Shown: positions 1 through 62,471 of the stretch, one piece after another
How positions within the stretch are numbered: position 1 is the first letter of the stretch
Layout of the letters: the number at the start of each line of letters is the position of its first letter
NCBI GenBank assembly: GCA_000585075.1
Contig: JEMY01000037.1
Location: 1-62,471 of the forward strand
DNA: 62,471 nt
Direction: 5' to 3'
Source of the DNA: Candidatus Accumulibacter regalis
GTDB taxonomy: Bacteria > Pseudomonadota > Gammaproteobacteria > Burkholderiales > Rhodocyclaceae
Translations under genes and position numbers: made by a program
The notes under the pieces: generated by a model
Database searches by the model: none
Told to the model about the DNA's origin: nothing
The model's input: the letters and a program-made list of their open reading frames with translations, nothing else

Positions 1-58
1 AAACAGACCGTCCCAGATCAAGAACCCACACCTATCGGTTGTCTCATTTTTAAAGAGC

Positions 59-135
59 TGGTTGCGGGGACAGGATTTGAACCTGTGACCTTCGGGTTAT
101 GAGCCCGACGAGCTGCCAGACTGCTCCACCCCGCG
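59..135 (-). tRNA. initiator tRNA-fMet (anticodon CAT)
   Basis: Read on the minus strand, the segment folds as a 77-nt cloverleaf with an encoded CCA end. The anticodon loop is CTCATAA. Two initiator hallmarks are present: the first acceptor base C faces A instead of pairing, and the anticodon stem ends in three consecutive G-C pairs (GGG/CCC). It stands alone at the left edge of the window. Confidence 0.96.
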
Positions 136-479
136 ACACTGAGGGTGAAAAATTTTCACCCCGACTTCGCTGCACCTTTGCTACCTGGAGCAGAGCATTG
201 AGACCGCCCTGCTGACCTGCGTGCTGCGAAGAGGAAGCATTGTAGCCACCTCGGAGCATCAGGTCAACCATCATCCTGCTTTTTTGCGCATTCGATGTTT
301 GCAAGCCCCGCCAACCGGACAGCTGAGTACCAGTGCAAGCCAGGCAGCAGCAGGTCGCGGAGGCCTGGCGCGGGTCCGCGCACGGCGCCACCCGGCTTTG
401 CCCGAGGATACAGGCAAGGCTGGGCCGTCGGCCGCAGGTGCCCCGCGTCCATGACATTACAACGCACCCGCCGGGCGCA
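136..479. other. intergenic stretch without a recognisable gene
   Basis: About 340 bp between the initiator tRNA and the hemolysin III-type gene. Open frames exist on both strands, but their translations are low-complexity Arg/Ala/Pro-rich and match no family I know. No tRNA, terminator or clear promoter is visible. Confidence 0.5.
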
Positions 480-1097
480 TCACAGAACGTAGAACAGAAT
501 CGCGAAGTAGTGCGCTGCGCTACCGGCCATCACAAAAAGATGCCATATACCGTGCGCATGCGGAAGGCGAGTGTCGAGCGCATAAAAGATGATACCAACG
601 GTGTAGAAGACACCACCGGTAGCGACCCAGACGAAGCCGGCTGCGCCCAGTGCCTTGAGCAGCGGCACCAGGGCGACCAGCACCGCCCACCCCATCACGA
701 TGTAGATGACCAGCGAGACGATGCGGGCGTCGTTTCTCGGCCGCATCTCCTGCAAGCCGCCAAGGACCGCGAGCCCCCACACGGTGCCGAGCAAGGACCA
801 GCCCCACGGGCCACGCAAGGTGACCAGGCAGAACGGCGTGTAACTGCCTGCGATGAGCAAATAAATACTCTGGTGATCAAGTTTGCGCAGGATGTCCTTG
901 GCCCGTCCGCGGAAGCTGTGGTACATGGCCGAGAAGCTGTAGAGCAGCACCAGGGTGACGCCATAGATGGACACGCTGACCAGTTTCCACGCGTCGCCGT
1001 CAAGCGCTGCGAGAACGACCAGCACCACCGCACCGACCAGCGCAAGGACAGCGCCGACAAGGTGAGTCCAGGCGTTCAGTTTCTCGCCATCGTACAT
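480..1097 (-). CDS. hemolysin III / TrhA (YqfA) family membrane protein
   Basis: A 205-residue polytopic inner-membrane protein of the hemolysin III (PAQR-related) family. Seven hydrophobic segments are visible. Family signatures include NAWTHLVGA near the N-terminus, SAMYHSF and KLDHQSIYLLIAGSYTPF in the first half, and HGIWHLFVMAGSAAHYFAI at the C-terminus, with the three conserved histidines expected to bind a metal. The ATG at 1097 is chosen because AAGGCGG lies just upstream and the family N-terminus begins here; the frame stays open further upstream but that extension is non-membrane, Arg-rich sequence. It is divergent from groESL. The cellular role is not firmly known; the E. coli homologue has been linked to membrane energetics and lipid homeostasis. 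Confidence 0.88.
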   Translation of the reverse strand: MYDGEKLNAWTHLVGAVLALVGAVVLVVLAALDGDAWKLVSVSIYGVTLVLLYSFSAMYHSFRGRAKDILRKLDHQSIYLLIAGSYTPFCLVTLRGPWGWSLLGTVWGLAVLGGLQEMRPRNDARIVSLVIYIVMGWAVLVALVPLLKALGAAGFVWVATGGVFYTVGIIFYALDTRLPHAHGIWHLFVMAGSAAHYFAILFYVL

Positions 1098-1302
1098 ATG
1101 ATCCGCCTTGACGCGCTGGGTTGCCGCAGTCGGAAGCCAGGAACCGTCGGGCGCGCAGCTGATTGAGAAGCAGGAGCCGCATTGTCGCGGAATCAATCGT
1201 CGCCGGTCAATCGCTGGCAAGGGCCACCTGCAATGGTCACGACCGGTGGGGATCGCGAACGCCTGCTTTTGCCCTTCTGGCAAACAAAGGAAGCTACTAG
1301 CC

Positions 1303-1332
1303 CTTGAAATTCGTCCGACCCGGCCCTATTAT
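1303..1332 (+). promoter_or_regulatory. groESL promoter, overlapping sigma-32 and sigma-70 type elements
   Basis: CTTGAAA at 1303-1309, a 14-bp spacer and CCCTATT at 1324-1330 resemble a sigma-32 heat-shock promoter. The same bases also give TTGAAA (1304-1309), N17 and TATTAT (1327-1332), a good sigma-70 promoter. The CIRCE operator starts at the end of the -10, so HrcA binding should block both. Confidence 0.75.
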
Positions 1333-1358
1333 TAGCACTCGCTAGCGTTGAGTGCTAA
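1332..1358 (+). promoter_or_regulatory. CIRCE operator (HrcA binding site)
   Basis: Perfect inverted repeat TTAGCACTC, N9, GAGTGCTAA, the canonical CIRCE element. It lies 85 bp upstream of the groES start and overlaps the -10 region. It implies HrcA repression of groESL; hrcA itself is not in the window. Confidence 0.97.
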
Positions 1359-1442
1359 CACCCTGCCGCCGATTCATGGAAGCGCAACGGCAGGGTCCGC
1401 TGGTTATGTTCCCCCTATATGCTTAACCGAAGGAGAAATTGC

Positions 1443-1733
1443 ATGAAAATTCGTCCGTTGCATGATCGCGTGATCGTCAAGCGCCTTGAAGAGGAGCGCA
1501 AGACCGCTTCAGGTATCGTAATCCCGGATGCGGCCACCGAAAAGCCGGATCAGGGCGAGATCCGCGCCGTTGGCAATGGCAAGCTGCTTGAGGATGGCTC
1601 CGTGCGTGCCCTCGCAGTCAAGGTGGGTGACCGGGTCCTTTTCGGCAAGTATGCTGGCCAGACCGTCAAGGTCGATGGCGAAGAGCTGCTGGTCATGCGC
1701 GAAGAAGACATCATGGGCGTCGTTGAGGCCTAA
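1443..1733 (+). CDS. groES: co-chaperonin GroES
   Basis: A 96-residue protein of the usual Cpn10 length. It starts [14 protein letters not shown] and contains the mobile-loop region ([20 protein letters not shown]) that docks on GroEL, ending [14 protein letters not shown]. GroES forms a heptameric lid over the GroEL folding chamber in the cytoplasm. The start is set by the AAGGAG ribosome site about 8 bp upstream; an ATG 24 bases earlier lacks one. First gene of the groES-groEL operon, behind a CIRCE operator and a probable sigma-32 promoter, 94 bp ahead of groEL. Confidence 0.98.
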
Positions 1734-1806
1734 TGCCTCCGGCAAGGCAGTTCGGCACACCTCCGAGAATGCCATTCGGCATTCCGGTTCTGAACAAAAT
1801 CACTAA

Positions 1807-3489
<1,683 letters not shown>

Positions 3490-3515
3490 GTCCTGCCCGA
3501 GTTTGACCGCTCAAC

Positions 3516-3547
3516 AAAAAACCCCCGCTTTGGCGGGGTTTTTTTTT
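3516..3547. terminator. bidirectional rho-independent terminator, groEL / ppiD
   Basis: Stem CCCCGC / GCGGGG with a TTTG loop, flanked by A5-6 on the left and T9 on the right. It sits between the convergent groEL and ppiD genes, so it can stop transcripts from both sides. Confidence 0.93.
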
Positions 3548-3800
3548 CTCCGCGCATCCCCTGTCGGGAATTGACCACGTGGCAATCCCCGTGGCACTCG
3601 CTGACTGAATAACCGCATGCAACTCGCCTGCGTGGAGAACACCCTCCTCGGTAGACGCTGCTATCGACTCCGGCAATTGGCTCAGGGAGACAACGCGTCA
3701 GCCGACAGCGAGCACGCCGCCGCCTCGCCTCTATCGGGACCGGCAGCCGAGAAAGGAGCCCCGCCGACGCACAGCCCTCACCCGAGTCGATGCGGTCGAC

Positions 3801-5708
3801 TTAGCGCTCCTTGCTGTCCAGCGCCGCCTTGTTGATATCGATCTTGTAGCGCGAGCGCAAACCGGCGAGATAGGCGGCAAAATCCTCTTGGCCAAGAATG
3901 GTGCTGTATTCGCGCTGGAGAGCGTCGCGGCGCTGTTTATCGACCGTTGCCGGCTGTCCGACCTTGATGATCTTGTAGAGCGCGTAGGTCCCGCCAGCGA
4001 CTTCGGCGCCGACATAGGCTGGCAGATTGTTGACGTTCGCCCGGAAGATCGCCTGCAGAGCCGCTGCCGGCAACTGCTGCCCTTCGAGCCGTGAGACGCT
4101 CTTGACCGGGCCCCAGTCAGCCTTGCTCTCGGTACCCGCCTGCAGAGCGGCGAGCCTGGCCTCACCCGCCTGGCGGGCGAGCGCTGCCGCTTGTTGCTCT
4201 TTCAGAGCGGCTTCGATGCCTGCCTTTACTTCGGCAAAAGGCCTGCTGCTCGCGGCTTGATAGGCGGCTACGCGGGCCGACAGCAGCACGTTTGGTGCAA
4301 CTTCGATGGCTTCCGTATTGCGCTTGTTCTTCAGCGAATCAGCCGAAAACAGGGCCGTCAGAACCTTCTGGTTACCGAGCTGGCCGAGGGTGGCCAGCGC
4401 TTGCGGATTCGGATCGCGCGGCAACCAGCCCGAATGCTGCATCTTCAGGTCGAATTTTTCGACCACTGGCTGCAAACTGTCAGGCTGCTCATAGACCATG
4501 TTGCTGAACGCCTCGGCGGCTTCGGCGAACTGCCGCGACGCTGTCTGGCGCTTCAGTTCGTCCTCGAGTTCCGGGCGCACTTCGGCCAGCGGGCGTTGAG
4601 CGCCCGCTTTCGTCGCCGTCAGCTTGATGATGTGAAAGCCGAACTCCGAGCGCACGACACCGGAGATTTCGCCTTCCTGCAGTTTGAAAACCGATTCTTC
4701 GAACGGCTTGACCATCATTCCGCGACCAAAGAAACCGAGATCGCCCCCCTTTTCGGCAGACCCCGGATCCTGCGAATACTGCTTGGCCAGTTCGGCAAAC
4801 TTGCCTGGCGCCTCCTGAAGTTCCCGGCGAATGCCGTCGGCCTTGGCCTTGGCTTTCTCCTCGTCCTGATTTGCATCGACCAGAATCAGAATGTGGCTGG
4901 CCCGGCGCTCTTCGGCCCGCTGGTATCTATCCTTGTGGCTTTCGTACCAGGCGCTCACTTCAGCATCGCTGACCGTCAGCTTGTCCATCAGTGCTTGCAG
5001 AGACAAGACGACGTAATCCGCCTTCGCCTGCTCGGCGATTTCAAAACGTTTCGGATTCTCCTGGTAGTACTTCTCGACCGCCGCAGTATCGATTTTTACC
5101 TGGGCAGCGAACTGCTCCGGGGAGAAACGCAGCTCGCTGACCTGGCGCTCCTCGGATTGAATCCGCAGCATCTCGTCGGTCATCGCACTGCCAACGATGC
5201 CGGTATCGCCAATCGCCGCCACCAACTGCTGCAAGGTGAGGTCCTGACGCAGCTGCGCCTCGAACTGCGGCTGCGACATGCCCTGCGCCGCCAGCGCGGC
5301 CTGATAGCGAGCCATCGAGAACTGCCCGTCGTCCTGCAAAGCCGGAATCTTGCTGATCACCTCGCGCAGCGCGTTGTCGCCGGCAACAAGCCGCCCCTTG
5401 GCAGCTTCGAGGAGCAAGAGACGTTGGTCCACCAGCGCGTTCAAGACTGACAGACGTGCTTCCGGCGTATTCACCGCCGCCGCGTCGAACGTTTCGCCCA
5501 TTGCCTGCCGCAGGCGATCCTGCTGCACCCGCCATGCCTGGTCAAACTGTTGCATGGTGATCTTGGAGTCCCCGACGCTGGCCAGATCCGTGCCCGCGCC
5601 GGTATCGCGAACGTACGAGTCGATACCCCAGAAAGCAAATGGCAAGGTGATCAGGGCAAGAAATACCTGGACGACTCTCTTGTTGTTGCGAACGGCATCG
5701 AAGATCAT
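3801..5708 (-). CDS. ppiD: peptidyl-prolyl cis-trans isomerase D (PpiD), membrane-anchored
   Basis: A 635-residue periplasmic chaperone and foldase anchored by one N-terminal transmembrane helix (about residues 14-30) after a short cytoplasmic stretch typical of PpiD ([14 protein letters not shown]). A SurA-N-like domain follows, then a parvulin rotamase domain around residues 265-360 with RRASHILI and GDLGFFGRG...EFGFHIIKL, and a long C-terminal chaperone region. In E. coli PpiD associates with the SecYEG exit and helps early folding of exported proteins. It lies at the far end of the tig-clpP-clpX-lon cluster, the usual proteobacterial arrangement, but is separated from lon by two tRNA genes and a terminator, so it probably has its own promoter. 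Confidence 0.93.
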
Positions 5709-5749
5709 GGCTGTGGCCCGCTAACTCATTGAAATATTGTCGAGGAAAC

Positions 5750-5773
5750 AAAAAAGGCGAACTTTCGTTCGCC
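5750..5773 (-). terminator. rho-independent terminator after tRNA-Asp
   Basis: Read leftward: stem GGCGAAC / GTTCGCC with a 4-base loop followed by T6. It ends the tRNA-Val/tRNA-Asp transcript about 40 bp before the ppiD start. Confidence 0.85.
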
Positions 5774-5783
5774 CTCTTGGCAA

Positions 5784-5860
5784 TGGCGGAGTGGACGGGA
5801 CTCGAACCCGCGACCCCCGGCGTGACAGGCCGGTATTCTAACCAACTGAACTACCACTCC
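5784..5860 (-). tRNA. tRNA-Asp (anticodon GTC)
   Basis: A 77-nt cloverleaf with encoded CCA; acceptor stem GGAGTGG / CCACTCC, anticodon loop CTGTCAC, and T-arm GGGTTCGAGTCCC. It sits 26 bp downstream of tRNA-Val in the same direction. Confidence 0.97.
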
Positions 5861-5886
5861 CAATCGCTGCAGAACCACCCTGCCGG

Positions 5887-5962
5887 TGGTGGGTGCTGAC
5901 GGGCTCGAACCGCCGACATCCAGCTTGTAAGGCTAGCGCTCTACCAACTGAGCTAAGCACCC
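5887..5962 (-). tRNA. tRNA-Val (anticodon TAC)
   Basis: A 76-nt cloverleaf with encoded CCA; acceptor stem GGGTGCT / AGCACCC, anticodon loop CTTACAA and T-arm GCGGTTCGAGCCCG. It lies downstream of lon on the same strand and pairs with tRNA-Asp as one transcript unit. Confidence 0.96.
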
Positions 5963-6121
5963 GTCGTATGATCCAAGCAAAGAAGCGCGAGTTTATCGCA
6001 TCCATCGTCACTTGGCCAGACCACATTGCTGAGGGCGCAGCGCTTGCGCGCCGGGTCAGGAAGGCAGGAGAGGCACAGAAAGAACCGACCTCCAGCTCTC
6101 CCGCCCGGCGTCCGCGTCGAC

Positions 6122-8554
6122 TCAGTGCGTGAGTACCGCCTGCACCGATGGAGTCGTGCCCTCGGACGCCGTTCCGGCGACCGCCGGCGTTGGCGTCGGC
6201 GCCGCCTCGCCGGACAACGGCTCCGGCTTGCGTTCGAGCGCGTGCGCCAGGACCTGGTCGATCCACCTGACCGGGATGATCTCCAGCTTGTTCTTGATGT
6301 TGTCCGGGATCTCGGCCAAGTCCCTGACGTTTTCCTCGGGGATCAGGACCCGCGCCAGGCCGCCGCGGACCGCCGCCAGGAGTTTCTCCTTGAGACCGCC
6401 GATCGGCAGTACCTCGCCGCGCAGAGTGATCTCGCCGGTCATCGCCACATCGCAGCACACCGGAATACCGGTGAGCACGGAAACCAGCGCCGTGCAGATC
6501 CCGACGCCGGCGGACGGGCCATCCTTGGGAATTGCGCCTTCCGGCAGATGAATGTGAATGTCGCTCTTCTGATAGAAGTCGTGATCGATGCCCAGCGATC
6601 CGGCGCGCTTGCGCACGACCGACACTGCCGCCTGCACCGACTCCTGCATCACCTCACCAAGCTTGCCGGTGGTCGTCGTCTTGCCCTTGCCGGGCAAGAC
6701 CACCGACTCGATGGTCAGCAATTCGCCACCAACTTCGGTCCACGCCAATCCAGTCACCTGGCCAACCTGATTCTCACGCTCGGCAACGCCGTAGTTGAAG
6801 CGTCGAACGCCGAGGAACTTGTCGAGGTTACGCGCGGTGACGGCGACTTTCTGCTGACTCCTTCTGAGCAGCAGAGTCTTCACCACCTTGCGACAGATCT
6901 TCGAAATGTCGCGCTCGAGCGATCGCACCCCTGCTTCACGCGTGTAGTAGCGAACGATGTCACGTAGCGCGCTCTCGGCGACGGTCAACTCGCCGGCTCG
7001 CAGCCCATTGGTCTTGATCTGCTTGGGTAGCAGGTAACGCTGCGCAATGTTGACCTTCTCATCCTCGGTGTAACCCGACAGCCGGATCACTTCCATGCGA
7101 TCCAGCAAGGGCGCCGGGATATTCAGGGTGTTGGCCGTGGCGACGAACATTACTTCCGACAGGTCGTACTCGACCTCGACATAGTGATCGACGAAAGTCG
7201 AATTCTGCTCCGGATCGAGCACCTCAAGCAGCGCCGAACTCGGATCACCGCGGAAATCCTGCCCCATCTTGTCGACTTCGTCGAGCAGGAAAAGCGGGTT
7301 CTTGACGCCGATCTTGCTCATATTCTGCAGGATCTTGCCCGGCATAGAGCCGATGTAGGTCCGCCGATGGCCGCGGATTTCAGCCTCATCGCGAACGCCA
7401 CCGAGACTCATGCGCACGAATTTGCGGCCTGTTGCCCGCGCTATCGACTGCCCGAGCGACGTCTTGCCCACGCCGGGAGGCCCAACCAGGCAGAGAATCG
7501 GCGCCTTGAGGCGGTCGACGCGCTGCTGCACCGCGAGATACTCGATGATCCGTTCCTTGACCTTTTCGAGGCCCCAGTGATCGGTGTCGAGTATCTTTCC
7601 CGCTGCCGCCAGATCCTTGCTGGTCCGCGTCCTTTTGCGCCACGGCAGCCCGATCAGCGTTTCGATGAAGTTGCGTACGACCGTTGCTTCGGCCGACATC
7701 GGCGACATCAGCTTGAGCTTCCTGAGTTCGGACTGCGCCTTGGCGAGCCCTTCCTTGCCCATTCCGGCAAGCTTGACCTTCTTCTCCAGGTCCTCCATGT
7801 CGGCGCCTTCTTCACCCTCGCCGAGTTCCTTCTGGATCGCCTTGACCTGCTCGTTGAGGTAATACTCGCGCTGGCTTTTTTCCATCTGGCGCTTGACGCG
7901 CCCGCGGATCCGCTTCTCGACCTGCAGGATATCGATCTCCGCCTCGAGTTGCGTCAGCAGCCGCTCGATGCGCGCGCGGATATCGAACATCTCGAGCACT
8001 TCCTGCTTCTGCTCGAGTTTCAAGGGCAGGTGCGCGGCAATGGTGTCGGCGAGGCGGCCAGCCTCTTCAATGCCCGCGATGGAGGTCAGGATCTCCGGCG
8101 GAATCTTCTTGTTGAGTTTGACGTATTGGTCGAACTGAGCGATCACGGCGCGGCGCAGCGCCTCAACCTCATGGTTGACGCCGTCATCAGCGACCACCGA
8201 GCGCGAGCTCGCGAAGAACATCTCGTCACGCGATTCAACGGCCTCCAGGCGCGCGCGCTGGGCGCCTTCGACCAGCACCTTGACGGTCCCGTCGGGAAGT
8301 TTCAGCATCTGCAGGATATTGGCCACGCAGCCAATGTCGTACAGGTCGTCGGCTTCCGGTTCGTCCTTGACCGCGGACTTCTGGGCAACCAGCAGGATAC
8401 TCTTGCCGGCCTCCATCGCCACTTCCAGAGCCTTTATCGACTTTGGCCGCCCGACGAAGAGCGGAATAACCATGTGCGGAAAAACCACCACGTCGCGCAG
8501 AGGCAACAGCGGCAGTTCTATTGGCTGGGTAGCCAACTTCGGGGTTGCAGACAT
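6122..8554 (-). CDS. lon: ATP-dependent protease Lon
   Basis: An 810-residue LonA protease of normal size. It has the N-terminal substrate domain (PLLPLRDVVVFPHMVIPLFVGR), a coiled middle, an AAA+ module with Walker A GPPGVGKTS and Walker B LFLLDEVDK, and a C-terminal Ser-Lys protease domain. The catalytic serine is S681 in DGPSAGVGI and the lysine about K724 in GLKEKLL. Lon degrades misfolded and regulatory proteins in the cytoplasm. The last about 30 residues form a Pro/Ala/Thr-rich tail beyond the family core. It follows clpX by 83 bp on the same strand, consistent with the conserved clpP-clpX-lon unit. Confidence 0.98.
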   Translation of the reverse strand: MSATPKLATQPIELPLLPLRDVVVFPHMVIPLFVGRPKSIKALEVAMEAGKSILLVAQKSAVKDEPEADDLYDIGCVANILQMLKLPDGTVKVLVEGAQRARLEAVESRDEMFFASSRSVVADDGVNHEVEALRRAVIAQFDQYVKLNKKIPPEILTSIAGIEEAGRLADTIAAHLPLKLEQKQEVLEMFDIRARIERLLTQLEAEIDILQVEKRIRGRVKRQMEKSQREYYLNEQVKAIQKELGEGEEGADMEDLEKKVKLAGMGKEGLAKAQSELRKLKLMSPMSAEATVVRNFIETLIGLPWRKRTRTSKDLAAAGKILDTDHWGLEKVKERIIEYLAVQQRVDRLKAPILCLVGPPGVGKTSLGQSIARATGRKFVRMSLGGVRDEAEIRGHRRTYIGSMPGKILQNMSKIGVKNPLFLLDEVDKMGQDFRGDPSSALLEVLDPEQNSTFVDHYVEVEYDLSEVMFVATANTLNIPAPLLDRMEVIRLSGYTEDEKVNIAQRYLLPKQIKTNGLRAGELTVAESALRDIVRYYTREAGVRSLERDISKICRKVVKTLLLRRSQQKVAVTARNLDKFLGVRRFNYGVAERENQVGQVTGLAWTEVGGELLTIESVVLPGKGKTTTTGKLGEVMQESVQAAVSVVRKRAGSLGIDHDFYQKSDIHIHLPEGAIPKDGPSAGVGICTALVSVLTGIPVCCDVAMTGEITLRGEVLPIGGLKEKLLAAVRGGLARVLIPEENVRDLAEIPDNIKNKLEIIPVRWIDQVLAHALERKPEPLSGEAAPTPTPAVAGTASEGTTPSVQAVLTH

Positions 8555-8637
8555 CGATTATGCCCTTAAGGTTGAGGTTCGTGCCTTGAGATGGTGGCGC
8601 GGACCCGTATTTCAAGCCGCAGGCCGCGGCCAGGACA

Positions 8638-9909
<1,272 letters not shown>

Positions 9910-9967
9910 CTCGACCTACCTCACTGTCAATCCATGTGGACACGGTTGGACACGGCCCGGAGCGAGC

Positions 9968-10597
9968 TCAAGCCCCCTCCCGATTGGCCAGCACCTTGTC
10001 GATCAGACCATATTCTGCCGCTTCCTGCGCCGAAAGGAAATTATCACGGTCCGTGTCGCGTTCAATACGCTCGATGGCCTGGCCGCTGTGGTGTGCCATC
10101 AACTCGTTGAGTTTGGCGCGCAGCGCGAGGATTTCCTTGGCGTGAATCGCAATATCCGAAGCCTGCCCCTGGAAGCCGCCCATCGGCTGGTGAATCATCA
10201 CCCGCGAATTCGGCAAGGCGAAGCGTTTTCCGTGCGCGCCAGCGGTGAGCAGAAACGCCCCCATCGAGCACGCCTGCCCCATGCACAGGGTCGACACTTC
10301 CGGCTTGATGAACTGCATGGTGTCGTAGATCGACAAGCCAGCGGACACCGAACCACCCGGTGAATTGATGTAGAAATGGATATCCTTGTCGGGATTCTCC
10401 GCCTCCAGAAAAAGCAGCTGCGCCACCACCAGATTGGCGGTCACATCATTCACCGGTCCGACCAGGAAGATGACGCGTTCCTTGAGCAAGCGCGAATAGA
10501 TGTCGTAAGCGCGTTCGCCACGACCACTCTGCTCGATCACCATCGGGACCAGGCCCAGCGCCTGCGGATCCCAGTTGATGCCGTGGTCCATTCTCAT
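9968..10597 (-). CDS. clpP: ATP-dependent Clp protease proteolytic subunit ClpP
   Basis: A 209-residue serine peptidase. The catalytic triad is visible as S111 (GQACSMGAF), H136 (VMIHQPMGG) and D185 (ERDTDRDNF), the same numbering as the E. coli precursor. The frame is open further upstream, but the start at 10597 is chosen because GGAGGAG precedes it with good spacing and homology begins there; the next ATG two codons later is an alternative. It forms the double-heptamer protease chamber used with ClpX. It lies 33 bp after tig. Confidence 0.97.
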
Positions 10598-10629
10598 TTC
10601 GGCTCCTCCGCTTCGAGAGTTCTGCGTTT

Positions 10630-11979
10630 TCAGGACGGCTGCCCCATCAATTCGGCGAAGGCGACCGGCTTGTCGACCACTGCCACGGCGGCCATCATCC
10701 AGGCCACCACATTGGCTTCGATGGCCGCGCTCTCGAAGTCCCCCAGGCGCTCGCGTTGCGCATAGTACCAGCGGACGACTTCCTCCGGATGTTCGTAGCT
10801 CTGCGCGGCATCCTCGACCAGCGCCCGCACCTGCTCCGGCTTCGCCTGCAGTTCGTTCTGCTTGACGATCTCGGCCAGCAGCAGGCCGAGCCGGACCCGG
10901 CGCGTCGCCTGATCGACGAACCATTCGCGCTGCATCGGCAGATCCTTGACCTTCATTCCCCGCTGCTCCATGTCCTGGCGCGCCAGTTCCTGCAAACGCT
11001 CGATCTCGCGATCGATCAGCGCCCCAGGCACGTCGACCGGATGCGCCTCGAGCAGCGAATCCATCACCTGTCCCGTAATCCTCGCCTGCAGGCGCTTCTT
11101 CACCTCGCGCTTGAGATTGGCCTCGATTTCCGCCCGCATCTTGACCAGGTCGCCATCTTCCACGCCGAGCGCCTTGGCGAAGTCAGCATCGACTTCCGGC
11201 AGATGCGGTTCGCCGACTTCCTTGACCGTGACCTCGAAGGTCACCGTCTGGCCGGCCAGTTCCTTGGAGAAATACTCGCTCGGAAAAGTCATTTCGAAGG
11301 ACTTGCTTTCGCCCGGGCTGGTACCGATCACGGCATTCTCGAAGTCAGCCAACATCTTGCCTTCGCCGAGAACAAACTGATAATCCTGGCCCTGCCCGCC
11401 CTGAAAAGGCACGCCATCTTTCTTGCCGAGAAAGTCGATGCTTACCCGGTCGCCGCTTGCCGCCGCGCGATCAACGGGCTCAAAGCTCACCCGCTGTTTG
11501 CGCAGGATTTCGATCGTGCCGTCGACCTCGGTCGGTCCAACTTCAAGGACCGGACGCTCGACCTTCATGTCCGCCAGCTCTTTGACGGTGATCTCCGGAA
11601 AGACCTCGAAGACTGCCGAGAACTCCATGTGCGTTGTACTGCCGCTGTTCCTCGCCTCGATCTTCGGGCTGCCGGCAACACGCAACTGCTGCTTCGTCAC
11701 CTCCTCGCTGAACAGGCTCCCGAGCGCCTCGCTAAGCGCATCATGGCGAGCCTGGTCGCCGTATTGCTGGCGAATGATATTGGCCGGCACCTTGCCGGGG
11801 CGAAAGCCGGGCATCTTCATGTTCTTGCCGAGGCGCTTCAGACGCTGATCGACTTCCTTGTCGAGGTCGGCGAGAGCGATCGACAGGTCAAGACGACGCT
11901 CAAGCGGGTTTACGGCTGCTGGTGCGGCGGCGGCGCCAGTATCGGCGACTGCGTCAGTGTTAGCGGCGTTCGTTTCCAT
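10630..11979 (-). CDS. tig: trigger factor (ribosome-associated chaperone / PPIase)
   Basis: A 449-residue protein, slightly longer than typical because of an Ala-rich 23-residue N-terminal extension ahead of the conserved [12 protein letters not shown]. The ribosome-docking signature GFRPGKVP is at residues 58-65, an FKBP-like domain lies around residues 170-250 ([15 protein letters not shown]...F), and the C-terminal chaperone arms follow. It meets nascent chains at the ribosome exit. It is the first gene of tig-clpP-clpX-lon. A shorter product starting within the extension cannot be excluded. Confidence 0.96.
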
Positions 11980-12413
11980 TAAGAATCCTTGTGGTACGTG
12001 CTGAAAGGTGTATGTGTCCTGGCTCGGCCAAAAGAACCCACGCCTCCGGACATTGCGGCTCTAAGCTGCCAGACCGAAGAGGCAGAAACCATTCTGGCTT
12101 TACGTCGCCGCTCAGCAACACGAGCGTTGACGATGCAAGCGGTCTCGATGAGCGTTCGCCAATCCCCGCAGCGGACGAATACGCCATCGGGAAAGTGCCC
12201 GCGCTTCGGTTTCGCATTCGCGCCCGCGCTGTCACTTCACCGCGTCGCATACGAAAAGCACACGATTCTACAGCAATAATTAAAGGGTCGAAACCTGTGG
12301 CGTGGTGGAGTAGGCAGTGGAAGAGCTGCGGAGCTGGCGGGGCACGAGGTGGATGATCCCCGGACAGCGACTACCCGAGGCAAGTACGCAAGACTGCAAG
12401 CGGCTCCCCGCCG
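11980..12413. other. intergenic region upstream of tig
   Basis: About 430 bp holding the expected leader and promoter of the tig operon, reading leftward. A short AT-richer patch occurs near 12262-12290. Translations on both strands look unlike any protein family. No hairpin with a T-run was found. Confidence 0.45.
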
Positions 12414-13337
12414 TCAACGGCCCTCGCCCCGTCCGGGCTTCTCCCGGATGGGCTTTTCCTGATTAAGCGGCTCCTGGCGATTGTAGAAACGCAGCCCCTC
12501 CTGTTCGAACTTTTTCTCCCATTGGTCAAAGGGCTGCGCCGGCGGTGGCTTCGGCTTCTCGACCGGCCGCGACTCGGGCAGCGGCACCGGCCTTGGTCGG
12601 TATACGGGCCCATAGCCTGGAGCGAAACCTGGCGCGTAGCCCGGTCCGTAACCAGGCCCTTGCCACGGCCGCTGATAGCCGCCAGAAGCATAGCGCAGGA
12701 TGAAAGTCACCGGCGCCGCCCTTTCGAGCACCACGCCGTTGCGGTCGACGATCGTCGCGTCAAGTTGGTGGCGCTGATTGGGTGGCGGCAGCACATCGCC
12801 CCAGAACTCGGGAGGAATGGTGAATTCGCTGGCGGTAAAGCGTTGCGCGACCGGCTGCCCGTTGATGCTGACCATGATCGCGTGCCCGGCGCCAAGTTGC
12901 AGCGCCGGCTCGACGGCGACGCGCACGTCGAAGAGTGCGGTATTGGCGAGGACGCTGCCGTTGTCCTCTGGCGAGACGATGCGGAAGCTGCGATAGGCGG
13001 GTCCTCCTGGCGTCGGTCTGGCGGGCTCGTCCGGTCTCCGCCTGACGCTGGTGTCACCGGTCGGTACCGGCTCGACGACGTTGATCGGCGGCAAGGTCAG
13101 CGCCTTTCCACCCGGCTGCGGCTTGTCCGAATACACCGGACTGCCAGCGCCGCGGCTGACGAAGACATCCTGTTCCCCCGCCAGAGAAGGAAGCGCCGAG
13201 AGCAGGCCGAGGATCACCACCAGAGCGAGCACCCCCAGCAACTGAAGCGCCTGCAGGCAAGCGCGGGCCGGCCGGCAAGTGTAGCGATCGATCACCTCGA
13301 CTGGGGCAGTGATTACCGGGAACGTGGGCTGTGGCAT
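12414..13337 (-). CDS. DUF4124-like membrane-anchored or secreted protein, Pro-rich C-terminus
   Basis: About 307 residues from the proposed ATG. A hydrophobic segment (LLGVLALVVILGLLSALPSLA, about residues 30-50) is a signal peptide or anchor. Just after it, residues 54-80 (DVFVSRGAGSPVYSDKPQPG) resemble the DUF4124 motif of an exported beta-strand module. The middle (about 110-200) looks like a beta-sandwich, and residues 205-300 are rich in Pro-Gly-Tyr repeats and charged Pro segments. The frame is open another 42 codons upstream without hydrophobic character, so the start is uncertain. Function unknown; probably envelope-located. Confidence 0.65.
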   Translation of the reverse strand: MPQPTFPVITAPVEVIDRYTCRPARACLQALQLLGVLALVVILGLLSALPSLAGEQDVFVSRGAGSPVYSDKPQPGGKALTLPPINVVEPVPTGDTSVRRRPDEPARPTPGGPAYRSFRIVSPEDNGSVLANTALFDVRVAVEPALQLGAGHAIMVSINGQPVAQRFTASEFTIPPEFWGDVLPPPNQRHQLDATIVDRNGVVLERAAPVTFILRYASGGYQRPWQGPGYGPGYAPGFAPGYGPVYRPRPVPLPESRPVEKPKPPPAQPFDQWEKKFEQEGLRFYNRQEPLNQEKPIREKPGRGEGR

Positions 13338-13498
13338 CGGGAAATCGTCGCGTGGCCGAAAGACGCACTCAGTATCGACCCACCCTGCGGGTCTGGCAAG
13401 ATTCCCTCGCCTGTTCGAGCCACCACCATCGTCCATCACCCGCCTGGCCAACGACCGGCCCACCCGCAGGCGCCCGATTCATCGGGCGAAAGACGAGC

Positions 13499-14896
13499 TC
13501 ACGCCGCGTCCTCGCAACGTCCCATGCGTCTGCTGGGCAACAGCAAGGGCAGAAAGAACGCTGCCGAGCAAAGAGCCAGGCCGTAGACGTTGGTGCCGAG
13601 CAGGACGGCGTATTTGCCGTCGCCGATCGCCCAGCTCGCCGGGATCAGCTGCGTCGCCTGTAGGATGCCGAGCAGCATGCCGCTCCAGAAAGCGAGATGG
13701 AAGGACAGCGGCGAGTAGCCGACCCAGCGCGAGAAGAGGAAGATCGGCGCCAGGCCGATGACCATCGTGCCGCTGATCGTCGTCGCCTTGAGGATGTCCG
13801 TGCCGGCAAGCATCGGCAGGTTGCCGAGCAGGGCAAAGACGACCATTGTCAGCGCGCCGACACGTACCGCGCGCGGCAGTGGCTCGCGTCCGGCGAGCAT
13901 CGGCAACTCCTGGGCGACCGACTTCGACAGCGACGAGAAGGTCGAGTCGAGGGTCGAAGCGGCGGACGAGATCATCACCGCGATCATCGCCAAGAAGCCG
14001 GCGAAACCCAGGCCGCGGGCGACATCGGCGGGGACGTTGCTGCCCGCGGCAAGGCCTTCGAGACGCGCATGCACGCCGACCAGACTGAAGGCGACAATGC
14101 ACACGAAACCGAGAACGCCGGCGACGATGAAGGCGCGCAACATGCCCTTCTCGTCCGAGATGAAGCCGCGATCGGTGAGCACCGGGTCGTGGAAAGGGTA
14201 CGAGAAAACCTGTAGCAAGGCGACCAGCAGCAGGTCGACGCCACCGGCGAGCGTGAAGCTGCCTTCGCTCAACAGCTGCGTCGGCGTGTGCGCCGGCAGC
14301 ACGATGGCCACGACGACACCCAGGAAGAGCAGGAAGACGACGGCCTGGACGACGTCGGTGAAGATCGAACTGCGCAGGCCGCCCTTCAGACTGTAGAAGA
14401 GCACCACGGCGGTGAACAGCAGTGCGGCGCCGACGAACGCCGCCGACCCCGACTCGCCGTAGTAGCCGCCGACGACGGCGGTATTGCTCCACACCTCGTT
14501 GAACAGGCGAACGAGAATCGCCAGCGAAAAGGCCAGCGCCGCGCCGCGGCCATATTTTCCGACCAGGAACGAGACCAGCCCGGTCGCTCCCTCGCGCGTG
14601 CGCAGGCGGTATATCACTACCCCGGCGAGCGGAATCGACAGCCAGTAGGTCGCGTAGGCGAGGCCGCCGACGATTCCGTAGGTGGCGCCGAGGTTGGCCG
14701 CGTTGGTCACCGACTTGGCGAAGATCCAGCTGATGAAAACGCTCATCATCAAGGCCCACTCCGAAGGCGCGCGACCCTGCGCGTCGTGCCCACGGAAAAA
14801 GCCGGCGGCGTCGCTGCTGCGTGGTGAGATGAGGTACATCACGGCGCCGAACAGGAGCAGGAAACCCCAGAAGAATAGTCCATGCAGCTCGTTCAT
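13499..14896 (-). CDS. sodium:solute symporter family (SSSF) transporter
   Basis: A 465-residue polytopic protein with about 13 hydrophobic helices. The order of motifs is that of the SSS family: the inverted-repeat core contains MSVFISWIFAKSVTNAANLGATYG (about residues 50-75), YSLKGGLRSSIFTDVVQA (about 170-187) and the Na+-site-like SSAASTLDSTFSSLSKSVAQE (about 310-330). Substrate cannot be told from sequence. The start ATG is at 14896. The upstream neighbour is divergent, and no operon partner is obvious. Confidence 0.85.
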   Translation of the reverse strand: MNELHGLFFWGFLLLFGAVMYLISPRSSDAAGFFRGHDAQGRAPSEWALMMSVFISWIFAKSVTNAANLGATYGIVGGLAYATYWLSIPLAGVVIYRLRTREGATGLVSFLVGKYGRGAALAFSLAILVRLFNEVWSNTAVVGGYYGESGSAAFVGAALLFTAVVLFYSLKGGLRSSIFTDVVQAVVFLLFLGVVVAIVLPAHTPTQLLSEGSFTLAGGVDLLLVALLQVFSYPFHDPVLTDRGFISDEKGMLRAFIVAGVLGFVCIVAFSLVGVHARLEGLAAGSNVPADVARGLGFAGFLAMIAVMISSAASTLDSTFSSLSKSVAQELPMLAGREPLPRAVRVGALTMVVFALLGNLPMLAGTDILKATTISGTMVIGLAPIFLFSRWVGYSPLSFHLAFWSGMLLGILQATQLIPASWAIGDGKYAVLLGTNVYGLALCSAAFFLPLLLPSRRMGRCEDAA

Positions 14897-15016
14897 CTTG
14901 GTGTTCTCGCGTTGAAGGGAGTAGAAGGATGGTTTTCGCCGATGGCAATGCTACTGTCGTCACTTGCCGGCGATGGCTTACAGTCGGACCAAAGTATTTT
15001 TTCGACAACCAAAGTC

Positions 15017-15610
15017 ATGAAATTCATCCACCCGATGCTGACGCAGCGCTCGATCCCCTGGCCGCGCCTGTTGGCCGTGGCCCTGTTTCTCGCCGTGCTC
15101 TTCGCCGGCTTCGAGCTATCCGGGCTGCGCGACCACTTCAGCCTGCAATTCCTGCGCGACCAGTTCCTCCACAACAGGCTCAACGGAGTACTGATCTTCG
15201 TCGCGTTGTTCGCACTCGGCAACCTGATCCAGATTCCGGGGTGGATTTTCCTCGCCGCCGCGGTGCTCGCGCTTGGCCGCGTCTGGGGCGGCGCGCTCAC
15301 TTACCTTGCCGCGTGCCTGTCGTGCGCGCTCACCTTCGTCAGCATCCGCCTGCTCGGCGGCGATGCCTTGCGCCAGTTGAACAGCCGCGTCGCGAACCGC
15401 TTGCTGGCGCAGCTCGACGCCCGCCCGATCCGCAGCATGGTCTTCCTGCGAGTGCTGTTCCAGACCGTGCCGGCGCTCAACTACGCACTGGCCCTGTCGG
15501 GAGTGCGCTTTCGTGAGTACATGATCGCCACGCTTCTCGGCCTGCCGTTGCCGATTGCCCTCTACTGCCTGTTCTTCGACTTCCTGGCCCAGCTGTTGCG
15601 GCTGAGCTAA
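15017..15610 (+). CDS. TVP38/TMEM64 (VTT-domain) family membrane protein
   Basis: A 197-residue inner-membrane protein with about five hydrophobic segments. The VTT/SNARE-associated core is recognisable as NLIQIPGWIFLAAAVLALGR, followed by an ACLSCALTFVSIRLLGG helix and the RSMVFLRVLFQTVPALNYAL segment. Related DedA/VTT proteins move phospholipids or help membrane homeostasis. The start is placed at the ATG just before the first helix; there is no strong ribosome site. Its stop overlaps the stop of the convergent lipase gene by 4 bp. Confidence 0.78.
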   Translation: MKFIHPMLTQRSIPWPRLLAVALFLAVLFAGFELSGLRDHFSLQFLRDQFLHNRLNGVLIFVALFALGNLIQIPGWIFLAAAVLALGRVWGGALTYLAACLSCALTFVSIRLLGGDALRQLNSRVANRLLAQLDARPIRSMVFLRVLFQTVPALNYALALSGVRFREYMIATLLGLPLPIALYCLFFDFLAQLLRLS

Positions 15611-16650
15611 GCGTCCCGGTCTTCGCCTTCACTCGCCGCCCTGGCTGCCCTCGCCGCCCTGATCGCACGCGGCTGCGTCTGCTCGAGCACCGCCAGAAGG
15701 GCCTGGATCACACGTGGCGAAAAGAGCATCGCCAGGTGGCCTACGCCGTTGATCGTCTGGCTCTGCGCGCCCGGCAGTTCCAGCCTTTCCGCCGGCAGGA
15801 CGAAATTGTCGTGCGGACTGTAGATGGCCACCGTGCCGACCGCCGCCGGCGGACTGGCGAGCGCCTGCAGCCAGGCGCTGTTCGGCCTCATCTCGCGGCC
15901 GTTGGCGCCGAAGCCGAGGCGCGCCAGCTCGCTGCCCTGATGCGGCGTACCGAGGGTCACCAGGCGGGCGACGCGCGCGTCACCGTAGCGCTGCAGGTAG
16001 GCACGCGAGACCAGCCCGCCCATGCTGTGGCCGACCAGGATCAGGCGTTCGGCACCGGTCGCGGCGAGAACGGCGTCGATACGGCGGGCGACCGGATCGA
16101 CGTAGTTGTCGATGCTCGTGTAGATCGGTTCGAGACTGATCGTCGCCACCGTCCAGCCGGCGGCTTCGAGGTGCGCGCGCAGCCACCACCAGGCACCGCG
16201 CGAACAACCGTAACCGTGAATCAGCAACACCGGTAGCTGACGGTCATCGCCTTCACCGACTGGCGCGGGCAGCGGCCGCAGGCGATCGTCGCCCATCCAC
16301 CAGCGCTCGAAGGGAAACAGGATCAGGAAGCTGACGACGAAACTGAGATACTCGCCGAGCACCATCCGTATCACCTCGGCGCTCGTCAGCCGCGGTGGCG
16401 GCGAATGCGAGGAGACTGAAAAATGCGGCGGACACTCCGCCTGCACCCCCTGCACGGGCTGCGCCGGCGGCGAACGATGGACCCAGGCGTAACCGTAGGT
16501 CGCCGCGATGATCAGCGCGCGCAACGCAAGCATGCTGAGCAGCGCGAGCGGGACGGCGGTGGCCAACGAAGCGTCGCACACGCTCATCGCCAGGACGACG
16601 TAGAACGCTATTTCCAGCGCATGCGAGAGGCGAAGGGCGCGTGCGAGCAT
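15607..16650 (-). CDS. membrane-anchored alpha/beta hydrolase (triacylglycerol lipase-like)
   Basis: A 347-residue protein with two N-terminal transmembrane helices (about residues 11-52) and another hydrophobic stretch near residues 99-113, then an alpha/beta hydrolase domain. The oxyanion motif is LLIHGYGCSRGAWW, the nucleophile S209 in GHSMGG, the acid D281 in SPHDNF and the base H305 in GVGHLAM. GTPHQGSELA is typical of bacterial lipases. It is the last gene of the minus-strand ALDH-Tat protein-GMC-lipase cluster, 16 bp after the GMC gene, so it may release fatty or alcohol substrates for that pathway (inference). Confidence 0.85.
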   Translation of the reverse strand: MLARALRLSHALEIAFYVVLAMSVCDASLATAVPLALLSMLALRALIIAATYGYAWVHRSPPAQPVQGVQAECPPHFSVSSHSPPPRLTSAEVIRMVLGEYLSFVVSFLILFPFERWWMGDDRLRPLPAPVGEGDDRQLPVLLIHGYGCSRGAWWWLRAHLEAAGWTVATISLEPIYTSIDNYVDPVARRIDAVLAATGAERLILVGHSMGGLVSRAYLQRYGDARVARLVTLGTPHQGSELARLGFGANGREMRPNSAWLQALASPPAAVGTVAIYSPHDNFVLPAERLELPGAQSQTINGVGHLAMLFSPRVIQALLAVLEQTQPRAIRAARAARAASEGEDRDA

Positions 16651-16666
16651 GGCAGTATGGACTCCT

Positions 16667-18274
16667 TCAGGGGATGACGGGAAGCGGCCGGCCCGACAAC
16701 TCGGCAGCCAGCAAGCTGGCATTGCGTGCGACCAGGCCGTAGATCGAAAGCTGCGGATTGACGCCCAGGCTGGTCGGAAAAACTGAACCGTCGAGCACCG
16801 ACAGATTATCGAGCCAAAAGTGTCGCCCGCGGTGGTCGACGACGCCGCGATGCGGCGCATCGGCCATTCCGCACCCACCCATCACGTGCGCGCTGACCAC
16901 CCGGCAGAGGAAAGGCTTCAGCGGCAGCTCGGCGATTCCTTTCCGCGCTGCGGCCCAGCTCGTATAACCCGGCGCCGTCTCGTGCACCGGCGTGACCCAG
17001 CGCGCGCCGGCGGCAAACTGAATCTCGGCCATGGCCAGCAAGGCCCGACGTGCCGCCTCCCAGATCACTTCGCCGAGCGGGTAGTCGAGCACCGGCAGGC
17101 GGCCAGCGCCGAGGCGGACTCGGCCGCCGCGGCTTGCGGGGTTGAAGCCGTCGCGCAACAGCGCCAGGACGACGTTAACCTTGGTGAAATCGCGCATCAG
17201 ACGGGCGTGCGCCTCGCCGTAGCCCTGCAGCGTCGTCGCATAGAGCACCGGATGCAGCGGTGGCGTTTCGAGTTTGAAACCCAGCGCACCGTCGATCGGC
17301 GCCTGGTGCAGAAAGTGATCGCTGTAGATCGACTGCGGTGCGCCGGCGTAGGCGTCGACGCGATCGTCCATCAGCGCCGACGAAATCACCACCGGGTGCA
17401 GGAAGGTACGCTTGCCGAGCAGGCGGTAGGGATCGGGAACGCTGCTGCGCATGAGCAGCGCCGGGCTGCCGATGGCGCCGCCGGCAACGACGAAGTGGCG
17501 GGCGCGAAAACGCACCTGCCGACCGGAAAGGTGGATGCCGTCAGCCTGCAGCGCGCTGCAGTCGAGCGCCGAAACCTGGCTGCCGGCGAAGCGCAGGCGC
17601 TCCGCGCGCAACCGCGTATAAAGCGTCGCGCCACGGCTCAACGCCGCCGGAATGGCGGTAAGCAACATCGACTGCTTGGCGTTGGTCGGGCAACCCATAC
17701 CGCAATAGCCAAGGTTCCAGCAGCCCTTGACGTTACGCTTGATGCTGCCGACGGCGATACCCAGCTTCTCGGCACCGGCCGCGAGGATCTTGTTGTTCGC
17801 GTTCGGTGGCGTATCCCAGGGACGCACCCACAACTTGTGCTCCATGACCGCGAACCACGAGCTCATCGACTCGGCGCTCAGCTCCTGCAGACCGAAGTGG
17901 CGCTGCCAGAAGGCAAAGACTTCGGGCGGGGTGCGAAAACTGCTGGTCCAATTGACCGTCGTCGAACCTCCGACGCAGCGCCCCTGCAGAATGTTGATGG
18001 CCTTGTCGGCGGTCTTGCGCGCTGCCGATTCCTGGTACAACTCGGGGTAGGCGTCGCTCTCGAGCATCTTGAAATCGCTCGACGAGCGTAGCGGCCCCTC
18101 TTCGACGAGGACGACGCGCAGCCCGGTGGCGCTGAGCAGGTCGGCGGTGACCCCGCCCCCGGCACCGGTGCCGACGATCACCACATCGACATCGATCGTC
18201 TGGCTGTGCGCCAGAGCCGACGCGTCGACGTGTTTCCAGCCGGCGGCAAGCCCGACCCTGATCGGATCTTCCAT
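16667..18274 (-). CDS. GMC-family FAD-dependent oxidoreductase (alcohol dehydrogenase/oxidase type)
   Basis: A 535-residue flavoprotein. The N-terminal dinucleotide fold is VVIVGTGAGGGVTADLL (about residues 30-46). GRCVGGSTTVNWT is the second FAD motif. A Cys-rich stretch (CWNLGYCGMGCPTNAKQSM) is typical of the long-chain alcohol/sterol subgroup. The C-terminal active region contains HVMGGCGMAD and VNPQLSIYGL. Its start overlaps the stop of the preceding small Tat protein gene, implying translational coupling. With the neighbouring ALDH it likely oxidises an alcohol to the acid; the substrate is not determinable. Confidence 0.88.
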   Translation of the reverse strand: MEDPIRVGLAAGWKHVDASALAHSQTIDVDVVIVGTGAGGGVTADLLSATGLRVVLVEEGPLRSSSDFKMLESDAYPELYQESAARKTADKAINILQGRCVGGSTTVNWTSSFRTPPEVFAFWQRHFGLQELSAESMSSWFAVMEHKLWVRPWDTPPNANNKILAAGAEKLGIAVGSIKRNVKGCWNLGYCGMGCPTNAKQSMLLTAIPAALSRGATLYTRLRAERLRFAGSQVSALDCSALQADGIHLSGRQVRFRARHFVVAGGAIGSPALLMRSSVPDPYRLLGKRTFLHPVVISSALMDDRVDAYAGAPQSIYSDHFLHQAPIDGALGFKLETPPLHPVLYATTLQGYGEAHARLMRDFTKVNVVLALLRDGFNPASRGGRVRLGAGRLPVLDYPLGEVIWEAARRALLAMAEIQFAAGARWVTPVHETAPGYTSWAAARKGIAELPLKPFLCRVVSAHVMGGCGMADAPHRGVVDHRGRHFWLDNLSVLDGSVFPTSLGVNPQLSIYGLVARNASLLAAELSGRPLPVIP

Positions 18275-18777
18275 CAGAAATACCCTCGCGGTGGTCCCGG
18301 ATAGCTGATTGCCTCCCAGCTGTCTGGACGGCCGTACCAGGCGCCGTAGGTCAGATCGTGCAATGCGCCGTAGGCCCCCTGCAGCAGGCCAAGACGACTG
18401 TCCCGCCAGGACTGCAGGAATTCGCCGACGTCGCTGACGCTCGCTTCGCGCCACGGCTTGCCGACGCCGGCAAGCACCATGCGGGCCGGCGCAATTGCCA
18501 GCAGCCCGAAGAGCTCGCCGATCTCCGTCTGGCTGGCGGCGGAAAGACCGGCCACTGCCGTCGCGATGCCATCGACCGTCTGCGCCACCAGTGGCCGCCG
18601 CTGCGTGCTCTGCGCTGGCAGGACGCCGTCGAGCATGGCGTCGACCACCGCGCCGAGCATCTCGCGCTCGGCTGCGCTGAAACGCCGCGCCCCGGCGGCG
18701 TTGAGCCAACCCGAAAAAGACAGCAGCAGGCTGCCCGCCAGGCCGGTGTGGATGAACTGCCGACGCCCGAAGTTCAT
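18274..18777 (-). CDS. small Tat-exported subunit associated with GMC oxidoreductase
   Basis: A 167-residue protein beginning MNFGRRQFIHTGLAGSLLL, a twin-arginine signal peptide followed by a hydrophobic core and an AGA processing region. The mature part is helical, similar in layout to gluconate-2-dehydrogenase subunit 3-like proteins that travel with GMC large subunits. It overlaps both neighbours by 1-4 bp (ALDH upstream, GMC downstream). Since the GMC protein lacks its own signal, it may be carried to the periplasm with this protein (inference). Family assignment is by size, signal and context. Confidence 0.75.
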   Translation of the reverse strand: MNFGRRQFIHTGLAGSLLLSFSGWLNAAGARRFSAAEREMLGAVVDAMLDGVLPAQSTQRRPLVAQTVDGIATAVAGLSAASQTEIGELFGLLAIAPARMVLAGVGKPWREASVSDVGEFLQSWRDSRLGLLQGAYGALHDLTYGAWYGRPDSWEAISYPGPPRGYF

Positions 18778-20204
18778 CGCATGATGATCCGCGTCAGGAG
18801 CTTGAACACCCTGCCGTATGGCGGATTGAAAAGACCGATGCCGGACAGCCGCGACTGCCGGAAGACGCCCTTCTTGGCCGAGAAGGTCTCGAACCCCTCG
18901 AAGCCGTGATAGCGGCCCATGCCGCTGGCGCCGACGCCGCCGAACGGCAGGTCGTCCTGAGCAATGTGCAGAATCGTATCGTTGATCGTCACGCCACCCG
19001 AAACCGTTTCATTGAGCACCCGGTCGATGCGCTCGGCGTTACTGTCGAAGTAGTACAGGGCCAGCGGTCGCGGCCGCTGGTTCACGAAAGCGATCGCCTC
19101 GTCGAGATGCCGGTACGACCGAATCGGCAGCAGCGGCCCGAAGATCTCCTCCTGCATGACCGCCTGTGTGTCGCCGACGCCGAGCAGCGCCAGCGGCGGC
19201 AAGCGGCGCGTCGCCGGGTCGGCGGCAGCGCCCGGCGCCAGCTCGACGACTCTTGCGCCGCTCGCCCTGGCCTCGTCGACATAAGCGCAGAGGCGAGCGT
19301 AGTGACGCTGGTCGATGATCGTCGAATAGTCGCTGTTGCTCGCCAGCTGCGGATAGGCGCGGGCCACGAAAGCGCGGGCGCAGTCGATGAACGCCTGCTC
19401 GTCGCCGGCAGGCAGCAGCAGGTAGTCGGGCGCGATACACGTCTGGCCGGCGTTCATGCACTTGCCGATCAGGATGCGCTCGACGGCGCGCGCGAAGTCC
19501 TTGCCCGCCGCCAGCCCTGGACCGATGATCGCCGGCGACTTGCCGCCGAGTTCGAGCGTTACCGGCGTCAGCTTGTCGGCAGCAGCGCGCATGACGTGGT
19601 GGCCGACCGCCGTCGACCCGGTGAACAGGAGGTGATCGAAGGGCAGCTGGGAAAACGCCTGCGCGACGCTGGCGTCACCTTCGACGACCGACAGCTCGTC
19701 GCTGGCAAAGGTCCCGGCGACCAGCGTGGCGAACAGGGCAGCGGTGTTCGGCGACATCTCGGACACCTTGACCAGAGCCCGGTTGCCGGCAGCCAGCGCT
19801 GCGGCGAGCGGCGCGACGGCCAGGAAAATCGGGTAATTCCACGGCACCATGATTCCCACGACGCCAAGCGGCTGATAGCGGACCTCCGCCCGCCCCGGCT
19901 GGAACCACAGCGACACCGCGCGCCGCTGCGGGCGCATCCAGCGCTGCAGATGGCGACGCGCGTGACGAATCGCTTCGTAACTCGGAAACAGCTCGAGGAG
20001 GCGAGTTTCGGCTGGCGAACGGTAGCCAAAGTCGCGGCTGACGGCTTCGGCTATCGCTCCCGCGTTGTCGCGCAGCAGCCGGTCGAGAGCGACGAGACGG
20101 CGTTCGCGCAGCGCGCGATCCGGATTCGGGTCGCGGCGTGCTGCGCGCTGCTGCACGGCAAAGCGCTCGGCCAGGCCATCGGACAAGATCTGGGAATGAG
20201 ACAT
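18774..20204 (-). CDS. aldehyde dehydrogenase, coniferyl-aldehyde dehydrogenase-like
   Basis: A 476-residue NAD(P)-dependent aldehyde dehydrogenase. Visible motifs: MVPWNYPIFLAVAPLAAALAAG (cofactor fold), LELGGKSPAI with the general-base glutamate, and the catalytic cysteine in NAGQTCIAPDY. The C-terminal QEEIFGPLLPI and LPFGGVGASGMGRYHG are typical of the coniferyl/fatty aldehyde branch. It is the first gene of the operon with the Tat protein, GMC oxidoreductase and lipase, consistent with sequential alcohol to aldehyde to acid oxidation. Exact substrate unknown. Confidence 0.9.
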   Translation of the reverse strand: MSHSQILSDGLAERFAVQQRAARRDPNPDRALRERRLVALDRLLRDNAGAIAEAVSRDFGYRSPAETRLLELFPSYEAIRHARRHLQRWMRPQRRAVSLWFQPGRAEVRYQPLGVVGIMVPWNYPIFLAVAPLAAALAAGNRALVKVSEMSPNTAALFATLVAGTFASDELSVVEGDASVAQAFSQLPFDHLLFTGSTAVGHHVMRAAADKLTPVTLELGGKSPAIIGPGLAAGKDFARAVERILIGKCMNAGQTCIAPDYLLLPAGDEQAFIDCARAFVARAYPQLASNSDYSTIIDQRHYARLCAYVDEARASGARVVELAPGAAADPATRRLPPLALLGVGDTQAVMQEEIFGPLLPIRSYRHLDEAIAFVNQRPRPLALYYFDSNAERIDRVLNETVSGGVTINDTILHIAQDDLPFGGVGASGMGRYHGFEGFETFSAKKGVFRQSRLSGIGLFNPPYGRVFKLLTRIIMR

Positions 20205-20315
20205 CAGGAACTCCTTGCTGAACTTGCTTCCAGGACAAAGTGTATGTTGCGCCCGTGCTTCCCGTTAGGCGAAGCCCTCTAAACAGCCTGCGTGCGGCCG
20301 GGCATAATTCCTGCC

Positions 20316-21047
20316 ATGGACGATTCGACCGCCGCCATCGAGAAACGGCAATGCGCCGAAGCGCTGCGCCGACACCTGAAAGCCGCGAAACACCTGCGCC
20401 AGCAGGCCAACTTCGACCCGGCGGCGGCGCGCGCGCGCCTGTACCTGCGTGAATGGCAAGCCGGTCGCCTGGCACGCACCCATGCCGAACTGCTCGCCAG
20501 CGCACGCTTCGGCCCCGCCGCCCGGTTTTTCATCTCCGATCTCTACGGGCCAAAGGACTTCAGCAGCCGCGACGAGGAAGTCGAGCGCATTCTGCCCTTG
20601 CTGATCAAGATGCTGCCGGCGTCGGCGCTGCGCACTGTCGCGCTGGCTGTCGAACTCGACGCCCTGACCGAAGAACTCGACTCGGCAATGGTCGCCGAAC
20701 TGTGCCGCGCCGGACGGATCGAGCAGATCGACGAAGTCGGCTACGCCACGGCCTACCGCGGCGTAGCCTGCCGGGCCGAGCGCCAGCGACAGATTGTGCT
20801 GATTCGCGAAACCGGCGAGGCGCTCGACAGACTGGCTACAAAACCGCTGCTGAGCAGTCTCCTCAAGATGATGCGGCGCCCCGCACAACTCGCCGGACTC
20901 GGCGACCTGCACCAGTTCCTGGAACGTGGCTTCGATGCCTTCCGTGGCATGGGCTCGGCAAGCGACTTCCTGGCGTCGATCGAGGCCAAGGAGCAGAAAC
21001 TCCTGCGGCGCCTTTTTGACGGAGTGGCCGACCCCTTCGTCACTTAG
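20316..21047 (+). CDS. conserved hypothetical protein (FFxxDLYGPxDFSxRD type)
   Basis: A 243-residue soluble, largely helical protein with no signal peptide or membrane helix. It has a conserved-looking segment FFISDLYGPKDFSSRDEEV (about residues 68-86), which I have seen in uncharacterised proteobacterial proteins, and an Arg/Leu-rich C-terminal helix bundle. The ATG at 20316 is preferred over one 24 bases earlier because homology-like sequence starts there. It is divergent from the ALDH operon. I do not recognise a function. Confidence 0.75.
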   Translation: MDDSTAAIEKRQCAEALRRHLKAAKHLRQQANFDPAAARARLYLREWQAGRLARTHAELLASARFGPAARFFISDLYGPKDFSSRDEEVERILPLLIKMLPASALRTVALAVELDALTEELDSAMVAELCRAGRIEQIDEVGYATAYRGVACRAERQRQIVLIRETGEALDRLATKPLLSSLLKMMRRPAQLAGLGDLHQFLERGFDAFRGMGSASDFLASIEAKEQKLLRRLFDGVADPFVT

Positions 21048-21174
21048 GCGCGCGATGGAAGCCACCTCCGGCCGCAAGATAAGCAGCCATCTTTAGTTTT
21101 TTGTCAATATGTTAAGAGATATGCTTCGTTTCTTACTTTAATTTCTCAGCCGATTTCTTACACGCCGTCACACA

Positions 21175-21323
21175 GTGAAACAGAGAGCACACAGACCGCG
21201 AGCAGGGCTGCCGATAGTATTCGTCCGTCGCTGTGGCGTTCCTCCTCCCCCTCCCCTCGTTGGGAATGTCGCGGCGGCGGCAGCACAGGCCCGCCCAGCC
21301 CCCCCTTGGCGGGCCTTTTTTTT
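21175..21323 (+). ncRNA. candidate small RNA with anti-Shine-Dalgarno-like CU-rich motif
   Basis: Speculative. Between the AT-rich patch and a perfect intrinsic terminator there is an unstructured pyrimidine run, CCTCCTCCCCCTCCCC, complementary to AGGAGG ribosome sites. CU-rich loops of this kind occur in several proteobacterial regulatory RNAs. The 5' end is a guess. The coding gene upstream ends 240 bp before the terminator, too far for it to be that gene's usual terminator. Confidence 0.35.
21288..21323 (+). terminator. rho-independent terminator
   Basis: Stem GGCCCGCC / GGCGGGCC, a C-rich 12-base loop, then a run of T8. The run lies on the plus strand only, so it terminates rightward transcripts. 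Confidence 0.9.
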
Positions 21324-21515
21324 GCCCGTCGTCAACATCCGGTGCCATTGCACCTGCCGCGCCGGCGCAGCATGCACCGGGACGCGCCAGGACTGGCCGG
21401 CTCGCCGCCAAGACCTTACAATGCCTGGGCTGCCTGGCTGGGTCGGCTGAGTACAATGCCCAGGCGGCGCCGAGAACGTACAGCTCGCTGACCGAAGGCA
21501 TCCACAAGGATTTCG

Positions 21516-21923
21516 ATGAAAATCAACGAACAACGATCCGCGTACCGAGCGCCTCTGGCCGGTCCCCCGACGAGCGTCTTCGGCAAACTGCTGACGATTG
21601 CTGCCGGCGTCCTGGTGCTGGTGGTCGCTTTCATGTTCTCGATCCTCGCTCTCGGCGTCGTGCTGGTGGTCGGCGTGCTCGTCTTCGCCTACCTCAAGTG
21701 GAAGACGCGCCATCTGCCCCAGGACTTGCGCGACCTGCACCAGCGCATGCAGGAGGAGGCCAGTCGGCAGGGTGGCTATCAGACGCCGCAGGCTGGTGGA
21801 CGGGTGATCGAGGGCGAAGTCATCAGCGATGCCGAGTACCAGGCCAGCACAGCACCCGACCAGCAGTCGGGCAGCGAACCGGGCCGCGCCACGGGGCGCC
21901 CGCCTCCCCCCGGCGAGCGCTGA
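21516..21923 (+). CDS. small membrane protein of unknown function
   Basis: A 135-residue protein: a short basic N-terminus, one long or two closely spaced hydrophobic segments (about residues 24-59), a charged amphipathic stretch (HLPQDLRDLHQRMQEEA) and a Gln/Pro/Gly-rich tail. RVIEGEVISDAEY in the tail resembles a motif in short uncharacterised beta- and gammaproteobacterial membrane proteins. It precedes the transglycosylase gene by 129 bp on the same strand. Function unknown. Confidence 0.7.
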   Translation: MKINEQRSAYRAPLAGPPTSVFGKLLTIAAGVLVLVVAFMFSILALGVVLVVGVLVFAYLKWKTRHLPQDLRDLHQRMQEEASRQGGYQTPQAGGRVIEGEVISDAEYQASTAPDQQSGSEPGRATGRPPPPGER

Positions 21924-22052
21924 GCTTTCCCCGTATCTGCCAGACTCGCAGCCTGCAGCGGCGCTGCCGCGTGCCGCGGGCAGTGTCCGTCGGCCCGCCG
22001 CGCTGCACTGCCGCGGGCCTCCCTTCCTGTCCTTCAAGAACACATACCAGCC

Positions 22053-23264
22053 ATGAAAATCACCTGCCTCGCCTTTTCCATGGCGCTGATGACCAGCGCC
22101 GTCGCCGCCCAGCAAAGCGATCCGATCGACCGCTTCGGCGCGTGCATGAAGACCCTGCGCGCCGTCGCCTCGTCGAAAAAGGGCATCTCGACGGCCTCCT
22201 TCGAGCGCCTGACGAGCGGCCTGTCGCCCGACCTCAGCGTGCTCGAATTTCTCGACTACCAACCCGAGTTCCGCTCGCCGATCTGGGACTACCTCTCCGG
22301 CCTGGTCGACGAGGAGCGCGTCGCCGACGGACTCGAAATGCGCAACAAGTGGGCCGACACGCTGGCCATGGCCAGCGAGCGCTACCAGGTCGACCCGGCG
22401 ACGATCGTCGCCGTATGGGGCGTCGAGAGCAACTATGGGCGCAACTTCGGTAGCCGCCCGCTGCTCACTTCGCTGGGCACGCTGTCCTGCTTCGGACGAC
22501 GTCAGGCGTACTTCAGCGGCGAGTTCCTCAGTGCGCTGAAGATCCTCGATTCCGGCGACATCGAGCCGGAGCAGCTGGTGGGCTCGTGGGCCGGCGCCTT
22601 TGGCCATACCCAGTTCATGCCGTCGACCTTCCTGCGCCTGGCGGTCGATGGCGACGGCGACGGCAAGCGCGACCTGATGGGCAATGTCCCCGACGCCCTG
22701 GCGTCGACGGCCAACTTCCTGCACAAGGGCGGTTGGCGCGAAGGCCAGCCCTGGGGCTACGAGGTCGTGCTGCCGGCCGGCTTCGACAGCAGCGTTTCCG
22801 GTCGCCGCGAAAAGCGTCCGCTCAGCTACTGGACGACGCGCGGCGTCCGCCGTGCCGACGGCCAGCCGATCGCCGCGGCCGACACCGCCGCCGGACTGCT
22901 CCTGCCCGCCGGCCCTGAGGGTCCCGCCTTCCTGGTATTCCGCAACTTCGACGTGATCTACGGCTACAACGCGGCCGAAAGCTACGCGCTGGCCATCGCC
23001 CATCTCGCCGATCGGATCAGGGGTGGCAAGGGCTTCGTCACCCCCTGGCCGACCGATGACCTCGGCCTTTCGCGCCTCGAACGTCGCGAGTTGCAGACCC
23101 TGCTGCTTGGCCGCGGACACGCGATCGGCGAGGTCGACGGGATGATCGGCGCCAAGTCGCGCGACGCGATCAAGATCGAGCAGCAACGCCTGGGCATGAC
23201 CGCCGATGGTCGCGCCGGACAGAAGCTGCTGACCAGCTTGCGGGCCGGCGCGGCGGGCAGGTAG
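22053..23264 (+). CDS. lytic murein transglycosylase, MltB family
   Basis: A 403-residue periplasmic enzyme with an N-terminal signal peptide (cleavage likely after SAVAA, residue 19). The SLT_2/MltB catalytic domain spans about residues 25-320, with the catalytic glutamate E125 in VWGVESNYGRN and FGHTQFMPSTF. A C-terminal peptidoglycan-binding domain (about 340-400) contains VDGMIGAKSRDAI. It cleaves peptidoglycan to 1,6-anhydromuropeptides during wall turnover. It lacks the lipobox of MltB proper, so it is the soluble type. It precedes an ABC transporter set by 24 bp. Confidence 0.9.
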   Translation: MKITCLAFSMALMTSAVAAQQSDPIDRFGACMKTLRAVASSKKGISTASFERLTSGLSPDLSVLEFLDYQPEFRSPIWDYLSGLVDEERVADGLEMRNKWADTLAMASERYQVDPATIVAVWGVESNYGRNFGSRPLLTSLGTLSCFGRRQAYFSGEFLSALKILDSGDIEPEQLVGSWAGAFGHTQFMPSTFLRLAVDGDGDGKRDLMGNVPDALASTANFLHKGGWREGQPWGYEVVLPAGFDSSVSGRREKRPLSYWTTRGVRRADGQPIAAADTAAGLLLPAGPEGPAFLVFRNFDVIYGYNAAESYALAIAHLADRIRGGKGFVTPWPTDDLGLSRLERRELQTLLLGRGHAIGEVDGMIGAKSRDAIKIEQQRLGMTADGRAGQKLLTSLRAGAAGR

Positions 23265-23287
23265 CCGCCGGACGCCGAGGCTGATCG

Positions 23288-23953
23288 ATGCTGCACGTTG
23301 CCGACCTCGCCAAGCAGCACAGCCGGGCCAGCCGGCCGCTGTTCAGCGCTCTCGGCTTCACCATCGCTGCCGGCGAAATCGTGGCCCTGGTCGGCGAGTC
23401 CGGCGTCGGCAAGAGCACCCTGCTCAACTGCATCGCCGGACTCGAAACGGCCGACCGCGGTTCGATCGCCATCGGCCCCCAGGCGCTCGACATCGTCGCC
23501 CTCGACGAGACGGCGCGCGCGGCCTTGCGCGCGCGCAGCATCGGCTTCGTTTTCCAGGCCTTTCACATCCTGCCGACGCTGACCGTGGCGCAGAACATTG
23601 CCGTGCCGCTGCTGCTCTGCGGATTGCCTGCCGGCGAGCATGCAGCGCGCACGCGCGCGCTGCTCGAGCGCGTCGGCCTGGCGAGCTTCGGTCCGCGCTG
23701 GCCAGCGTCACTGTCGGGCGGCGAATTGCAGCGGGTAGCCATCGCCCGCGCGCTGGTCCACCATCCGGCGCTGGTCCTGGCCGACGAGCCGACCGGCAAC
23801 CTCGACCCGCGCACCGCAGGCGAGGTCCTTGCCCTGCTCCTCGAACGCGTCCGCGAGCAGCACACCAGCGCGCTGGTCGTCACCCACTCGCAGCACGTCG
23901 CGCAATGCTGCGACCGCATCCTGACACTGACCCCCGACGGGCTCCTGGAATGA
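23288..23953 (+). CDS. ABC transporter ATP-binding protein, LolD/MacB/YbbA type
   Basis: A 221-residue ATPase. Walker A GESGVGKST is near residue 37, the Q-loop lies in FVFQAFHILPTLT, the signature is LSGGELQRVAIARAL, Walker B LVLADEPTGNLD and the switch histidine in VVTHSQ. This subfamily pairs with FtsX/MacB-like permeases for extrusion of lipids or lipoproteins. It lies 17 bp before its likely permease and in line with a secreted AttH-like protein. Confidence 0.93.
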   Translation: MLHVADLAKQHSRASRPLFSALGFTIAAGEIVALVGESGVGKSTLLNCIAGLETADRGSIAIGPQALDIVALDETARAALRARSIGFVFQAFHILPTLTVAQNIAVPLLLCGLPAGEHAARTRALLERVGLASFGPRWPASLSGGELQRVAIARALVHHPALVLADEPTGNLDPRTAGEVLALLLERVREQHTSALVVTHSQHVAQCCDRILTLTPDGLLE

Positions 23954-23969
23954 GTGCAGCGAGGACACG

Positions 23970-26522
23970 ATGCAGGCGCTGAGCAGGCTCTCGTGGTGGC
24001 TGATCCGCGCCCAGTTCACGACACGGCGCGCGGCGACGCTGCTCTCGATGCTCGCCGTCGCGCTCGGCGTCGCGCTCGGCTACGCAATTCATCTGATCAA
24101 CGACGCCGCGCTCGCCGACTTCGCCAGGGCGATGAAGAGCGTCCAGGGCGACCCCGATGCGGTGATCGCCGCGCGCGACAGCGCCGGCAGCGTGCCTCTC
24201 GCGACGCTCAACGCGATCGCGCGCGACCCGGCGGTACTGGTCATCGCTGCGGTCATCGAAACGCGCGTACGCATCGACAACGCGCGCACCCCGGTCACCT
24301 TGATCGGCATCGACGTCTTCAGCGCCGCCGCGGTCATGCCCGACCTGCTGCCACGACACAACGAGCAGGCGGCGGCGCCGAACCTCTTCAACGGCGGCGT
24401 CTATGCCTCGCCGGCGCTGCTCGCCAAACTTGCCCAACGCGCCCCGGACAGCGACTCGGGCGCGCGCCCGGGCCGCACGCTGACCCTGGTGCGCGGCGAG
24501 CAGCAGTGGCCGGCGACGCTTGCCGGCGACCTGCCGGCGGCGCGTCCGGACGACCTGCTGCTGGTCGCCGACATTGCCTGGGTGCAGGAGCGCTTCGGCC
24601 CGGTCGACGCGGTCAGCGAAGGCCGCGTTCGCCTGGCGCCGGATAGCGACCTGGCGACCTGGCGCAAGAAGTGGGCGCAGCAACTCCCGGCGGGTCTTCT
24701 GATCCGCGTCGCCGACGACGACAGCGCACGCGTCTCCAACCTCTCGCGCGCCTATCGCGTCAACCTCAACGTCCTGGCGCTCGTCGCCCTGCTCACCGGC
24801 GCCTTCCTGGTCTTTGCCACGCAGCTGACCTCCGTCGCGCAACGCTCGACCCAGTTCGCCCTGCTCGGCGTCCTCGGCCTGTCACCGCGCATGCGCCTGC
24901 TGCAGGTCCTGCTCGAAGGATTGGCGATCGGCGTACCGGGGGCGCTGCTCGGACTCGGCCTCGGCTACGCGCTGGCCGTCGCCTTCACGCGCTTGCTCGG
25001 CGGCGATCTCGGCGGCGGCTACTTCGCCGGCAGCGCACCGCCGATCATTCCCCTGCCGGCACCGGCCCTCGTCTTCCTGGCGCTGGGCTGCCTCGCCAGC
25101 CTGGCCGGCGCGAGCTACCCGGCGTACCTGAACCGCATGCAGCCGCTCGCCCAGGCGCTGAAAACCGGCTTTGCGCAGCAGTCGCACGCCGACACGGCGC
25201 GCGCCACACTGCCGCGGCTGCGCCTGCCCCTGTTCCTGGCGCTGGCCGCGTTGGCGCTGGCGCAATTGCCGCCGCTCTTCGCACTGCCGCTCGCCGGCTA
25301 TGCGGCGATCGCGCTGGTTCTGGTCGCGGGCATCGCCAGCGCACCGCTGCTGACGCAACTTCTTTTCGGCTGGCTCAGCGCGCAAGCGCTGCCCGCACCG
25401 CAACGCATCGCCCTGCAGAACGTCGCGCAGGCGCCGCTGATGGCCCAGGTCGCCGCCAGCGGGCTGATCGTCAGCTTCGCGCTGACTGCCAGCATGGTGA
25501 TCATGGTCTCCAGTTTCCGCGTCGCCGTCGACCAATGGCTCGATCACGTCCTGCCGGCGCCGCTCTACCTGCGCAGCAAGGCGACACCGCTGCCGCAGGA
25601 CCTGCTCGCTGCCCTGGCACAGCCCGATGCGCCGTTCACCAGGGTCGAGCGCATGGCCAACGCTTCGCTGATCATCGACCCGCAGCGACCCCAGGTCGCG
25701 CTGCTGGTCCGCGAAATCGATCGCCGCGACCCGGCCGCACGACTGCCGGTCACCGGGCCGCTGCTCGCGCCGCCGGCCACCACTCCCGCCGTCTGGATCA
25801 GCGAACCGATGGCCGAAATCTATCGCCTGGCACCCGGCCAAACGCTGCGCCTGCCACTGCTGGGACGCGAGATCGAAGTTTTCATCGGCGGCGTCTGGCG
25901 CGACTACGGCCGGCAATTCGGCGCAGTGGTCATCAGCCGGCAGGACTATCAGCAACTCGGCGGCGACTTCCAGCCGACCGACCTGGCGTTGTGGCCGCGG
26001 CCCGGAGAGGAAGCGCATGCCAGCGCCTGGCTGGCGCCGTGGGCTGACCAGTACGGACTGGAAGTCGCCGACAGCGCCGAGATTCGCCGCTTGAGCCTGT
26101 CGATCTTCGACAAGAGCTTCGCCGTGACCTACGCGCTCGAAGCGGCGGCGATGCTGATCGGGCTGTTCGGACTGGCGGTGACGCTGGCCGCCAGTGTCTG
26201 GCTGCGCGCGCGCGAGCTGGCGACGCTCGGCGCGCTGGGGTTCGACCGCCGCATGCTGAGCCGCGCGGTCATGCTCGAAGGCGCGCTGATCGCCACCGTC
26301 GGCGTGCTGATCGGCCTCGCCTGCGGCGTCGGTATCGGTGCCATCCTGACCCACGTCGTCAATCCGCAAGCCTTTCACTGGCGAATGGCGCTGGCGATTC
26401 CCTGGGCAGCGCTCGTTACCGGCGCGGCGATTACCCTGGCCGCGGCGGTACTCGCCAGTCGCCACGCGGCGCGTCAGGCGACCCGCCTGCCGGTCGCGCA
26501 GGTCCTGGCCAGCGCGCAGTAG
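23970..26522 (+). CDS. ABC transporter permease, FtsX/MacB-like (YbbP/AttF-G type)
   Basis: An 850-residue permease with an N-terminal helix, a large periplasmic region, clustered helices around residues 265-420 and 440-515, a second periplasmic part, and three C-terminal helices in the FtsX domain (about 715-840, LIGLFGLAVTLAASVWLRARELATLGALG). The duplicated FtsX layout matches the fused YbbP-type permeases. It works with the preceding ATPase; the following AttH-like protein is the probable soluble partner. Substrate unknown, likely lipidic. Confidence 0.88.
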   Translation: MQALSRLSWWLIRAQFTTRRAATLLSMLAVALGVALGYAIHLINDAALADFARAMKSVQGDPDAVIAARDSAGSVPLATLNAIARDPAVLVIAAVIETRVRIDNARTPVTLIGIDVFSAAAVMPDLLPRHNEQAAAPNLFNGGVYASPALLAKLAQRAPDSDSGARPGRTLTLVRGEQQWPATLAGDLPAARPDDLLLVADIAWVQERFGPVDAVSEGRVRLAPDSDLATWRKKWAQQLPAGLLIRVADDDSARVSNLSRAYRVNLNVLALVALLTGAFLVFATQLTSVAQRSTQFALLGVLGLSPRMRLLQVLLEGLAIGVPGALLGLGLGYALAVAFTRLLGGDLGGGYFAGSAPPIIPLPAPALVFLALGCLASLAGASYPAYLNRMQPLAQALKTGFAQQSHADTARATLPRLRLPLFLALAALALAQLPPLFALPLAGYAAIALVLVAGIASAPLLTQLLFGWLSAQALPAPQRIALQNVAQAPLMAQVAASGLIVSFALTASMVIMVSSFRVAVDQWLDHVLPAPLYLRSKATPLPQDLLAALAQPDAPFTRVERMANASLIIDPQRPQVALLVREIDRRDPAARLPVTGPLLAPPATTPAVWISEPMAEIYRLAPGQTLRLPLLGREIEVFIGGVWRDYGRQFGAVVISRQDYQQLGGDFQPTDLALWPRPGEEAHASAWLAPWADQYGLEVADSAEIRRLSLSIFDKSFAVTYALEAAAMLIGLFGLAVTLAASVWLRARELATLGALGFDRRMLSRAVMLEGALIATVGVLIGLACGVGIGAILTHVVNPQAFHWRMALAIPWAALVTGAAITLAAAVLASRHAARQATRLPVAQVLASAQ

Positions 26523-26540
26523 GCGAAAGGAGAGCGAACA

Positions 26541-27617
26541 GTGCGCCGCCGCAGCTTCCTGTGCACTCCCCTGCTGCTGCCGACGCTGACGCTCGCGGCG
26601 CCCGCGCGAGCGCCAGTCACCTACGCGCCGGTCACCCCCGGCATCAAACTCGCTTTCCCGCGTGACCACGGCGCACATCCCGATTTCCGCACCGAATGGT
26701 GGTACGTCACCGGCGCACTCGACGTACCGCAGGCCGACATTGGTTTTCAGCTGACCTTCTTTCGCAGCCGTCCGGGCAACGCCGAAGACCTGCAATCGCC
26801 GCTCGCTGCGCGCCAGATCCTGTTCGCCCACGCCGCTCTGACGCTCCCCGGCGAGCGTCTGCTGCATAGCGAACGCGCCGCGCGCGCCAATCTCGGAGCC
26901 GCGTTCTCGAGCAGCGACTGCGACATCCACATCGGCGCCTGGCGGATGAACCGCGAACAGCGCAGCACCGGCGAAGTCCTGCGCCTGCAAATGAACAGCC
27001 CGCAATTCTCGTACGACTTCACACTGACCCCATCGCAGCCGCTACTGCTGCAAGGCGATGGCGGCTATTCACGCAAGGGCCAGGCGGCGGCCCTGGCCAG
27101 CTACTACGTCAGCTGGCCGCAGCTGCAGGTCGCCGGCTCACTGCTCTTCGACGGCCAGCGCCGGGCGGCCAGCGGCCGCGCCTGGTTCGATCACGAGTGG
27201 TCGACAGCCATCCTCGGCGGCGACGCCGTCGGCTGGGACTGGGTGGGAATCAACCTCGACGACGGTGGCGCGCTGATGGCTTTCCGCATGCGCGATTCAC
27301 AGGGCGCAACGCTTTTCGCGCACGCCGCCTGGCGCGATGCCGGTGGCCAGGTACGCCAGTTCGCCGCCGGCGAGGTCGCCTTCCACCCGCTGCGCCACTG
27401 GGCGTCGCCGCGCAGCGGCGCAAGCTACCCGGTGCAGATCGAAATACGACTCGGCGAGCTGACGCTGCGTACGCGACCGGTACTCGACGACCAGGAACTG
27501 TCGACCAGCCGGCCGGCGCCGGTCGTCTATTGGGAAGGCCTGGTCCGTCTCGAAGGCAGCCTCAGCGGCCGCGGCTACCTGGAAATGACCGGCTACGCCG
27601 GCCGCCTGCAACTGTAG
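26541..27617 (+). CDS. AttH / hydroxyneurosporene-synthase-like (lipocalin-fold) secreted protein
   Basis: A 358-residue protein starting at a GTG. The N-terminus RRRSFLCTPLLLPTLTLAAPARA is an export signal with an Arg-rich start. The mature protein has the family mark FRTEWWYVTGAL (about residues 50-62) and the later RAWFDHEWSTAILG and GWDWVGINLDDGGALMAFRMRD, characteristic of the AttH/CrtC-like double lipocalin fold. It is the third member of the ATPase-permease-AttH set, equivalent to attE-FG-H of Agrobacterium. Proposed to carry or process a lipid moved by the transporter (inference). Confidence 0.86.
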   Translation: MRRRSFLCTPLLLPTLTLAAPARAPVTYAPVTPGIKLAFPRDHGAHPDFRTEWWYVTGALDVPQADIGFQLTFFRSRPGNAEDLQSPLAARQILFAHAALTLPGERLLHSERAARANLGAAFSSSDCDIHIGAWRMNREQRSTGEVLRLQMNSPQFSYDFTLTPSQPLLLQGDGGYSRKGQAAALASYYVSWPQLQVAGSLLFDGQRRAASGRAWFDHEWSTAILGGDAVGWDWVGINLDDGGALMAFRMRDSQGATLFAHAAWRDAGGQVRQFAAGEVAFHPLRHWASPRSGASYPVQIEIRLGELTLRTRPVLDDQELSTSRPAPVVYWEGLVRLEGSLSGRGYLEMTGYAGRLQL

Positions 27618-27670
27618 GGGCTTGATCCTGCTCCAGCGCAGGTCCGCCATGTCGCCGCCGCCAGCCTCCC

Positions 27671-27902
27671 TCAGGCCCGAGGAGGCACGCGGCGCCGCCG
27701 GATGCCACCCACCGCGAGCAGGCCGCCGGCCCTCAGCGCCCAACTGGCCGCTCGGGTAGAGCGCGGATCGACTGCTGAACGAAGGTTGAGCCGCCGAGAT
27801 CGGTGTCGCCGAAGGCGAAAACGAAGCAGTGGTTCGGGTTGGCCAGACCGCCAGTGACGCCAAGAACTTCGCTGCCTTGGGGTTGTTCGTGCCGAAAACT
27901 TA
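27671..27902 (-). pseudogene. PEP-CTERM sorting-signal protein remnant (frameshifted)
   Basis: Leftward translation gives GSEVLGVTGGLANPNHC...FAFGDTDLGG...SIRALPE and then, after a one-base loss near 27748-27752, ASWALRAGGLLAVGGIRRRR before a stop. This is the C-terminal exosortase signal: VPEP-type motif, hydrophobic helix and Arg cluster. The N-terminal part of the gene is missing. It points to an exosortase/PEP-CTERM system elsewhere in the genome. Confidence 0.6.
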
Positions 27903-27983
27903 TGATTGACCTGTCGCCGCTCGATAGCGATACTCCGCGCAAGCGGCTGGCATCCCTATCCTTGGCAAAACGAAAGGAACGAC

Positions 27984-30488
27984 ATGAAAACAAGAAGCTT
28001 CCTCATGGCGGCGCTGGTAAGCGCGCTGGCGCTGAGCAGCGTGCAGGCCCAACAAATCACCGGCACGCCAGGTTCGCCCAGCGCCACGCAAGTCATCAAC
28101 GGAAACCAACTGCCGCCCCCGCCTTTGGAGTTCCGCGGCGTCATCAAGGAAACGGCCCCGGATTCCAAGCCGTATTGGCCGCCCCGCGTGGTGCCGCCAA
28201 AAGGCGCACCCAACGTTCTGCTGATCATGACCGATGACCAGGGCTATGGCGTTTCAGGCTCCTTCGGTGGCGTAATTCCTACACCCGCCATGGATCGTAT
28301 CGCCAAGGCGGGATTGCGTTACACGCAGTTCCACTCTACCGCGCTGTGCTCGCCGACGCGGGCGGCGCTGATCACCGGTCGTAATCATCACTCGGTGGGC
28401 TTTGGGGTGATCGGTGAAATGTCTACCGGCTTTCCCGGCTACGATTCCGTCATCACTCCCGACAAGGCAACCATCGGCACCATCTTGCGCGACAACGGCT
28501 ACGCCACCTCGTGGTTTGGAAAGAACCACAACACGCCCACTTATCAGTACAGCGTGGCCGGCCCCTACGACCAGTGGCCGTCCGGGATGGGCTTTGAGTA
28601 TTTCTACGGTTTCATGGGCGGCGAAACTGACCAATGGACGCCGTACCTGTTCCGCGATCACACCCAGATATTTCCGTTCGTCGGCAAGAAGGACTACAAC
28701 CTCATTACCGACATGGCGGACGAGGCCATCAAATACATGGGCGACCTGAACGCGGCCGCGCCCGACAAGCCGTTCTTTGTTTACTACGTGCCCGGCGGCA
28801 CGCACTCGCCGCATCAGCCCAAACTGGAGTGGCGCGAGAAGTTCAAGGGTAAGTTCGACCAAGGCTGGGAGAAAACGCGTGAGCAAATCATCGCCAACCA
28901 GAAACGGCTCGGCATAATTCCGGCGAACACCCAACTCACTCCGTGGCCGGATGGCCAGGCCGAGTACGCCGGCGCGAAGCTCCCGAAGTGGGACTCGCTA
29001 ACCGAAATCCAGAAGAAACTGTATGCCCGCGAAGCGGAGAACTTCGCCGGCTACGTCGCCTATACGGATCATGAGATCGGCCGTGTCATTCAAGCCGTCG
29101 AGGACATGGGCAAACTGGATAACACGATCATCATCTACATCAGCGGCGATAACGGCACCAGCGCTGAAGGCACTTTAGAGGGCACCTTCAACCAGATGAC
29201 TGCCTATAACGGCATTCTGACTCTCCCCGAGGCCGAGCAGCTATTGCATTATGAGGACTGGGGTCAGGCTAAGACTTACCCGCACATGGCGGTGGGCTGG
29301 ACCTGGGCATTCGATACGCCATTCAAGTGGACCAAGCAGATTGCATCGCATTTCGGCGGCACCCGGCAGGGCATGGTCATCTCGTGGCCTGGCCACATCA
29401 AGGACCTGGGCGGCATCCGCACGCAGTTCCATCACATCATTGATATCGTGCCGACAATCCTGGAAGTCACCGGCGTTAAGGCCCCCGAGGAAGTCAACGG
29501 CATCAAGCAAAAGCCCATCGAAGGTGTGAGCATGGCTTACACGTTTGATGCGGCAAACGCCAAGGCCCCGTCGAAACGCGACACGCAGTACTTCGAAATG
29601 TTCGGCAACCGCGGCATCTATCACGACGGATGGTATGCCTGCACTACGCCACCCGAGCCGGTCTGGCTCCTCGGCGGCAAGCCACTGCCGCCCATCAGCG
29701 ACTACAAGTGGGAACTCTACAACATCGCGGATGACTACTCGCAGAACAACGATCTCGCGGCCAAAGAACCGGCCAAGCTCAAGGAGATGCAGGCCCTGTT
29801 CCTGACTGAGGCGAAGAAATACCAGGTCCTGCCTTTGGACAACTCGATTCTGCCGCGTCTCCTGACGCCACGACCGAGCGCCACCGCGGGCCAGACCGTT
29901 TTCACCTACACCGGTGAGAAGGCCGGCATTCCCGTCGGAAACGCGCCCAGCATCCTGAACAAGGACTACACCATCACCGCCGAGATCACCGTCCCTGAAG
30001 GCGGCGCAGAAGGCATGATCGTGACGCTGGGCGGCCGCTTCGGCGGCTACGGCCTCTTCCTGCAAAAGGGCAGGCCGGTCTTCGTATACAACCTTCTTGA
30101 TCTCGAACGATTCCGCTGGGAAGGCGGCGTCGGCGCGATCGTTGACCAGGACTTGTTTGGCAAAGCGCTCAAGCCCGGCAAGCACACGATCGTTTTCGAC
30201 TTCAAGTATGACGGCCCCGGTCCCGCCAAGGGCGGCACCGGCGTATTGTCGGTGGACGGCAAGGAACTGGATCGCAAGACGATCAAGCACACGATTCCGA
30301 TCCTCATGTCCATCGACGAGACCTTGGACGTGGGCCTGGATACGCGATCGGGAGTAGACGACAGCTACGAGTTGCCATTCAGGTTCACGGGCACGATTGA
30401 CAAGCTGACCTTCAAGCTCGGCCAATCGCAGATGACGGCAGAGGCGCAGAAGGCTGCAGCCGAAGGGCTCAAGAGAGCCACGGACTAA
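27984..30488 (+). CDS. arylsulfatase (type I, formylglycine-dependent), large form
   Basis: An 834-residue exported sulfatase. The signal peptide ends near residue 22 (SVQAQ). Metal ligands MTDDQG are at residues 82-87. The formylglycine motif CSPTRAALITG starts at C122 and should be converted by a sulfatase-maturing enzyme. About 200 residues at the C-terminus form an extra beta-rich domain typical of the approximately 800-aa AtsA-like subgroup. The start follows AAAGGAACGAC. Its composition is less GC-skewed at third positions than that of its neighbours, and gene remnants lie on both sides, so it may be a recent arrival. It releases sulfate from sulfate esters in the periplasm. Confidence 0.92.
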   Translation: MKTRSFLMAALVSALALSSVQAQQITGTPGSPSATQVINGNQLPPPPLEFRGVIKETAPDSKPYWPPRVVPPKGAPNVLLIMTDDQGYGVSGSFGGVIPTPAMDRIAKAGLRYTQFHSTALCSPTRAALITGRNHHSVGFGVIGEMSTGFPGYDSVITPDKATIGTILRDNGYATSWFGKNHNTPTYQYSVAGPYDQWPSGMGFEYFYGFMGGETDQWTPYLFRDHTQIFPFVGKKDYNLITDMADEAIKYMGDLNAAAPDKPFFVYYVPGGTHSPHQPKLEWREKFKGKFDQGWEKTREQIIANQKRLGIIPANTQLTPWPDGQAEYAGAKLPKWDSLTEIQKKLYAREAENFAGYVAYTDHEIGRVIQAVEDMGKLDNTIIIYISGDNGTSAEGTLEGTFNQMTAYNGILTLPEAEQLLHYEDWGQAKTYPHMAVGWTWAFDTPFKWTKQIASHFGGTRQGMVISWPGHIKDLGGIRTQFHHIIDIVPTILEVTGVKAPEEVNGIKQKPIEGVSMAYTFDAANAKAPSKRDTQYFEMFGNRGIYHDGWYACTTPPEPVWLLGGKPLPPISDYKWELYNIADDYSQNNDLAAKEPAKLKEMQALFLTEAKKYQVLPLDNSILPRLLTPRPSATAGQTVFTYTGEKAGIPVGNAPSILNKDYTITAEITVPEGGAEGMIVTLGGRFGGYGLFLQKGRPVFVYNLLDLERFRWEGGVGAIVDQDLFGKALKPGKHTIVFDFKYDGPGPAKGGTGVLSVDGKELDRKTIKHTIPILMSIDETLDVGLDTRSGVDDSYELPFRFTGTIDKLTFKLGQSQMTAEAQKAAAEGLKRATD

Positions 30489-30508
30489 GCCTTCGACCGG
30501 AAAACACG

Positions 30509-30534
30509 CGGGCCGTCTCCCACGAGGCGGCCCG
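30509..30534 (+). terminator. GC-rich hairpin downstream of arylsulfatase, possible weak terminator
   Basis: Perfect 7-bp arms CGGGCCG / CGGCCCG, 20 bp after the stop codon, with further pairing in the loop. No T-run follows, so it may work poorly or with Rho. Confidence 0.45.
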
Positions 30535-30639
30535 AGACTTCATCTGCGAACCGGATCGAATGTTTACCGCGACCGCTCTACCCCACGTGACTGACCGTCG
30601 ACGCCGAAACCCACAGGCAACGCCTTCGCATAGATGGCC

Positions 30640-30755
30640 TTGAAAGGTGCTGCCACCGCCGCCAAGCTGCTCGATCAGCGTTTGGCCTTCAACTTGTACT
30701 CTTCGTACTGATCCGGGTCTTAAAGCAAGGTATCGACGATCAAAGATGCGGCCAT
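30640..30755 (-). pseudogene. DUF1330-family protein remnant
   Basis: Leftward from an ATG with an excellent GGGAGGAA ribosome site, the translation is MAASLIVDTLL, then an in-frame TAA, then DPDQYEEYKLKAK, another stop, and in a shifted frame LIEQLGG. This matches the start of DUF1330 proteins, which typically read like MAAYLIVDTL..PE.YEEYK...GG. The rest of the about 95-residue family is unrecognisable. So it carries at least one nonsense codon plus one frameshift. Confidence 0.6.
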
Positions 30756-31168
30756 CCGTATTTCCTCCCGTCTGTATGGTTTCGCCTGCCTTCCGTGGCG
30801 CAACATCGACAGCTCATCGTATCACCCAGGGGCGAAAATACGAGGCGCAGCAGTGGTCCGCGGTCCGCGCGTTCAACGCGCTTCGAGATTCAGGATGCGA
30901 GCGCGTGGCGATCACCCGTGCCCTGCCCGCCCTTCGTGCCGACGAGGCGAGAATGGTCGTCGACAAGCGCATCGCGACGCGCCAGCGCGGTGCAGAAAAT
31001 TCCGTTTCCCGGCCTGCGATGCACCTCGTCGTGGCGCACCTGACTGCACTGCGATCCTCCAAGAAAATTTTTCCCATAAAAGCAGTTACCTGGGAATCGC
31101 GAGCAACGCTGCAAGGCAAGCACGATTTTTGCTCCGGGTAAGACATCCGCTTTCCGGGAATCACCCTG

Positions 31169-32146
31169 ATGAACAATGTTTTCCGCCTCGAACCGCCGTC
31201 GACCATTGACCCACTGCCGCCCGAGGGAAGGCGAAGAGTCTTCGACGATGGAGAGCGTGTGCTCTACGATGGTTACTGGATCAAGACCTACCCGGTACCG
31301 GCCGATTCACTGCAGGGAAAGAAGTCGCTGATCGAAGCGCTGGCCCGGCGCCTGTTCAACCACACCGAGCATGGGCTCAACATTCCCGGCTGCCGCCTCG
31401 GCGAAACGCGGCAGAGTTTCGTCGCGGAAACCGACCCGGGGCGGCGGCGGGTCAAGGCCGGGATGCTCGCCGGCGCCCTCTTCAATCGCGCGACCGACAT
31501 TTTCCGACGGCTGGTCGAGTTGCAGGCCGATGGCGTCGAGGTCGGCAGTGACAATGCCCTGATGCGCGAATGCGGCCAATGCCTGCTCGAAGCCATGCAG
31601 CTCGGCCGCTTCGTTCTCCACCGCAGCGGCGAGGAAGGAATCGACGAGTTGTGGGGCGAACCTTTCCGGGCTTTTTCGATTCCCGTCGAAGATTTCTATG
31701 AAAGCCGCTACGTCAAGATCGGCCAGAGCATGCGCGACATCGACCGGATCGCGGATGCGATGGTCAGCGCCTTCTGCCGCATTCCGACCTTTGAGGCCGT
31801 CGAGGCACCGATTCGAGATTTCGCCGACGCGGCCAGGATAAAGACCGAAACACTGCGCACCGACCCGGGGATCTTCGACGTCTGGGCACACCTGGTCACC
31901 GCCGGCGAACGACTGGCCAGCTTCACGCCGCAAGCGGCGGGAGAAGCGAGCGAAAAGCGAAGCGGCAGCGCGCTGCACAGCGTTTCCGATGGCTTGCAGC
32001 TGCTGCGCAACGGCCGCGACCTCGTCTTCTATATCGCGCGCGCACGTACGCCAATGCCGAAAAGCACGAGCGAATACATCGAGCGTTGCGCGGCCTACCT
32101 GAGCAGCGGCCGAGCGCCCTTCGTGCCGGCGCCGCTGCCCGCATGA
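31169..32146 (+). CDS. conserved hypothetical soluble protein
   Basis: A 325-residue protein with no signal peptide or membrane helix. The N-terminal third (VFDDGERVLYDGYWIKTYPVP) is beta-rich; the rest is mostly helical, with RRLFNHTEHGLNIPG and KIGQSMRDIDRIADAMVSAFCRI as distinctive segments. I recognise no domain. Start at the ATG; the preceding bases hold no strong ribosome site. It stands alone, convergent with the mechanosensitive channel gene. Confidence 0.7.
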   Translation: MNNVFRLEPPSTIDPLPPEGRRRVFDDGERVLYDGYWIKTYPVPADSLQGKKSLIEALARRLFNHTEHGLNIPGCRLGETRQSFVAETDPGRRRVKAGMLAGALFNRATDIFRRLVELQADGVEVGSDNALMRECGQCLLEAMQLGRFVLHRSGEEGIDELWGEPFRAFSIPVEDFYESRYVKIGQSMRDIDRIADAMVSAFCRIPTFEAVEAPIRDFADAARIKTETLRTDPGIFDVWAHLVTAGERLASFTPQAAGEASEKRSGSALHSVSDGLQLLRNGRDLVFYIARARTPMPKSTSEYIERCAAYLSSGRAPFVPAPLPA

Positions 32147-32296
32147 GCGACGCTCCGATGATGGTCTCGGGTTTTCGCGTCGCTGACGATCACAGGCTCG
32201 ATCACGTCGTGCCGACGGTGGCGCTTTCACGGCTTGGCGCATGCACGACGCTCACGGAACGACGCTTTTCGCACACGCGAGCACGCGACTCGCCCC

Positions 32297-33829
32297 TCAC
32301 AGCCCGAGGAAATTCCGCATCAGCTTGAGCATGCCGGCCTTCGGCGGCGACGTTGCGCGATCAGCGTGAGCGTCAAGGAACTGGTTGTGGAATTCGTCCA
32401 TCTGCGCTTCACGGCGGGCGAGAATTTCGGCAATCGCTTCGGCGATGGCTGGTCTTGAGCGGATAACATCTTCCAGTGTCGTCTGGTCAAGCCGGTAACA
32501 AACGACATCGGTCTTGGCGGTGACGGTGGCGCGTCGTGCCTCGCCGGTCAGCACGCCTTTCTCGCCGAAGGTGCCGCCGGCCTGAATGGTCCGGAAGAGC
32601 TGCCGTGGGTGACCGGGAAAATCCATCCACACTTCCGCTTCGCCGACGGTGAGCAGATAGAGCCACTGCGGCGCGTCGCCCTGTTGGAAGATGACGTCAT
32701 CGCGAGCAAACGGCGCATAGGCCAGCCGCTCGCTGATCGTCCGTAGTTCGTCGTCCTGCAACCCGGCAAACAGCTCGACTTTGCGCAGGTCAGCGATCCG
32801 GCGTTCGATTTCACGGCGGTGCACCGATTCGCGATACCTGTCGTTCTCCTTGGTGACGTGCAGCGCCTGTTCCGGGACCGCCAAACGCATCCCGGCGCGC
32901 TGCAGAGCAGCAAAGATATGCACGCGAACGACCGAGTCGGTGGGATCGTCCGGCTGCGGATCGAGCATCCAGTAGCGCAGCGCGTAGCGCCCGTAGCCAG
33001 CGCCGAACTCCATCAGCACGCAGCTCGCGGGCGGCTCGCGGGCGATATTCGGAATCTCGGCACCATTGATCGCTTTCTCGACTTTCTGGATGACAGCGGC
33101 CGGCGGCGACTCGTAGGTCACGTTGAACCACACCCAGCGCCGCCACGGCCAGCTCGGGACGTCGGCGCGGCCGAACAGCGTGAACCGCCCGCGCATCAGC
33201 TGGCTGTTGGGAACGACGACCACGTCGCCGTTGCGCGTCCTGATCGTTGTCTGTCGCCAGCGCGTCTGCAGCACGCGGCCACTGATGTCGTCGAGTTTGA
33301 TCCAGTCGCCGGCACGAAGCGAGTTGTCGAGCTGCAGAGCGACGCCGGAAAGCAGGTTGCCGAGGGTATCCTGCATCGAGAAGGCCAGTACCGCCGTGAG
33401 CACCGCCGAAGTGGTCAGCAGGCTCGACGGATCGAGCCCGACGATATGCAGTCGTGCCAGCAGGAAGGCCGCGTAGACGGCCAGCACCGTGATGTCTTCG
33501 GCGATGCGCACGACGACGATGCCCACTTTCGGCAGGATGACGCGAAAGATGAACAAGGCGGCAAGGCGAAGCATCGCCATGCCCGAACCGATGACGAAAA
33601 CCTCGTGCACCATCACCGCCGCGCGCGAATAGTCGAGCGCCTGCAGCCATGCGCCGAATGCCTGCCCCGCCACGCAGACGACAAACAGTGCCACCGTGTT
33701 GGCAATGCGCCGACGTTCCTTGGGCAGAAGACGCAAGCAGAGCAGCGCCAGAATGACCACCGCGGCAATGATGTATTTTGTTTCGGGTAGCCAGAAATGC
33801 GTGAGCATCTTGCTCATGATACGTTCCAT
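32297..33829 (-). CDS. MscS-family mechanosensitive channel with C-terminal cyclic-nucleotide-binding domain
   Basis: A 510-residue inner-membrane protein. About four helices (residues 16-165) end in the pore-lining helix and the MscS signature (TAVLAFSMQDTLGNLLSGVALQLDNSL, about 145-170). A beta domain follows with GRVLQTRWRQTTIRTRNGD and VVVPNSQLM. Residues about 370-490 form a cNMP-binding fold (LAYAPFARDDVIFQQGDAPQWLYLL...GTFGEKGVLTGEARRATVTA). The combination suggests tension gating tuned by cAMP or cGMP. Alternative starts exist 4 and 7 codons in. No operon partner. Confidence 0.9.
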   Translation of the reverse strand: MERIMSKMLTHFWLPETKYIIAAVVILALLCLRLLPKERRRIANTVALFVVCVAGQAFGAWLQALDYSRAAVMVHEVFVIGSGMAMLRLAALFIFRVILPKVGIVVVRIAEDITVLAVYAAFLLARLHIVGLDPSSLLTTSAVLTAVLAFSMQDTLGNLLSGVALQLDNSLRAGDWIKLDDISGRVLQTRWRQTTIRTRNGDVVVVPNSQLMRGRFTLFGRADVPSWPWRRWVWFNVTYESPPAAVIQKVEKAINGAEIPNIAREPPASCVLMEFGAGYGRYALRYWMLDPQPDDPTDSVVRVHIFAALQRAGMRLAVPEQALHVTKENDRYRESVHRREIERRIADLRKVELFAGLQDDELRTISERLAYAPFARDDVIFQQGDAPQWLYLLTVGEAEVWMDFPGHPRQLFRTIQAGGTFGEKGVLTGEARRATVTAKTDVVCYRLDQTTLEDVIRSRPAIAEAIAEILARREAQMDEFHNQFLDAHADRATSPPKAGMLKLMRNFLGL

Positions 33830-34026
33830 CGCTTCGCCCTCGTCGAGTCAGCAGCCGCGCCAGGCGCGGATCGGAGAACGGAAGCCCGGCGGGCGCACGC
33901 GGCGCGAATCCCTGCTGCCGCTTCAGCTCCCGCAGCCGGCGCAAACCGGACCCCTGCCGGGCATCACCGGGAGCAGACAGGCGGACTACGCAAGTGGATC
34001 GGTGTCACCGCGACTGACGACGCTGT

Positions 34027-35298
34027 TCAGACCAGCCCGTCAAACAGCTGCACCTGAACCAGATCACCGACGGCGACCTGGCCGCGATCGTGTTCGAGGA
34101 CGATGAAGCAGTTGGCTTCCGACATCGAGCGCAGGACGCCGGAGCCTTGGCCGCCTGCCGGGCGAACACAGGATTGCCCATCCACCTGGCTGACGATGCC
34201 GCGCTGGAACTCGGTGCGGCCGGGGGCTTTTCTCATCGCCACGCTGCTCACCGCCGGCAGCAGCGGCACAGCGGGAGCCGGGTCGGCGCCCATCAGCACA
34301 TACAGCGCGTCACGGACGAACTGGTAGAAAGCGGCCATCACCGCGACCGGATTGCCCGGCAGACCGAATAGCCAGGCGGCGCGCTCGCCACCGCCGATGC
34401 GGCCGAAGGCCATCGGCCGCCCGGGCTTCATGGCGATCTTCCAGAACAGCACCTCGCCAAGCTTGGCCATCAGCGGCTTGACAAAATCGGCCTCGCCGAC
34501 CGAGACGCCGCCGCTGGTGATCACCACGTCAGCCGCGGCAGTGGCGTCGCGGAACGCCGCCTCGAGACTTGCCGAATCGTCGCGGACGACGCCGAGGTCG
34601 AGCACCTCGCAGCCGAGGCGCGTGAGCATGCCGAAAATCGTGTAGCGGTTACTGTCATATACTTCCCCGTCGGCAAGCGGCCTACCGATCGAGCACAGTT
34701 CGTCGCCGGTCGAGAAGAAGGCCACGCGCAGACGGCGGTAGACGCTGACCTCTGCACAGCCGAGCGAAGCCATCAGGCCGAGTTCTGCCGGGCGAATCAG
34801 CCGCCCGGCGGCGAGCGCCGGCCGGCCGGACGCCAGATCCTCGCCAGCCAGGCGGATATTCTGGCCCGCGCGCTGGCCGGCCGGGATGATGAGATGATCG
34901 CCGTCGACCCGGACCAGCTCCTGGATCACGACGGTATCGGTCCCCGCCGGCGGCAGCGCGCCGGTCATGATGCGCACGCACTCGCCGGCGCCCACCGAAC
35001 CGGCAAAAACCTTCCCGGCCAGCGCCGTACCGATCACGCGCAGACGCGTCTCGCCACCGCTCGCCAGATCGGCATGGCGCAGCGCGTAACCATCCATCGC
35101 CGAATTGTCGTGCGCCGGGACATTGAATGGCGCGATGACGTCGCTGGCCAGCACGCGACCCAGGGCGCTGCGCAGCGCCACGCGCTCGTGCGTTCCGACA
35201 GGGGTGAGCTGGCTGCGAATGAAGCTCCGCGCCTGCTCGACCGACAGCGCGTCGGGGTCGTTATCGCTCAGGCAGCTGAAACGGGCAGTGAGACTCAT
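34027..35298 (-). CDS. moeA: molybdopterin molybdotransferase MoeA
   Basis: A 423-residue enzyme that inserts molybdate into adenylylated molybdopterin. Motifs include AHDNSAMDGYAL, PAGADTVV-like LPPAGTDTVVIQE, the MoCF-biosynthesis core with VVITSGGVSVGEADF and LFGLPGNPVA, and the C-terminal MoeA domain IV. The start is placed at an ATG near 35298 rather than the longer Ser/Pro-rich upstream extension. It follows moaA by 94 bp on the same strand, making a molybdenum-cofactor unit. Confidence 0.95.
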   Translation of the reverse strand: MSLTARFSCLSDNDPDALSVEQARSFIRSQLTPVGTHERVALRSALGRVLASDVIAPFNVPAHDNSAMDGYALRHADLASGGETRLRVIGTALAGKVFAGSVGAGECVRIMTGALPPAGTDTVVIQELVRVDGDHLIIPAGQRAGQNIRLAGEDLASGRPALAAGRLIRPAELGLMASLGCAEVSVYRRLRVAFFSTGDELCSIGRPLADGEVYDSNRYTIFGMLTRLGCEVLDLGVVRDDSASLEAAFRDATAAADVVITSGGVSVGEADFVKPLMAKLGEVLFWKIAMKPGRPMAFGRIGGGERAAWLFGLPGNPVAVMAAFYQFVRDALYVLMGADPAPAVPLLPAVSSVAMRKAPGRTEFQRGIVSQVDGQSCVRPAGGQGSGVLRSMSEANCFIVLEHDRGQVAVGDLVQVQLFDGLV

Positions 35299-35392
35299 GT
35301 CGACTCGCTTCGAAGATCGTTGGGGGTGACTGGCGGTGCTTGGGCTCGGCGACGCTCGCGGCAAACGGGCCAGGGCACGCGGCGAGCCGCGT

Positions 35393-36472
35393 TCAGCCGC
35401 CGGTCATGGACATGAAGCGCACCACCTGCGGGGCGTCCATCTGATTACTGAAGTCGTGGCCCTTGGCCTTGATGCCCATGCTGTGGATGATCGCCGCGCG
35501 CAGCGGGCGGTCATCGGTCGGATGCGCGCGCAGCAGGGGCAGCAATTGACTGGCGTCGTTGTTGCCCAGGCAGGGGTAGAGTTCGCCGCGCGCGGTGATG
35601 CGCACGCGGTTGCAGCTGTCGCAGAAGTTGTGACTGTGCGGCGAGATGAAGCCGACCCGCGTCGCGGACCCCGGAATCCGCCAGTAGCGTGCCGGGCCGC
35701 CGGAGCTCTCGGTGGAAGGCACGAGCACGAAGTGTTCAGCCAGTCGGGCCATCGCTTCCTCGCTGCTGATGTAGGTCGACTGGCGGCCATGGCCGATTTC
35801 GCCGAGCGGCATTTCCTCGATGAAGGAAATATCGATTCCGCGCTCGACGGCGAACCCGACCATCGCCGGAAACTCGTCGTCGTTGCTGCCGCGCATCATG
35901 ACCGTGTTCAGCTTTAGGCGCTCGAAACCGGCCGCCTGCGCTGCATCGAGACCGTGTAGCACCTTGGCCAGGTCGCCGACACGGGTGATTGCTCTGAAGC
36001 GGTCGGCACGCAGGGTGTCGAGACTGATGTTGATGCGTGCGACGCCGGCAGCCCGCAAGGCCGGCGCGAAGCGATCGAGCTGCGAGCCGTTGGTGGTGAG
36101 CACCAGCTCCTTCAATCCCGGCAGCACGGCGAGCCGTTCGAGCAGCCAGATCACGTTCCGGCGAACCAGCGGCTCACCGCCGGTGACGCGCAGCTTGGTC
36201 ACCCCGAGATCGACGAAGGTACTGGCCAGGCGCAGGCATTCCTCGAGCGTAAGCACCTGCGCCCGTGGCAGGAAAGTCATCTCCTCGGCCATGCAGTAGC
36301 TGCAACGAAAGTCGCAACGGTCGGTAATCGACAGGCGAACGTAGGTCACGTGGCGCCCGTACCTGTCTACCAGCGTCCCGTCGGCATGTGGCGAGTTCGC
36401 CGGCGATGTCGGCGGGGTGAAGCCGACCAGCGAATCCGGAACTGCCTCCGGGGTCAGCGATTCATTGCGCAT
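35393..36472 (-). CDS. moaA: GTP 3',8-cyclase MoaA (radical SAM)
   Basis: A 359-residue radical SAM enzyme for the first step of molybdenum cofactor synthesis. The SAM-binding cluster ligands are C53, C57 and C60 in CDFRCSYC. The second cluster is in CDSCNRVRITARGELYPC near the C-terminus, and the family ends in GG as here (MSMTGG). A 30-residue low-complexity N-terminal lead precedes the core. It is upstream of moeA in the same orientation. Confidence 0.97.
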   Translation of the reverse strand: MRNESLTPEAVPDSLVGFTPPTSPANSPHADGTLVDRYGRHVTYVRLSITDRCDFRCSYCMAEEMTFLPRAQVLTLEECLRLASTFVDLGVTKLRVTGGEPLVRRNVIWLLERLAVLPGLKELVLTTNGSQLDRFAPALRAAGVARINISLDTLRADRFRAITRVGDLAKVLHGLDAAQAAGFERLKLNTVMMRGSNDDEFPAMVGFAVERGIDISFIEEMPLGEIGHGRQSTYISSEEAMARLAEHFVLVPSTESSGGPARYWRIPGSATRVGFISPHSHNFCDSCNRVRITARGELYPCLGNNDASQLLPLLRAHPTDDRPLRAAIIHSMGIKAKGHDFSNQMDAPQVVRFMSMTGG

Positions 36473-36744
36473 GGGAGAGGCTCCCTGGGGCCTGCCTGTG
36501 GCGGCGAGAAGAGGTGACGAGATGAGAACGGTTCGCGGCCGATTATAGCGAACTTTGGCCTACCCCGACGCGCCACGCTCAGCGCAACTGGCCACCCAGG
36601 GTGGCCAGCAGGAAGGCAGCAGGGACTTGCGGCAGCCCTGCCGAACAGCGATGGCCGCGCGGGTAGCGATCAGGAAAGCGCGCTGCCCACGCCGCCTGCT
36701 TGAGTCAGCACAGATGGACCACCCCGGCCTACCCACGCCCCGGC

Positions 36745-37428
36745 TCAATCGTCACCGTTCATAAAGCCGAGCAGGTGCAGGAGGCTGGTGAAGAGATTGA
36801 AGATGGCGACGAAGAGGGTCACCGTGGCCATCACGTAGTTGGTTTCACCGCCGTGGATGATGTTCGAGGTTTCGTAGAGGATCAGCCCCGACATCAACAG
36901 CACGAAGGCCGCCGAGACGGTCAGCGACAGCGCCGGGATTTCGAAGAAGATCGCCCCCAGACCGGCCAGGAAAGCGAGCAGGACGCCGACCATCAGGAAG
37001 CCGCCCATGAAGCTGAAGTCCTTGCGCGTGGTCAGCGCGTAGCCCGACAGACCGACGAAGATCGTCGCTGTTCCGGCCATCGCCATCATCACCGTCTGGC
37101 CACCGTTGGGCAGGCCAAGGTAGTGGCCGACGATCGGCCCCAGGGTGTAGCCCATGAAACCGGTCAGGGCGAACACCGAAGCCACGCCCCAGCCGCTGTT
37201 GCGCAGCCGGTTGGTGAGGAAAAGCAGACCAAAATAGCCGAGCAGGGTGACGATCAGCCCGGGATGCGGGAGCCTCAAGGCGACCGCGACGCCCGCGGTA
37301 AGGGCCGCGAAAAGAAGGGTCATCGACAGCAGCAGATAGGTGTTGCGGATCACCGTATTGGTGGTCCGGACCGACTCGCTGCTGCTCTGCGCAACACCGG
37401 TCGCCGTTTGTATTTTGAAGGTACTCAT
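36745..37428 (-). CDS. Bax inhibitor-1 / YccA family membrane protein
   Basis: A 227-residue protein with seven hydrophobic helices after a short polar N-terminus (residues 1-25). The family features YLLLSMTLLFAALTAGVA at the first helix, a GFMGYTLGP turn, and a C-terminal Asp-containing helix region (SGLILYETSNIIHGGETNYV) are present. Bacterial relatives are pH-gated calcium leak channels or interact with FtsH (YccA). Function here not determined. Confidence 0.93.
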   Translation of the reverse strand: MSTFKIQTATGVAQSSSESVRTTNTVIRNTYLLLSMTLLFAALTAGVAVALRLPHPGLIVTLLGYFGLLFLTNRLRNSGWGVASVFALTGFMGYTLGPIVGHYLGLPNGGQTVMMAMAGTATIFVGLSGYALTTRKDFSFMGGFLMVGVLLAFLAGLGAIFFEIPALSLTVSAAFVLLMSGLILYETSNIIHGGETNYVMATVTLFVAIFNLFTSLLHLLGFMNGDD

Positions 37429-37483
37429 TCTGAACTCCTGTAGGAAAGGGATTTCAAGCCGCGGCTGTCATGTCGCACGCGGC

Positions 37484-37867
37484 TCAAACCGTCGTTGCGG
37501 CGACGTCTGGCTGGGCGCCGGCAAGCAGCACTGCACGGGCTTCGCTGGTACGGCCAGGCTGACGCTGGCGCTGCCGCGCGACGTGGCGGGCCAGCGTCCG
37601 CCCGGCGCGGTCGACAGCCCGGTCGATGGCTACGTAGAGGTCGGCCTGCGTGTCGTCGATGAGCACGTCGGCCGCCCCGGTGACGGCGACCTGAATGCGG
37701 CAGCGCTTGTCCTTGCCACCACGCGGCCCGTTGACATCGGAAAGAACGACCAGGACACTGATGACGCGGTCGTACGCCCAGTCGAGCGAAAAGCCGAGGC
37801 GCCGCCGGACGTGCTCACGGACCTCCTCGCTGAGATCAAAGCCCCTGGCTCGGGTAACGATGTGCAT
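37484..37867 (-). CDS. ribosome hibernation factor-like (HPF/RaiA, sigma-54 modulation family)
   Basis: A 127-residue protein. The S30AE fold reads MHIVTRARGFDLSEEVREHVRRRL, then VISVLVVLSDVNGPRGGKDKRCRIQV and DLYVAIDRAVDRAGRTLARHV. It lacks the long C-terminal dimerisation domain, so it is the short HPF/YfiA type, with a Gln/Arg and Ala/Val-rich tail. Such proteins bind the 30S decoding site under stress. It lies next to the BI-1 gene on the same strand, and its 5' region faces nhaR. Confidence 0.85.
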   Translation of the reverse strand: MHIVTRARGFDLSEEVREHVRRRLGFSLDWAYDRVISVLVVLSDVNGPRGGKDKRCRIQVAVTGAADVLIDDTQADLYVAIDRAVDRAGRTLARHVARQRQRQPGRTSEARAVLLAGAQPDVAATTV

Positions 37868-37942
37868 GAAAGCGCTCCTCGCGTGCATTGATCGGAAGGG
37901 GCAGTCTAGGATATAACGAGACATCCGACTAATCGAATATAC

Positions 37943-37952
37943 TGTCGCGACA
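37943..37952. promoter_or_regulatory. perfect palindrome between hibernation-factor gene and nhaR
   Basis: TGTCGCGACA lies in an AT-rich intergenic patch between divergent genes. Could be a regulator site; no identity can be given. Confidence 0.35.
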
Positions 37953-37986
37953 GATCGATTTTTGTTGCCACTCTCCTCTAATCGCC

Positions 37987-38997
37987 GTGGCCTCGCTCAA
38001 CTACAAGCACCTGCGTTACTTCTGGATGGTCGCCAAGTGCGGCGCCATCGCTCGCGCCTGCGAACAGCTGCACCTGACGCCGCAGGCGGTCAGTGGCCAG
38101 TTGCGCGAGCTGGAGGATTCACTCGGCGTCGAGCTGTTTCGCCGCGCCGGCCGCGGCCTGGAACTGACCGACGCGGGGCGGCGCATCCTCAGCTACGCCG
38201 AGGAGATCTTTGCCATCGGTGACGAGCTGCTCGAGGTCGCTCGCGACCAGACGATGACCCAGAGCCTGCCTTTCGCCGTCGGAATTGCCGATTCGGTGCC
38301 CAAGTCGGTTGCCCTGCGGCTGGTCGAGCCGGTCCTGCATCTGCCCGAGGCGGTGCGCCTGATCTGCCGTGAAGGGCGCCTGACCGGCCTGCTCGCCGAC
38401 CTCGCCGTGCATCGTCTGGACATGGTCATCGCCGACCGACCGATGCCGGCAAATCTCAATGTCCGTGGCTACAGCCACCCGCTGGGCGAGAGCGACCTCA
38501 CCGTCTTCGCCGCGCCGGCTTTGCTCGCCAAACTCGACGCAAGCTTCCCGGAGATGCTTAACGGCGCCCCATTCCTGATGCCCGGCGACGACGTGGCGAT
38601 CCGCTTGCGGCTCGAGCAGTGGTTCGAAGGCTCTCGCCTGCATCCGCGCATCGTCGGCGAATTCGACGACAGCGCGCTGCTGAAGTCCTTCGGGCAGGCC
38701 GGAGCCGGCCTTTTCGTCGCCCCGACGGCAATCGCTGCCTTCGTCAGCGATCAGTATCGCGTGCGCGCCGTCGGGCGCATCGATTCGATCGCCGAACAGC
38801 TTTTCGCGATCACCACCGAGCGTCGCTTGAGCCATCCGGCCATCGTTGCCATCATTCAGGTGGCCCGCGATCAGGTTTTCGGCGCCACGACGCGTGCGCC
38901 ACGACGCTCGAGCAAGGCTCCGCAGGAGCAGGCACAGACATCGCTTCAGCCGGCAGGCTCCCGCGCCCGCTCGCGGTCGCCGGGCAAGGACTCCTGA
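37987..38997 (+). CDS. nhaR: LysR-family transcriptional activator NhaR
   Basis: A 336-residue regulator starting at a GTG. The N-terminal winged helix-turn-helix (LNYKHLRYFWMVAKCGAIARACEQLHLTPQAVSGQLRELE) is the NhaR type; the LysR substrate domain follows, with DMVIADRPMP and GAPFLMPGDD. NhaR activates Na+/H+ antiporter genes in response to sodium. No antiporter gene is adjacent here. The C-terminal 40 residues are Arg/Ser/Gln-rich beyond the core. It is divergent from the hibernation-factor gene. Confidence 0.88.
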   Translation: MASLNYKHLRYFWMVAKCGAIARACEQLHLTPQAVSGQLRELEDSLGVELFRRAGRGLELTDAGRRILSYAEEIFAIGDELLEVARDQTMTQSLPFAVGIADSVPKSVALRLVEPVLHLPEAVRLICREGRLTGLLADLAVHRLDMVIADRPMPANLNVRGYSHPLGESDLTVFAAPALLAKLDASFPEMLNGAPFLMPGDDVAIRLRLEQWFEGSRLHPRIVGEFDDSALLKSFGQAGAGLFVAPTAIAAFVSDQYRVRAVGRIDSIAEQLFAITTERRLSHPAIVAIIQVARDQVFGATTRAPRRSSKAPQEQAQTSLQPAGSRARSRSPGKDS

Positions 38998-39123
38998 GCC
39001 GCTCCGCGGAAGCCCGCAAACACTTCATTATTTTCGAAGTGTCAGTGTAAATAATTCTGCTTTTATGTCGCCTTCCCTCGGTCTATGGTGGCTCTCTCTT
39101 CCATCCGGATTCAAGGAACGACC

Positions 39124-40056
39124 ATGAAAACCTTCTCTTTGCTGGCCGCCGTGCTGGCTCTCGGCCTGACGCTGAGTGTCGGCGATGCCGACGCCGCTGG
39201 CAAGCGCCTCGGCGCCGGCAAATCATCGGGCATGCAGCGCGATTCGATCAGCGCCGACAAGTCCGCCGCCGGGGCACCCGGTGCCGCCAAGGCGCCGGCA
39301 GCAGCCGCTGCGCCGCAAGCGCAGCCCAAGCGCTCGTGGATGGGTCCGCTCGCCGGTCTCGCCGCCGGTCTCGGACTGGCAGCGCTGGCTTCGCACCTCG
39401 GCTTCGGTGAGGAACTTGCCTCGATGCTGATGATCGGCCTGCTGGTGATGGCCGCGGTGCTGGTCGTCGCCTTCATCATGCGCCGCCGTGCCGCCGCCCG
39501 ACAGGCCGGAGCCGGTGGGTCGGGAGGACTGCAGTACGCTGCGGCCGGCAGCGGCAACGCGCCCAACAACCGGGGCCTCGATGAATCGCCGATGCTGCCC
39601 TCCTCGGCGACCTCCACCTCCTTTGCCGGCGACTCGACCACCGCGGCCCCCGGCGCAGCGCGGCTCGCCAGCAGCGCCAACATCCCGCTCGATTTCGACG
39701 CCGCCGGCTTCGTGCGCAACGCCAAGGTCAGCTTCATTCGACTGCAGGCCGCGAACGACGCCGGCAACCTCGACGACATCCGCGAGTTCACCACTCCCGA
39801 GATGTTTGCCGAGATCAGCATGGCCATCGCCGAGCGCGGCGACGCGGTGCAGGAGACCGACGTCGTGACCATCGAAGCCGAAGTGCTCGACGTCGCCGAA
39901 GAGGCCAGCCGCTACGTGGTCAGCGTCCGCTTCTCCGGTCTGATTCGGGAAGACAAGGACGCCGCCGCCGAAGCCATCGACGAGGTATGGCACCTGGTCA
40001 AGCCGCGCCACGGCAAGGGCGGCTGGACACTGGCCGGCATTCAGCAGATGCAGTAA
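39124..40056 (+). CDS. Tim44-like domain membrane protein
   Basis: A 310-residue protein with a signal peptide (residues 1-25), a Gly/Ala-rich spacer, two hydrophobic segments (about 73-93 and 100-118) and a C-terminal Tim44-like domain (about 185-305: FVRNAKVSFIRLQAANDAGNLDDIREFTTPEMFAEI...). This is a common layout in betaproteobacterial Tim44-like proteins. The start follows the AAGGAACGACC sequence. Function unknown; the fold is related to the mitochondrial import motor anchor. Confidence 0.85.
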   Translation: MKTFSLLAAVLALGLTLSVGDADAAGKRLGAGKSSGMQRDSISADKSAAGAPGAAKAPAAAAAPQAQPKRSWMGPLAGLAAGLGLAALASHLGFGEELASMLMIGLLVMAAVLVVAFIMRRRAAARQAGAGGSGGLQYAAAGSGNAPNNRGLDESPMLPSSATSTSFAGDSTTAAPGAARLASSANIPLDFDAAGFVRNAKVSFIRLQAANDAGNLDDIREFTTPEMFAEISMAIAERGDAVQETDVVTIEAEVLDVAEEASRYVVSVRFSGLIREDKDAAAEAIDEVWHLVKPRHGKGGWTLAGIQQMQ

Positions 40057-40133
40057 GTGATCTGCACGCCGACCGCCGGCAGCAGGGCTGCTGGCGGCGG
40101 CCGACTCTGTGGCAATGTGCGGCGAACACGGCG

Positions 40134-40823
40134 TCAAACCCGCTCGCGGGTCGCTCCCCTGTCGCCCGTGAAGCCGCGTAGCGTCGCCAGCCGCGGCAGA
40201 TCGGCCGGCCGATCGACGTCCCAGAGAGGCGGCAGCTCGCGCCAACGCAGGCCCAGCGCCAACAGCCGCTGCCGCGTCTGTACCATTACCCGTTCGCTAC
40301 CCCAATCGACGCCTGTGAAAAGGCCCGGCTGCGGGCAACGCAGACCGACCAGTACGTAGCCGCCGTCTTCGGCCGGGATGAACACCGCATCGTTGCCCTC
40401 CTCCCGCGACTCTTCGCCCAGCGCCCTGGCCGCCGCCGCGAGATGCTCCGCTTGCAGCGCCGGGCAATCGGTCCCGATCAACAGCAGGGAACCGGCCTCG
40501 GCGGCGAAGGCCGCTGCCATGCGCGCACCAAGGTCAGCGCCAACCTGCTCGCGAAGCTCGACCCGGCAGCGATCACGCAGCGCCCGAAAGAAGCGGTGCC
40601 GGCCGTCCGGCGCCACCCACAGGGTGACGCCGCCCAGCGCCGCGCGGCTGGCCACCGCCAGCGCGTGCAGAGTCAGCCGGCGATGCAGGCGCGCCGCTCC
40701 GGCGGCGCCGAGGGCAGGAATCAGCCGGGTCTTGGCGGCCCCCGCCTGCGGCGCTCGGGCAAAAACGGCCAGTGCAGGCAGCACAGTCGATCGTGGCTCA
40801 GGGCTGGCGTGGCGAATAGCCAT
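40134..40823 (-). CDS. TIGR04282-type glycosyltransferase (DUF2064)
   Basis: A 229-residue nucleotide-sugar transferase-like protein. The start region ALAVFARAPQAGAAKTRLIPALG and the central LLIGTDCPALQAEHL and FIPAEDGGYVLVGL are family hallmarks. TIGR04282 and TIGR04283 proteins travel together and are named for arsenosugar synthesis from some contexts. Its start lies inside the end of the next gene upstream (26-bp overlap), so the two are coupled. Confidence 0.85.
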   Translation of the reverse strand: MAIRHASPEPRSTVLPALAVFARAPQAGAAKTRLIPALGAAGAARLHRRLTLHALAVASRAALGGVTLWVAPDGRHRFFRALRDRCRVELREQVGADLGARMAAAFAAEAGSLLLIGTDCPALQAEHLAAAARALGEESREEGNDAVFIPAEDGGYVLVGLRCPQPGLFTGVDWGSERVMVQTRQRLLALGLRWRELPPLWDVDRPADLPRLATLRGFTGDRGATRERV

Positions 40824-41511
40824 AACGAAGCGCCAGCTGCGCCGGGTCGGCACCAAGAAAATAGCTCGCCCGCAAACGCCACATCAGCACGATGGTGCGC
40901 AGCACGCCATGCTTCTCCCAGCGCCGCCCGGACGTGCTCACCCGGGCGCGCAGACACGCCGGCGAAGCGATGGCCTTGAGCCGCTTGCAGAGCGCGATGT
41001 CCTCCATCAGCGCCAATTCGGGAAAAGCGCCGACCGCCAGGAAGGCCTCGCGACGAACGAAGATCGCCTGATCGCCGGTGGCGATCCCGGTCAGCCGCGA
41101 GCGCCAGTTCATCATCGCTGCGACGATACGCAGCAGGCGATGGCGGCTGGCGATGGTCACGTCGAAGCGTCCCCAAGTCGCACCGCCGACGATCGCCGCG
41201 CGAATCAGCGCGTCGGCATCGCGCGGCAGGGTCGTATCGGCATGCACGAAGAGCAGCACCTCGCCGCGACTGGCACGCGCACCGGCGTTCATCTGCAGCG
41301 CCCGCCCGCGCGGCGAGTCGAGCAGCCGGTCGGCGCCGTCCGCGGCCAGCGCCAGCGTGCCATCGCTGCTGCCACCATCGACGACCAGCAGCTCGGCGCC
41401 GCGCGCACGCAGGCACTGCAGCTGCGCCAGTTGCGTGGCGAGCGTAGGCGCCTCGTTGAGTACCGGCAGAATCAAGGACAGGAAGGGGCGTTCGTCGTCC
41501 GGTGTCGTCAT
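40798..41511 (-). CDS. TIGR04283-type glycosyltransferase family 2
   Basis: A 237-residue GT2 fold enzyme without membrane helices. The N-terminus LSLILPVLNEAPTLATQLAQL is the GT2 start, VVDGGSSDGT the nucleotide site, VLLFVHADTTLP the DxD region, and GDQAIFVRREAF and MEDIALCKRLK the acceptor motifs of TIGR04283. It is coupled to the DUF2064 gene downstream. No arsM or SAM enzyme is adjacent, so a role in arsenosugar synthesis is only a family label. Confidence 0.87.
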   Translation of the reverse strand: MTTPDDERPFLSLILPVLNEAPTLATQLAQLQCLRARGAELLVVDGGSSDGTLALAADGADRLLDSPRGRALQMNAGARASRGEVLLFVHADTTLPRDADALIRAAIVGGATWGRFDVTIASRHRLLRIVAAMMNWRSRLTGIATGDQAIFVRREAFLAVGAFPELALMEDIALCKRLKAIASPACLRARVSTSGRRWEKHGVLRTIVLMWRLRASYFLGADPAQLALRYGYSPRQP

Positions 41512-41596
41512 CGCACATCGCTCATCGCTTGATCAGGAAACGGCGACACCAGCCGACCAGCGCCAGGAACCGCAGCCGGGGCAACGACTTCGGCAA

Positions 41597-41794
41597 CTAA
41601 TCGCCACGCTCCTTGCCGGCCGGCTCGCCGGCAAACCGGCGGCACGCCGCATGCAGGAAGTTCATCTGCTTCTTGAAGTTCGCACAACCCTGGCACATCG
41701 CCAGATGCACGCGCAGACGCAGGCGTTCGGCGAGCGTCAATGGGCGATCCTGCTCCTCGGAAAGTAATTGGGTGACCTCCCGGCAAGTCAACAT
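41597..41794 (-). CDS. small zinc-finger (zf-HC2, anti-sigma-like) protein
   Basis: A 65-residue protein with the zf-HC2 pattern: MLTCREVTQLLSEEQDRPL, then H30, C34 and C37 (HLAMCQGC). This matches the small anti-sigma-like proteins often following ECF sigma genes; no sigma gene is next to it here. It precedes the glycosyltransferase pair by 85 bp in the same direction. Confidence 0.8.
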   Translation of the reverse strand: MLTCREVTQLLSEEQDRPLTLAERLRLRVHLAMCQGCANFKKQMNFLHAACRRFAGEPAGKERGD

Positions 41795-42167
41795 GCGTGT
41801 TCTCCGAAGCGTCGTGAATCGTCAGGCGCCGCGCGTTTGCACGCGGTGCAGCGGGAAAGCAGTAAGTTGGCGATGACCGCGGCCCGCACGGCGAAACGGC
41901 GGCAAGGGTCCCTGGGAAAGCTCAAGATTATCCTTCATTTCATGAATCTCTGGCACGCTCGAGCGCTGATCGCCAACGCCCGCTCGACCGCGAAAACGCT
42001 CAGCAATCGGCTCCGAAACACTTCGCTCGGCATTGCACGGCCGTGATACTTCTAACAGTCGCGTGAGATCGTCAATTCTTACAACCCAATGCAGTAGCGA
42101 CGAAACTGGCCAGCGGCGCGTCCCGATCGCCCACACCCGTGTGCGCCGCGCCCACCGGCGCCGCCGC
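41795..42167. other. intergenic region without a recognisable gene
   Basis: About 370 bp, somewhat AT-richer around 41925-41955, probably holding the leftward promoter of the zinc-finger/glycosyltransferase unit. No protein family or stable hairpin with a T-run was found. Confidence 0.45.
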
Positions 42168-42881
42168 TCATTGCCCTGCCGCGGCTTCAAGCGCCAAGGT
42201 CAACGCCTGGACGTCGATCGGAAGATAGCCGGTGATCTCCAGGTTGCGGTCCTCGAAGACGTCCGCGCCCGGCGCACTCGCCTGCCACTCGGCGACCACC
42301 GCGTCGCGCTGCCGGATCAGCGCCTCGACCTGTGGGCGGAAGAGCTGCAGCATCGCGGTCAGCCAGCGATTGACCGCCCAGTTGGGGAAGGCATGGTCGA
42401 TGGCGAAGCGGTCGAGCATGGCGATCGTCTGCTCGGCGGGGTACCACGCTTCCGCAGTCACCCAGCGGTTGGTGCAGAAGAAACCGATCGGATAGCCCCA
42501 GGCGTCCATGGAGATCGCCACCAGGTGAGCAAGCGCGTCGTCTCCCGCCGGCCAGGTATCGGTGGCCTGCGGGTAGTCGAGCGGACGGCAGTCCGGCGGC
42601 ATGCCGCCAGCGCGCAGAAAGAGATGGAAATGGCCATGTTCGAGTTCGCCGTCGCGATGCGTATGGTAGTAGTACTGAGCCTGCGTTTCGCGGTCGAGAA
42701 CGTCGTCGCGCGGATAATGCTCGAGTTCGACAAACTCGCCCTGCCCACGCAGGACCTCGCCGACGAGATTGATGCCGGCCTTTTCGAGGACGCGGTAACA
42801 CTCGCGAATCTCGCCGGCAGCGGCGAGCATCGAAGCACGGCGTTGAGGACTCAGGCCGTCCAGGTTGGGCGAAGGATTCAT
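42168..42881 (-). CDS. conserved hypothetical protein (DUF6969-like)
   Basis: A 237-residue soluble protein. Distinct motifs are GEVLRGQGEFVELEHYP, QYYYHTHRDGELEHGHFHLF (a His-rich patch that could bind a metal) and a Trp-rich MDAWGYPIGFFCTNRWVT. I associate it with the DUF6969 family, without certainty. The ATG at 42881 is the first in a context matching homology; the upstream extension is unlikely. It is downstream of arginase on the same strand (114 bp). Confidence 0.72.
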   Translation of the reverse strand: MNPSPNLDGLSPQRRASMLAAAGEIRECYRVLEKAGINLVGEVLRGQGEFVELEHYPRDDVLDRETQAQYYYHTHRDGELEHGHFHLFLRAGGMPPDCRPLDYPQATDTWPAGDDALAHLVAISMDAWGYPIGFFCTNRWVTAEAWYPAEQTIAMLDRFAIDHAFPNWAVNRWLTAMLQLFRPQVEALIRQRDAVVAEWQASAPGADVFEDRNLEITGYLPIDVQALTLALEAAAGQ

Positions 42882-42995
42882 TTGAGCTCGCTGTAGGAAA
42901 AAAAAACAGTGTTCGAGGACCTTTGCCGTCGTTGATGGCAGCGCGACGATGCCGGTGCAGGCGAGCCGCGGCAAAGCAGCCTGCTCCCGCCTCGG

Positions 42996-43919
42996 CTACC
43001 CGTGCAGGCGCATCAGCGTGCTCTTGCCGAACAGGCTCTCGACCAGGTCCACCGCCAGTTCTGCGGTCGTGTTGCGCAGATCGAGAGCCGGGTTGAGCTC
43101 GACGATGTCGAGCGAGCGCAGTCGCCCGGTATCGGCGATCATTTCCATGCACAGTTGCGCCTCACGATAGGTCGGCCCCCCGCGTACCGTCGTCCCCACC
43201 CCCGGCGCGATTTCAGGGTCGAGGAAATCGACGTCGAGGCTGACGTGCAGGTGGGTATCCGAAGCCACGCCGGCCAGCGCCTGCTCCATCGTTTCGCGCA
43301 TGCCGACCTCGTCGACGTAGCGCATGTCGAAGACTTCGATGCCAATCTCGGCCAGGAAGCGCTTTTCACCGTCGTCGACGCTGCGGATGCCGATCTGGCG
43401 AATGTCCTGCGGCAGAATGGCCGGTACATGGCCGCCGATTTCGGTCAGCAGCGATGGTCCATAACCGCACAGGAAAGCGCCTGGCATCCCGTGGATGTTG
43501 CCAGTGGGAGTCACGCTCGCGGTGTTGAAATCGGCGTGCGCGTCGAACCACAGCACGCGCAGACTTTTCCCCGTCTCGCGACAGTGGCGTGCGACGGCGC
43601 TGATCGAACCGATGGCCAGGCAGTGGTCACCGCCGAGCATGATCGGCAGGCGCCCAGCGTGTAGTTCGGCATGCACCGCGTCATGCACGCTGCGGTTCCA
43701 CGCCGCGACTTCGCGCATGTGGCGAAAACCATTGACCGCCGGCAGGTCCGGATTGCCGGGACCGCTCAGATTGCCGCAGTCCCTGACCTCGACGCCAAAG
43801 TGAGCGATCGCCTGAACGATGCCCGCGACGCGCAGCGCATCCGGCCCCATGCGCGCCCCGGGTGTTCCGGCGCCGACGTCGGTGGGAACGCCGATGAGGC
43901 TTACGGGAATTATGGTCAT
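42996..43919 (-). CDS. rocF: arginase
   Basis: A 307-residue ureohydrolase that splits arginine to ornithine and urea. Manganese-binding motifs are in order: GGDHCLAIGS, DAHADFN and SLDVDFLDPEIAPG. SVTPTGNIHGMPGA is the arginase-type loop. The N-terminus IPVSLIGVPTDVGAGTPGARMGPDALR matches the RocF branch rather than agmatinase. Start chosen at 43919; an ATG 7 codons earlier is possible. Confidence 0.93.
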   Translation of the reverse strand: MTIIPVSLIGVPTDVGAGTPGARMGPDALRVAGIVQAIAHFGVEVRDCGNLSGPGNPDLPAVNGFRHMREVAAWNRSVHDAVHAELHAGRLPIMLGGDHCLAIGSISAVARHCRETGKSLRVLWFDAHADFNTASVTPTGNIHGMPGAFLCGYGPSLLTEIGGHVPAILPQDIRQIGIRSVDDGEKRFLAEIGIEVFDMRYVDEVGMRETMEQALAGVASDTHLHVSLDVDFLDPEIAPGVGTTVRGGPTYREAQLCMEMIADTGRLRSLDIVELNPALDLRNTTAELAVDLVESLFGKSTLMRLHG

Positions 43920-44177
43920 CGCAGTCTTGAGTCTAGTCATCCATGAAATCGGCGGCCACCGGCGACGCGAATCGCAAGCGGGCCTGGTCTGCCGCCAGCG
44001 TCGCCGGGGAAGCCGAAGCGCTTCTGCGCCCTCGCCGGCGTCTGACCGAGGGAAACAGTTTCCGCCATTTCTCGTTCGGCCGCCATGGCGCGCAGTCACG
44101 ACACGAAAGCAGCCATTGCCCGCCGCCACGGAACAGTAGTACGCTCGCCGCTTCCCAACGCAAGAACTCGATACGCA

Positions 44178-44870
44178 ATGTTCGGACGATCCAAACCCGT
44201 TGTCTTCGATCGCTATGAATCGCGCCGCTCGCGCCGGATGATCCCGAACTGGCTGTGGCTGCTGCTCTTCGGTGCGGCCATCGGCGCGGGGGCTTTTTTC
44301 TACGTGCAGCAGGAACTCATGCCACCGCGGCTGTCGGCCGACGAGTCAATTCGCCTGCGCGCGGCCCTGGATGGCGCAGATCAGGAGCGTTCGCGTCTCG
44401 CCGCTGAACTGGACCAGGCCACGCAGGTGCTCGGAGACGCGCTTGCCAAACACGACCGCCTGTCCGGCGAACTGGCGGCCAGCCAGCACCAGGCCGGCCA
44501 GCAGCACGACGACATCGAGGCCTTGCTCGCCACGCTGTCGCCCGACCCGCGCGGCGGGGCGATCGAGATTCGGGCAGCGCGCTTCTCGCTCGACGGCGAC
44601 AACCTCGGCTACGACATCGTGTTCACGCGTCCGCAGGCGCAAGGCGCCCCGCTTGCCGGCGTGCTGCAGTTGCTCGTCGCCGGCAAGACTGCCGGCGGCA
44701 CCGAAACGACCTTGACCCTCGGGCCGGTCGGTGTCAAGGTCGGCGAATACGCCATCGCCCACGGCAGCCTGCCGATGCCTGCCGGCTTCGTCCCGCGCCA
44801 GGCCAGCCTGCGCGTACTCGATCGCCTCGGCGGCAAACAGCTCGGCATGCGCGTGATCAACGTCCAGTAG
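44178..44870 (+). CDS. single-pass membrane protein with coiled coil (DUF6776-like)
   Basis: A 230-residue protein: a short basic cytoplasmic tail, one transmembrane helix (about residues 23-42), a coiled-coil stretch (about 55-110) and a C-terminal beta-rich domain. The layout and the SPDPRGGAIEIRAARFS segment resemble the DUF6776 family of betaproteobacteria; assignment is moderate. The start at 44178 is preferred over an upstream ATG since the preceding 31 codons are Arg-rich. Divergent from arginase. Confidence 0.7.
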   Translation: MFGRSKPVVFDRYESRRSRRMIPNWLWLLLFGAAIGAGAFFYVQQELMPPRLSADESIRLRAALDGADQERSRLAAELDQATQVLGDALAKHDRLSGELAASQHQAGQQHDDIEALLATLSPDPRGGAIEIRAARFSLDGDNLGYDIVFTRPQAQGAPLAGVLQLLVAGKTAGGTETTLTLGPVGVKVGEYAIAHGSLPMPAGFVPRQASLRVLDRLGGKQLGMRVINVQ

Positions 44871-44953
44871 GGGCTGAAAGGCCGCTCTCCGGTGACGCGC
44901 TTGCGCGTGGCACTGCCGAGAGGCAGTGGTCGGGGCAAGAGGCGCGCTGCTCG

Positions 44954-45628
44954 TCAGCACTCGACCGCCAGCGCATCGCACAGGAACTTGAGAAACGGTG
45001 TGGCGGCGGCAAAGCGAGCGCCGGCCGTGCTCGCGAAGTCCTTGCCGAGCACCTGCTCGGGCGACAAGTTGGCGATCGCGATAAAGTCCTTCCGCTTGAG
45101 GTCCTCTATCGCCTCGTGATCGGCCGGGTAGCCGCGCGGGGGCCGCGTCAGGCTTTCGCCCGACAGGGTCCATTCGCCGACGAAACCACTCTCGTCGCGT
45201 ACCGCAAACCAGCGTTCAGGCTTGTGCGCAATCCAGTCGCGGATGCGCGCAAGAGAATCGCCGTCCGGATGCCAGCAGCCCACCCCCAGGAAGCATTCAT
45301 CGCTGGCGATGTGGACGTACAATCCAGGCGCATGGACGTCCTTGCCGGTGGCGTGGCGGAACTGGATTCCGATGTTGGTCTTGTACGGCGTCTTGTCCCG
45401 AGAGAAGCGCGTATCCCGAAACACGCGCATCAGCGAACCGCCACTCTTGCGCGGATCGGCGCGAAAGTGCGGCGCAAAGGTCTCGAGCAGCGGCGCCATC
45501 TCGGCGATGAACTGCCGTGCCGGCTCACGTACGAGGGCCTCGTATTGCGATCGGTTCTCCTCGAACCAGGTCCGGTTATTATTCGCGGCGAGATCGTCGA
45601 GGAAGGCGATGCTGTCTTTGCTGAACAT
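44954..45628 (-). CDS. DUF2461 / TIGR02453 family protein
   Basis: A 224-residue soluble protein of the usual family length. Signature sequences: FLDDLAANNNRTWFEENR, MRVFRDTRFSRDKTPYKTNIGIQFRH and GLYVHIASDECFLGVGCWHPD. Function is unknown. It lies alone, facing the upstream DUF6776-like gene tail to tail and diverging from the SRPBCC gene. Confidence 0.9.
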   Translation of the reverse strand: MFSKDSIAFLDDLAANNNRTWFEENRSQYEALVREPARQFIAEMAPLLETFAPHFRADPRKSGGSLMRVFRDTRFSRDKTPYKTNIGIQFRHATGKDVHAPGLYVHIASDECFLGVGCWHPDGDSLARIRDWIAHKPERWFAVRDESGFVGEWTLSGESLTRPPRGYPADHEAIEDLKRKDFIAIANLSPEQVLGKDFASTAGARFAAATPFLKFLCDALAVEC

Positions 45629-45744
45629 GAGGGCGACTCAACAGGTGGTCAATGCACGGAGCGGTTTTCGCAGGCAGGATGGTAACGTGTCCGCGAATCT
45701 ACGTGGGGCCGCCGCTGCGAGTCATTGCAGGGTCTCGAATTGAC

Positions 45745-46314
45745 ATGGGTTGTGACCTGCCGATGCCCGATTTACGCCGCGCCGCCGTTTTCCTTCTGCT
45801 GCTCATCCACTGCGTGGCGTTCGCCGCCGAGCCGGAAATTCGGGTCGCCATCGACAAGGTCGACGAGGCCTTCCTGGTTGACGCGACGCTTGCCATTCCG
45901 GTGCCCTTGCCTACCGCATGGGCGGTGCTCACCGACTTCGACAACATGGTCGGCATTCTCAGTAACCTGACCCTGAGCAAGATCGTCCGTCGCGATGGCA
46001 ACTCGGTGACCGTCATGCAGAAGGGTACGGCAAGGTACGGTATCTTTTCCTACGCCTTCGCTTCCGTGCGAGAAGTACAGCTCGAGCCGATGAAGCGGGT
46101 TGTCGCCATCCAAGTCTCGGGAAATGCCAAGCGCTTTCAAAGCGAGATGCGACTGTCGGAAACCGGAAGCGCCACCGAGATTCGCTACCACGCCGAGATC
46201 GTTCCGGCGTCGGGGATCGCGCGGACCTTCGGCGGCCCCTTCGTGCAGCACGAAGTCGAAGAGCAGTTAGCCTTGCTGGCGGCGGAAATGATCCGGCGCA
46301 AGGCGGCCCAATGA
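45745..46314 (+). CDS. exported SRPBCC (START-like) protein
   Basis: A 189-residue protein with a signal peptide (LRRAAVFLLLLIHCVAFAAE) and a SRPBCC/polyketide-cyclase-like domain (about residues 30-185: LPTAWAVLTDFDNMVGIL, GSATEIRYHAEIVP). Such domains bind hydrophobic ligands. A later ATG, 6 codons in, is an alternative start. It is the last chromosomal gene before the accessory region. Function unknown. Confidence 0.75.
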   Translation: MGCDLPMPDLRRAAVFLLLLIHCVAFAAEPEIRVAIDKVDEAFLVDATLAIPVPLPTAWAVLTDFDNMVGILSNLTLSKIVRRDGNSVTVMQKGTARYGIFSYAFASVREVQLEPMKRVVAIQVSGNAKRFQSEMRLSETGSATEIRYHAEIVPASGIARTFGGPFVQHEVEEQLALLAAEMIRRKAAQ

Positions 46315-46665
46315 GGGCGTCGCGCCGTCGTGGCGTCCAGCCTTGCGCACGCTCGCGTCGCTGAGCTTGCGCCCATAAGACGGACGCCATGAAGTGCGGT
46401 TCTAAGGCTTCATGGAGGAACGTGAGATGAAAACGAGGATACCGAAGCGGACCTCTACCCCGGTGGCCGGTCAAATTCCCCCACGTTTGGTCACTTCAAA
46501 ATCCCCCACCCTGAAGGTCGCGTGACGGACCTACCACCAATCTGGCACAGCCCAAAAGCCCAGCTCTCGATTTCCCTGAATCCTTTTGATAGGTCGTTCG
46601 TCTTCAAAGGAAGAGCACCCGGGTGACGCAACTGACGTACCGGAAAAGCACATGGAGCAGAAGCA
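46315..46665. other. boundary region between core chromosome and accessory block
   Basis: About 350 bp containing two IS21-like terminal repeats (46469-46509) and a very short frame behind a GGAGG site (start near 46427) that is interrupted by them. No complete gene. Confidence 0.5.
46469..46509. mobile_element. IS21-family-like terminal repeats (element end remnant)
   Basis: Two direct copies of a GGTCA...AA(A)TCCCCCAC unit, at 46469-46484 and 46489-46509, spaced as in the multiple terminal repeats of IS21-type elements. No istA/istB is present, so this is a solo end or a scar. It marks the left edge of the metal/efflux region. Confidence 0.5.
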
Positions 46666-47703
46666 ATGACTGGACTGGTGGCACGCTGGCCGCAACAAAG
46701 CCCGCGAATCTTTCTTATCGCCGCAGCGGCGATCTGGTGGGGTTTGTACCAAACCCTCATTCCGTTCTCTGAGGCCTTGGTCGCGCTGTTTCCGGTCGCG
46801 CGCGATAGTCATCTCGGCGGCGCACTGCAATTCTTCTTCTACGACACACCCAAGGTGTTGATGCTATTGACCGGCGTCGTGTTTGCCATGGGCATGATCA
46901 ACAGCTACTTCACCCCCGAACGAACGCGTGCGTTGCTTGCGGGTAGAGCTGAGGGTGTAGCCAACGTGATGGCCGCCACACTGGGCATCGTGACGCCATT
47001 TTGCTCCTGTTCCGCCGTGCCGCTGTTCATTGGATTCGTCCAGGCCGGTGTGCCTCTAGGGGTGACCTTCTCCTTTCTCATTTCTGCGCCGATGGTTAAC
47101 GAGGTGGCCTTGACCTTATTGTTTGGCATGTTTGGCTGGAAAGTGGCGCTGCTCTACCTCGGGTTAGGCCTGAGCGTGGCCATCGTGGCGGGCTGGATCA
47201 TCGGGCGGCTCAAGATGGAAGACCATCTGGAAGACTGGGTGCGCGACATGCCCAAGGCTTCGGCCCGATTCGAGGATTCCGGCGTGACGTTGGCAGAGCG
47301 AATTGAAGGTGGCTTTGCGGCGGTACGAGAGATTGTCGGCAAAGTCTGGCCATACATCCTTGTCGGCATCGGCCTTGGAGCCTTGATTCACGGCTATGTG
47401 CCGGAGGAATTCATGGCTTCCTTCATGGGCAAAGAAGCGTGGTGGTCGGTACCTTTGGCGGTAGTTATCGGTGTACCCATGTACACCAATGCTGCCGGCG
47501 TGATTCCGATCGTCCAGGCACTGCTGACCAAGGGAGCCGCCCTGGGAACTGTCCTGGCCTTCATGATGAGCGTGATTGCACTGTCTTTACCGGAAGCGAT
47601 CATCCTGCGCAAAGTACTCAAGATTCGCTTGATCGTTACCTTCATCGGCGTCGTCGCTAGCGGCATTCTGCTGGTGGGCTTTGTCTTCAACTGGTTGCTA
47701 TAG
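46666..47703 (+). CDS. DUF318-family permease (YraQ/ArsP-like)
   Basis: A 345-residue inner-membrane protein with 8-10 helices. The family hallmark CSCSAVPLF is at about residues 113-121, followed by SAPMVNEVALTLLFGMFGW; a cytoplasmic loop lies around residues 180-215. Members include ArsP, an exporter of trivalent organoarsenicals. It is directly followed (11 bp) by a small thiol-disulfide protein, a common pairing. The start follows AGCAGAAGCA; ArsR, often upstream of such pairs, is not seen, perhaps removed at the IS21-like scar. Confidence 0.85.
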   Translation: MTGLVARWPQQSPRIFLIAAAAIWWGLYQTLIPFSEALVALFPVARDSHLGGALQFFFYDTPKVLMLLTGVVFAMGMINSYFTPERTRALLAGRAEGVANVMAATLGIVTPFCSCSAVPLFIGFVQAGVPLGVTFSFLISAPMVNEVALTLLFGMFGWKVALLYLGLGLSVAIVAGWIIGRLKMEDHLEDWVRDMPKASARFEDSGVTLAERIEGGFAAVREIVGKVWPYILVGIGLGALIHGYVPEEFMASFMGKEAWWSVPLAVVIGVPMYTNAAGVIPIVQALLTKGAALGTVLAFMMSVIALSLPEAIILRKVLKIRLIVTFIGVVASGILLVGFVFNWLL

Positions 47704-47714
47704 GGTAGATTGAG

Positions 47715-47951
47715 ATGAAAGAGATTAAAGTATTGGGCACAGGTTGTGCCAAATGCAAGAATACAATTGCGCTGATCGAACAGGTGGCAGAAGCTGCTGG
47801 CGTAGCGGTCGATATCCAAAAAATCGAAGAACTACGCGACATCACAAATTACGGAGTCATGAGTACGCCAGCTGTCGTGCTTGACGGAAAGGTCGTGCAT
47901 ACGGGGGGCATTCCCAGCCGCGACAAGATCGAGCAATGGCTGAACCATTGA
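47715..47951 (+). CDS. small redox-active disulfide protein (thioredoxin-like)
   Basis: A 78-residue thioredoxin-fold protein of the redox-active disulfide protein 2 type. The active-site cysteines are C11 and C14 in GCAKC, and the cis-Pro lies in MSTPAVVLDGKVVHTGG. It has no signal peptide, so it is cytoplasmic. A probable partner of the upstream DUF318 permease, perhaps keeping a metal or thiol ligand reduced (inference). Confidence 0.9.
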   Translation: MKEIKVLGTGCAKCKNTIALIEQVAEAAGVAVDIQKIEELRDITNYGVMSTPAVVLDGKVVHTGGIPSRDKIEQWLNH

Positions 47952-48334
47952 TGAAACGTCGAAATGCTCAAGGAACAAGCGGCTACGCCCTTGCTGGTCC
48001 GTGAGATTGCGCCATGGAGCGAGAGCAGCACCGGAGCCGATTCATTTGAGAACGGTCACTGCTCGTGATGGTGTTTGATAGTTTTCTGGTCACGCAGGGT
48101 AATGTAGGGCAGGTAACCCCTCGGGGAACTTGAACAAACGAACCCTTCTTGGGAAGTCCCTGCTTACCAAGCCAAGAGACCATTCAAGGGTGTCACGCCC
48201 TACTGCAATCACCCAGCTTTTTCCGGCTGCTGCCGCGCATAGATGAGGAACTGGCGAGTCAGACACACGCCGAAGGTTGCGGCTGCGGTGTGCCACTCGC
48301 AACCCCGACCCCGATACAAGCCGCGAGGTGCATC
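47952..48334. other. 383-bp intergenic region with left copy of a 60-bp repeat
   Basis: Contains the 60-bp repeat described separately (48048-48107). The remaining sequence has no recognised gene. Confidence 0.5.
48048..48107 (+). repeat. 60-bp direct repeat, left copy
   Basis: Aligned by eye with the copy at 62412-62471: 52 of 60 bases match, same orientation. Internally, GGTCAC occurs twice about 35 bp apart, followed each time by a degenerate CGTGATGG-like half. Looks like a transposon end or protein-binding array. Confidence 0.8.
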
Positions 48335-51049
48335 GTGAATCATCATCAAGTCACAACAGCGCCTGCTGACCAGCATCGCGTCACGCTGGAAGCGTTGCAG
48401 CAGCGTCTGCACTGCACAGCGGAGGGCTTGCGCTCGGCCGAGGCCAAGCAACGACTGGTCGAGTTCGGTAGCAATGAACTACGGGTACGCAAAGAGACGC
48501 CCGAGATCGTCAAGTTCCTGCGCCAGTTCACCAACTTCTTCGCGCTGCTACTGATCGTCGGCGCGGGGCTGGCCTTCTTCGCCGATTACCTCAAGCCCGG
48601 CGAAGGCAACTTCTACATCGGTGTCGCGCTGCTGGCGGTGGTCCTGCTCAACGCGCTGTTCACCTACATTCAGGAGCATCAGAGCGAACGCATCATGGAG
48701 AGCTTTCGCAACATGCTGCCGCAGATGATCACGGTACAACGCGATGGGCAGACATCGCGCATCGAGGCACGACTCCTCGTGCCTGGCGATGTGATCCTGC
48801 TGGAAGAGGGTGACCGAGTTCCGGCCGACGGACGACTGATTGAGGTAAATCAGCTCAAAGTCGACCATGCCTCCCTGACCGGCGAGAGCGAACCGCAACT
48901 GCGCAAGCTGTCCTGCACCCATGACAATCTGATAGAGAGCCGGAATATGGTGTTTTCCGGAACGCTGGTGCAAAGCGGCAACGGGCGCGCGCTGGTGTAC
49001 GGTACCGGCATGAACACGCAGATCGGCCAGATCGTGCAATTGACCAAGGAGGCGGGTACGGTGGAGACGCCGATCCGCAAGGAGCTGCGCCATTTCATCC
49101 GCGTCATCTCCACCATCGCCATTGCGCTCGGCATACTGTTCTTCGCGCTCAGCGTGGCTCTCGGCAACCCCTTCATAGGCAGTCTGATCTTCGCCATCGG
49201 CATCATCGTGGCCAACGTTCCGGAAGGCCTGTTGCCGACGGTGACGCTGGCGCTGACCATGGCCTCCAAACGGATGGCCAAGAAGAACGCGCTGATCAAG
49301 AACCTGGAAGCGGTCGAGACGCTGGGTTCGACGACGGTGATCTGCACCGACAAGACCGGCACCATCACGCAGAACCGGATGAAGGTCGCCACGCTGGTGC
49401 TGGGCGAACGCGAATGGTCGGCCGATCAGAGTGGACTCGCGCAAGAGGAAGGTTTCGCCGATGCCTGGGCCGTCATGGCGCTGTGCAACAACGCGCGGTT
49501 GACCGACCATCACTACCAGGGCGATCCGACCGAGGGCGCACTGCTGCTTCTGGCCCAAAGTTTGCAGCCCATCGGCGACCTGGCGGCGCGTTTCCCGCGC
49601 GTGCACGAAAGTCCGTTCGACTCCGCCACCAGACGCATGATCACCACGCACAAAACCGGCAACGGTCAGCCCAATCTCGCCTACATGAAGGGTGCGCCGG
49701 AGATCGTACTCAAGAAATGCACGCATCGTTTGCATCGGGGCGAGCGGGTCGAATTCGATGACTCGGCTCGTGGTAAGGCGCTGGCGCTGTACGAAGTGCT
49801 GGCGGCGCGCGGCGAACGGGTGCTGGCGCTCGCCTGCAAGACGACCGACGCCGATGCGGCCAGCGAAGAGCATTTCGTCTATCTGGGATTGGTGGGCATG
49901 CTCGATCCGCCGCGCCCGGAGATTGCCGAAGCGATCGACAGGTGCCGCAGCGCAGGCATACGCGTCTTCATGATCACCGGTGACTACCACACCACTGCCG
50001 AGTCCATCGCCCGTCAGGTCGGTCTGTTCACCGGCGACGGTCAGGTAGTCGTGGGCGAAGACCTGCTGCAGACCAGCGAGCAGGAACTCTCCGTCCTTCT
50101 GGACAGTCGCGAGCTGGTATTTGCACGCAGCACGCCGCAGCAGAAGCTTCAGATTGTCACCGCCTTGCAGAAGAAGGGCGAGGTGGTCACCGTCACCGGC
50201 GATGGCGTGAACGATTCACCGGCCTTGAAGAACGCCAACATGGGCGTGGCGATGGGCGTATCGGGTACCGAGGTAGCGAGAGAGGCAGCGGACATGGTGC
50301 TCATGGACGACAACTTCGCCAGCATCGTGCAGGCCATCGAGGAGGGGCGCACGATCTTCTCCAACATCAAGAAATTCATCGCCTACATCCTGACCAGCAA
50401 CGTTCCCGAAATATTGCCCTTCATCGCCTTCGTGGCGCTCGACGCGCCGCTGGCGCTGACCGTGGTGCTGATCCTGACCATCGACCTAGGCACCGACCTG
50501 TTGCCGGCCTTGGGGCTGGGACGCGAGCCGCCGGAACACGACGTGATGAAACAACCGCCGCGCCGCCGCGACGAAAGACTGCTGACCTGGCCGCTGCTGG
50601 CCATGAGCTACGGCATCATGGGCATGCTGCAGGCCGCTGCCGGCTTCTTCGCGTTCTTCGTCGTGCTGCATCAGGGCGGCTGGGTGTGGGGCGGCGACCT
50701 ACCGACCTCGGGTTTGCTCTATCGGACTGCGGTGACTTCCTTCTTTGCCGCGGTGGTGATCTGCCAGGTGGCGGATGTGCTGATCTGCCGCACGCGCCGG
50801 CAGAGCATCCTGTCCGCCGGCATCTTCCGCAACCAGCTGATCTGGGTGGGTATCGCGGCGGAGCTCGGGCTGCTCGCGGCGATCTCACAGATCGAGTTCC
50901 TGCAGCCGTTCTTCGGTACCGCAGCGATAGGCTGGTTCGAGATCTCGCTGGCATTGCCGTTCGCGGCAGCGATCCTGCTCGGTGACGAGTTCAGGCGCTG
51001 GCTGATCCGGCGTGACAACCGCTTCGTGCAGCGCTGGCTGACCTGGTAG
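48335..51049 (+). CDS. P-type ATPase, Na+/K+-ATPase-like (P2 type)
   Basis: A 904-residue cation pump. The cation-ATPase N-terminal domain is at residues 10-80, the actuator motif TGES at 182-185, the phosphorylation motif DKTGT at D339, and GDGVNDSPALK is the hinge. The M4 motif VANVPEGLLPTVT with NLEAVETLGST resembles animal Na+/K+-ATPase alpha chains (P2C) more than the calcium pumps. Ten helices are visible. The GTG start at 48335, preceded by GAGGTG, is preferred; the frame stays open upstream over non-homologous sequence. It lies ahead of the HlyD/ABC set on the same strand but is 263 bp away. Ion not determinable. Confidence 0.9.
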   Translation: MNHHQVTTAPADQHRVTLEALQQRLHCTAEGLRSAEAKQRLVEFGSNELRVRKETPEIVKFLRQFTNFFALLLIVGAGLAFFADYLKPGEGNFYIGVALLAVVLLNALFTYIQEHQSERIMESFRNMLPQMITVQRDGQTSRIEARLLVPGDVILLEEGDRVPADGRLIEVNQLKVDHASLTGESEPQLRKLSCTHDNLIESRNMVFSGTLVQSGNGRALVYGTGMNTQIGQIVQLTKEAGTVETPIRKELRHFIRVISTIAIALGILFFALSVALGNPFIGSLIFAIGIIVANVPEGLLPTVTLALTMASKRMAKKNALIKNLEAVETLGSTTVICTDKTGTITQNRMKVATLVLGEREWSADQSGLAQEEGFADAWAVMALCNNARLTDHHYQGDPTEGALLLLAQSLQPIGDLAARFPRVHESPFDSATRRMITTHKTGNGQPNLAYMKGAPEIVLKKCTHRLHRGERVEFDDSARGKALALYEVLAARGERVLALACKTTDADAASEEHFVYLGLVGMLDPPRPEIAEAIDRCRSAGIRVFMITGDYHTTAESIARQVGLFTGDGQVVVGEDLLQTSEQELSVLLDSRELVFARSTPQQKLQIVTALQKKGEVVTVTGDGVNDSPALKNANMGVAMGVSGTEVAREAADMVLMDDNFASIVQAIEEGRTIFSNIKKFIAYILTSNVPEILPFIAFVALDAPLALTVVLILTIDLGTDLLPALGLGREPPEHDVMKQPPRRRDERLLTWPLLAMSYGIMGMLQAAAGFFAFFVVLHQGGWVWGGDLPTSGLLYRTAVTSFFAAVVICQVADVLICRTRRQSILSAGIFRNQLIWVGIAAELGLLAAISQIEFLQPFFGTAAIGWFEISLALPFAAAILLGDEFRRWLIRRDNRFVQRWLTW

Positions 51050-51312
51050 CCGCGCGATGCAAAGCTCGAGCTGAAGGGGCCCTACAGCAGCGATGAAGAC
51101 CTCTGTCCGACCATGTACGAACTACCGGGCGACATCGCCAGCGAAGCGGATGACCGCAACTGTTTCTTGGAAAGCGATGCGTGCATGGAAGGCGCCGATC
51201 GCCGCTGGTGACGACTGGCGCTTGAGTCGGTTCGCTGTTCCGTTACTCCCCGAACCCCTATTACGGACCAATCTGCCGCACGACAGCTGCAAATACCCAT
51301 GATCGAGACCCC

Positions 51313-52347
51313 ATGAAACGCAAGATTCTCTTTGCTTTGCTGGCCATCGCCGTGCTCGCCGGTGGCGCATTCTACTGGCACCGTAGCCATCGTCAGAAGG
51401 CGTCCACCACAACCCTCGCGCTTTATGGAAACGTCGATATTCGGCAAGTCCAGCTGGCTTTCAACGCATCTGACCGGATCGATCGCATGCTCGTCAGAGA
51501 GGGAGACGCGGTGCGCCAGGGGCAATTGCTGGCGACGCTCGACAGCACCCGGCTGGAACAGAATGTCGCGCTGCTGGAAGCGCAGCTGGCGGCGCAGCAG
51601 CAAGTCGTCGCGCGCCTCCGGCGCGGTAACCGGCCGGAGGAAATACAGAAGGCGCGTGCCGACGCCGAGGCCGCCCGGATCGACGCTCGAAACGCCGAAC
51701 GAACGTATCGGCGACTCGCGGATCTGGTCGCCCGGCAATTCGTCGCCCAACAGCAGGCAGACGACGCCAAGGCCGCGTCCGACGCTGCCCAGGCCAGGTA
51801 CGAGGCCGCGCAGGCGACTCGTCACCTGCAGGAAATGGGTCCTCGCGTCGAGGATATCGCCGCCGCCCAGGCGACACTCAAGGCCAACGAGGCGGCGCTG
51901 GCGATGGCCCGTAAACAACTCGCCGATGGGTCGCTTTATGCCCCTGCCGATGGCGTCATTCAAGACCGCATCCTCGAGCCGGGCGACATGGCTTCGCCGC
52001 AGCTTTCGCTGTATACCCTGGCGCTCACCGATCCGATCTGGGTGCGCGCGTATGTGCCGGGACCCGACCTGGGGAAGATTTACAGCGGCATGCGCGCCGA
52101 GGTCAGCACCGACAGCTATCCCGGCAAACGCTATCGCGCATGGCTGGGATACATCTCCCCCAGCGCCGAATTCACGCCGAAATCGGTGGAAACAAGCGAC
52201 GTGCGCTCGAACCTGGTCTATCAAGTGCGGGTGTTTGTCTGCAATCCACAGAATGAACTACGCCTCGGCATGCCGGCAACGGTGTTCATCCCCCTCGATC
52301 AAGCCGAGTCCGGCGCAGCCGTGGCGCCGCCTTGCCAGGACCGGTGA
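51313..52347 (+). CDS. HlyD-family membrane fusion protein (YhiI-like)
   Basis: A 344-residue adaptor. It has an N-terminal membrane anchor (residues 5-18), a biotinyl-lipoyl-like half (LYGNVDIRQVQLAFNASDRI), a long coiled hairpin (about 80-190) and the second half with DGVIQDRILEPGDMASP. It bridges an inner-membrane ABC exporter to an outer-membrane channel. Its stop overlaps the start of the tandem ABC gene (TGATG), so the genes are coupled. The order HlyD, ABC, permease, permease equals yhiI-rbbA-yhhJ. Confidence 0.93.
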   Translation: MKRKILFALLAIAVLAGGAFYWHRSHRQKASTTTLALYGNVDIRQVQLAFNASDRIDRMLVREGDAVRQGQLLATLDSTRLEQNVALLEAQLAAQQQVVARLRRGNRPEEIQKARADAEAARIDARNAERTYRRLADLVARQFVAQQQADDAKAASDAAQARYEAAQATRHLQEMGPRVEDIAAAQATLKANEAALAMARKQLADGSLYAPADGVIQDRILEPGDMASPQLSLYTLALTDPIWVRAYVPGPDLGKIYSGMRAEVSTDSYPGKRYRAWLGYISPSAEFTPKSVETSDVRSNLVYQVRVFVCNPQNELRLGMPATVFIPLDQAESGAAVAPPCQDR

Positions 52348-54206
52348 TGCCGCCAGGCGCCGCGGCTCAGCCGACAAGGCTGGACTCACTGGTGGACCAC
52401 GGCGAGTCTGTCGCGCTGGGCATCAAGCAGCTATCCAAGGCCTTTCATGCAAGCAACGGGCGCGTCGTTCAGGCGCTCGACAAGGTCAGCTTTTGCGTTC
52501 GGCACGGCCGGGTGAGCGGCCTCATCGGCCCGGACAGCGCCGGCAAGACGACGCTCATGCGCCTGGCGGCGGGCTTGCTGCTCGCCGATAGCGGTAGCGT
52601 CACGGTGCTCGGCAAGGATGCCGGAACCGAGTCGCTGCAGGTGCAGGGCAGCATCGGTTATATGCCGCAGCGCTTTGGCCTTTATGAAGACTTGACGGTG
52701 CAGGAGAACCTCGACCTCTACGCCGACCTGCAGGGCGTTGCGCTGGCCGATCGTGGCGATCGCTATCGCGAGTTACTGCAGATGGCGGGGCTGGAAGCGT
52801 TTACCCGACGCCTGGCCGGAAAGCTTTCCGGGGGAATGAAGCAGAAGCTTGGGCTGGCCTGCAGCCTGGTGCGCCAGCCGGCCTTGCTGCTGCTCGACGA
52901 GCCAACGGTCGGCGTCGATCCGCTGTCGCGACGCGAGCTGTGGGCGATCGTCAATCGCCTGGTGCGCAACCAACAGACGACCGTGCTGCTGAGCACGGCG
53001 TATCTCGATGAGGCGGAACGCTGCGACGAGATTTTTCTGCTGCATGACGGGCAACTCCTCGATCAGGGCGACCCGAAGATCCTCCGCGATCGTCTGCAAG
53101 GCAGAATCTTTTCGGTCACCGCCGAGCATCTGTCGAAGCGATCGCTGCACGCGCAGTTATCGCAGGCCCCCGACGTCGTGGACGCCGTCATCCAGGGCGA
53201 GCAGGTGCGTCTGGTGATGGCCGTGGCGACGCCCCCCAGTCTCGCCGCGCTGCTGCCGGGGATCGAGAACGCCCGCATCAGCGCCGTGCCGCCACGCTAC
53301 GAGGACAGCTTCATCGCCCTTCTCAAGGGCCAGCCGCATCCGGATGGTTTGGATAGTCCGGATGGTCCGGATAACGCCGCACCTGCGCCAGCCGCCGAGC
53401 CCGATGCGCGGCCACCGACAACGACGCAAAATGCCGCGTCGATCATCGAGGTCGATCAGCTGGAGCGTAGTTTCGGCAGTTTCCGAGCCGTCAGGAAGGT
53501 CAGCTTCGCCGTAGCGTCGGGCGAGGTCTTCGGTTTGCTGGGCGCCAATGGCGCCGGCAAGACGACAACCTTTCGCATGCTGTGTGGCCTGCTGCCGGCC
53601 AGTGGCGGCAGCCTGCGGGTTGCCGGCGTCGATCTTCGCCACGCGCCTGCTGCGGCGCGCGCCCGCATCGGCTACATGTCGCAAAAGTTTTCGCTCTATG
53701 GCCACCTCAGCGTCGGTGAGAACCTGCGCTTTTTCAGTAGCGCCTACGGCTTGTCGCGGCAGCGGGCCGAACAGCGCATGCGCTGGGCGATGAGCGAATT
53801 TGCCCTTGCGCCGCTGGCGGCGACGGCCAGTGGCGATCTCTCGCTCGGCTACAAACAGCGTCTGGCATTGGCCTGCGCCTTGATGCATGAACCGGATATT
53901 CTGTTTCTCGACGAACCCACATCGGGCGTCGATCCGCTCGCACGTCGTGAGTTCTGGCAGCGCATCAATTCCCTTGCCGAGCAAGGCGTCACGATCATGG
54001 TGACCACCCATTTCATGGAAGAAGCCGAATACTGCGACCGCCTGGCGATCATGGTGGCGGGCGAGATCCTGACCATCGGGACGCCGAGCGCGATCAAGCG
54101 GCAGGCGCGTAGCGAAGCCCTACCCGACCCGTCGATGGAAGATGCCTTCATTGGCCTGATCGAGGCGCACAGCCGCGCCGAGAGTCAAACGGAGCCCGGC
54201 TCGTGA
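52347..54206 (+). CDS. ABC transporter ATP-binding protein with two ABC domains (RbbA-like)
   Basis: A 619-residue tandem ATPase. Domain 1: Walker A GPDSAGKT at residues 61-68, signature LSGGMKQKLGLA, Walker B LLLLDEPTVGVDP. Domain 2: Walker A GANGAGKT near 398-405, a degenerate signature LSLGYKQRLALA, Walker B ILFLDEPTSGVDP. A Pro/Asp-rich linker near residues 325-365 joins them and is encoded by short near-repeats (GATGGTTTGGATAGTCCG type). Unlike E. coli RbbA, the permease part is a separate gene. The next gene starts at a GTG overlapping this stop. Confidence 0.94.
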   Translation: MPPGAAAQPTRLDSLVDHGESVALGIKQLSKAFHASNGRVVQALDKVSFCVRHGRVSGLIGPDSAGKTTLMRLAAGLLLADSGSVTVLGKDAGTESLQVQGSIGYMPQRFGLYEDLTVQENLDLYADLQGVALADRGDRYRELLQMAGLEAFTRRLAGKLSGGMKQKLGLACSLVRQPALLLLDEPTVGVDPLSRRELWAIVNRLVRNQQTTVLLSTAYLDEAERCDEIFLLHDGQLLDQGDPKILRDRLQGRIFSVTAEHLSKRSLHAQLSQAPDVVDAVIQGEQVRLVMAVATPPSLAALLPGIENARISAVPPRYEDSFIALLKGQPHPDGLDSPDGPDNAAPAPAAEPDARPPTTTQNAASIIEVDQLERSFGSFRAVRKVSFAVASGEVFGLLGANGAGKTTTFRMLCGLLPASGGSLRVAGVDLRHAPAAARARIGYMSQKFSLYGHLSVGENLRFFSSAYGLSRQRAEQRMRWAMSEFALAPLAATASGDLSLGYKQRLALACALMHEPDILFLDEPTSGVDPLARREFWQRINSLAEQGVTIMVTTHFMEEAEYCDRLAIMVAGEILTIGTPSAIKRQARSEALPDPSMEDAFIGLIEAHSRAESQTEPGS

Positions 54207-55360
54207 ACGATCGCTCGCATCAGAAGCGCTCGGCAGCAGCCGGCAAATCGGCGATGCGCCTGCGCGGTTTGATCCGCAAGGAGTTCCTGCAGATTTTCCG
54301 CGACCCGAGCAGCATCGCCATTGCCTTTCTGATGCCCGTGGTGTTGCTGCTGCTGTTCGGCTATGGCGTGTCTCTGGACTCGGAATCGATACCCGTGGCG
54401 CTGGTCGTCGAACAACCGAGTGCCGATACCGCCAGCTTCACGGCGGCGTTCAACAAATCGCGTTATTTCGTTCCCACTTCGTACGCCACCACGCAGGCGG
54501 CCGAAACCGCGATGATGGCCGGCAAGGTCAATGCCATCCTGGTGTTGCGTCAGGACTTCGCGCAGCGCCTGCGCGGACCGGGCAGCGCACCGATTCAATT
54601 GATCGTCAATGGCGTCGATGCCAATACGGCCAGAATCATTTCCGGCTATGTCGAGGGCGTCTGGGGGCGCTGGCTGGAACACCTCGCGCTGGCACGCGGC
54701 GAGTCGCTGGCCACGCCCGTCCGGATCGAGCAGCGGGTGTGGTTCAACAGCGAGTTGCGCAGCCGCAATTTCCTGGTGCCGGGCCTGATCGCGATCATCA
54801 TGACGCTGATCGGCGCCTTGTTGACGGCGATGGTGATGGCGCGCGAATGGGAGCGCGGCACCATGGAAGCGCTGATGGTGACGCCGGTGAGCATGCGCGA
54901 AGTGATTCTCGGCAAGCTGATTCCCTACTTCATCCTGGGAATGGGCGGCCTGGCGCTTTCCGTGGCCATGGCGCTGTGGCTCTTCGATGTACCGCTGCGC
55001 GGCTCGCCATGGTTGTTGTTCGGCGCATCGGCGCTGTTCCTGCTCACCGCACTGGGTATGGGCCTTTTCATCTCGACCATCGCCAGGAGCCAGTTCGTTG
55101 CCGGGCAGATTGCCATCATCACCACCTTCCTGCCCGCCTTCCTCCTGTCCGGATTCATCTTTGATATCGGCAGCATGCCGGCCATCGTGCAAACCATGAC
55201 GCATGCCATTGCCGCCCGCTACTACGTGGCGATCCTGCAGACGGTGTTTCTTGCCGGCAATGTCTGGAGCGTGATTCTGCCGAACGTCTTGGGGCTCTGC
55301 GTATTGACCGTCATCTTCCTCGCTCTGACGTACCGTAAATCGCGCAAGCGGCTGGAGTAG
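54203..55360 (+). CDS. ABC-2 type permease, first of pair
   Basis: A 385-residue permease with an N-terminal helix, an extended periplasmic domain (about 60-185) and five C-terminal helices in the ABC-2 fold (GLIAIIMTLIGALLTAMVMAREWERGTMEALMVTPV). Starts at a GTG overlapping the tandem ATPase stop by 4 bp, so it is translationally coupled. Together with the next gene it should form the heterodimeric membrane part. Confidence 0.92.
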   Translation: MNDRSHQKRSAAAGKSAMRLRGLIRKEFLQIFRDPSSIAIAFLMPVVLLLLFGYGVSLDSESIPVALVVEQPSADTASFTAAFNKSRYFVPTSYATTQAAETAMMAGKVNAILVLRQDFAQRLRGPGSAPIQLIVNGVDANTARIISGYVEGVWGRWLEHLALARGESLATPVRIEQRVWFNSELRSRNFLVPGLIAIIMTLIGALLTAMVMAREWERGTMEALMVTPVSMREVILGKLIPYFILGMGGLALSVAMALWLFDVPLRGSPWLLFGASALFLLTALGMGLFISTIARSQFVAGQIAIITTFLPAFLLSGFIFDIGSMPAIVQTMTHAIAARYYVAILQTVFLAGNVWSVILPNVLGLCVLTVIFLALTYRKSRKRLE

Positions 55361-55366
55361 AGGCGC

Positions 55367-56476
55367 ATGTGGAGACGCATTTTTTCCCTGGCGATCAAGG
55401 AGTTCCTGACCCTGCTCAAGGACAAGCGCAGCCGCGTGGTGATCTTCGTCCCGCCGCTGATTCAACTGATGGTCTTTGGTTACGCCGCCACCTTCGATCT
55501 CAAGCACGTGCCCTTTGCCGTCTTCAACGAAGACCGCGGCACGGTATCGCGCGAGCTGGTCGCCGCCTTTCACGGCGCGCCCAGTTTCGAGGAGGTGGCG
55601 CGCCTGACGCAGGACCAGGAGATCGCGCCGATGATCGACAGCCAGCAGGCTCTGATGGTCATCCGCATCGGGCCGCGCTTCAGCGCCGACCTGCTGAGCG
55701 GGCGCTCCGCGCCGCTGCAGGTGATCGTTGACGGGCGCAACTCGAATACCGCGCAGCTGGTGGTCAATTATGCGCAAGCGATCGTCAAGGGCTTCAACAG
55801 CGACTGGATCGCCAGCCAGGGCGGCCGACCGCCACCGGCGGTGATCGAGACCCGCGCGTGGTTCAATCCCAACCTGGAAAGCCGCTGGTTTTTCGTTCCC
55901 GGCATCGTCGGCCTGCTGACGCTGCTCGTCACCATGCTGGTGACGGCGCTGTCGGTGGCACGCGAGCGCGAACAGGGCACCTTCGACCAACTGCTTGTCA
56001 CGCCCCTGCGCCCAAGCGAAATCCTGCTCGGCAAGGCCTTGCCGAGTTTTGTGATTGGCATGGGCGAAGCCACGGCGATCATTCTGGTCGCCGTCTTCTG
56101 GTTCCATGTCCCGCTGTTGGGCAACCTGCTGACGCTGTATACCGGCGTCGTGTTGTTCCTGCTGTCGGCAATCGGCCTGGGCCTGATGATTTCATCGCTC
56201 GCCGTCACCCAGCAACAGGGATTGCTCGGCGCCTTCTTCTTCCTGGTGCCCGCGATCATCCTCTCGGGTTTTGCCACCCCCATCGCAAACATGCCGCCGC
56301 TGGTCCAGGCTCTGACCTTGCTGAATCCCATGCGCTATTTTCTGGTGGTGTTGCGTGGCGTGTTTCTCGAAGGCACGCCGTTCGAGCTGCTGATCGAACC
56401 GTTTGTGGCGATGGCGGCCATCGGGGCGGTAGCGCTGGCCATCGCCGCCTGGCTCTTCCGCAACAGGATGTACTGA
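55367..56476 (+). CDS. ABC-2 type permease, second of pair (YhhJ-like)
   Basis: A 369-residue permease with the same architecture: one N-terminal helix, a periplasmic domain (about 50-175) and a C-terminal five-helix ABC-2 bundle (GIVGLLTLLVTMLVTALSVAREREQGTFDQLLVTPL). It lies 6 bp after its paralogue, which it resembles throughout. Completes the HlyD-ABC-permease-permease exporter. It converges with the frameshifted CDF gene on the other strand. Confidence 0.93.
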   Translation: MWRRIFSLAIKEFLTLLKDKRSRVVIFVPPLIQLMVFGYAATFDLKHVPFAVFNEDRGTVSRELVAAFHGAPSFEEVARLTQDQEIAPMIDSQQALMVIRIGPRFSADLLSGRSAPLQVIVDGRNSNTAQLVVNYAQAIVKGFNSDWIASQGGRPPPAVIETRAWFNPNLESRWFFVPGIVGLLTLLVTMLVTALSVAREREQGTFDQLLVTPLRPSEILLGKALPSFVIGMGEATAIILVAVFWFHVPLLGNLLTLYTGVVLFLLSAIGLGLMISSLAVTQQQGLLGAFFFLVPAIILSGFATPIANMPPLVQALTLLNPMRYFLVVLRGVFLEGTPFELLIEPFVAMAAIGAVALAIAAWLFRNRMY

Positions 56477-56495
56477 TGTAGTGCTGCGTTCTTTA

Positions 56496-57402
56496 TCAGC
56501 GGCGAACAAACTGAATGGGCTGTAACTCCCCAGCCGGGCTTTCAGGCTGAAAGGTGACGTGATCGATTCCCTGGTCGCTGGCCACCGCTCTGAGTAAGTG
56601 CAGGGTTTGCGGCCAAGAGGCGAGATTGGCGACCAGAACATGGGCCGACAGGGCCAGTCGCTCGGAGGCGATCGGCCAGACATGTAGATCGTGTACTTCG
56701 CTGACCCCAGGTACTTCTGCGAGCGCTTGTCCGACCAGCTCGATATTCATCGTAAAGGGCACGCCAGCAAGGGTGGCATGCGAGGCTGCGCGCAGCAGAC
56801 CGACGCTGGAGGCGAGAATCAGTCCACCAATCAGGATCGATAATAAGGGGTCAATTGGTGTCCAGCCGGTAAGCCAGATCACGACTCCTGCGGCGATGGC
56901 GGCCACCGATCCCAGTGCATCGCCCATGACGTGCAACATTGCGGCGCGAACGTTCAGATTGCGCTCACCCCGTGAAAGTAGCCACGCGACGACGAGATTG
57001 ATCAGCAACCCGAGTACGGCGACGATGCTGACTGTCGCACCATTGATACTTCCCGGGTGCTGCAGACGTTGCCAGGCTTCGCTGCCGATGACGAAGACCA
57101 CGGCCACCATGGAAACTGCATTGATCAATGCGGCCAGGAATTCGACCCGACCCGACCCAAACCATAGGTATGCCGGCGGCTGGGGGGGGCGGGCCGCCAA
57201 GCAGGCAGCCAAGGCGGATATACCGAGCGACACGCCATCGGTAACCATGTGGCCGGCGTCTGTCTGCCAGCAAGGCCAAGGATCCCGAGTGCCAACCAGC
57301 AATCAGCTCGACTACCGAGAAGCCAAGCGTAAGTGCAAGGACGAGCAGGAGGTTGTTACCTGTAGCACAGCTGTGCGCATGGGCGTGACCACGTTCGCTC
57401 AT
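56496..57402 (-). pseudogene. cation diffusion facilitator (CzcD/ZitB-like), interrupted by a 4-bp tandem duplication
   Basis: Without the duplication this would encode 300 residues: a His-rich N-terminus (RGHAHAHSC), six helices, metal sites HMVTD in helix 2 and HVMGD in helix 5, and a cytoplasmic ferredoxin-like tail. After LLALLAD the frame is broken by a doubled TCTG on the plus strand (57259-57266): one copy removed gives LLADAGHM as in intact relatives. The downstream 268 residues remain open from an internal ATG. Either a recent mutation, a phase-variable site, or a sequencing/assembly error. It is the third gene of the leftward ACR3-SigZ-CDF unit. Confidence 0.85.
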
Positions 57403-57477
57403 AACAATCCCGCGGAGGTGTTCGGGGCAGCCGCCCCCGACAAAGCGACGACCCGCGGGGCTATACCGTCAAATACG

Positions 57478-58014
57478 CTACAACGGTGGGCGCGGCGTAA
57501 AACAGCAGACACGGCCGTCCTCGTCGAAGCGGACATGGCACGCTTTTATCATTCGTTCTTTCAGGCGTTTGCGGGCACGCTGGATGCGTGACTTGGCGCC
57601 AGCCAGCGTGATGCCAAGGCGATCGGCGAGTTCTCGTTGCGACAGTCCTTCGATGTCGCACAAGGTGATTGCCAGCCGATCGGCTTCGGCAAGTTCCGAG
57701 AGCACCCGGGGCAGACACCGGTTCAGGTCGTCCACTGCCGGGAGAAGTTCGTTCTGTGGGGCGGGTAAATCGTCCGGCAGTGGGAGGTTTTCACGCGCTG
57801 CTCGTAGACGGTCGACCAGTGCATTGCGCGCCACGCGGAAAAGCCATGCCCGCGGGTTGTCGACTGCGCAGAAAAGTTTTCCTTGCATCAAGGCCTTGAT
57901 GAAGACCTCGTGAAGCACTTCGTCGGCATCATCGCGACCGATTTGATGACGCAGATAGCCACGCAACTGTGACTCGCACATTGACCAGGCTGTAAGCAGG
58001 CACGGAGTACTCAT
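57478..58014 (-). CDS. sigZ: RNA polymerase sigma factor, SigZ type (ECF-like)
   Basis: A 178-residue sigma factor. Region 2 is QLRGYLRHQIGRDDADEVLHEVFIKAL and DNPRAWLFRVARNALVDRLR; region 4 is LCDIEGLSQRELADRLGITLAGAKSRIQRAR. The C-terminal CHVRFDEDGRVCCFTPRPP with three Cys is the SigZ tail. It begins 2 bp past the ACR3 stop, a tight arrangement implying co-transcription with the arsenite exporter. No anti-sigma gene is adjacent. Confidence 0.88.
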   Translation of the reverse strand: MSTPCLLTAWSMCESQLRGYLRHQIGRDDADEVLHEVFIKALMQGKLFCAVDNPRAWLFRVARNALVDRLRAARENLPLPDDLPAPQNELLPAVDDLNRCLPRVLSELAEADRLAITLCDIEGLSQRELADRLGITLAGAKSRIQRARKRLKERMIKACHVRFDEDGRVCCFTPRPPL

Positions 58015-58016
58015 GC

Positions 58017-59078
58017 CTATCTGCAGTTTTCTTTGCCGAGATCGTCGCCGCTGCTGGCCGGAGCATAGCGGTACCAGTGCTCGGTGCGATTGACGAGTGC
58101 CACCAAGGACAGCATCACCGGCACCTCAACCAGCACGCCGACCACGGTGGCCAGGGCCGCACCCGAGTTCAGGCCAAACAGTGAGATCGCCACTGCCACC
58201 GCCAACTCGAAGAAGTTCGAGGTCCCGATCAGACAGGCGGGGCCGGCGACGTTGTGCGGCAGCTTCAGCATACGGGCGCCAATCATGCCGATGGCGAAAA
58301 TACCGTAGGTCTGCACAATCAGCGGCACCGCGATCATCGCGATCACCAACGGCCGGTCCACGATGGTCCCGGCCTGGAAGCCGAACAGCAGTACCACCGT
58401 GGCAATCAGTCCGACGACGGACCACGGCTTGAGCTTCGCCACGAAGTCGGCGACCGCGTGTGAACTGCGGCGCCCCAGCGCGTGCCGTGTGGCCATGCCG
58501 GCGGCCAGAGGAAGCACCACGTACAAGACGGTCGACAGCACCAGGGTTTCCCATGGCACGCTGATGTTGGTAACGCCCAGCAGGAAGGCGGCGATCGGTG
58601 CGAACGCGAACACCATGATGAGGTCGTTCACCGACACCTGCACCAGTGTGTAGTTGGCGTCGCCCTTCACCAATTGGCTCCACACGAACACCATCGCGGT
58701 GCAAGGCGCCACGCCGAGCAGGATCATGCCGGCAATGTATTCGTTGGCCGACTGTGGATCGACCCAGGGCGCAAACAGGTGCTTGAAGAACAGCACGCCG
58801 AGCGCGGCCATCGTAAACGGCTTGATCAGCCAGTTCACGACCAGTGTCAGCAGCAGGCCCCGCGGCTTCTTGCCGACGTCTCTTACCGCATGCCAGTCGA
58901 TCTGGATCATCATCGGGTAGATCATTACCCAGATGAACACTGCCACCACCAGGTTCACATGGGCGATCTCCAGCCCGGCGATGATCTGGAAGGTGTCGGG
59001 CGCTGCCAGGCCCAGCGCGACGCCAGCAAGAATGCCCAGCGCAACCCAGACGGTTAGATAACGTTCAAACAGTCCCAT
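58017..59078 (-). CDS. acr3: arsenite efflux transporter ACR3 (ArsB-type function)
   Basis: A 353-residue ten-helix carrier, normal length. The conserved cysteine required for arsenite transport is C126 in [14 protein letters not shown]; the later [14 protein letters not shown] carries the conserved Glu. It exports arsenite across the inner membrane. It is the intact core of the leftward arsenic unit, downstream of a damaged arsC and an arsD-arsA scar. Directly followed by sigZ. Confidence 0.96.
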
Positions 59079-59099
59079 GTCAGACCCCTGCTGTCGTTT

Positions 59100-59385
59100 T
59101 CAAATGCACTTCACCTGCGTCTCGGCCAGATGTGCGGCGGGGTCGGATGTCGCCAGATGCACGGGCAAGCCGCGCAGTGCAAGCGCCACCGAAATTACTG
59201 CTGCCAGCGTGGTCTTGCCCACCCCTCCCCTGCTGCCGGGCGAGATTGAAGCGCTCGATCTGCACGCCGTTCTGCTTCGCCCAGTCCACGTCGGCCGCGA
59301 AGCTTACGAGGGCCTGGTCGATGTCGACGCCACACACGCCTGTGCTGCAGCATAGAGCCGGATCAAAGATCTGGATGTTGGCCAT
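59100..59385 (-). pseudogene. arsD'-'arsA deletion scar
   Basis: From the ATG at 59385 the protein reads as ArsD (IFDPALCCSTGVCGVDIDQAL...VQIERFNLA) with the paired Cys of that metallochaperone, for about 50 residues. Around 59230-59240 it runs into the ArsA P-loop in another frame (GGVGKTTLAAVISVALALRG and then ATSDPAAHLAET) which ends at 59100 after about 42 codons. The rest of arsD and almost all of arsA are gone, so both are inactive. Confidence 0.85.
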
Positions 59386-59423
59386 TTCGAGACTCCATCG
59401 AAAGTTGAAATATTGGCAAGGAA

Positions 59424-59876
59424 TTAGGGCACCAACTTGCCAATGCGGTCCAGCTCGCGCTGTAGTTGGGCGTGGTCCCCCGCCGACGCGACCAGCGGCA
59501 GAGCAAGGAAGGCCTCGATGCGTACACGCAGGATGCGATAAGTGGCCATAAACGCCGCTTCGACGTCTTCTTCGCTTCCGTTTGTACGGCCAGGGTCTTC
59601 CACAGCCCAATGGCTTTGTACGACTTGCCCAAGCTATGCGGGGCAGATCTCTCCTGCAGCGCTTGAACAGACCGTAACCACAATGTCTGGAGTAAGCGGC
59701 AGGTTTTCCCAAGATTTGCTGTAACAGCCAAGGGTAGAGATTCCCTCGCGGGCGAGCAAGGCGATCGCGCTCGAATTGAGATGGCCAGTCGGTTGGCTCC
59801 CCGCGCTCATGGCGTTCCGAGCAGGGGGAATGAGTACGCGACATCCGCGATGGGGCGTTGAAAATAACATTTTCAC
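59424..59876 (-). pseudogene. arsC: arsenate reductase ArsC (thioredoxin-coupled type), decayed
   Basis: A 150-codon frame with one in-frame TAG at codon 81 (59634-59636). Otherwise most of the protein is readable: SAGSQPTGHLNSSAIALL, GISTLGCYSKSWENLP, PDIVVTVCSSAAGEICPA, stop, LGQVVQSHWAVEDP, and a C-terminus ending in ELDRIGKLVP. The phosphatase-like loop CX5R at the N-terminus is changed: the first cysteine is a serine (S6), one residue is inserted, and a following segment is missing. So the enzyme would be dead even if the stop were read through. Confidence 0.85.
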
Positions 59877-59914
59877 AGTTCTAATAGTATAGTACTATTT
59901 AAGCGTCGCACAAG
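59871..59914. promoter_or_regulatory. divergent promoter with AATAGTA-TAG-TACTATT palindrome (arsC | gapdh-arsJ)
   Basis: A perfect 7-bp inverted repeat at 59883-59899 sits in the only AT-rich stretch between the leftward arsC and the rightward gapdh gene. Candidate elements: rightward TTTCAC, N16, TACTAT; leftward TTGTGC, N16, TATACT. Both -10s overlap the palindrome, fitting an ArsR-type operator. No ArsR gene is found in the window. Confidence 0.55.
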
Positions 59915-59995
59915 CTGAAATCGCTTGCCGCGTTCAGGTTTTTGGCTCACTGGCAGGTCTGCCGAGCACCACTCACCCTTTCGGAGGAACGAGAA

Positions 59996-61006
59996 ATGAC
60001 TATCAAGGTTGGCATCAACGGTTTCGGTCGCATGGGCCGGTTGGCTTTGCGCGCGGCATGGGACTATCCGGAACTCGAGGTCGTCCACATCAACGAAGCC
60101 AACGGGCCAGTGGAATCTGCGGCGCACCTGCTCGAATTCGATTCCGTGCAGGGCCGCTGGCAGCGTGACATTTCGGTCAGCAACGGGCACATGCGGGTGG
60201 ACGGCAAGTCGATCAGCTATAGCAGCGCCAAAGACGTGGCCGGTGGTCCGTGGAGCGAAGCTGGGGTGGACATCGTTCTCGAGGCCAGTGGCAAGTGGCG
60301 TACGGTCGGGCAACTGTCGCCCTATTTGGCAGCGGGAGTAAAGAAGGTCATTGTCGCCGCGCCGGTCAAGGACGGGGATGTCTTGAACGTCGTCATGGGG
60401 GTCAACGACCATCTCTACGATCCGGCGCGCGACCAGATCGTCACCGCCGCCTCGTGCACCACCAATTGCCTGGCACCGGTGGTCAAGGTCGTCCACGAAG
60501 CAATCGGCATTACACGCGGGATGATCACCACGATCCACAGCTCCACCAATACGCAGAGCGTGCACGATCAAATGCACAAAGACCTGCGTCGCGCCCGGGC
60601 AGCCAGTCTGTCACTGGTACCGACGACCACCGGTTCGGCGACCGCCATCGCACTGATTTTCCCGGAATTGAAGGGCAAACTCGATGGCCATGCGGTGCGC
60701 GTACCGCTGCTCAACGCGTCGCTGACTGATTGTGTCTTCGAGATGAAGCGCCCAACGACCGCCGCCGAAGTCAATGCCCTGTTCAAGGCAGCTTCTGAAG
60801 GCCCGCTGAAGGGAATCCTGGGCTACGAGGAGCGGCCGCTGGTCTCCATGGACTACCTGGGTGATCCGCGGTCGTCGATTGTTGACGCTGCGCACACGCT
60901 GGTGGTCGACGGCACGATGCTCAAGATCTACGCCTGGTACGACAACGAGTGGGGTTACGCCAATCGCTACGTCGAGTTGGCGCGCAAGCTGGCGACTTCG
61001 CTCTAG
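59996..61006 (+). CDS. gapdh: glyceraldehyde-3-phosphate dehydrogenase of the ArsJ system
   Basis: A 336-residue GAPDH. NAD site [10 protein letters not shown] is at residues 7-16, the catalytic C154 in [10 protein letters not shown], and the conserved [10 protein letters not shown] is near the C-terminus. Placed directly ahead of arsJ (93 bp), the arrangement known to make 1-arseno-3-phosphoglycerate from arsenate, which ArsJ exports. The usual central-metabolism GAPDH would not sit here. The start at MTIKV follows GGAGG; an upstream frame extension is not used. Confidence 0.93.
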
Positions 61007-61099
61007 GTAGGCACTTCGTAGCATCGCGCCGGGGTTATTACTGCAGCCAATTTCGCGGACAAGAACCCCGGTGCGCGGGCACCCCTTTGGAGGAAAGCA

Positions 61100-62398
61100 A
61101 TGAGCGAACCATCACAAGCCAAGACCAACGCATCGCGCGCGGGCCTGCGCAACTACGTCGTGGTGACCGGCGCCTATTGGGCGGACACGGTCACCGATGG
61201 CGCCACCCGCATGCTGGTGCTGTTCTATTTCTACAACCTTGGCTACTCGCCTCTTGCCGTCGCCTCGCTGTTCATCTTCTACGAAATCTTCGGCATTCTG
61301 ACCAATCTCTTCGGTGGCTACATCGGCGCCCGCTTCGGGCTCAAGTCAACGCTGTTCATCGGCCTTGGCACGCAGCTGGTGGCGCTGTCGATGCTCGCCT
61401 TCGCACCGCATGCCTGGCTGGTCGTTGCCTGGGTGATGGTCTCGCAGGCCTTGAGCGGGATCGCCAAGGACATGACCAAGATGAGCTCGAAGAGTGCCGT
61501 CAAGCTGATCGTCCCGGAGAACGCTTCCGACACGCTATACCGCTGGGTGGCCATTCTGACCGGATCGAAGAATGCGTTGAAGGGCGTCGGCTTCTTCCTT
61601 GGCGGCCTGCTCCTGACCCTGTTCGATTTTCAGACCGCGCTCAAGTTGCTCGTCGTGCTGGTGGCGCTGGCCTTGATTCTGGCCGCCACTCTGATGCGCG
61701 GCGGCCTCGGCCAGGCCAACAAGAAGGCCAAATTTTCGCAGGTCTTCTCGCACAATGCGTCAGTCAACAAGCTGGCCGCAGCGCGCATCTTTCTCTTTGG
61801 TGCCCGCGACGTCTGGTTCGTCGTCGGCCTGCCGGTATTCCTTCGCGGCGTGCTGGGTTGGTCCTTCTGGCAGGCGGGTGGTTTCCTCGCAGTCTGGGTG
61901 ATCGGCTACGGCATCGTCCAGGCGGCGACTCCGCGGCTGCTGCGTAGCCGGGTCGATGAGCAACACGAACCCGACGGGCGCACCGCGACCATCCTCGCCT
62001 TCGTTCTCGCCGCGCTGCCGGCTGGCATCGCCCTGGCGTTGAGTGCGGGTGTGGCGCCAGCGGTGGTCGTGGTTGCCGGCTTGATCGTCTTCGGGGTGGT
62101 TTTCGCGCTCAACTCGGCGGTGCACTCCTACCTGATCCTGGCCTATACCGACAGCGACAAGGTGGCGATGAACGTTGGCTTCTATTACATGGCGAATGCC
62201 GGCGGCCGTCTGGCCGGCACGGTTCTTTCGGGCGCTCTCTATCAGTGGGGTCTGCAGAGCGGCCCGAGCAACGGTCTGGTCGCCTGCCTGTGGGCTTCCT
62301 CAGCGTTCGTTCTTGTTGCTGGCTTGCTTTCACTGCTCTTGCCACGAAATCCCGGCCCGCGTAGTAAGCCGATCAAGCTGGGCGACCTGGGCGACTAG
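61100..62398 (+). CDS. arsJ: organoarsenical efflux MFS transporter ArsJ
   Basis: A 432-residue major facilitator with 12 helices. Family features: NYVVVTGAYWADTVTDGATRMLVLFYFYNLGYS at the N-terminus, GIAKDMTKMSSKSAVK in the cytoplasmic loop after helix 4 and YYMANAGGRLAGTVLSGALYQWGL in the C-terminal half. With the GAPDH it exports the unstable arseno-phosphoglycerate, giving arsenate resistance without reduction. GGAGGAAAGC precedes the ATG. Ends 14 bp before the right copy of the 60-bp repeat. Confidence 0.95.
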   Translation: MSEPSQAKTNASRAGLRNYVVVTGAYWADTVTDGATRMLVLFYFYNLGYSPLAVASLFIFYEIFGILTNLFGGYIGARFGLKSTLFIGLGTQLVALSMLAFAPHAWLVVAWVMVSQALSGIAKDMTKMSSKSAVKLIVPENASDTLYRWVAILTGSKNALKGVGFFLGGLLLTLFDFQTALKLLVVLVALALILAATLMRGGLGQANKKAKFSQVFSHNASVNKLAAARIFLFGARDVWFVVGLPVFLRGVLGWSFWQAGGFLAVWVIGYGIVQAATPRLLRSRVDEQHEPDGRTATILAFVLAALPAGIALALSAGVAPAVVVVAGLIVFGVVFALNSAVHSYLILAYTDSDKVAMNVGFYYMANAGGRLAGTVLSGALYQWGLQSGPSNGLVACLWASSAFVLVAGLLSLLLPRNPGPRSKPIKLGDLGD

Positions 62399-62411
62399 TT
62401 CGCCGGAGGGT

Positions 62412-62471
62412 GAGTACGGTCACAGTTCGTGATGGTGTTTGGTGGTTTTCTGGTCACGCAGCGTGATGGAG
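62412..62471 (+). repeat. 60-bp direct repeat, right copy (runs to the window edge)
   Basis: Partner of 48048-48107 in the same orientation, 52 of 60 bases identical by hand alignment. It begins 14 bp after the arsJ stop. It may extend beyond the window. Confidence 0.8.

Follow-up and report, generated by a model that had tools for sequence, protein, structure and literature searches.

Close to the end of a contig of Candidatus Accumulibacter regalis lies an arsenic island whose arsenate-reduction genes are in ruins and whose arsenite exporter and GAPDH–ArsJ pair are whole. A first-pass annotation read this mixture as a switch of arsenate strategy in progress, which raises the question whether the locus records such a switch or the loss of genes whose job is covered elsewhere. 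We analysed the whole stretch of 62,471 nt, here called the window (contig C37 of a draft genome of 85 contigs), together with related islands. The decay looks like ordinary loss of redundant genes, not a change of arsenic strategy.

Layout and limits of the island

The left limit of the island is set at 56494 by homology to contig C81 of G106, a genome of the same genus, and the right limit at 62410 by homology to contig C51 of G108 (Candidatus Accumulibacter meliphilus UW-LDO-IC; locus L005). The left-hand neighbours in the window, G106 and L005 are unlike one another. On the right flank the comparison covers the final 61 bases of the window and L005 alone; the window contig ends at 62471, 73 bases past ArsJ, and that of G106 breaks off within ArsJ. 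The features are listed below (dN/dS against G106).

56494..62410, arsenic island
56496..57402, minus strand, cation diffusion facilitator (CDF) gene, frameshifted; PF01545 on a 268-aa part
57478..58014, minus strand, SigZ-like ECF sigma factor, 178 aa, intact; dN/dS 0.085
58017..59078, minus strand, ACR3 arsenite efflux transporter, 353 aa, intact; TIGR00832; dN/dS 0.098
59080..59118, minus strand, arsA remnant, last 12 codons and native stop
59119..59233, minus strand, arsA remnant of about 37 codons, starting at codon 337 and including the second P-loop (RGGVGKTT); its frame differs from that of both neighbours
59080..59385, minus strand, chimeric ORF, 101 aa: ArsD 1-50, out-of-frame arsA, last residues of ArsA and stop
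59424..59834, minus strand, arsC remnant, codons 24-159 of the intact gene, TAG at 59634-59636; PF01451, TIGR02691
59835..59995, region between scar and GAPDH, no arsR; 90% identity to G106
59996..61006, plus strand, ArsJ-associated GAPDH, 336 aa, intact; NF033735; dN/dS 0.109
61100..62398, plus strand, ArsJ, predicted MFS exporter of arsenate or its phosphoglycerate ester, 432 aa, intact; NF033734

With CDF, SigZ, ACR3 and arsADC running divergently from GAPDH and ArsJ, this looks like a second, acquired arsenic island of the genome. No clean empty insertion site was found: the ABC-transporter neighbour has a counterpart in G124 (94%) and a partly deleted one in contig C27 of G108, with differing sequence after each. 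No arsR was found on the window contig, the one ArsR model used having five matches elsewhere in the genome, and the arsC–GAPDH spacing in the intact G106 version is only 179 bases. The sigma factor reached 159.6 bits with the SigZ model TIGR02959, below the cut-off of 168.65, and is therefore called SigZ-like only. Compared with the open 298-aa gene of G106, the CDF gene carries frameshifts of +4, +1 and +5 bp, two of which are tandem-slip duplications and one of which lies in a G run. Two points are thereby added to the first-pass annotation, namely that the SigZ-like gene opens its interval at 57478 and that the neighbouring CDF gene is frameshifted as well.

Decay of arsC, arsD and arsA

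The G106 island is about 95% identical to that of the window, has the same order and carries open arsC (159 aa), arsD (121 aa) and arsA (596 aa) genes. Measured against it, the window has three deletions of about 631, 1236 and 87 bp. The start of arsC and its CTGNSCR catalytic P-loop fall within the 87-bp deletion, the remnant matching the intact gene from codon 24; the catalytic Cys is thus lost, as first annotated, and two downstream Cys (TVCSSAAGEIC) are kept. The in-frame TAG is likewise present, but its given position, codon 81, holds only when counting from a GTG at 59876, the stop being codon 90 of the intact gene. With X put at this stop, the piece scores 41.7 bits with TIGR02691. Of arsD only the first 50 codons remain (PF06953 positions 1-51 of 123, E 2e-21; G106 arsD matches 1-123), and the stub breaks off at the deletion of about 1236 bp. 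The 631-bp deletion divides two arsA remnants, which together hold about 49 of 596 codons. ArsD 1-50 and both arsA remnants make up the 101-aa chimera, which is the short fused scar seen in the first pass; it retains Cys12, Cys13 and Cys18 of ArsD, and its stop lies one base ahead of the ACR3 start. What is left does not amount to a working arsC–arsD–arsA operon: ArsC is without start and C-x5-R P-loop, and both ArsD and the two-domain ArsA are incomplete.

Substitutions between the window and G106 amount to 15 nonsynonymous and 11 synonymous in the arsC and arsA remnants versus 31 and 100 in the retained genes (Fisher p 0.0016). The arsD stub, excluded from the former count, has one nonsynonymous and five synonymous changes, which is not neutral-looking but only suggestive of constraint, as its difference from the other remnants is not significant (p 0.17). 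The three deletion junctions lie at 59118/59119, 59231-59234 and 59832-59835 and have 0, 2 and 3 bp in common, too little for joining on long shared words, so that an assembly mis-join is unlikely. On this sequence comparison the damage to the three genes is confirmed as real, and an artefact is disfavoured.

ACR3, GAPDH and ArsJ are complete, in agreement with the first-pass annotation, and all score above their NCBIfam cut-offs (ACR3, TIGR00832, 405.7 bits against 282.8; GAPDH, NF033735, 551.4 against 450; ArsJ, NF033734, 571.6 against 400). GAPDH lies 93 bp upstream of ArsJ on the same strand, and the dN/dS of ArsJ is 0.087 over the 161 codons covered by G106. The ACR3 motifs APCTAM (starting at residue 124) and SNFFELA (starting at residue 287) contain a Cys and a Glu that we take to be conserved transport-path residues.

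A second, independent decay

Comparison with close relatives, which the first-pass annotation had suggested, proved decisive, with arsC, arsD and arsA open at the same place in G106. L005 has lost the same genes via different deletions. One removed about 1381 bp of arsA, another of about 714 bp (judged by eye) runs from arsD into arsC, and a third, small deletion affects the start of arsC. L005 keeps the arsC P-loop absent from the window, and the window keeps pieces absent from L005; decay therefore occurred at least twice. Common breakpoints had been suggested by the first DNA match, whose ends only mirrored the window's own deletions, and direct alignment to the open copy placed the breakpoints differently. 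All five large deletions in the window and L005 spare ACR3, GAPDH and ArsJ, which has a chance of 0.007 under uniform placement, a figure biased because the loci were found via their ArsJ. Of 19 ArsJ proteins given to the tree programme, 18 were used (L045 was left out, and L043, without its start, sits on a very long branch). The proteins of the window and L005 fall together, moderately supported (89/82); as only 3 of the 15 inner branches reach the programme's mark, nothing else was drawn from the tree.

In the G108 genome (90% complete) there was no LMW ArsC match, and TIGR00014 gave only a sub-threshold match of 29.1 bits. Judged by these searches, UW-LDO-IC may truly lack arsenate reductase.

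Other arsenic genes in the genome and the genus

The first-pass annotation concluded that, with the island's reduction branch broken, a reductase would be needed elsewhere, and such genes were found. Contig C28 encodes an LMW ArsC and a glutaredoxin-type ArsC–ArsN2 fusion adjoining a second ACR3, and contig C1 encodes a further ArsC; with TIGR00014 (cut-off 106.05) the C28 fusion and the C1 protein score 137.9 and 131.6 bits, and both are predicted to be glutaredoxin-type ArsC. No other arsenic genes occur within the 1.4 kb inspected near the C1 gene, which may be inactive, since an annotated arsC lying away from the arsenic genes of Halomonas sp. GFAJ-1 proved inactive according to excerpts of that report (PMC5930303). 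A second GAPDH–ArsJ locus, with arsR and ACR3, is located on C40. No further copy of arsA or of the window-type arsC was found in the genome.

Both LMW (thioredoxin-type) proteins, that of C28 (63.5 bits) and that of G106 (78.9 bits), miss the TIGR02691 cut-off of 174.3 bits, and we therefore call them ArsC-like, a name given from their context. It is based on matches to PF01451, the CTGNS[AC]R P-loop, the operon context with ACR3 as neighbour and, for the G106 protein, 69% identity to the ArsC annotated on plasmid pAZKH. The other three of the genome's four PF01451 matches (C44, C60, C56) are closest to tyrosine-phosphatase models, though below those cut-offs, and were left out of the reductase count.

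Among the 28 genomes searched within the genus, 25 have an ArsJ match (complete or almost so in 23, cut by a contig end in one and degenerate in one), versus two with matches to the LMW ArsC query and one with a full ArsA. From these counts ArsJ looks like the resident arsenate scheme of the genus and arsCDA like a newcomer being lost. The genus is not without arsenate reductase, as TIGR00014 ArsC exceeds the cut-off in 25 of 28 genomes. Two other PF03960 proteins (L162 of G000 and L164 of G106) were tested as ArsC proper and rejected; they pass the Spx/MgsR-related TIGR01617 and fall just short of the cut-off of PRK10853, "ArsC family reductase". In the family, 58 of 199 sampled genomes have an ArsA match at E <= 1e-30, some of them partial.

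Redundancy and competing explanations

The decay itself is ordinary operon loss, and most probably arsC, arsD, arsA and the CDF gene are disappearing through neutral deletion and slippage, since other genes of the genome already do their work. An acquired island would have arrived and these four genes then decayed, permitted by redundancy rather than by a change of strategy. ACR3 would still export arsenite, whether produced by the reductases encoded on C28 and C1 or imported directly, and GAPDH and ArsJ would still export arsenate via 1-arseno-3-phosphoglycerate. This reading is based on the three deletions, the open sister copy, the independent second decay, the other reductase and exporter genes and the low dN/dS of the retained genes. 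The reductase genes on C28 and C1, the second ArsJ on C40 and the presence of ArsJ in 25 of 28 genomes speak against a switch in progress. Redundancy explains UW-LDO-IC poorly, as its genome may be without any reductase.

That genome is one argument for adaptive removal, in which massive phosphate cycling combined with ArsJ makes arsenite production a liability, so that each new arsCDA is selected against, ArsJ exporting arsenate and ACR3 handling arsenite from outside. We regard this as unlikely, even though two of the three island copies suffered independent losses, and ArsA and LMW ArsC are rare in a genus rich in ArsJ compared with the share of ArsA matches in the family. Excerpts of a Vibrio cholerae study describe inhibition once its own arsC allele was swapped for that of E. 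coli, but also growth restored by an arsenite exporter (PMC9601151), and the window island keeps ACR3. Moreover, the genome retains an intact LMW ArsC and an ArsC–ArsN2 fusion in another operon, TIGR00014 ArsC is common in the genus, and decay has also reached the CDF gene, for which no link to arsenate is known. In its broadest form, the idea would be that polyphosphate-accumulating Accumulibacter repeatedly gain and then purge arsCDA, arsenate reduction being harmful or useless beside GAPDH–ArsJ and huge phosphate cycling, with UW-LDO-IC as a natural ArsJ and ACR3 strain without reductase; this we consider a rather improbable generalization.

Misjoins between metagenome strains would account for the deletions if the draft, with its 85 contigs, stemmed from a mixed sample, as it may, and the contig does end shortly past ArsJ. 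The minimal junction overlaps, the in-frame stop and raised nonsynonymous share in the remnants, the lack of another arsA or window-type arsC copy in the genome and the scars at the same genes in a different relative make an assembly or binning artefact very unlikely. In a third alternative the chimera would still be in use, its 101-aa product capturing arsenite for ACR3 or maintaining the translational coupling of ACR3. ArsA is the known partner of ArsD, and it is gone; the arsD start was lost altogether in L005, and the low nonsynonymous share of the arsD part consists of just six changes. We thus give the scar hardly any chance of still being used, despite a frame that begins at the native arsD start and stays open as far as the native arsA stop across two junctions and an out-of-frame piece, with the metal-binding start of ArsD kept and the stop next to ACR3.

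Relation to known systems

The natural series of an open G106 copy and two independently broken ones suggests that arsCDA is dispensable beside ACR3 and GAPDH–ArsJ. It also marks ArsJ as the usual arsenate scheme in Accumulibacter, a wastewater phosphorus remover that phosphate uptake should expose to arsenate; a literature search joining Accumulibacter with arsJ returned no paper. Arsenate resistance without a working reductase has already been seen in Halomonas GFAJ-1 (PMC5930303) and Vibrio cholerae (PMC9601151), as far as excerpts of both reports go. In these excerpts, export of the phosphoglycerate conjugate is one of two published models (PMC5930303), and the ester reportedly is not exported (PMC9601151).

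The GFAJ-1 island (arsH1-acr3-2-arsH2, mfs1-mfs2-gapdh) resembles that of the window in combining ACR3 and GAPDH–ArsJ without a functional reductase on site; it differs by the presence of ArsH, and the excerpts describe no arsCDA remnants (PMC5930303). A further difference is that the window genome has other reductase genes. In V. cholerae the var operon (arsR, varG GAPDH, varH, arsJ) likewise carries arsenate resistance by GAPDH–ArsJ with ArsC out of action, which its authors, in the part of the report consulted, discuss as a possible vestige of ArsCB (PMC9601151). The V. cholerae ArsC is inactive despite retaining its catalytic residues, and ArsB is absent there, whereas in the window arsC is deleted and ACR3 intact.

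The gene order of the intact ancestor is found on plasmid pAZKH of Azoarcus sp. KH32C (arsR-arsC-arsD-arsA-ACR3), with protein identities to G106 of 71% for arsA, 72% for arsD and the 69% given above for arsC. Unlike the island, pAZKH has a helix-turn-helix regulator before arsC, no GAPDH–ArsJ within the 9.7 kb compared and a different ACR3 (52%). Plasmid unnamed2 of Comamonas sp. C11 carries arsC (70%), arsD (75%), arsA (75%), ACR3, a sigma factor and, further on, CDF, as in G106. It differs from G106 in having no ArsJ within the 9.3 kb compared, in the five genes that separate the sigma factor from CDF, and in the presence of a phosphatase gene and another arsC; identities to G106 fall to 53% for ACR3, 45% for the sigma factor and 39% for CDF.

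Gene content and damage of the arsenic island

The arsenic island consists of a minus-strand arm, which leads away from GAPDH in the order arsC, arsD/arsA scar, ACR3, SigZ-like gene and CDF gene, and a divergent GAPDH-ArsJ arm that stops 73 bases before the contig end (62471):

56496-57402, minus: cation diffusion facilitator (CDF) gene, frameshifted
57478-58014, minus: SigZ-like sigma factor, intact
58017-59078, minus: ACR3, intact
59080-59385, minus: wrecked arsD and arsA, fused into a single scar
59424-59834, minus: wrecked arsC
59996-61006, plus: GAPDH, intact
61100-62398, plus: ArsJ, intact

Relatives of the island were sought among 28 genomes of the genus. Contig C81 of genome G106 carries a copy with 94-96% DNA identity to the window, in which arsC (159 aa, P-loop CTGNSCR), arsD (121 aa; NF033727, 128.1 bits, cut-off 90), arsA (596 aa; TIGR04291, 881.9 bits, cut-off 650) and the CDF gene (298 aa) are all open, and ArsJ is cut off by the contig end. 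Three deletions set the window apart from this copy. One took 631 bp out of the 3′ portion of arsA, a second of about 1236 bp spans the arsD-arsA boundary, and the third, of 87 bp, includes the start and P-loop of arsC. At the junctions, 0, 2 and 3 bp are shared. The first-pass annotation, which had proposed this comparison with relatives, is borne out in its description of the locus: arsC has lost its catalytic Cys with the 87-bp deletion and has a TAG (59634-59636) within its surviving frame, arsD and arsA form a short fused scar bounded by the two larger deletions, and ACR3, GAPDH and ArsJ are complete. The CDF gene differs from the open copy by three small insertions (+4, +1 and +5 bp), two of which are tandem-slip duplications.

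A second wreck in UW-LDO-IC

Locus L005 of Candidatus Accumulibacter meliphilus UW-LDO-IC, which matches contig C51 of G108 without a difference over its first 12,000 bases, encodes ACR3, GAPDH and ArsJ with 95%, 98% and 94% protein identity to the window. About 1381 bp are missing inside arsA, with 4 bp shared at the junction. A second gap, sized by eye at about 714 bp where BLAST had 22 bases left unmatched, reaches across the arsD-arsC boundary, and a few further bases are gone in the arsC start. L005 still has the P-loop of arsC and the beginning of arsA, both lost from the window, and the window keeps the arsD start and the arsA middle, lost from L005. As each scar retains pieces that the other lacks, neither can be derived from the other, which indicates that the two arsCDA wrecks are independent. 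SigZ and CDF genes were sought at L005 and not found; three tandem tyrosine recombinases (L005:233-3359) directly adjoin ACR3.

Selection on retained genes and remnants

Between the window and G106, dN/dS was 0.098 for ACR3, 0.085 for SigZ, 0.109 for GAPDH and 0.087 for ArsJ (first 161 codons), vs 0.42 for the arsC remnant and 0.56 and 0.76 for the two arsA remnants. Nonsynonymous and synonymous changes numbered 31:100 in the retained genes and 15:11 in the arsC and arsA remnants (Fisher p 0.0016), a count that excludes the arsD stub (1:5, dN/dS 0.05). In pairs with L005, dN/dS was 0.16-0.18 for ACR3, and GAPDH and ArsJ lay at 0.02-0.09. None of the five large deletions, three of them in the window and two in L005, touches ACR3, GAPDH or ArsJ. 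Under uniform placement the chance of this is 0.007, a figure biased by the fact that the loci were found via ArsJ.

Distribution and mobility

ArsJ matched in 25 of the 28 genomes, in 23 at full or nearly full length and stop-free; the other two were G106 and G124, the latter degenerate with stops. The LMW ArsC query matched only G000, the window's own genome (C28 gene and C37 remnant), and G106. ArsA matches at E <= 0.001 occurred in 23/28 genomes, full length in G106 only, the others being the G000 and G108 remnants and otherwise short P-loop matches. TIGR00014 ArsC exceeded its cut-off in 25/28; the misses were G103 (two pieces), G108 (90% complete) and G113 (72% complete). In the wider family, 58 of 199 sampled genomes gave ArsA matches with E <= 1e-30; some of these are partial, and the highest identity is 77%. 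These patchy counts and the family matches suggest that arsCDA probably came from outside into a few genus members and is now being lost.

The stretch common to the window and G106 begins at 56494, and that common to the window and L005 stops at 62410, the right flank being compared over 61 window bases with L005 alone. The ABC transporter set to the left of the window's island occurs without the island in G124 (94%), and G108:C27 has a partly deleted version, likewise without it. To the left of the G106 island lie a tyrosine recombinase and an ArsP permease; that flank had no match at the G124 locus. These flanks indicate either that the island has occupied more than one place or that the DNA around it has been rearranged. 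In UW-LDO-IC, the ABC transporter locus (G108:C27; L170:6088-7046) has lost large internal pieces.

Other arsenic genes and interpretation of the damage

A genome-wide search for another arsC, also proposed in the first-pass annotation, was successful. Contig C28 carries a complete cluster of arsR, an ArsI/CadI-family enzyme, LMW ArsC (P-loop CTGNSARS), ACR3 and a glutaredoxin-type ArsC fused to ArsN2, and C1 a further TIGR00014 ArsC (131.6 bits, cut-off 106.05). The LMW ArsC proteins of C28 and G106 scored 63.5 and 78.9 bits against TIGR02691, below the cut-off of 174.3, and were named by P-loop, context and relatives. The fusion of ArsC to the ArsN2 acetyltransferase (NF040501, 141.9 bits, cut-off 125) lies in one frame (L149:6141-6971). 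On C40, ArsJ (88%) and GAPDH (89%) are divergent from arsR and ACR3 (55%); this locus (L150:112-8677) sits within a glycolysis cluster, where enolase flanks it at one end and fructose-bisphosphate aldolase plus phosphofructokinase at the opposite end. Genes predicted to reduce arsenate are present elsewhere in the genome (C28, C1). No full ArsA was found elsewhere in it; ACR3 transporters are known to function without ArsA.

The damage probably reflects the decay of an acquired, redundant operon, a process seen in at least two cases, and the switch of arsenate strategy suggested earlier is not needed. That selection also favours arsCDA loss in phosphate-cycling Accumulibacter seems unlikely, although UW-LDO-IC, apparently without arsenate reductase, speaks for it and is the case to study. 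Published systems offer parallels: Halomonas GFAJ-1 has ACR3 and ArsJ-GAPDH without a functional arsenate reductase, one annotated arsC being inactive (PMC5930303), and V. cholerae depends on GAPDH and ArsJ, its inactive ArsC being a possible vestige according to the authors (PMC9601151). Our confidence in operon decay is slightly lowered by this inactive GFAJ-1 gene and by LMW ArsC proteins below the curated cut-off. Export of arsenate as the phosphoglycerate conjugate, as initially assumed for ArsJ, is one of two published models, since work on V. cholerae reports that the ester is dissociated, not exported, and that ArsJ lets arsenate out (PMC9601151). Literature searches for Accumulibacter together with arsJ found no paper in the library covered, and those for arsJ or arsC with pseudogene nothing on the present case among the matches listed.

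Related ArsJ loci

GAPDH adjoins ArsJ in all 13 closest ArsJ loci (L005-L017), and some ACR3, mostly 30-57% identical to that of the window, is nearby in all but L008. The ArsJ branch itself decays in one relative, G124, where a degenerate GAPDH-ArsJ with stops (L171:975-7200, contig C4) lies close to an enolase reading frame whose match covers just part of the N-terminal enolase model.

No arsR was detected in the window's island, none of the five PF12840 matches in the genome falling on the window's contig, C37. Among the loci whose gap was read, an ArsR-like ORF, named by eye, lies in the gap of L006, L008, L009, L010 and L011. An AT-rich palindrome (59880-59910) upstream of GAPDH is less perfect in G106 and L005, and a loosely similar TTCTA stretch occurs 5′ of GAPDH at the other loci compared; possibly these serve as a promoter or are bound by an ArsR acting in trans. 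At L012 (5114-6684), a SigZ homologue (76%) follows a distantly related ACR3 (31%) beside GAPDH-ArsJ, so SigZ may be passed on alongside various ACR3 genes.
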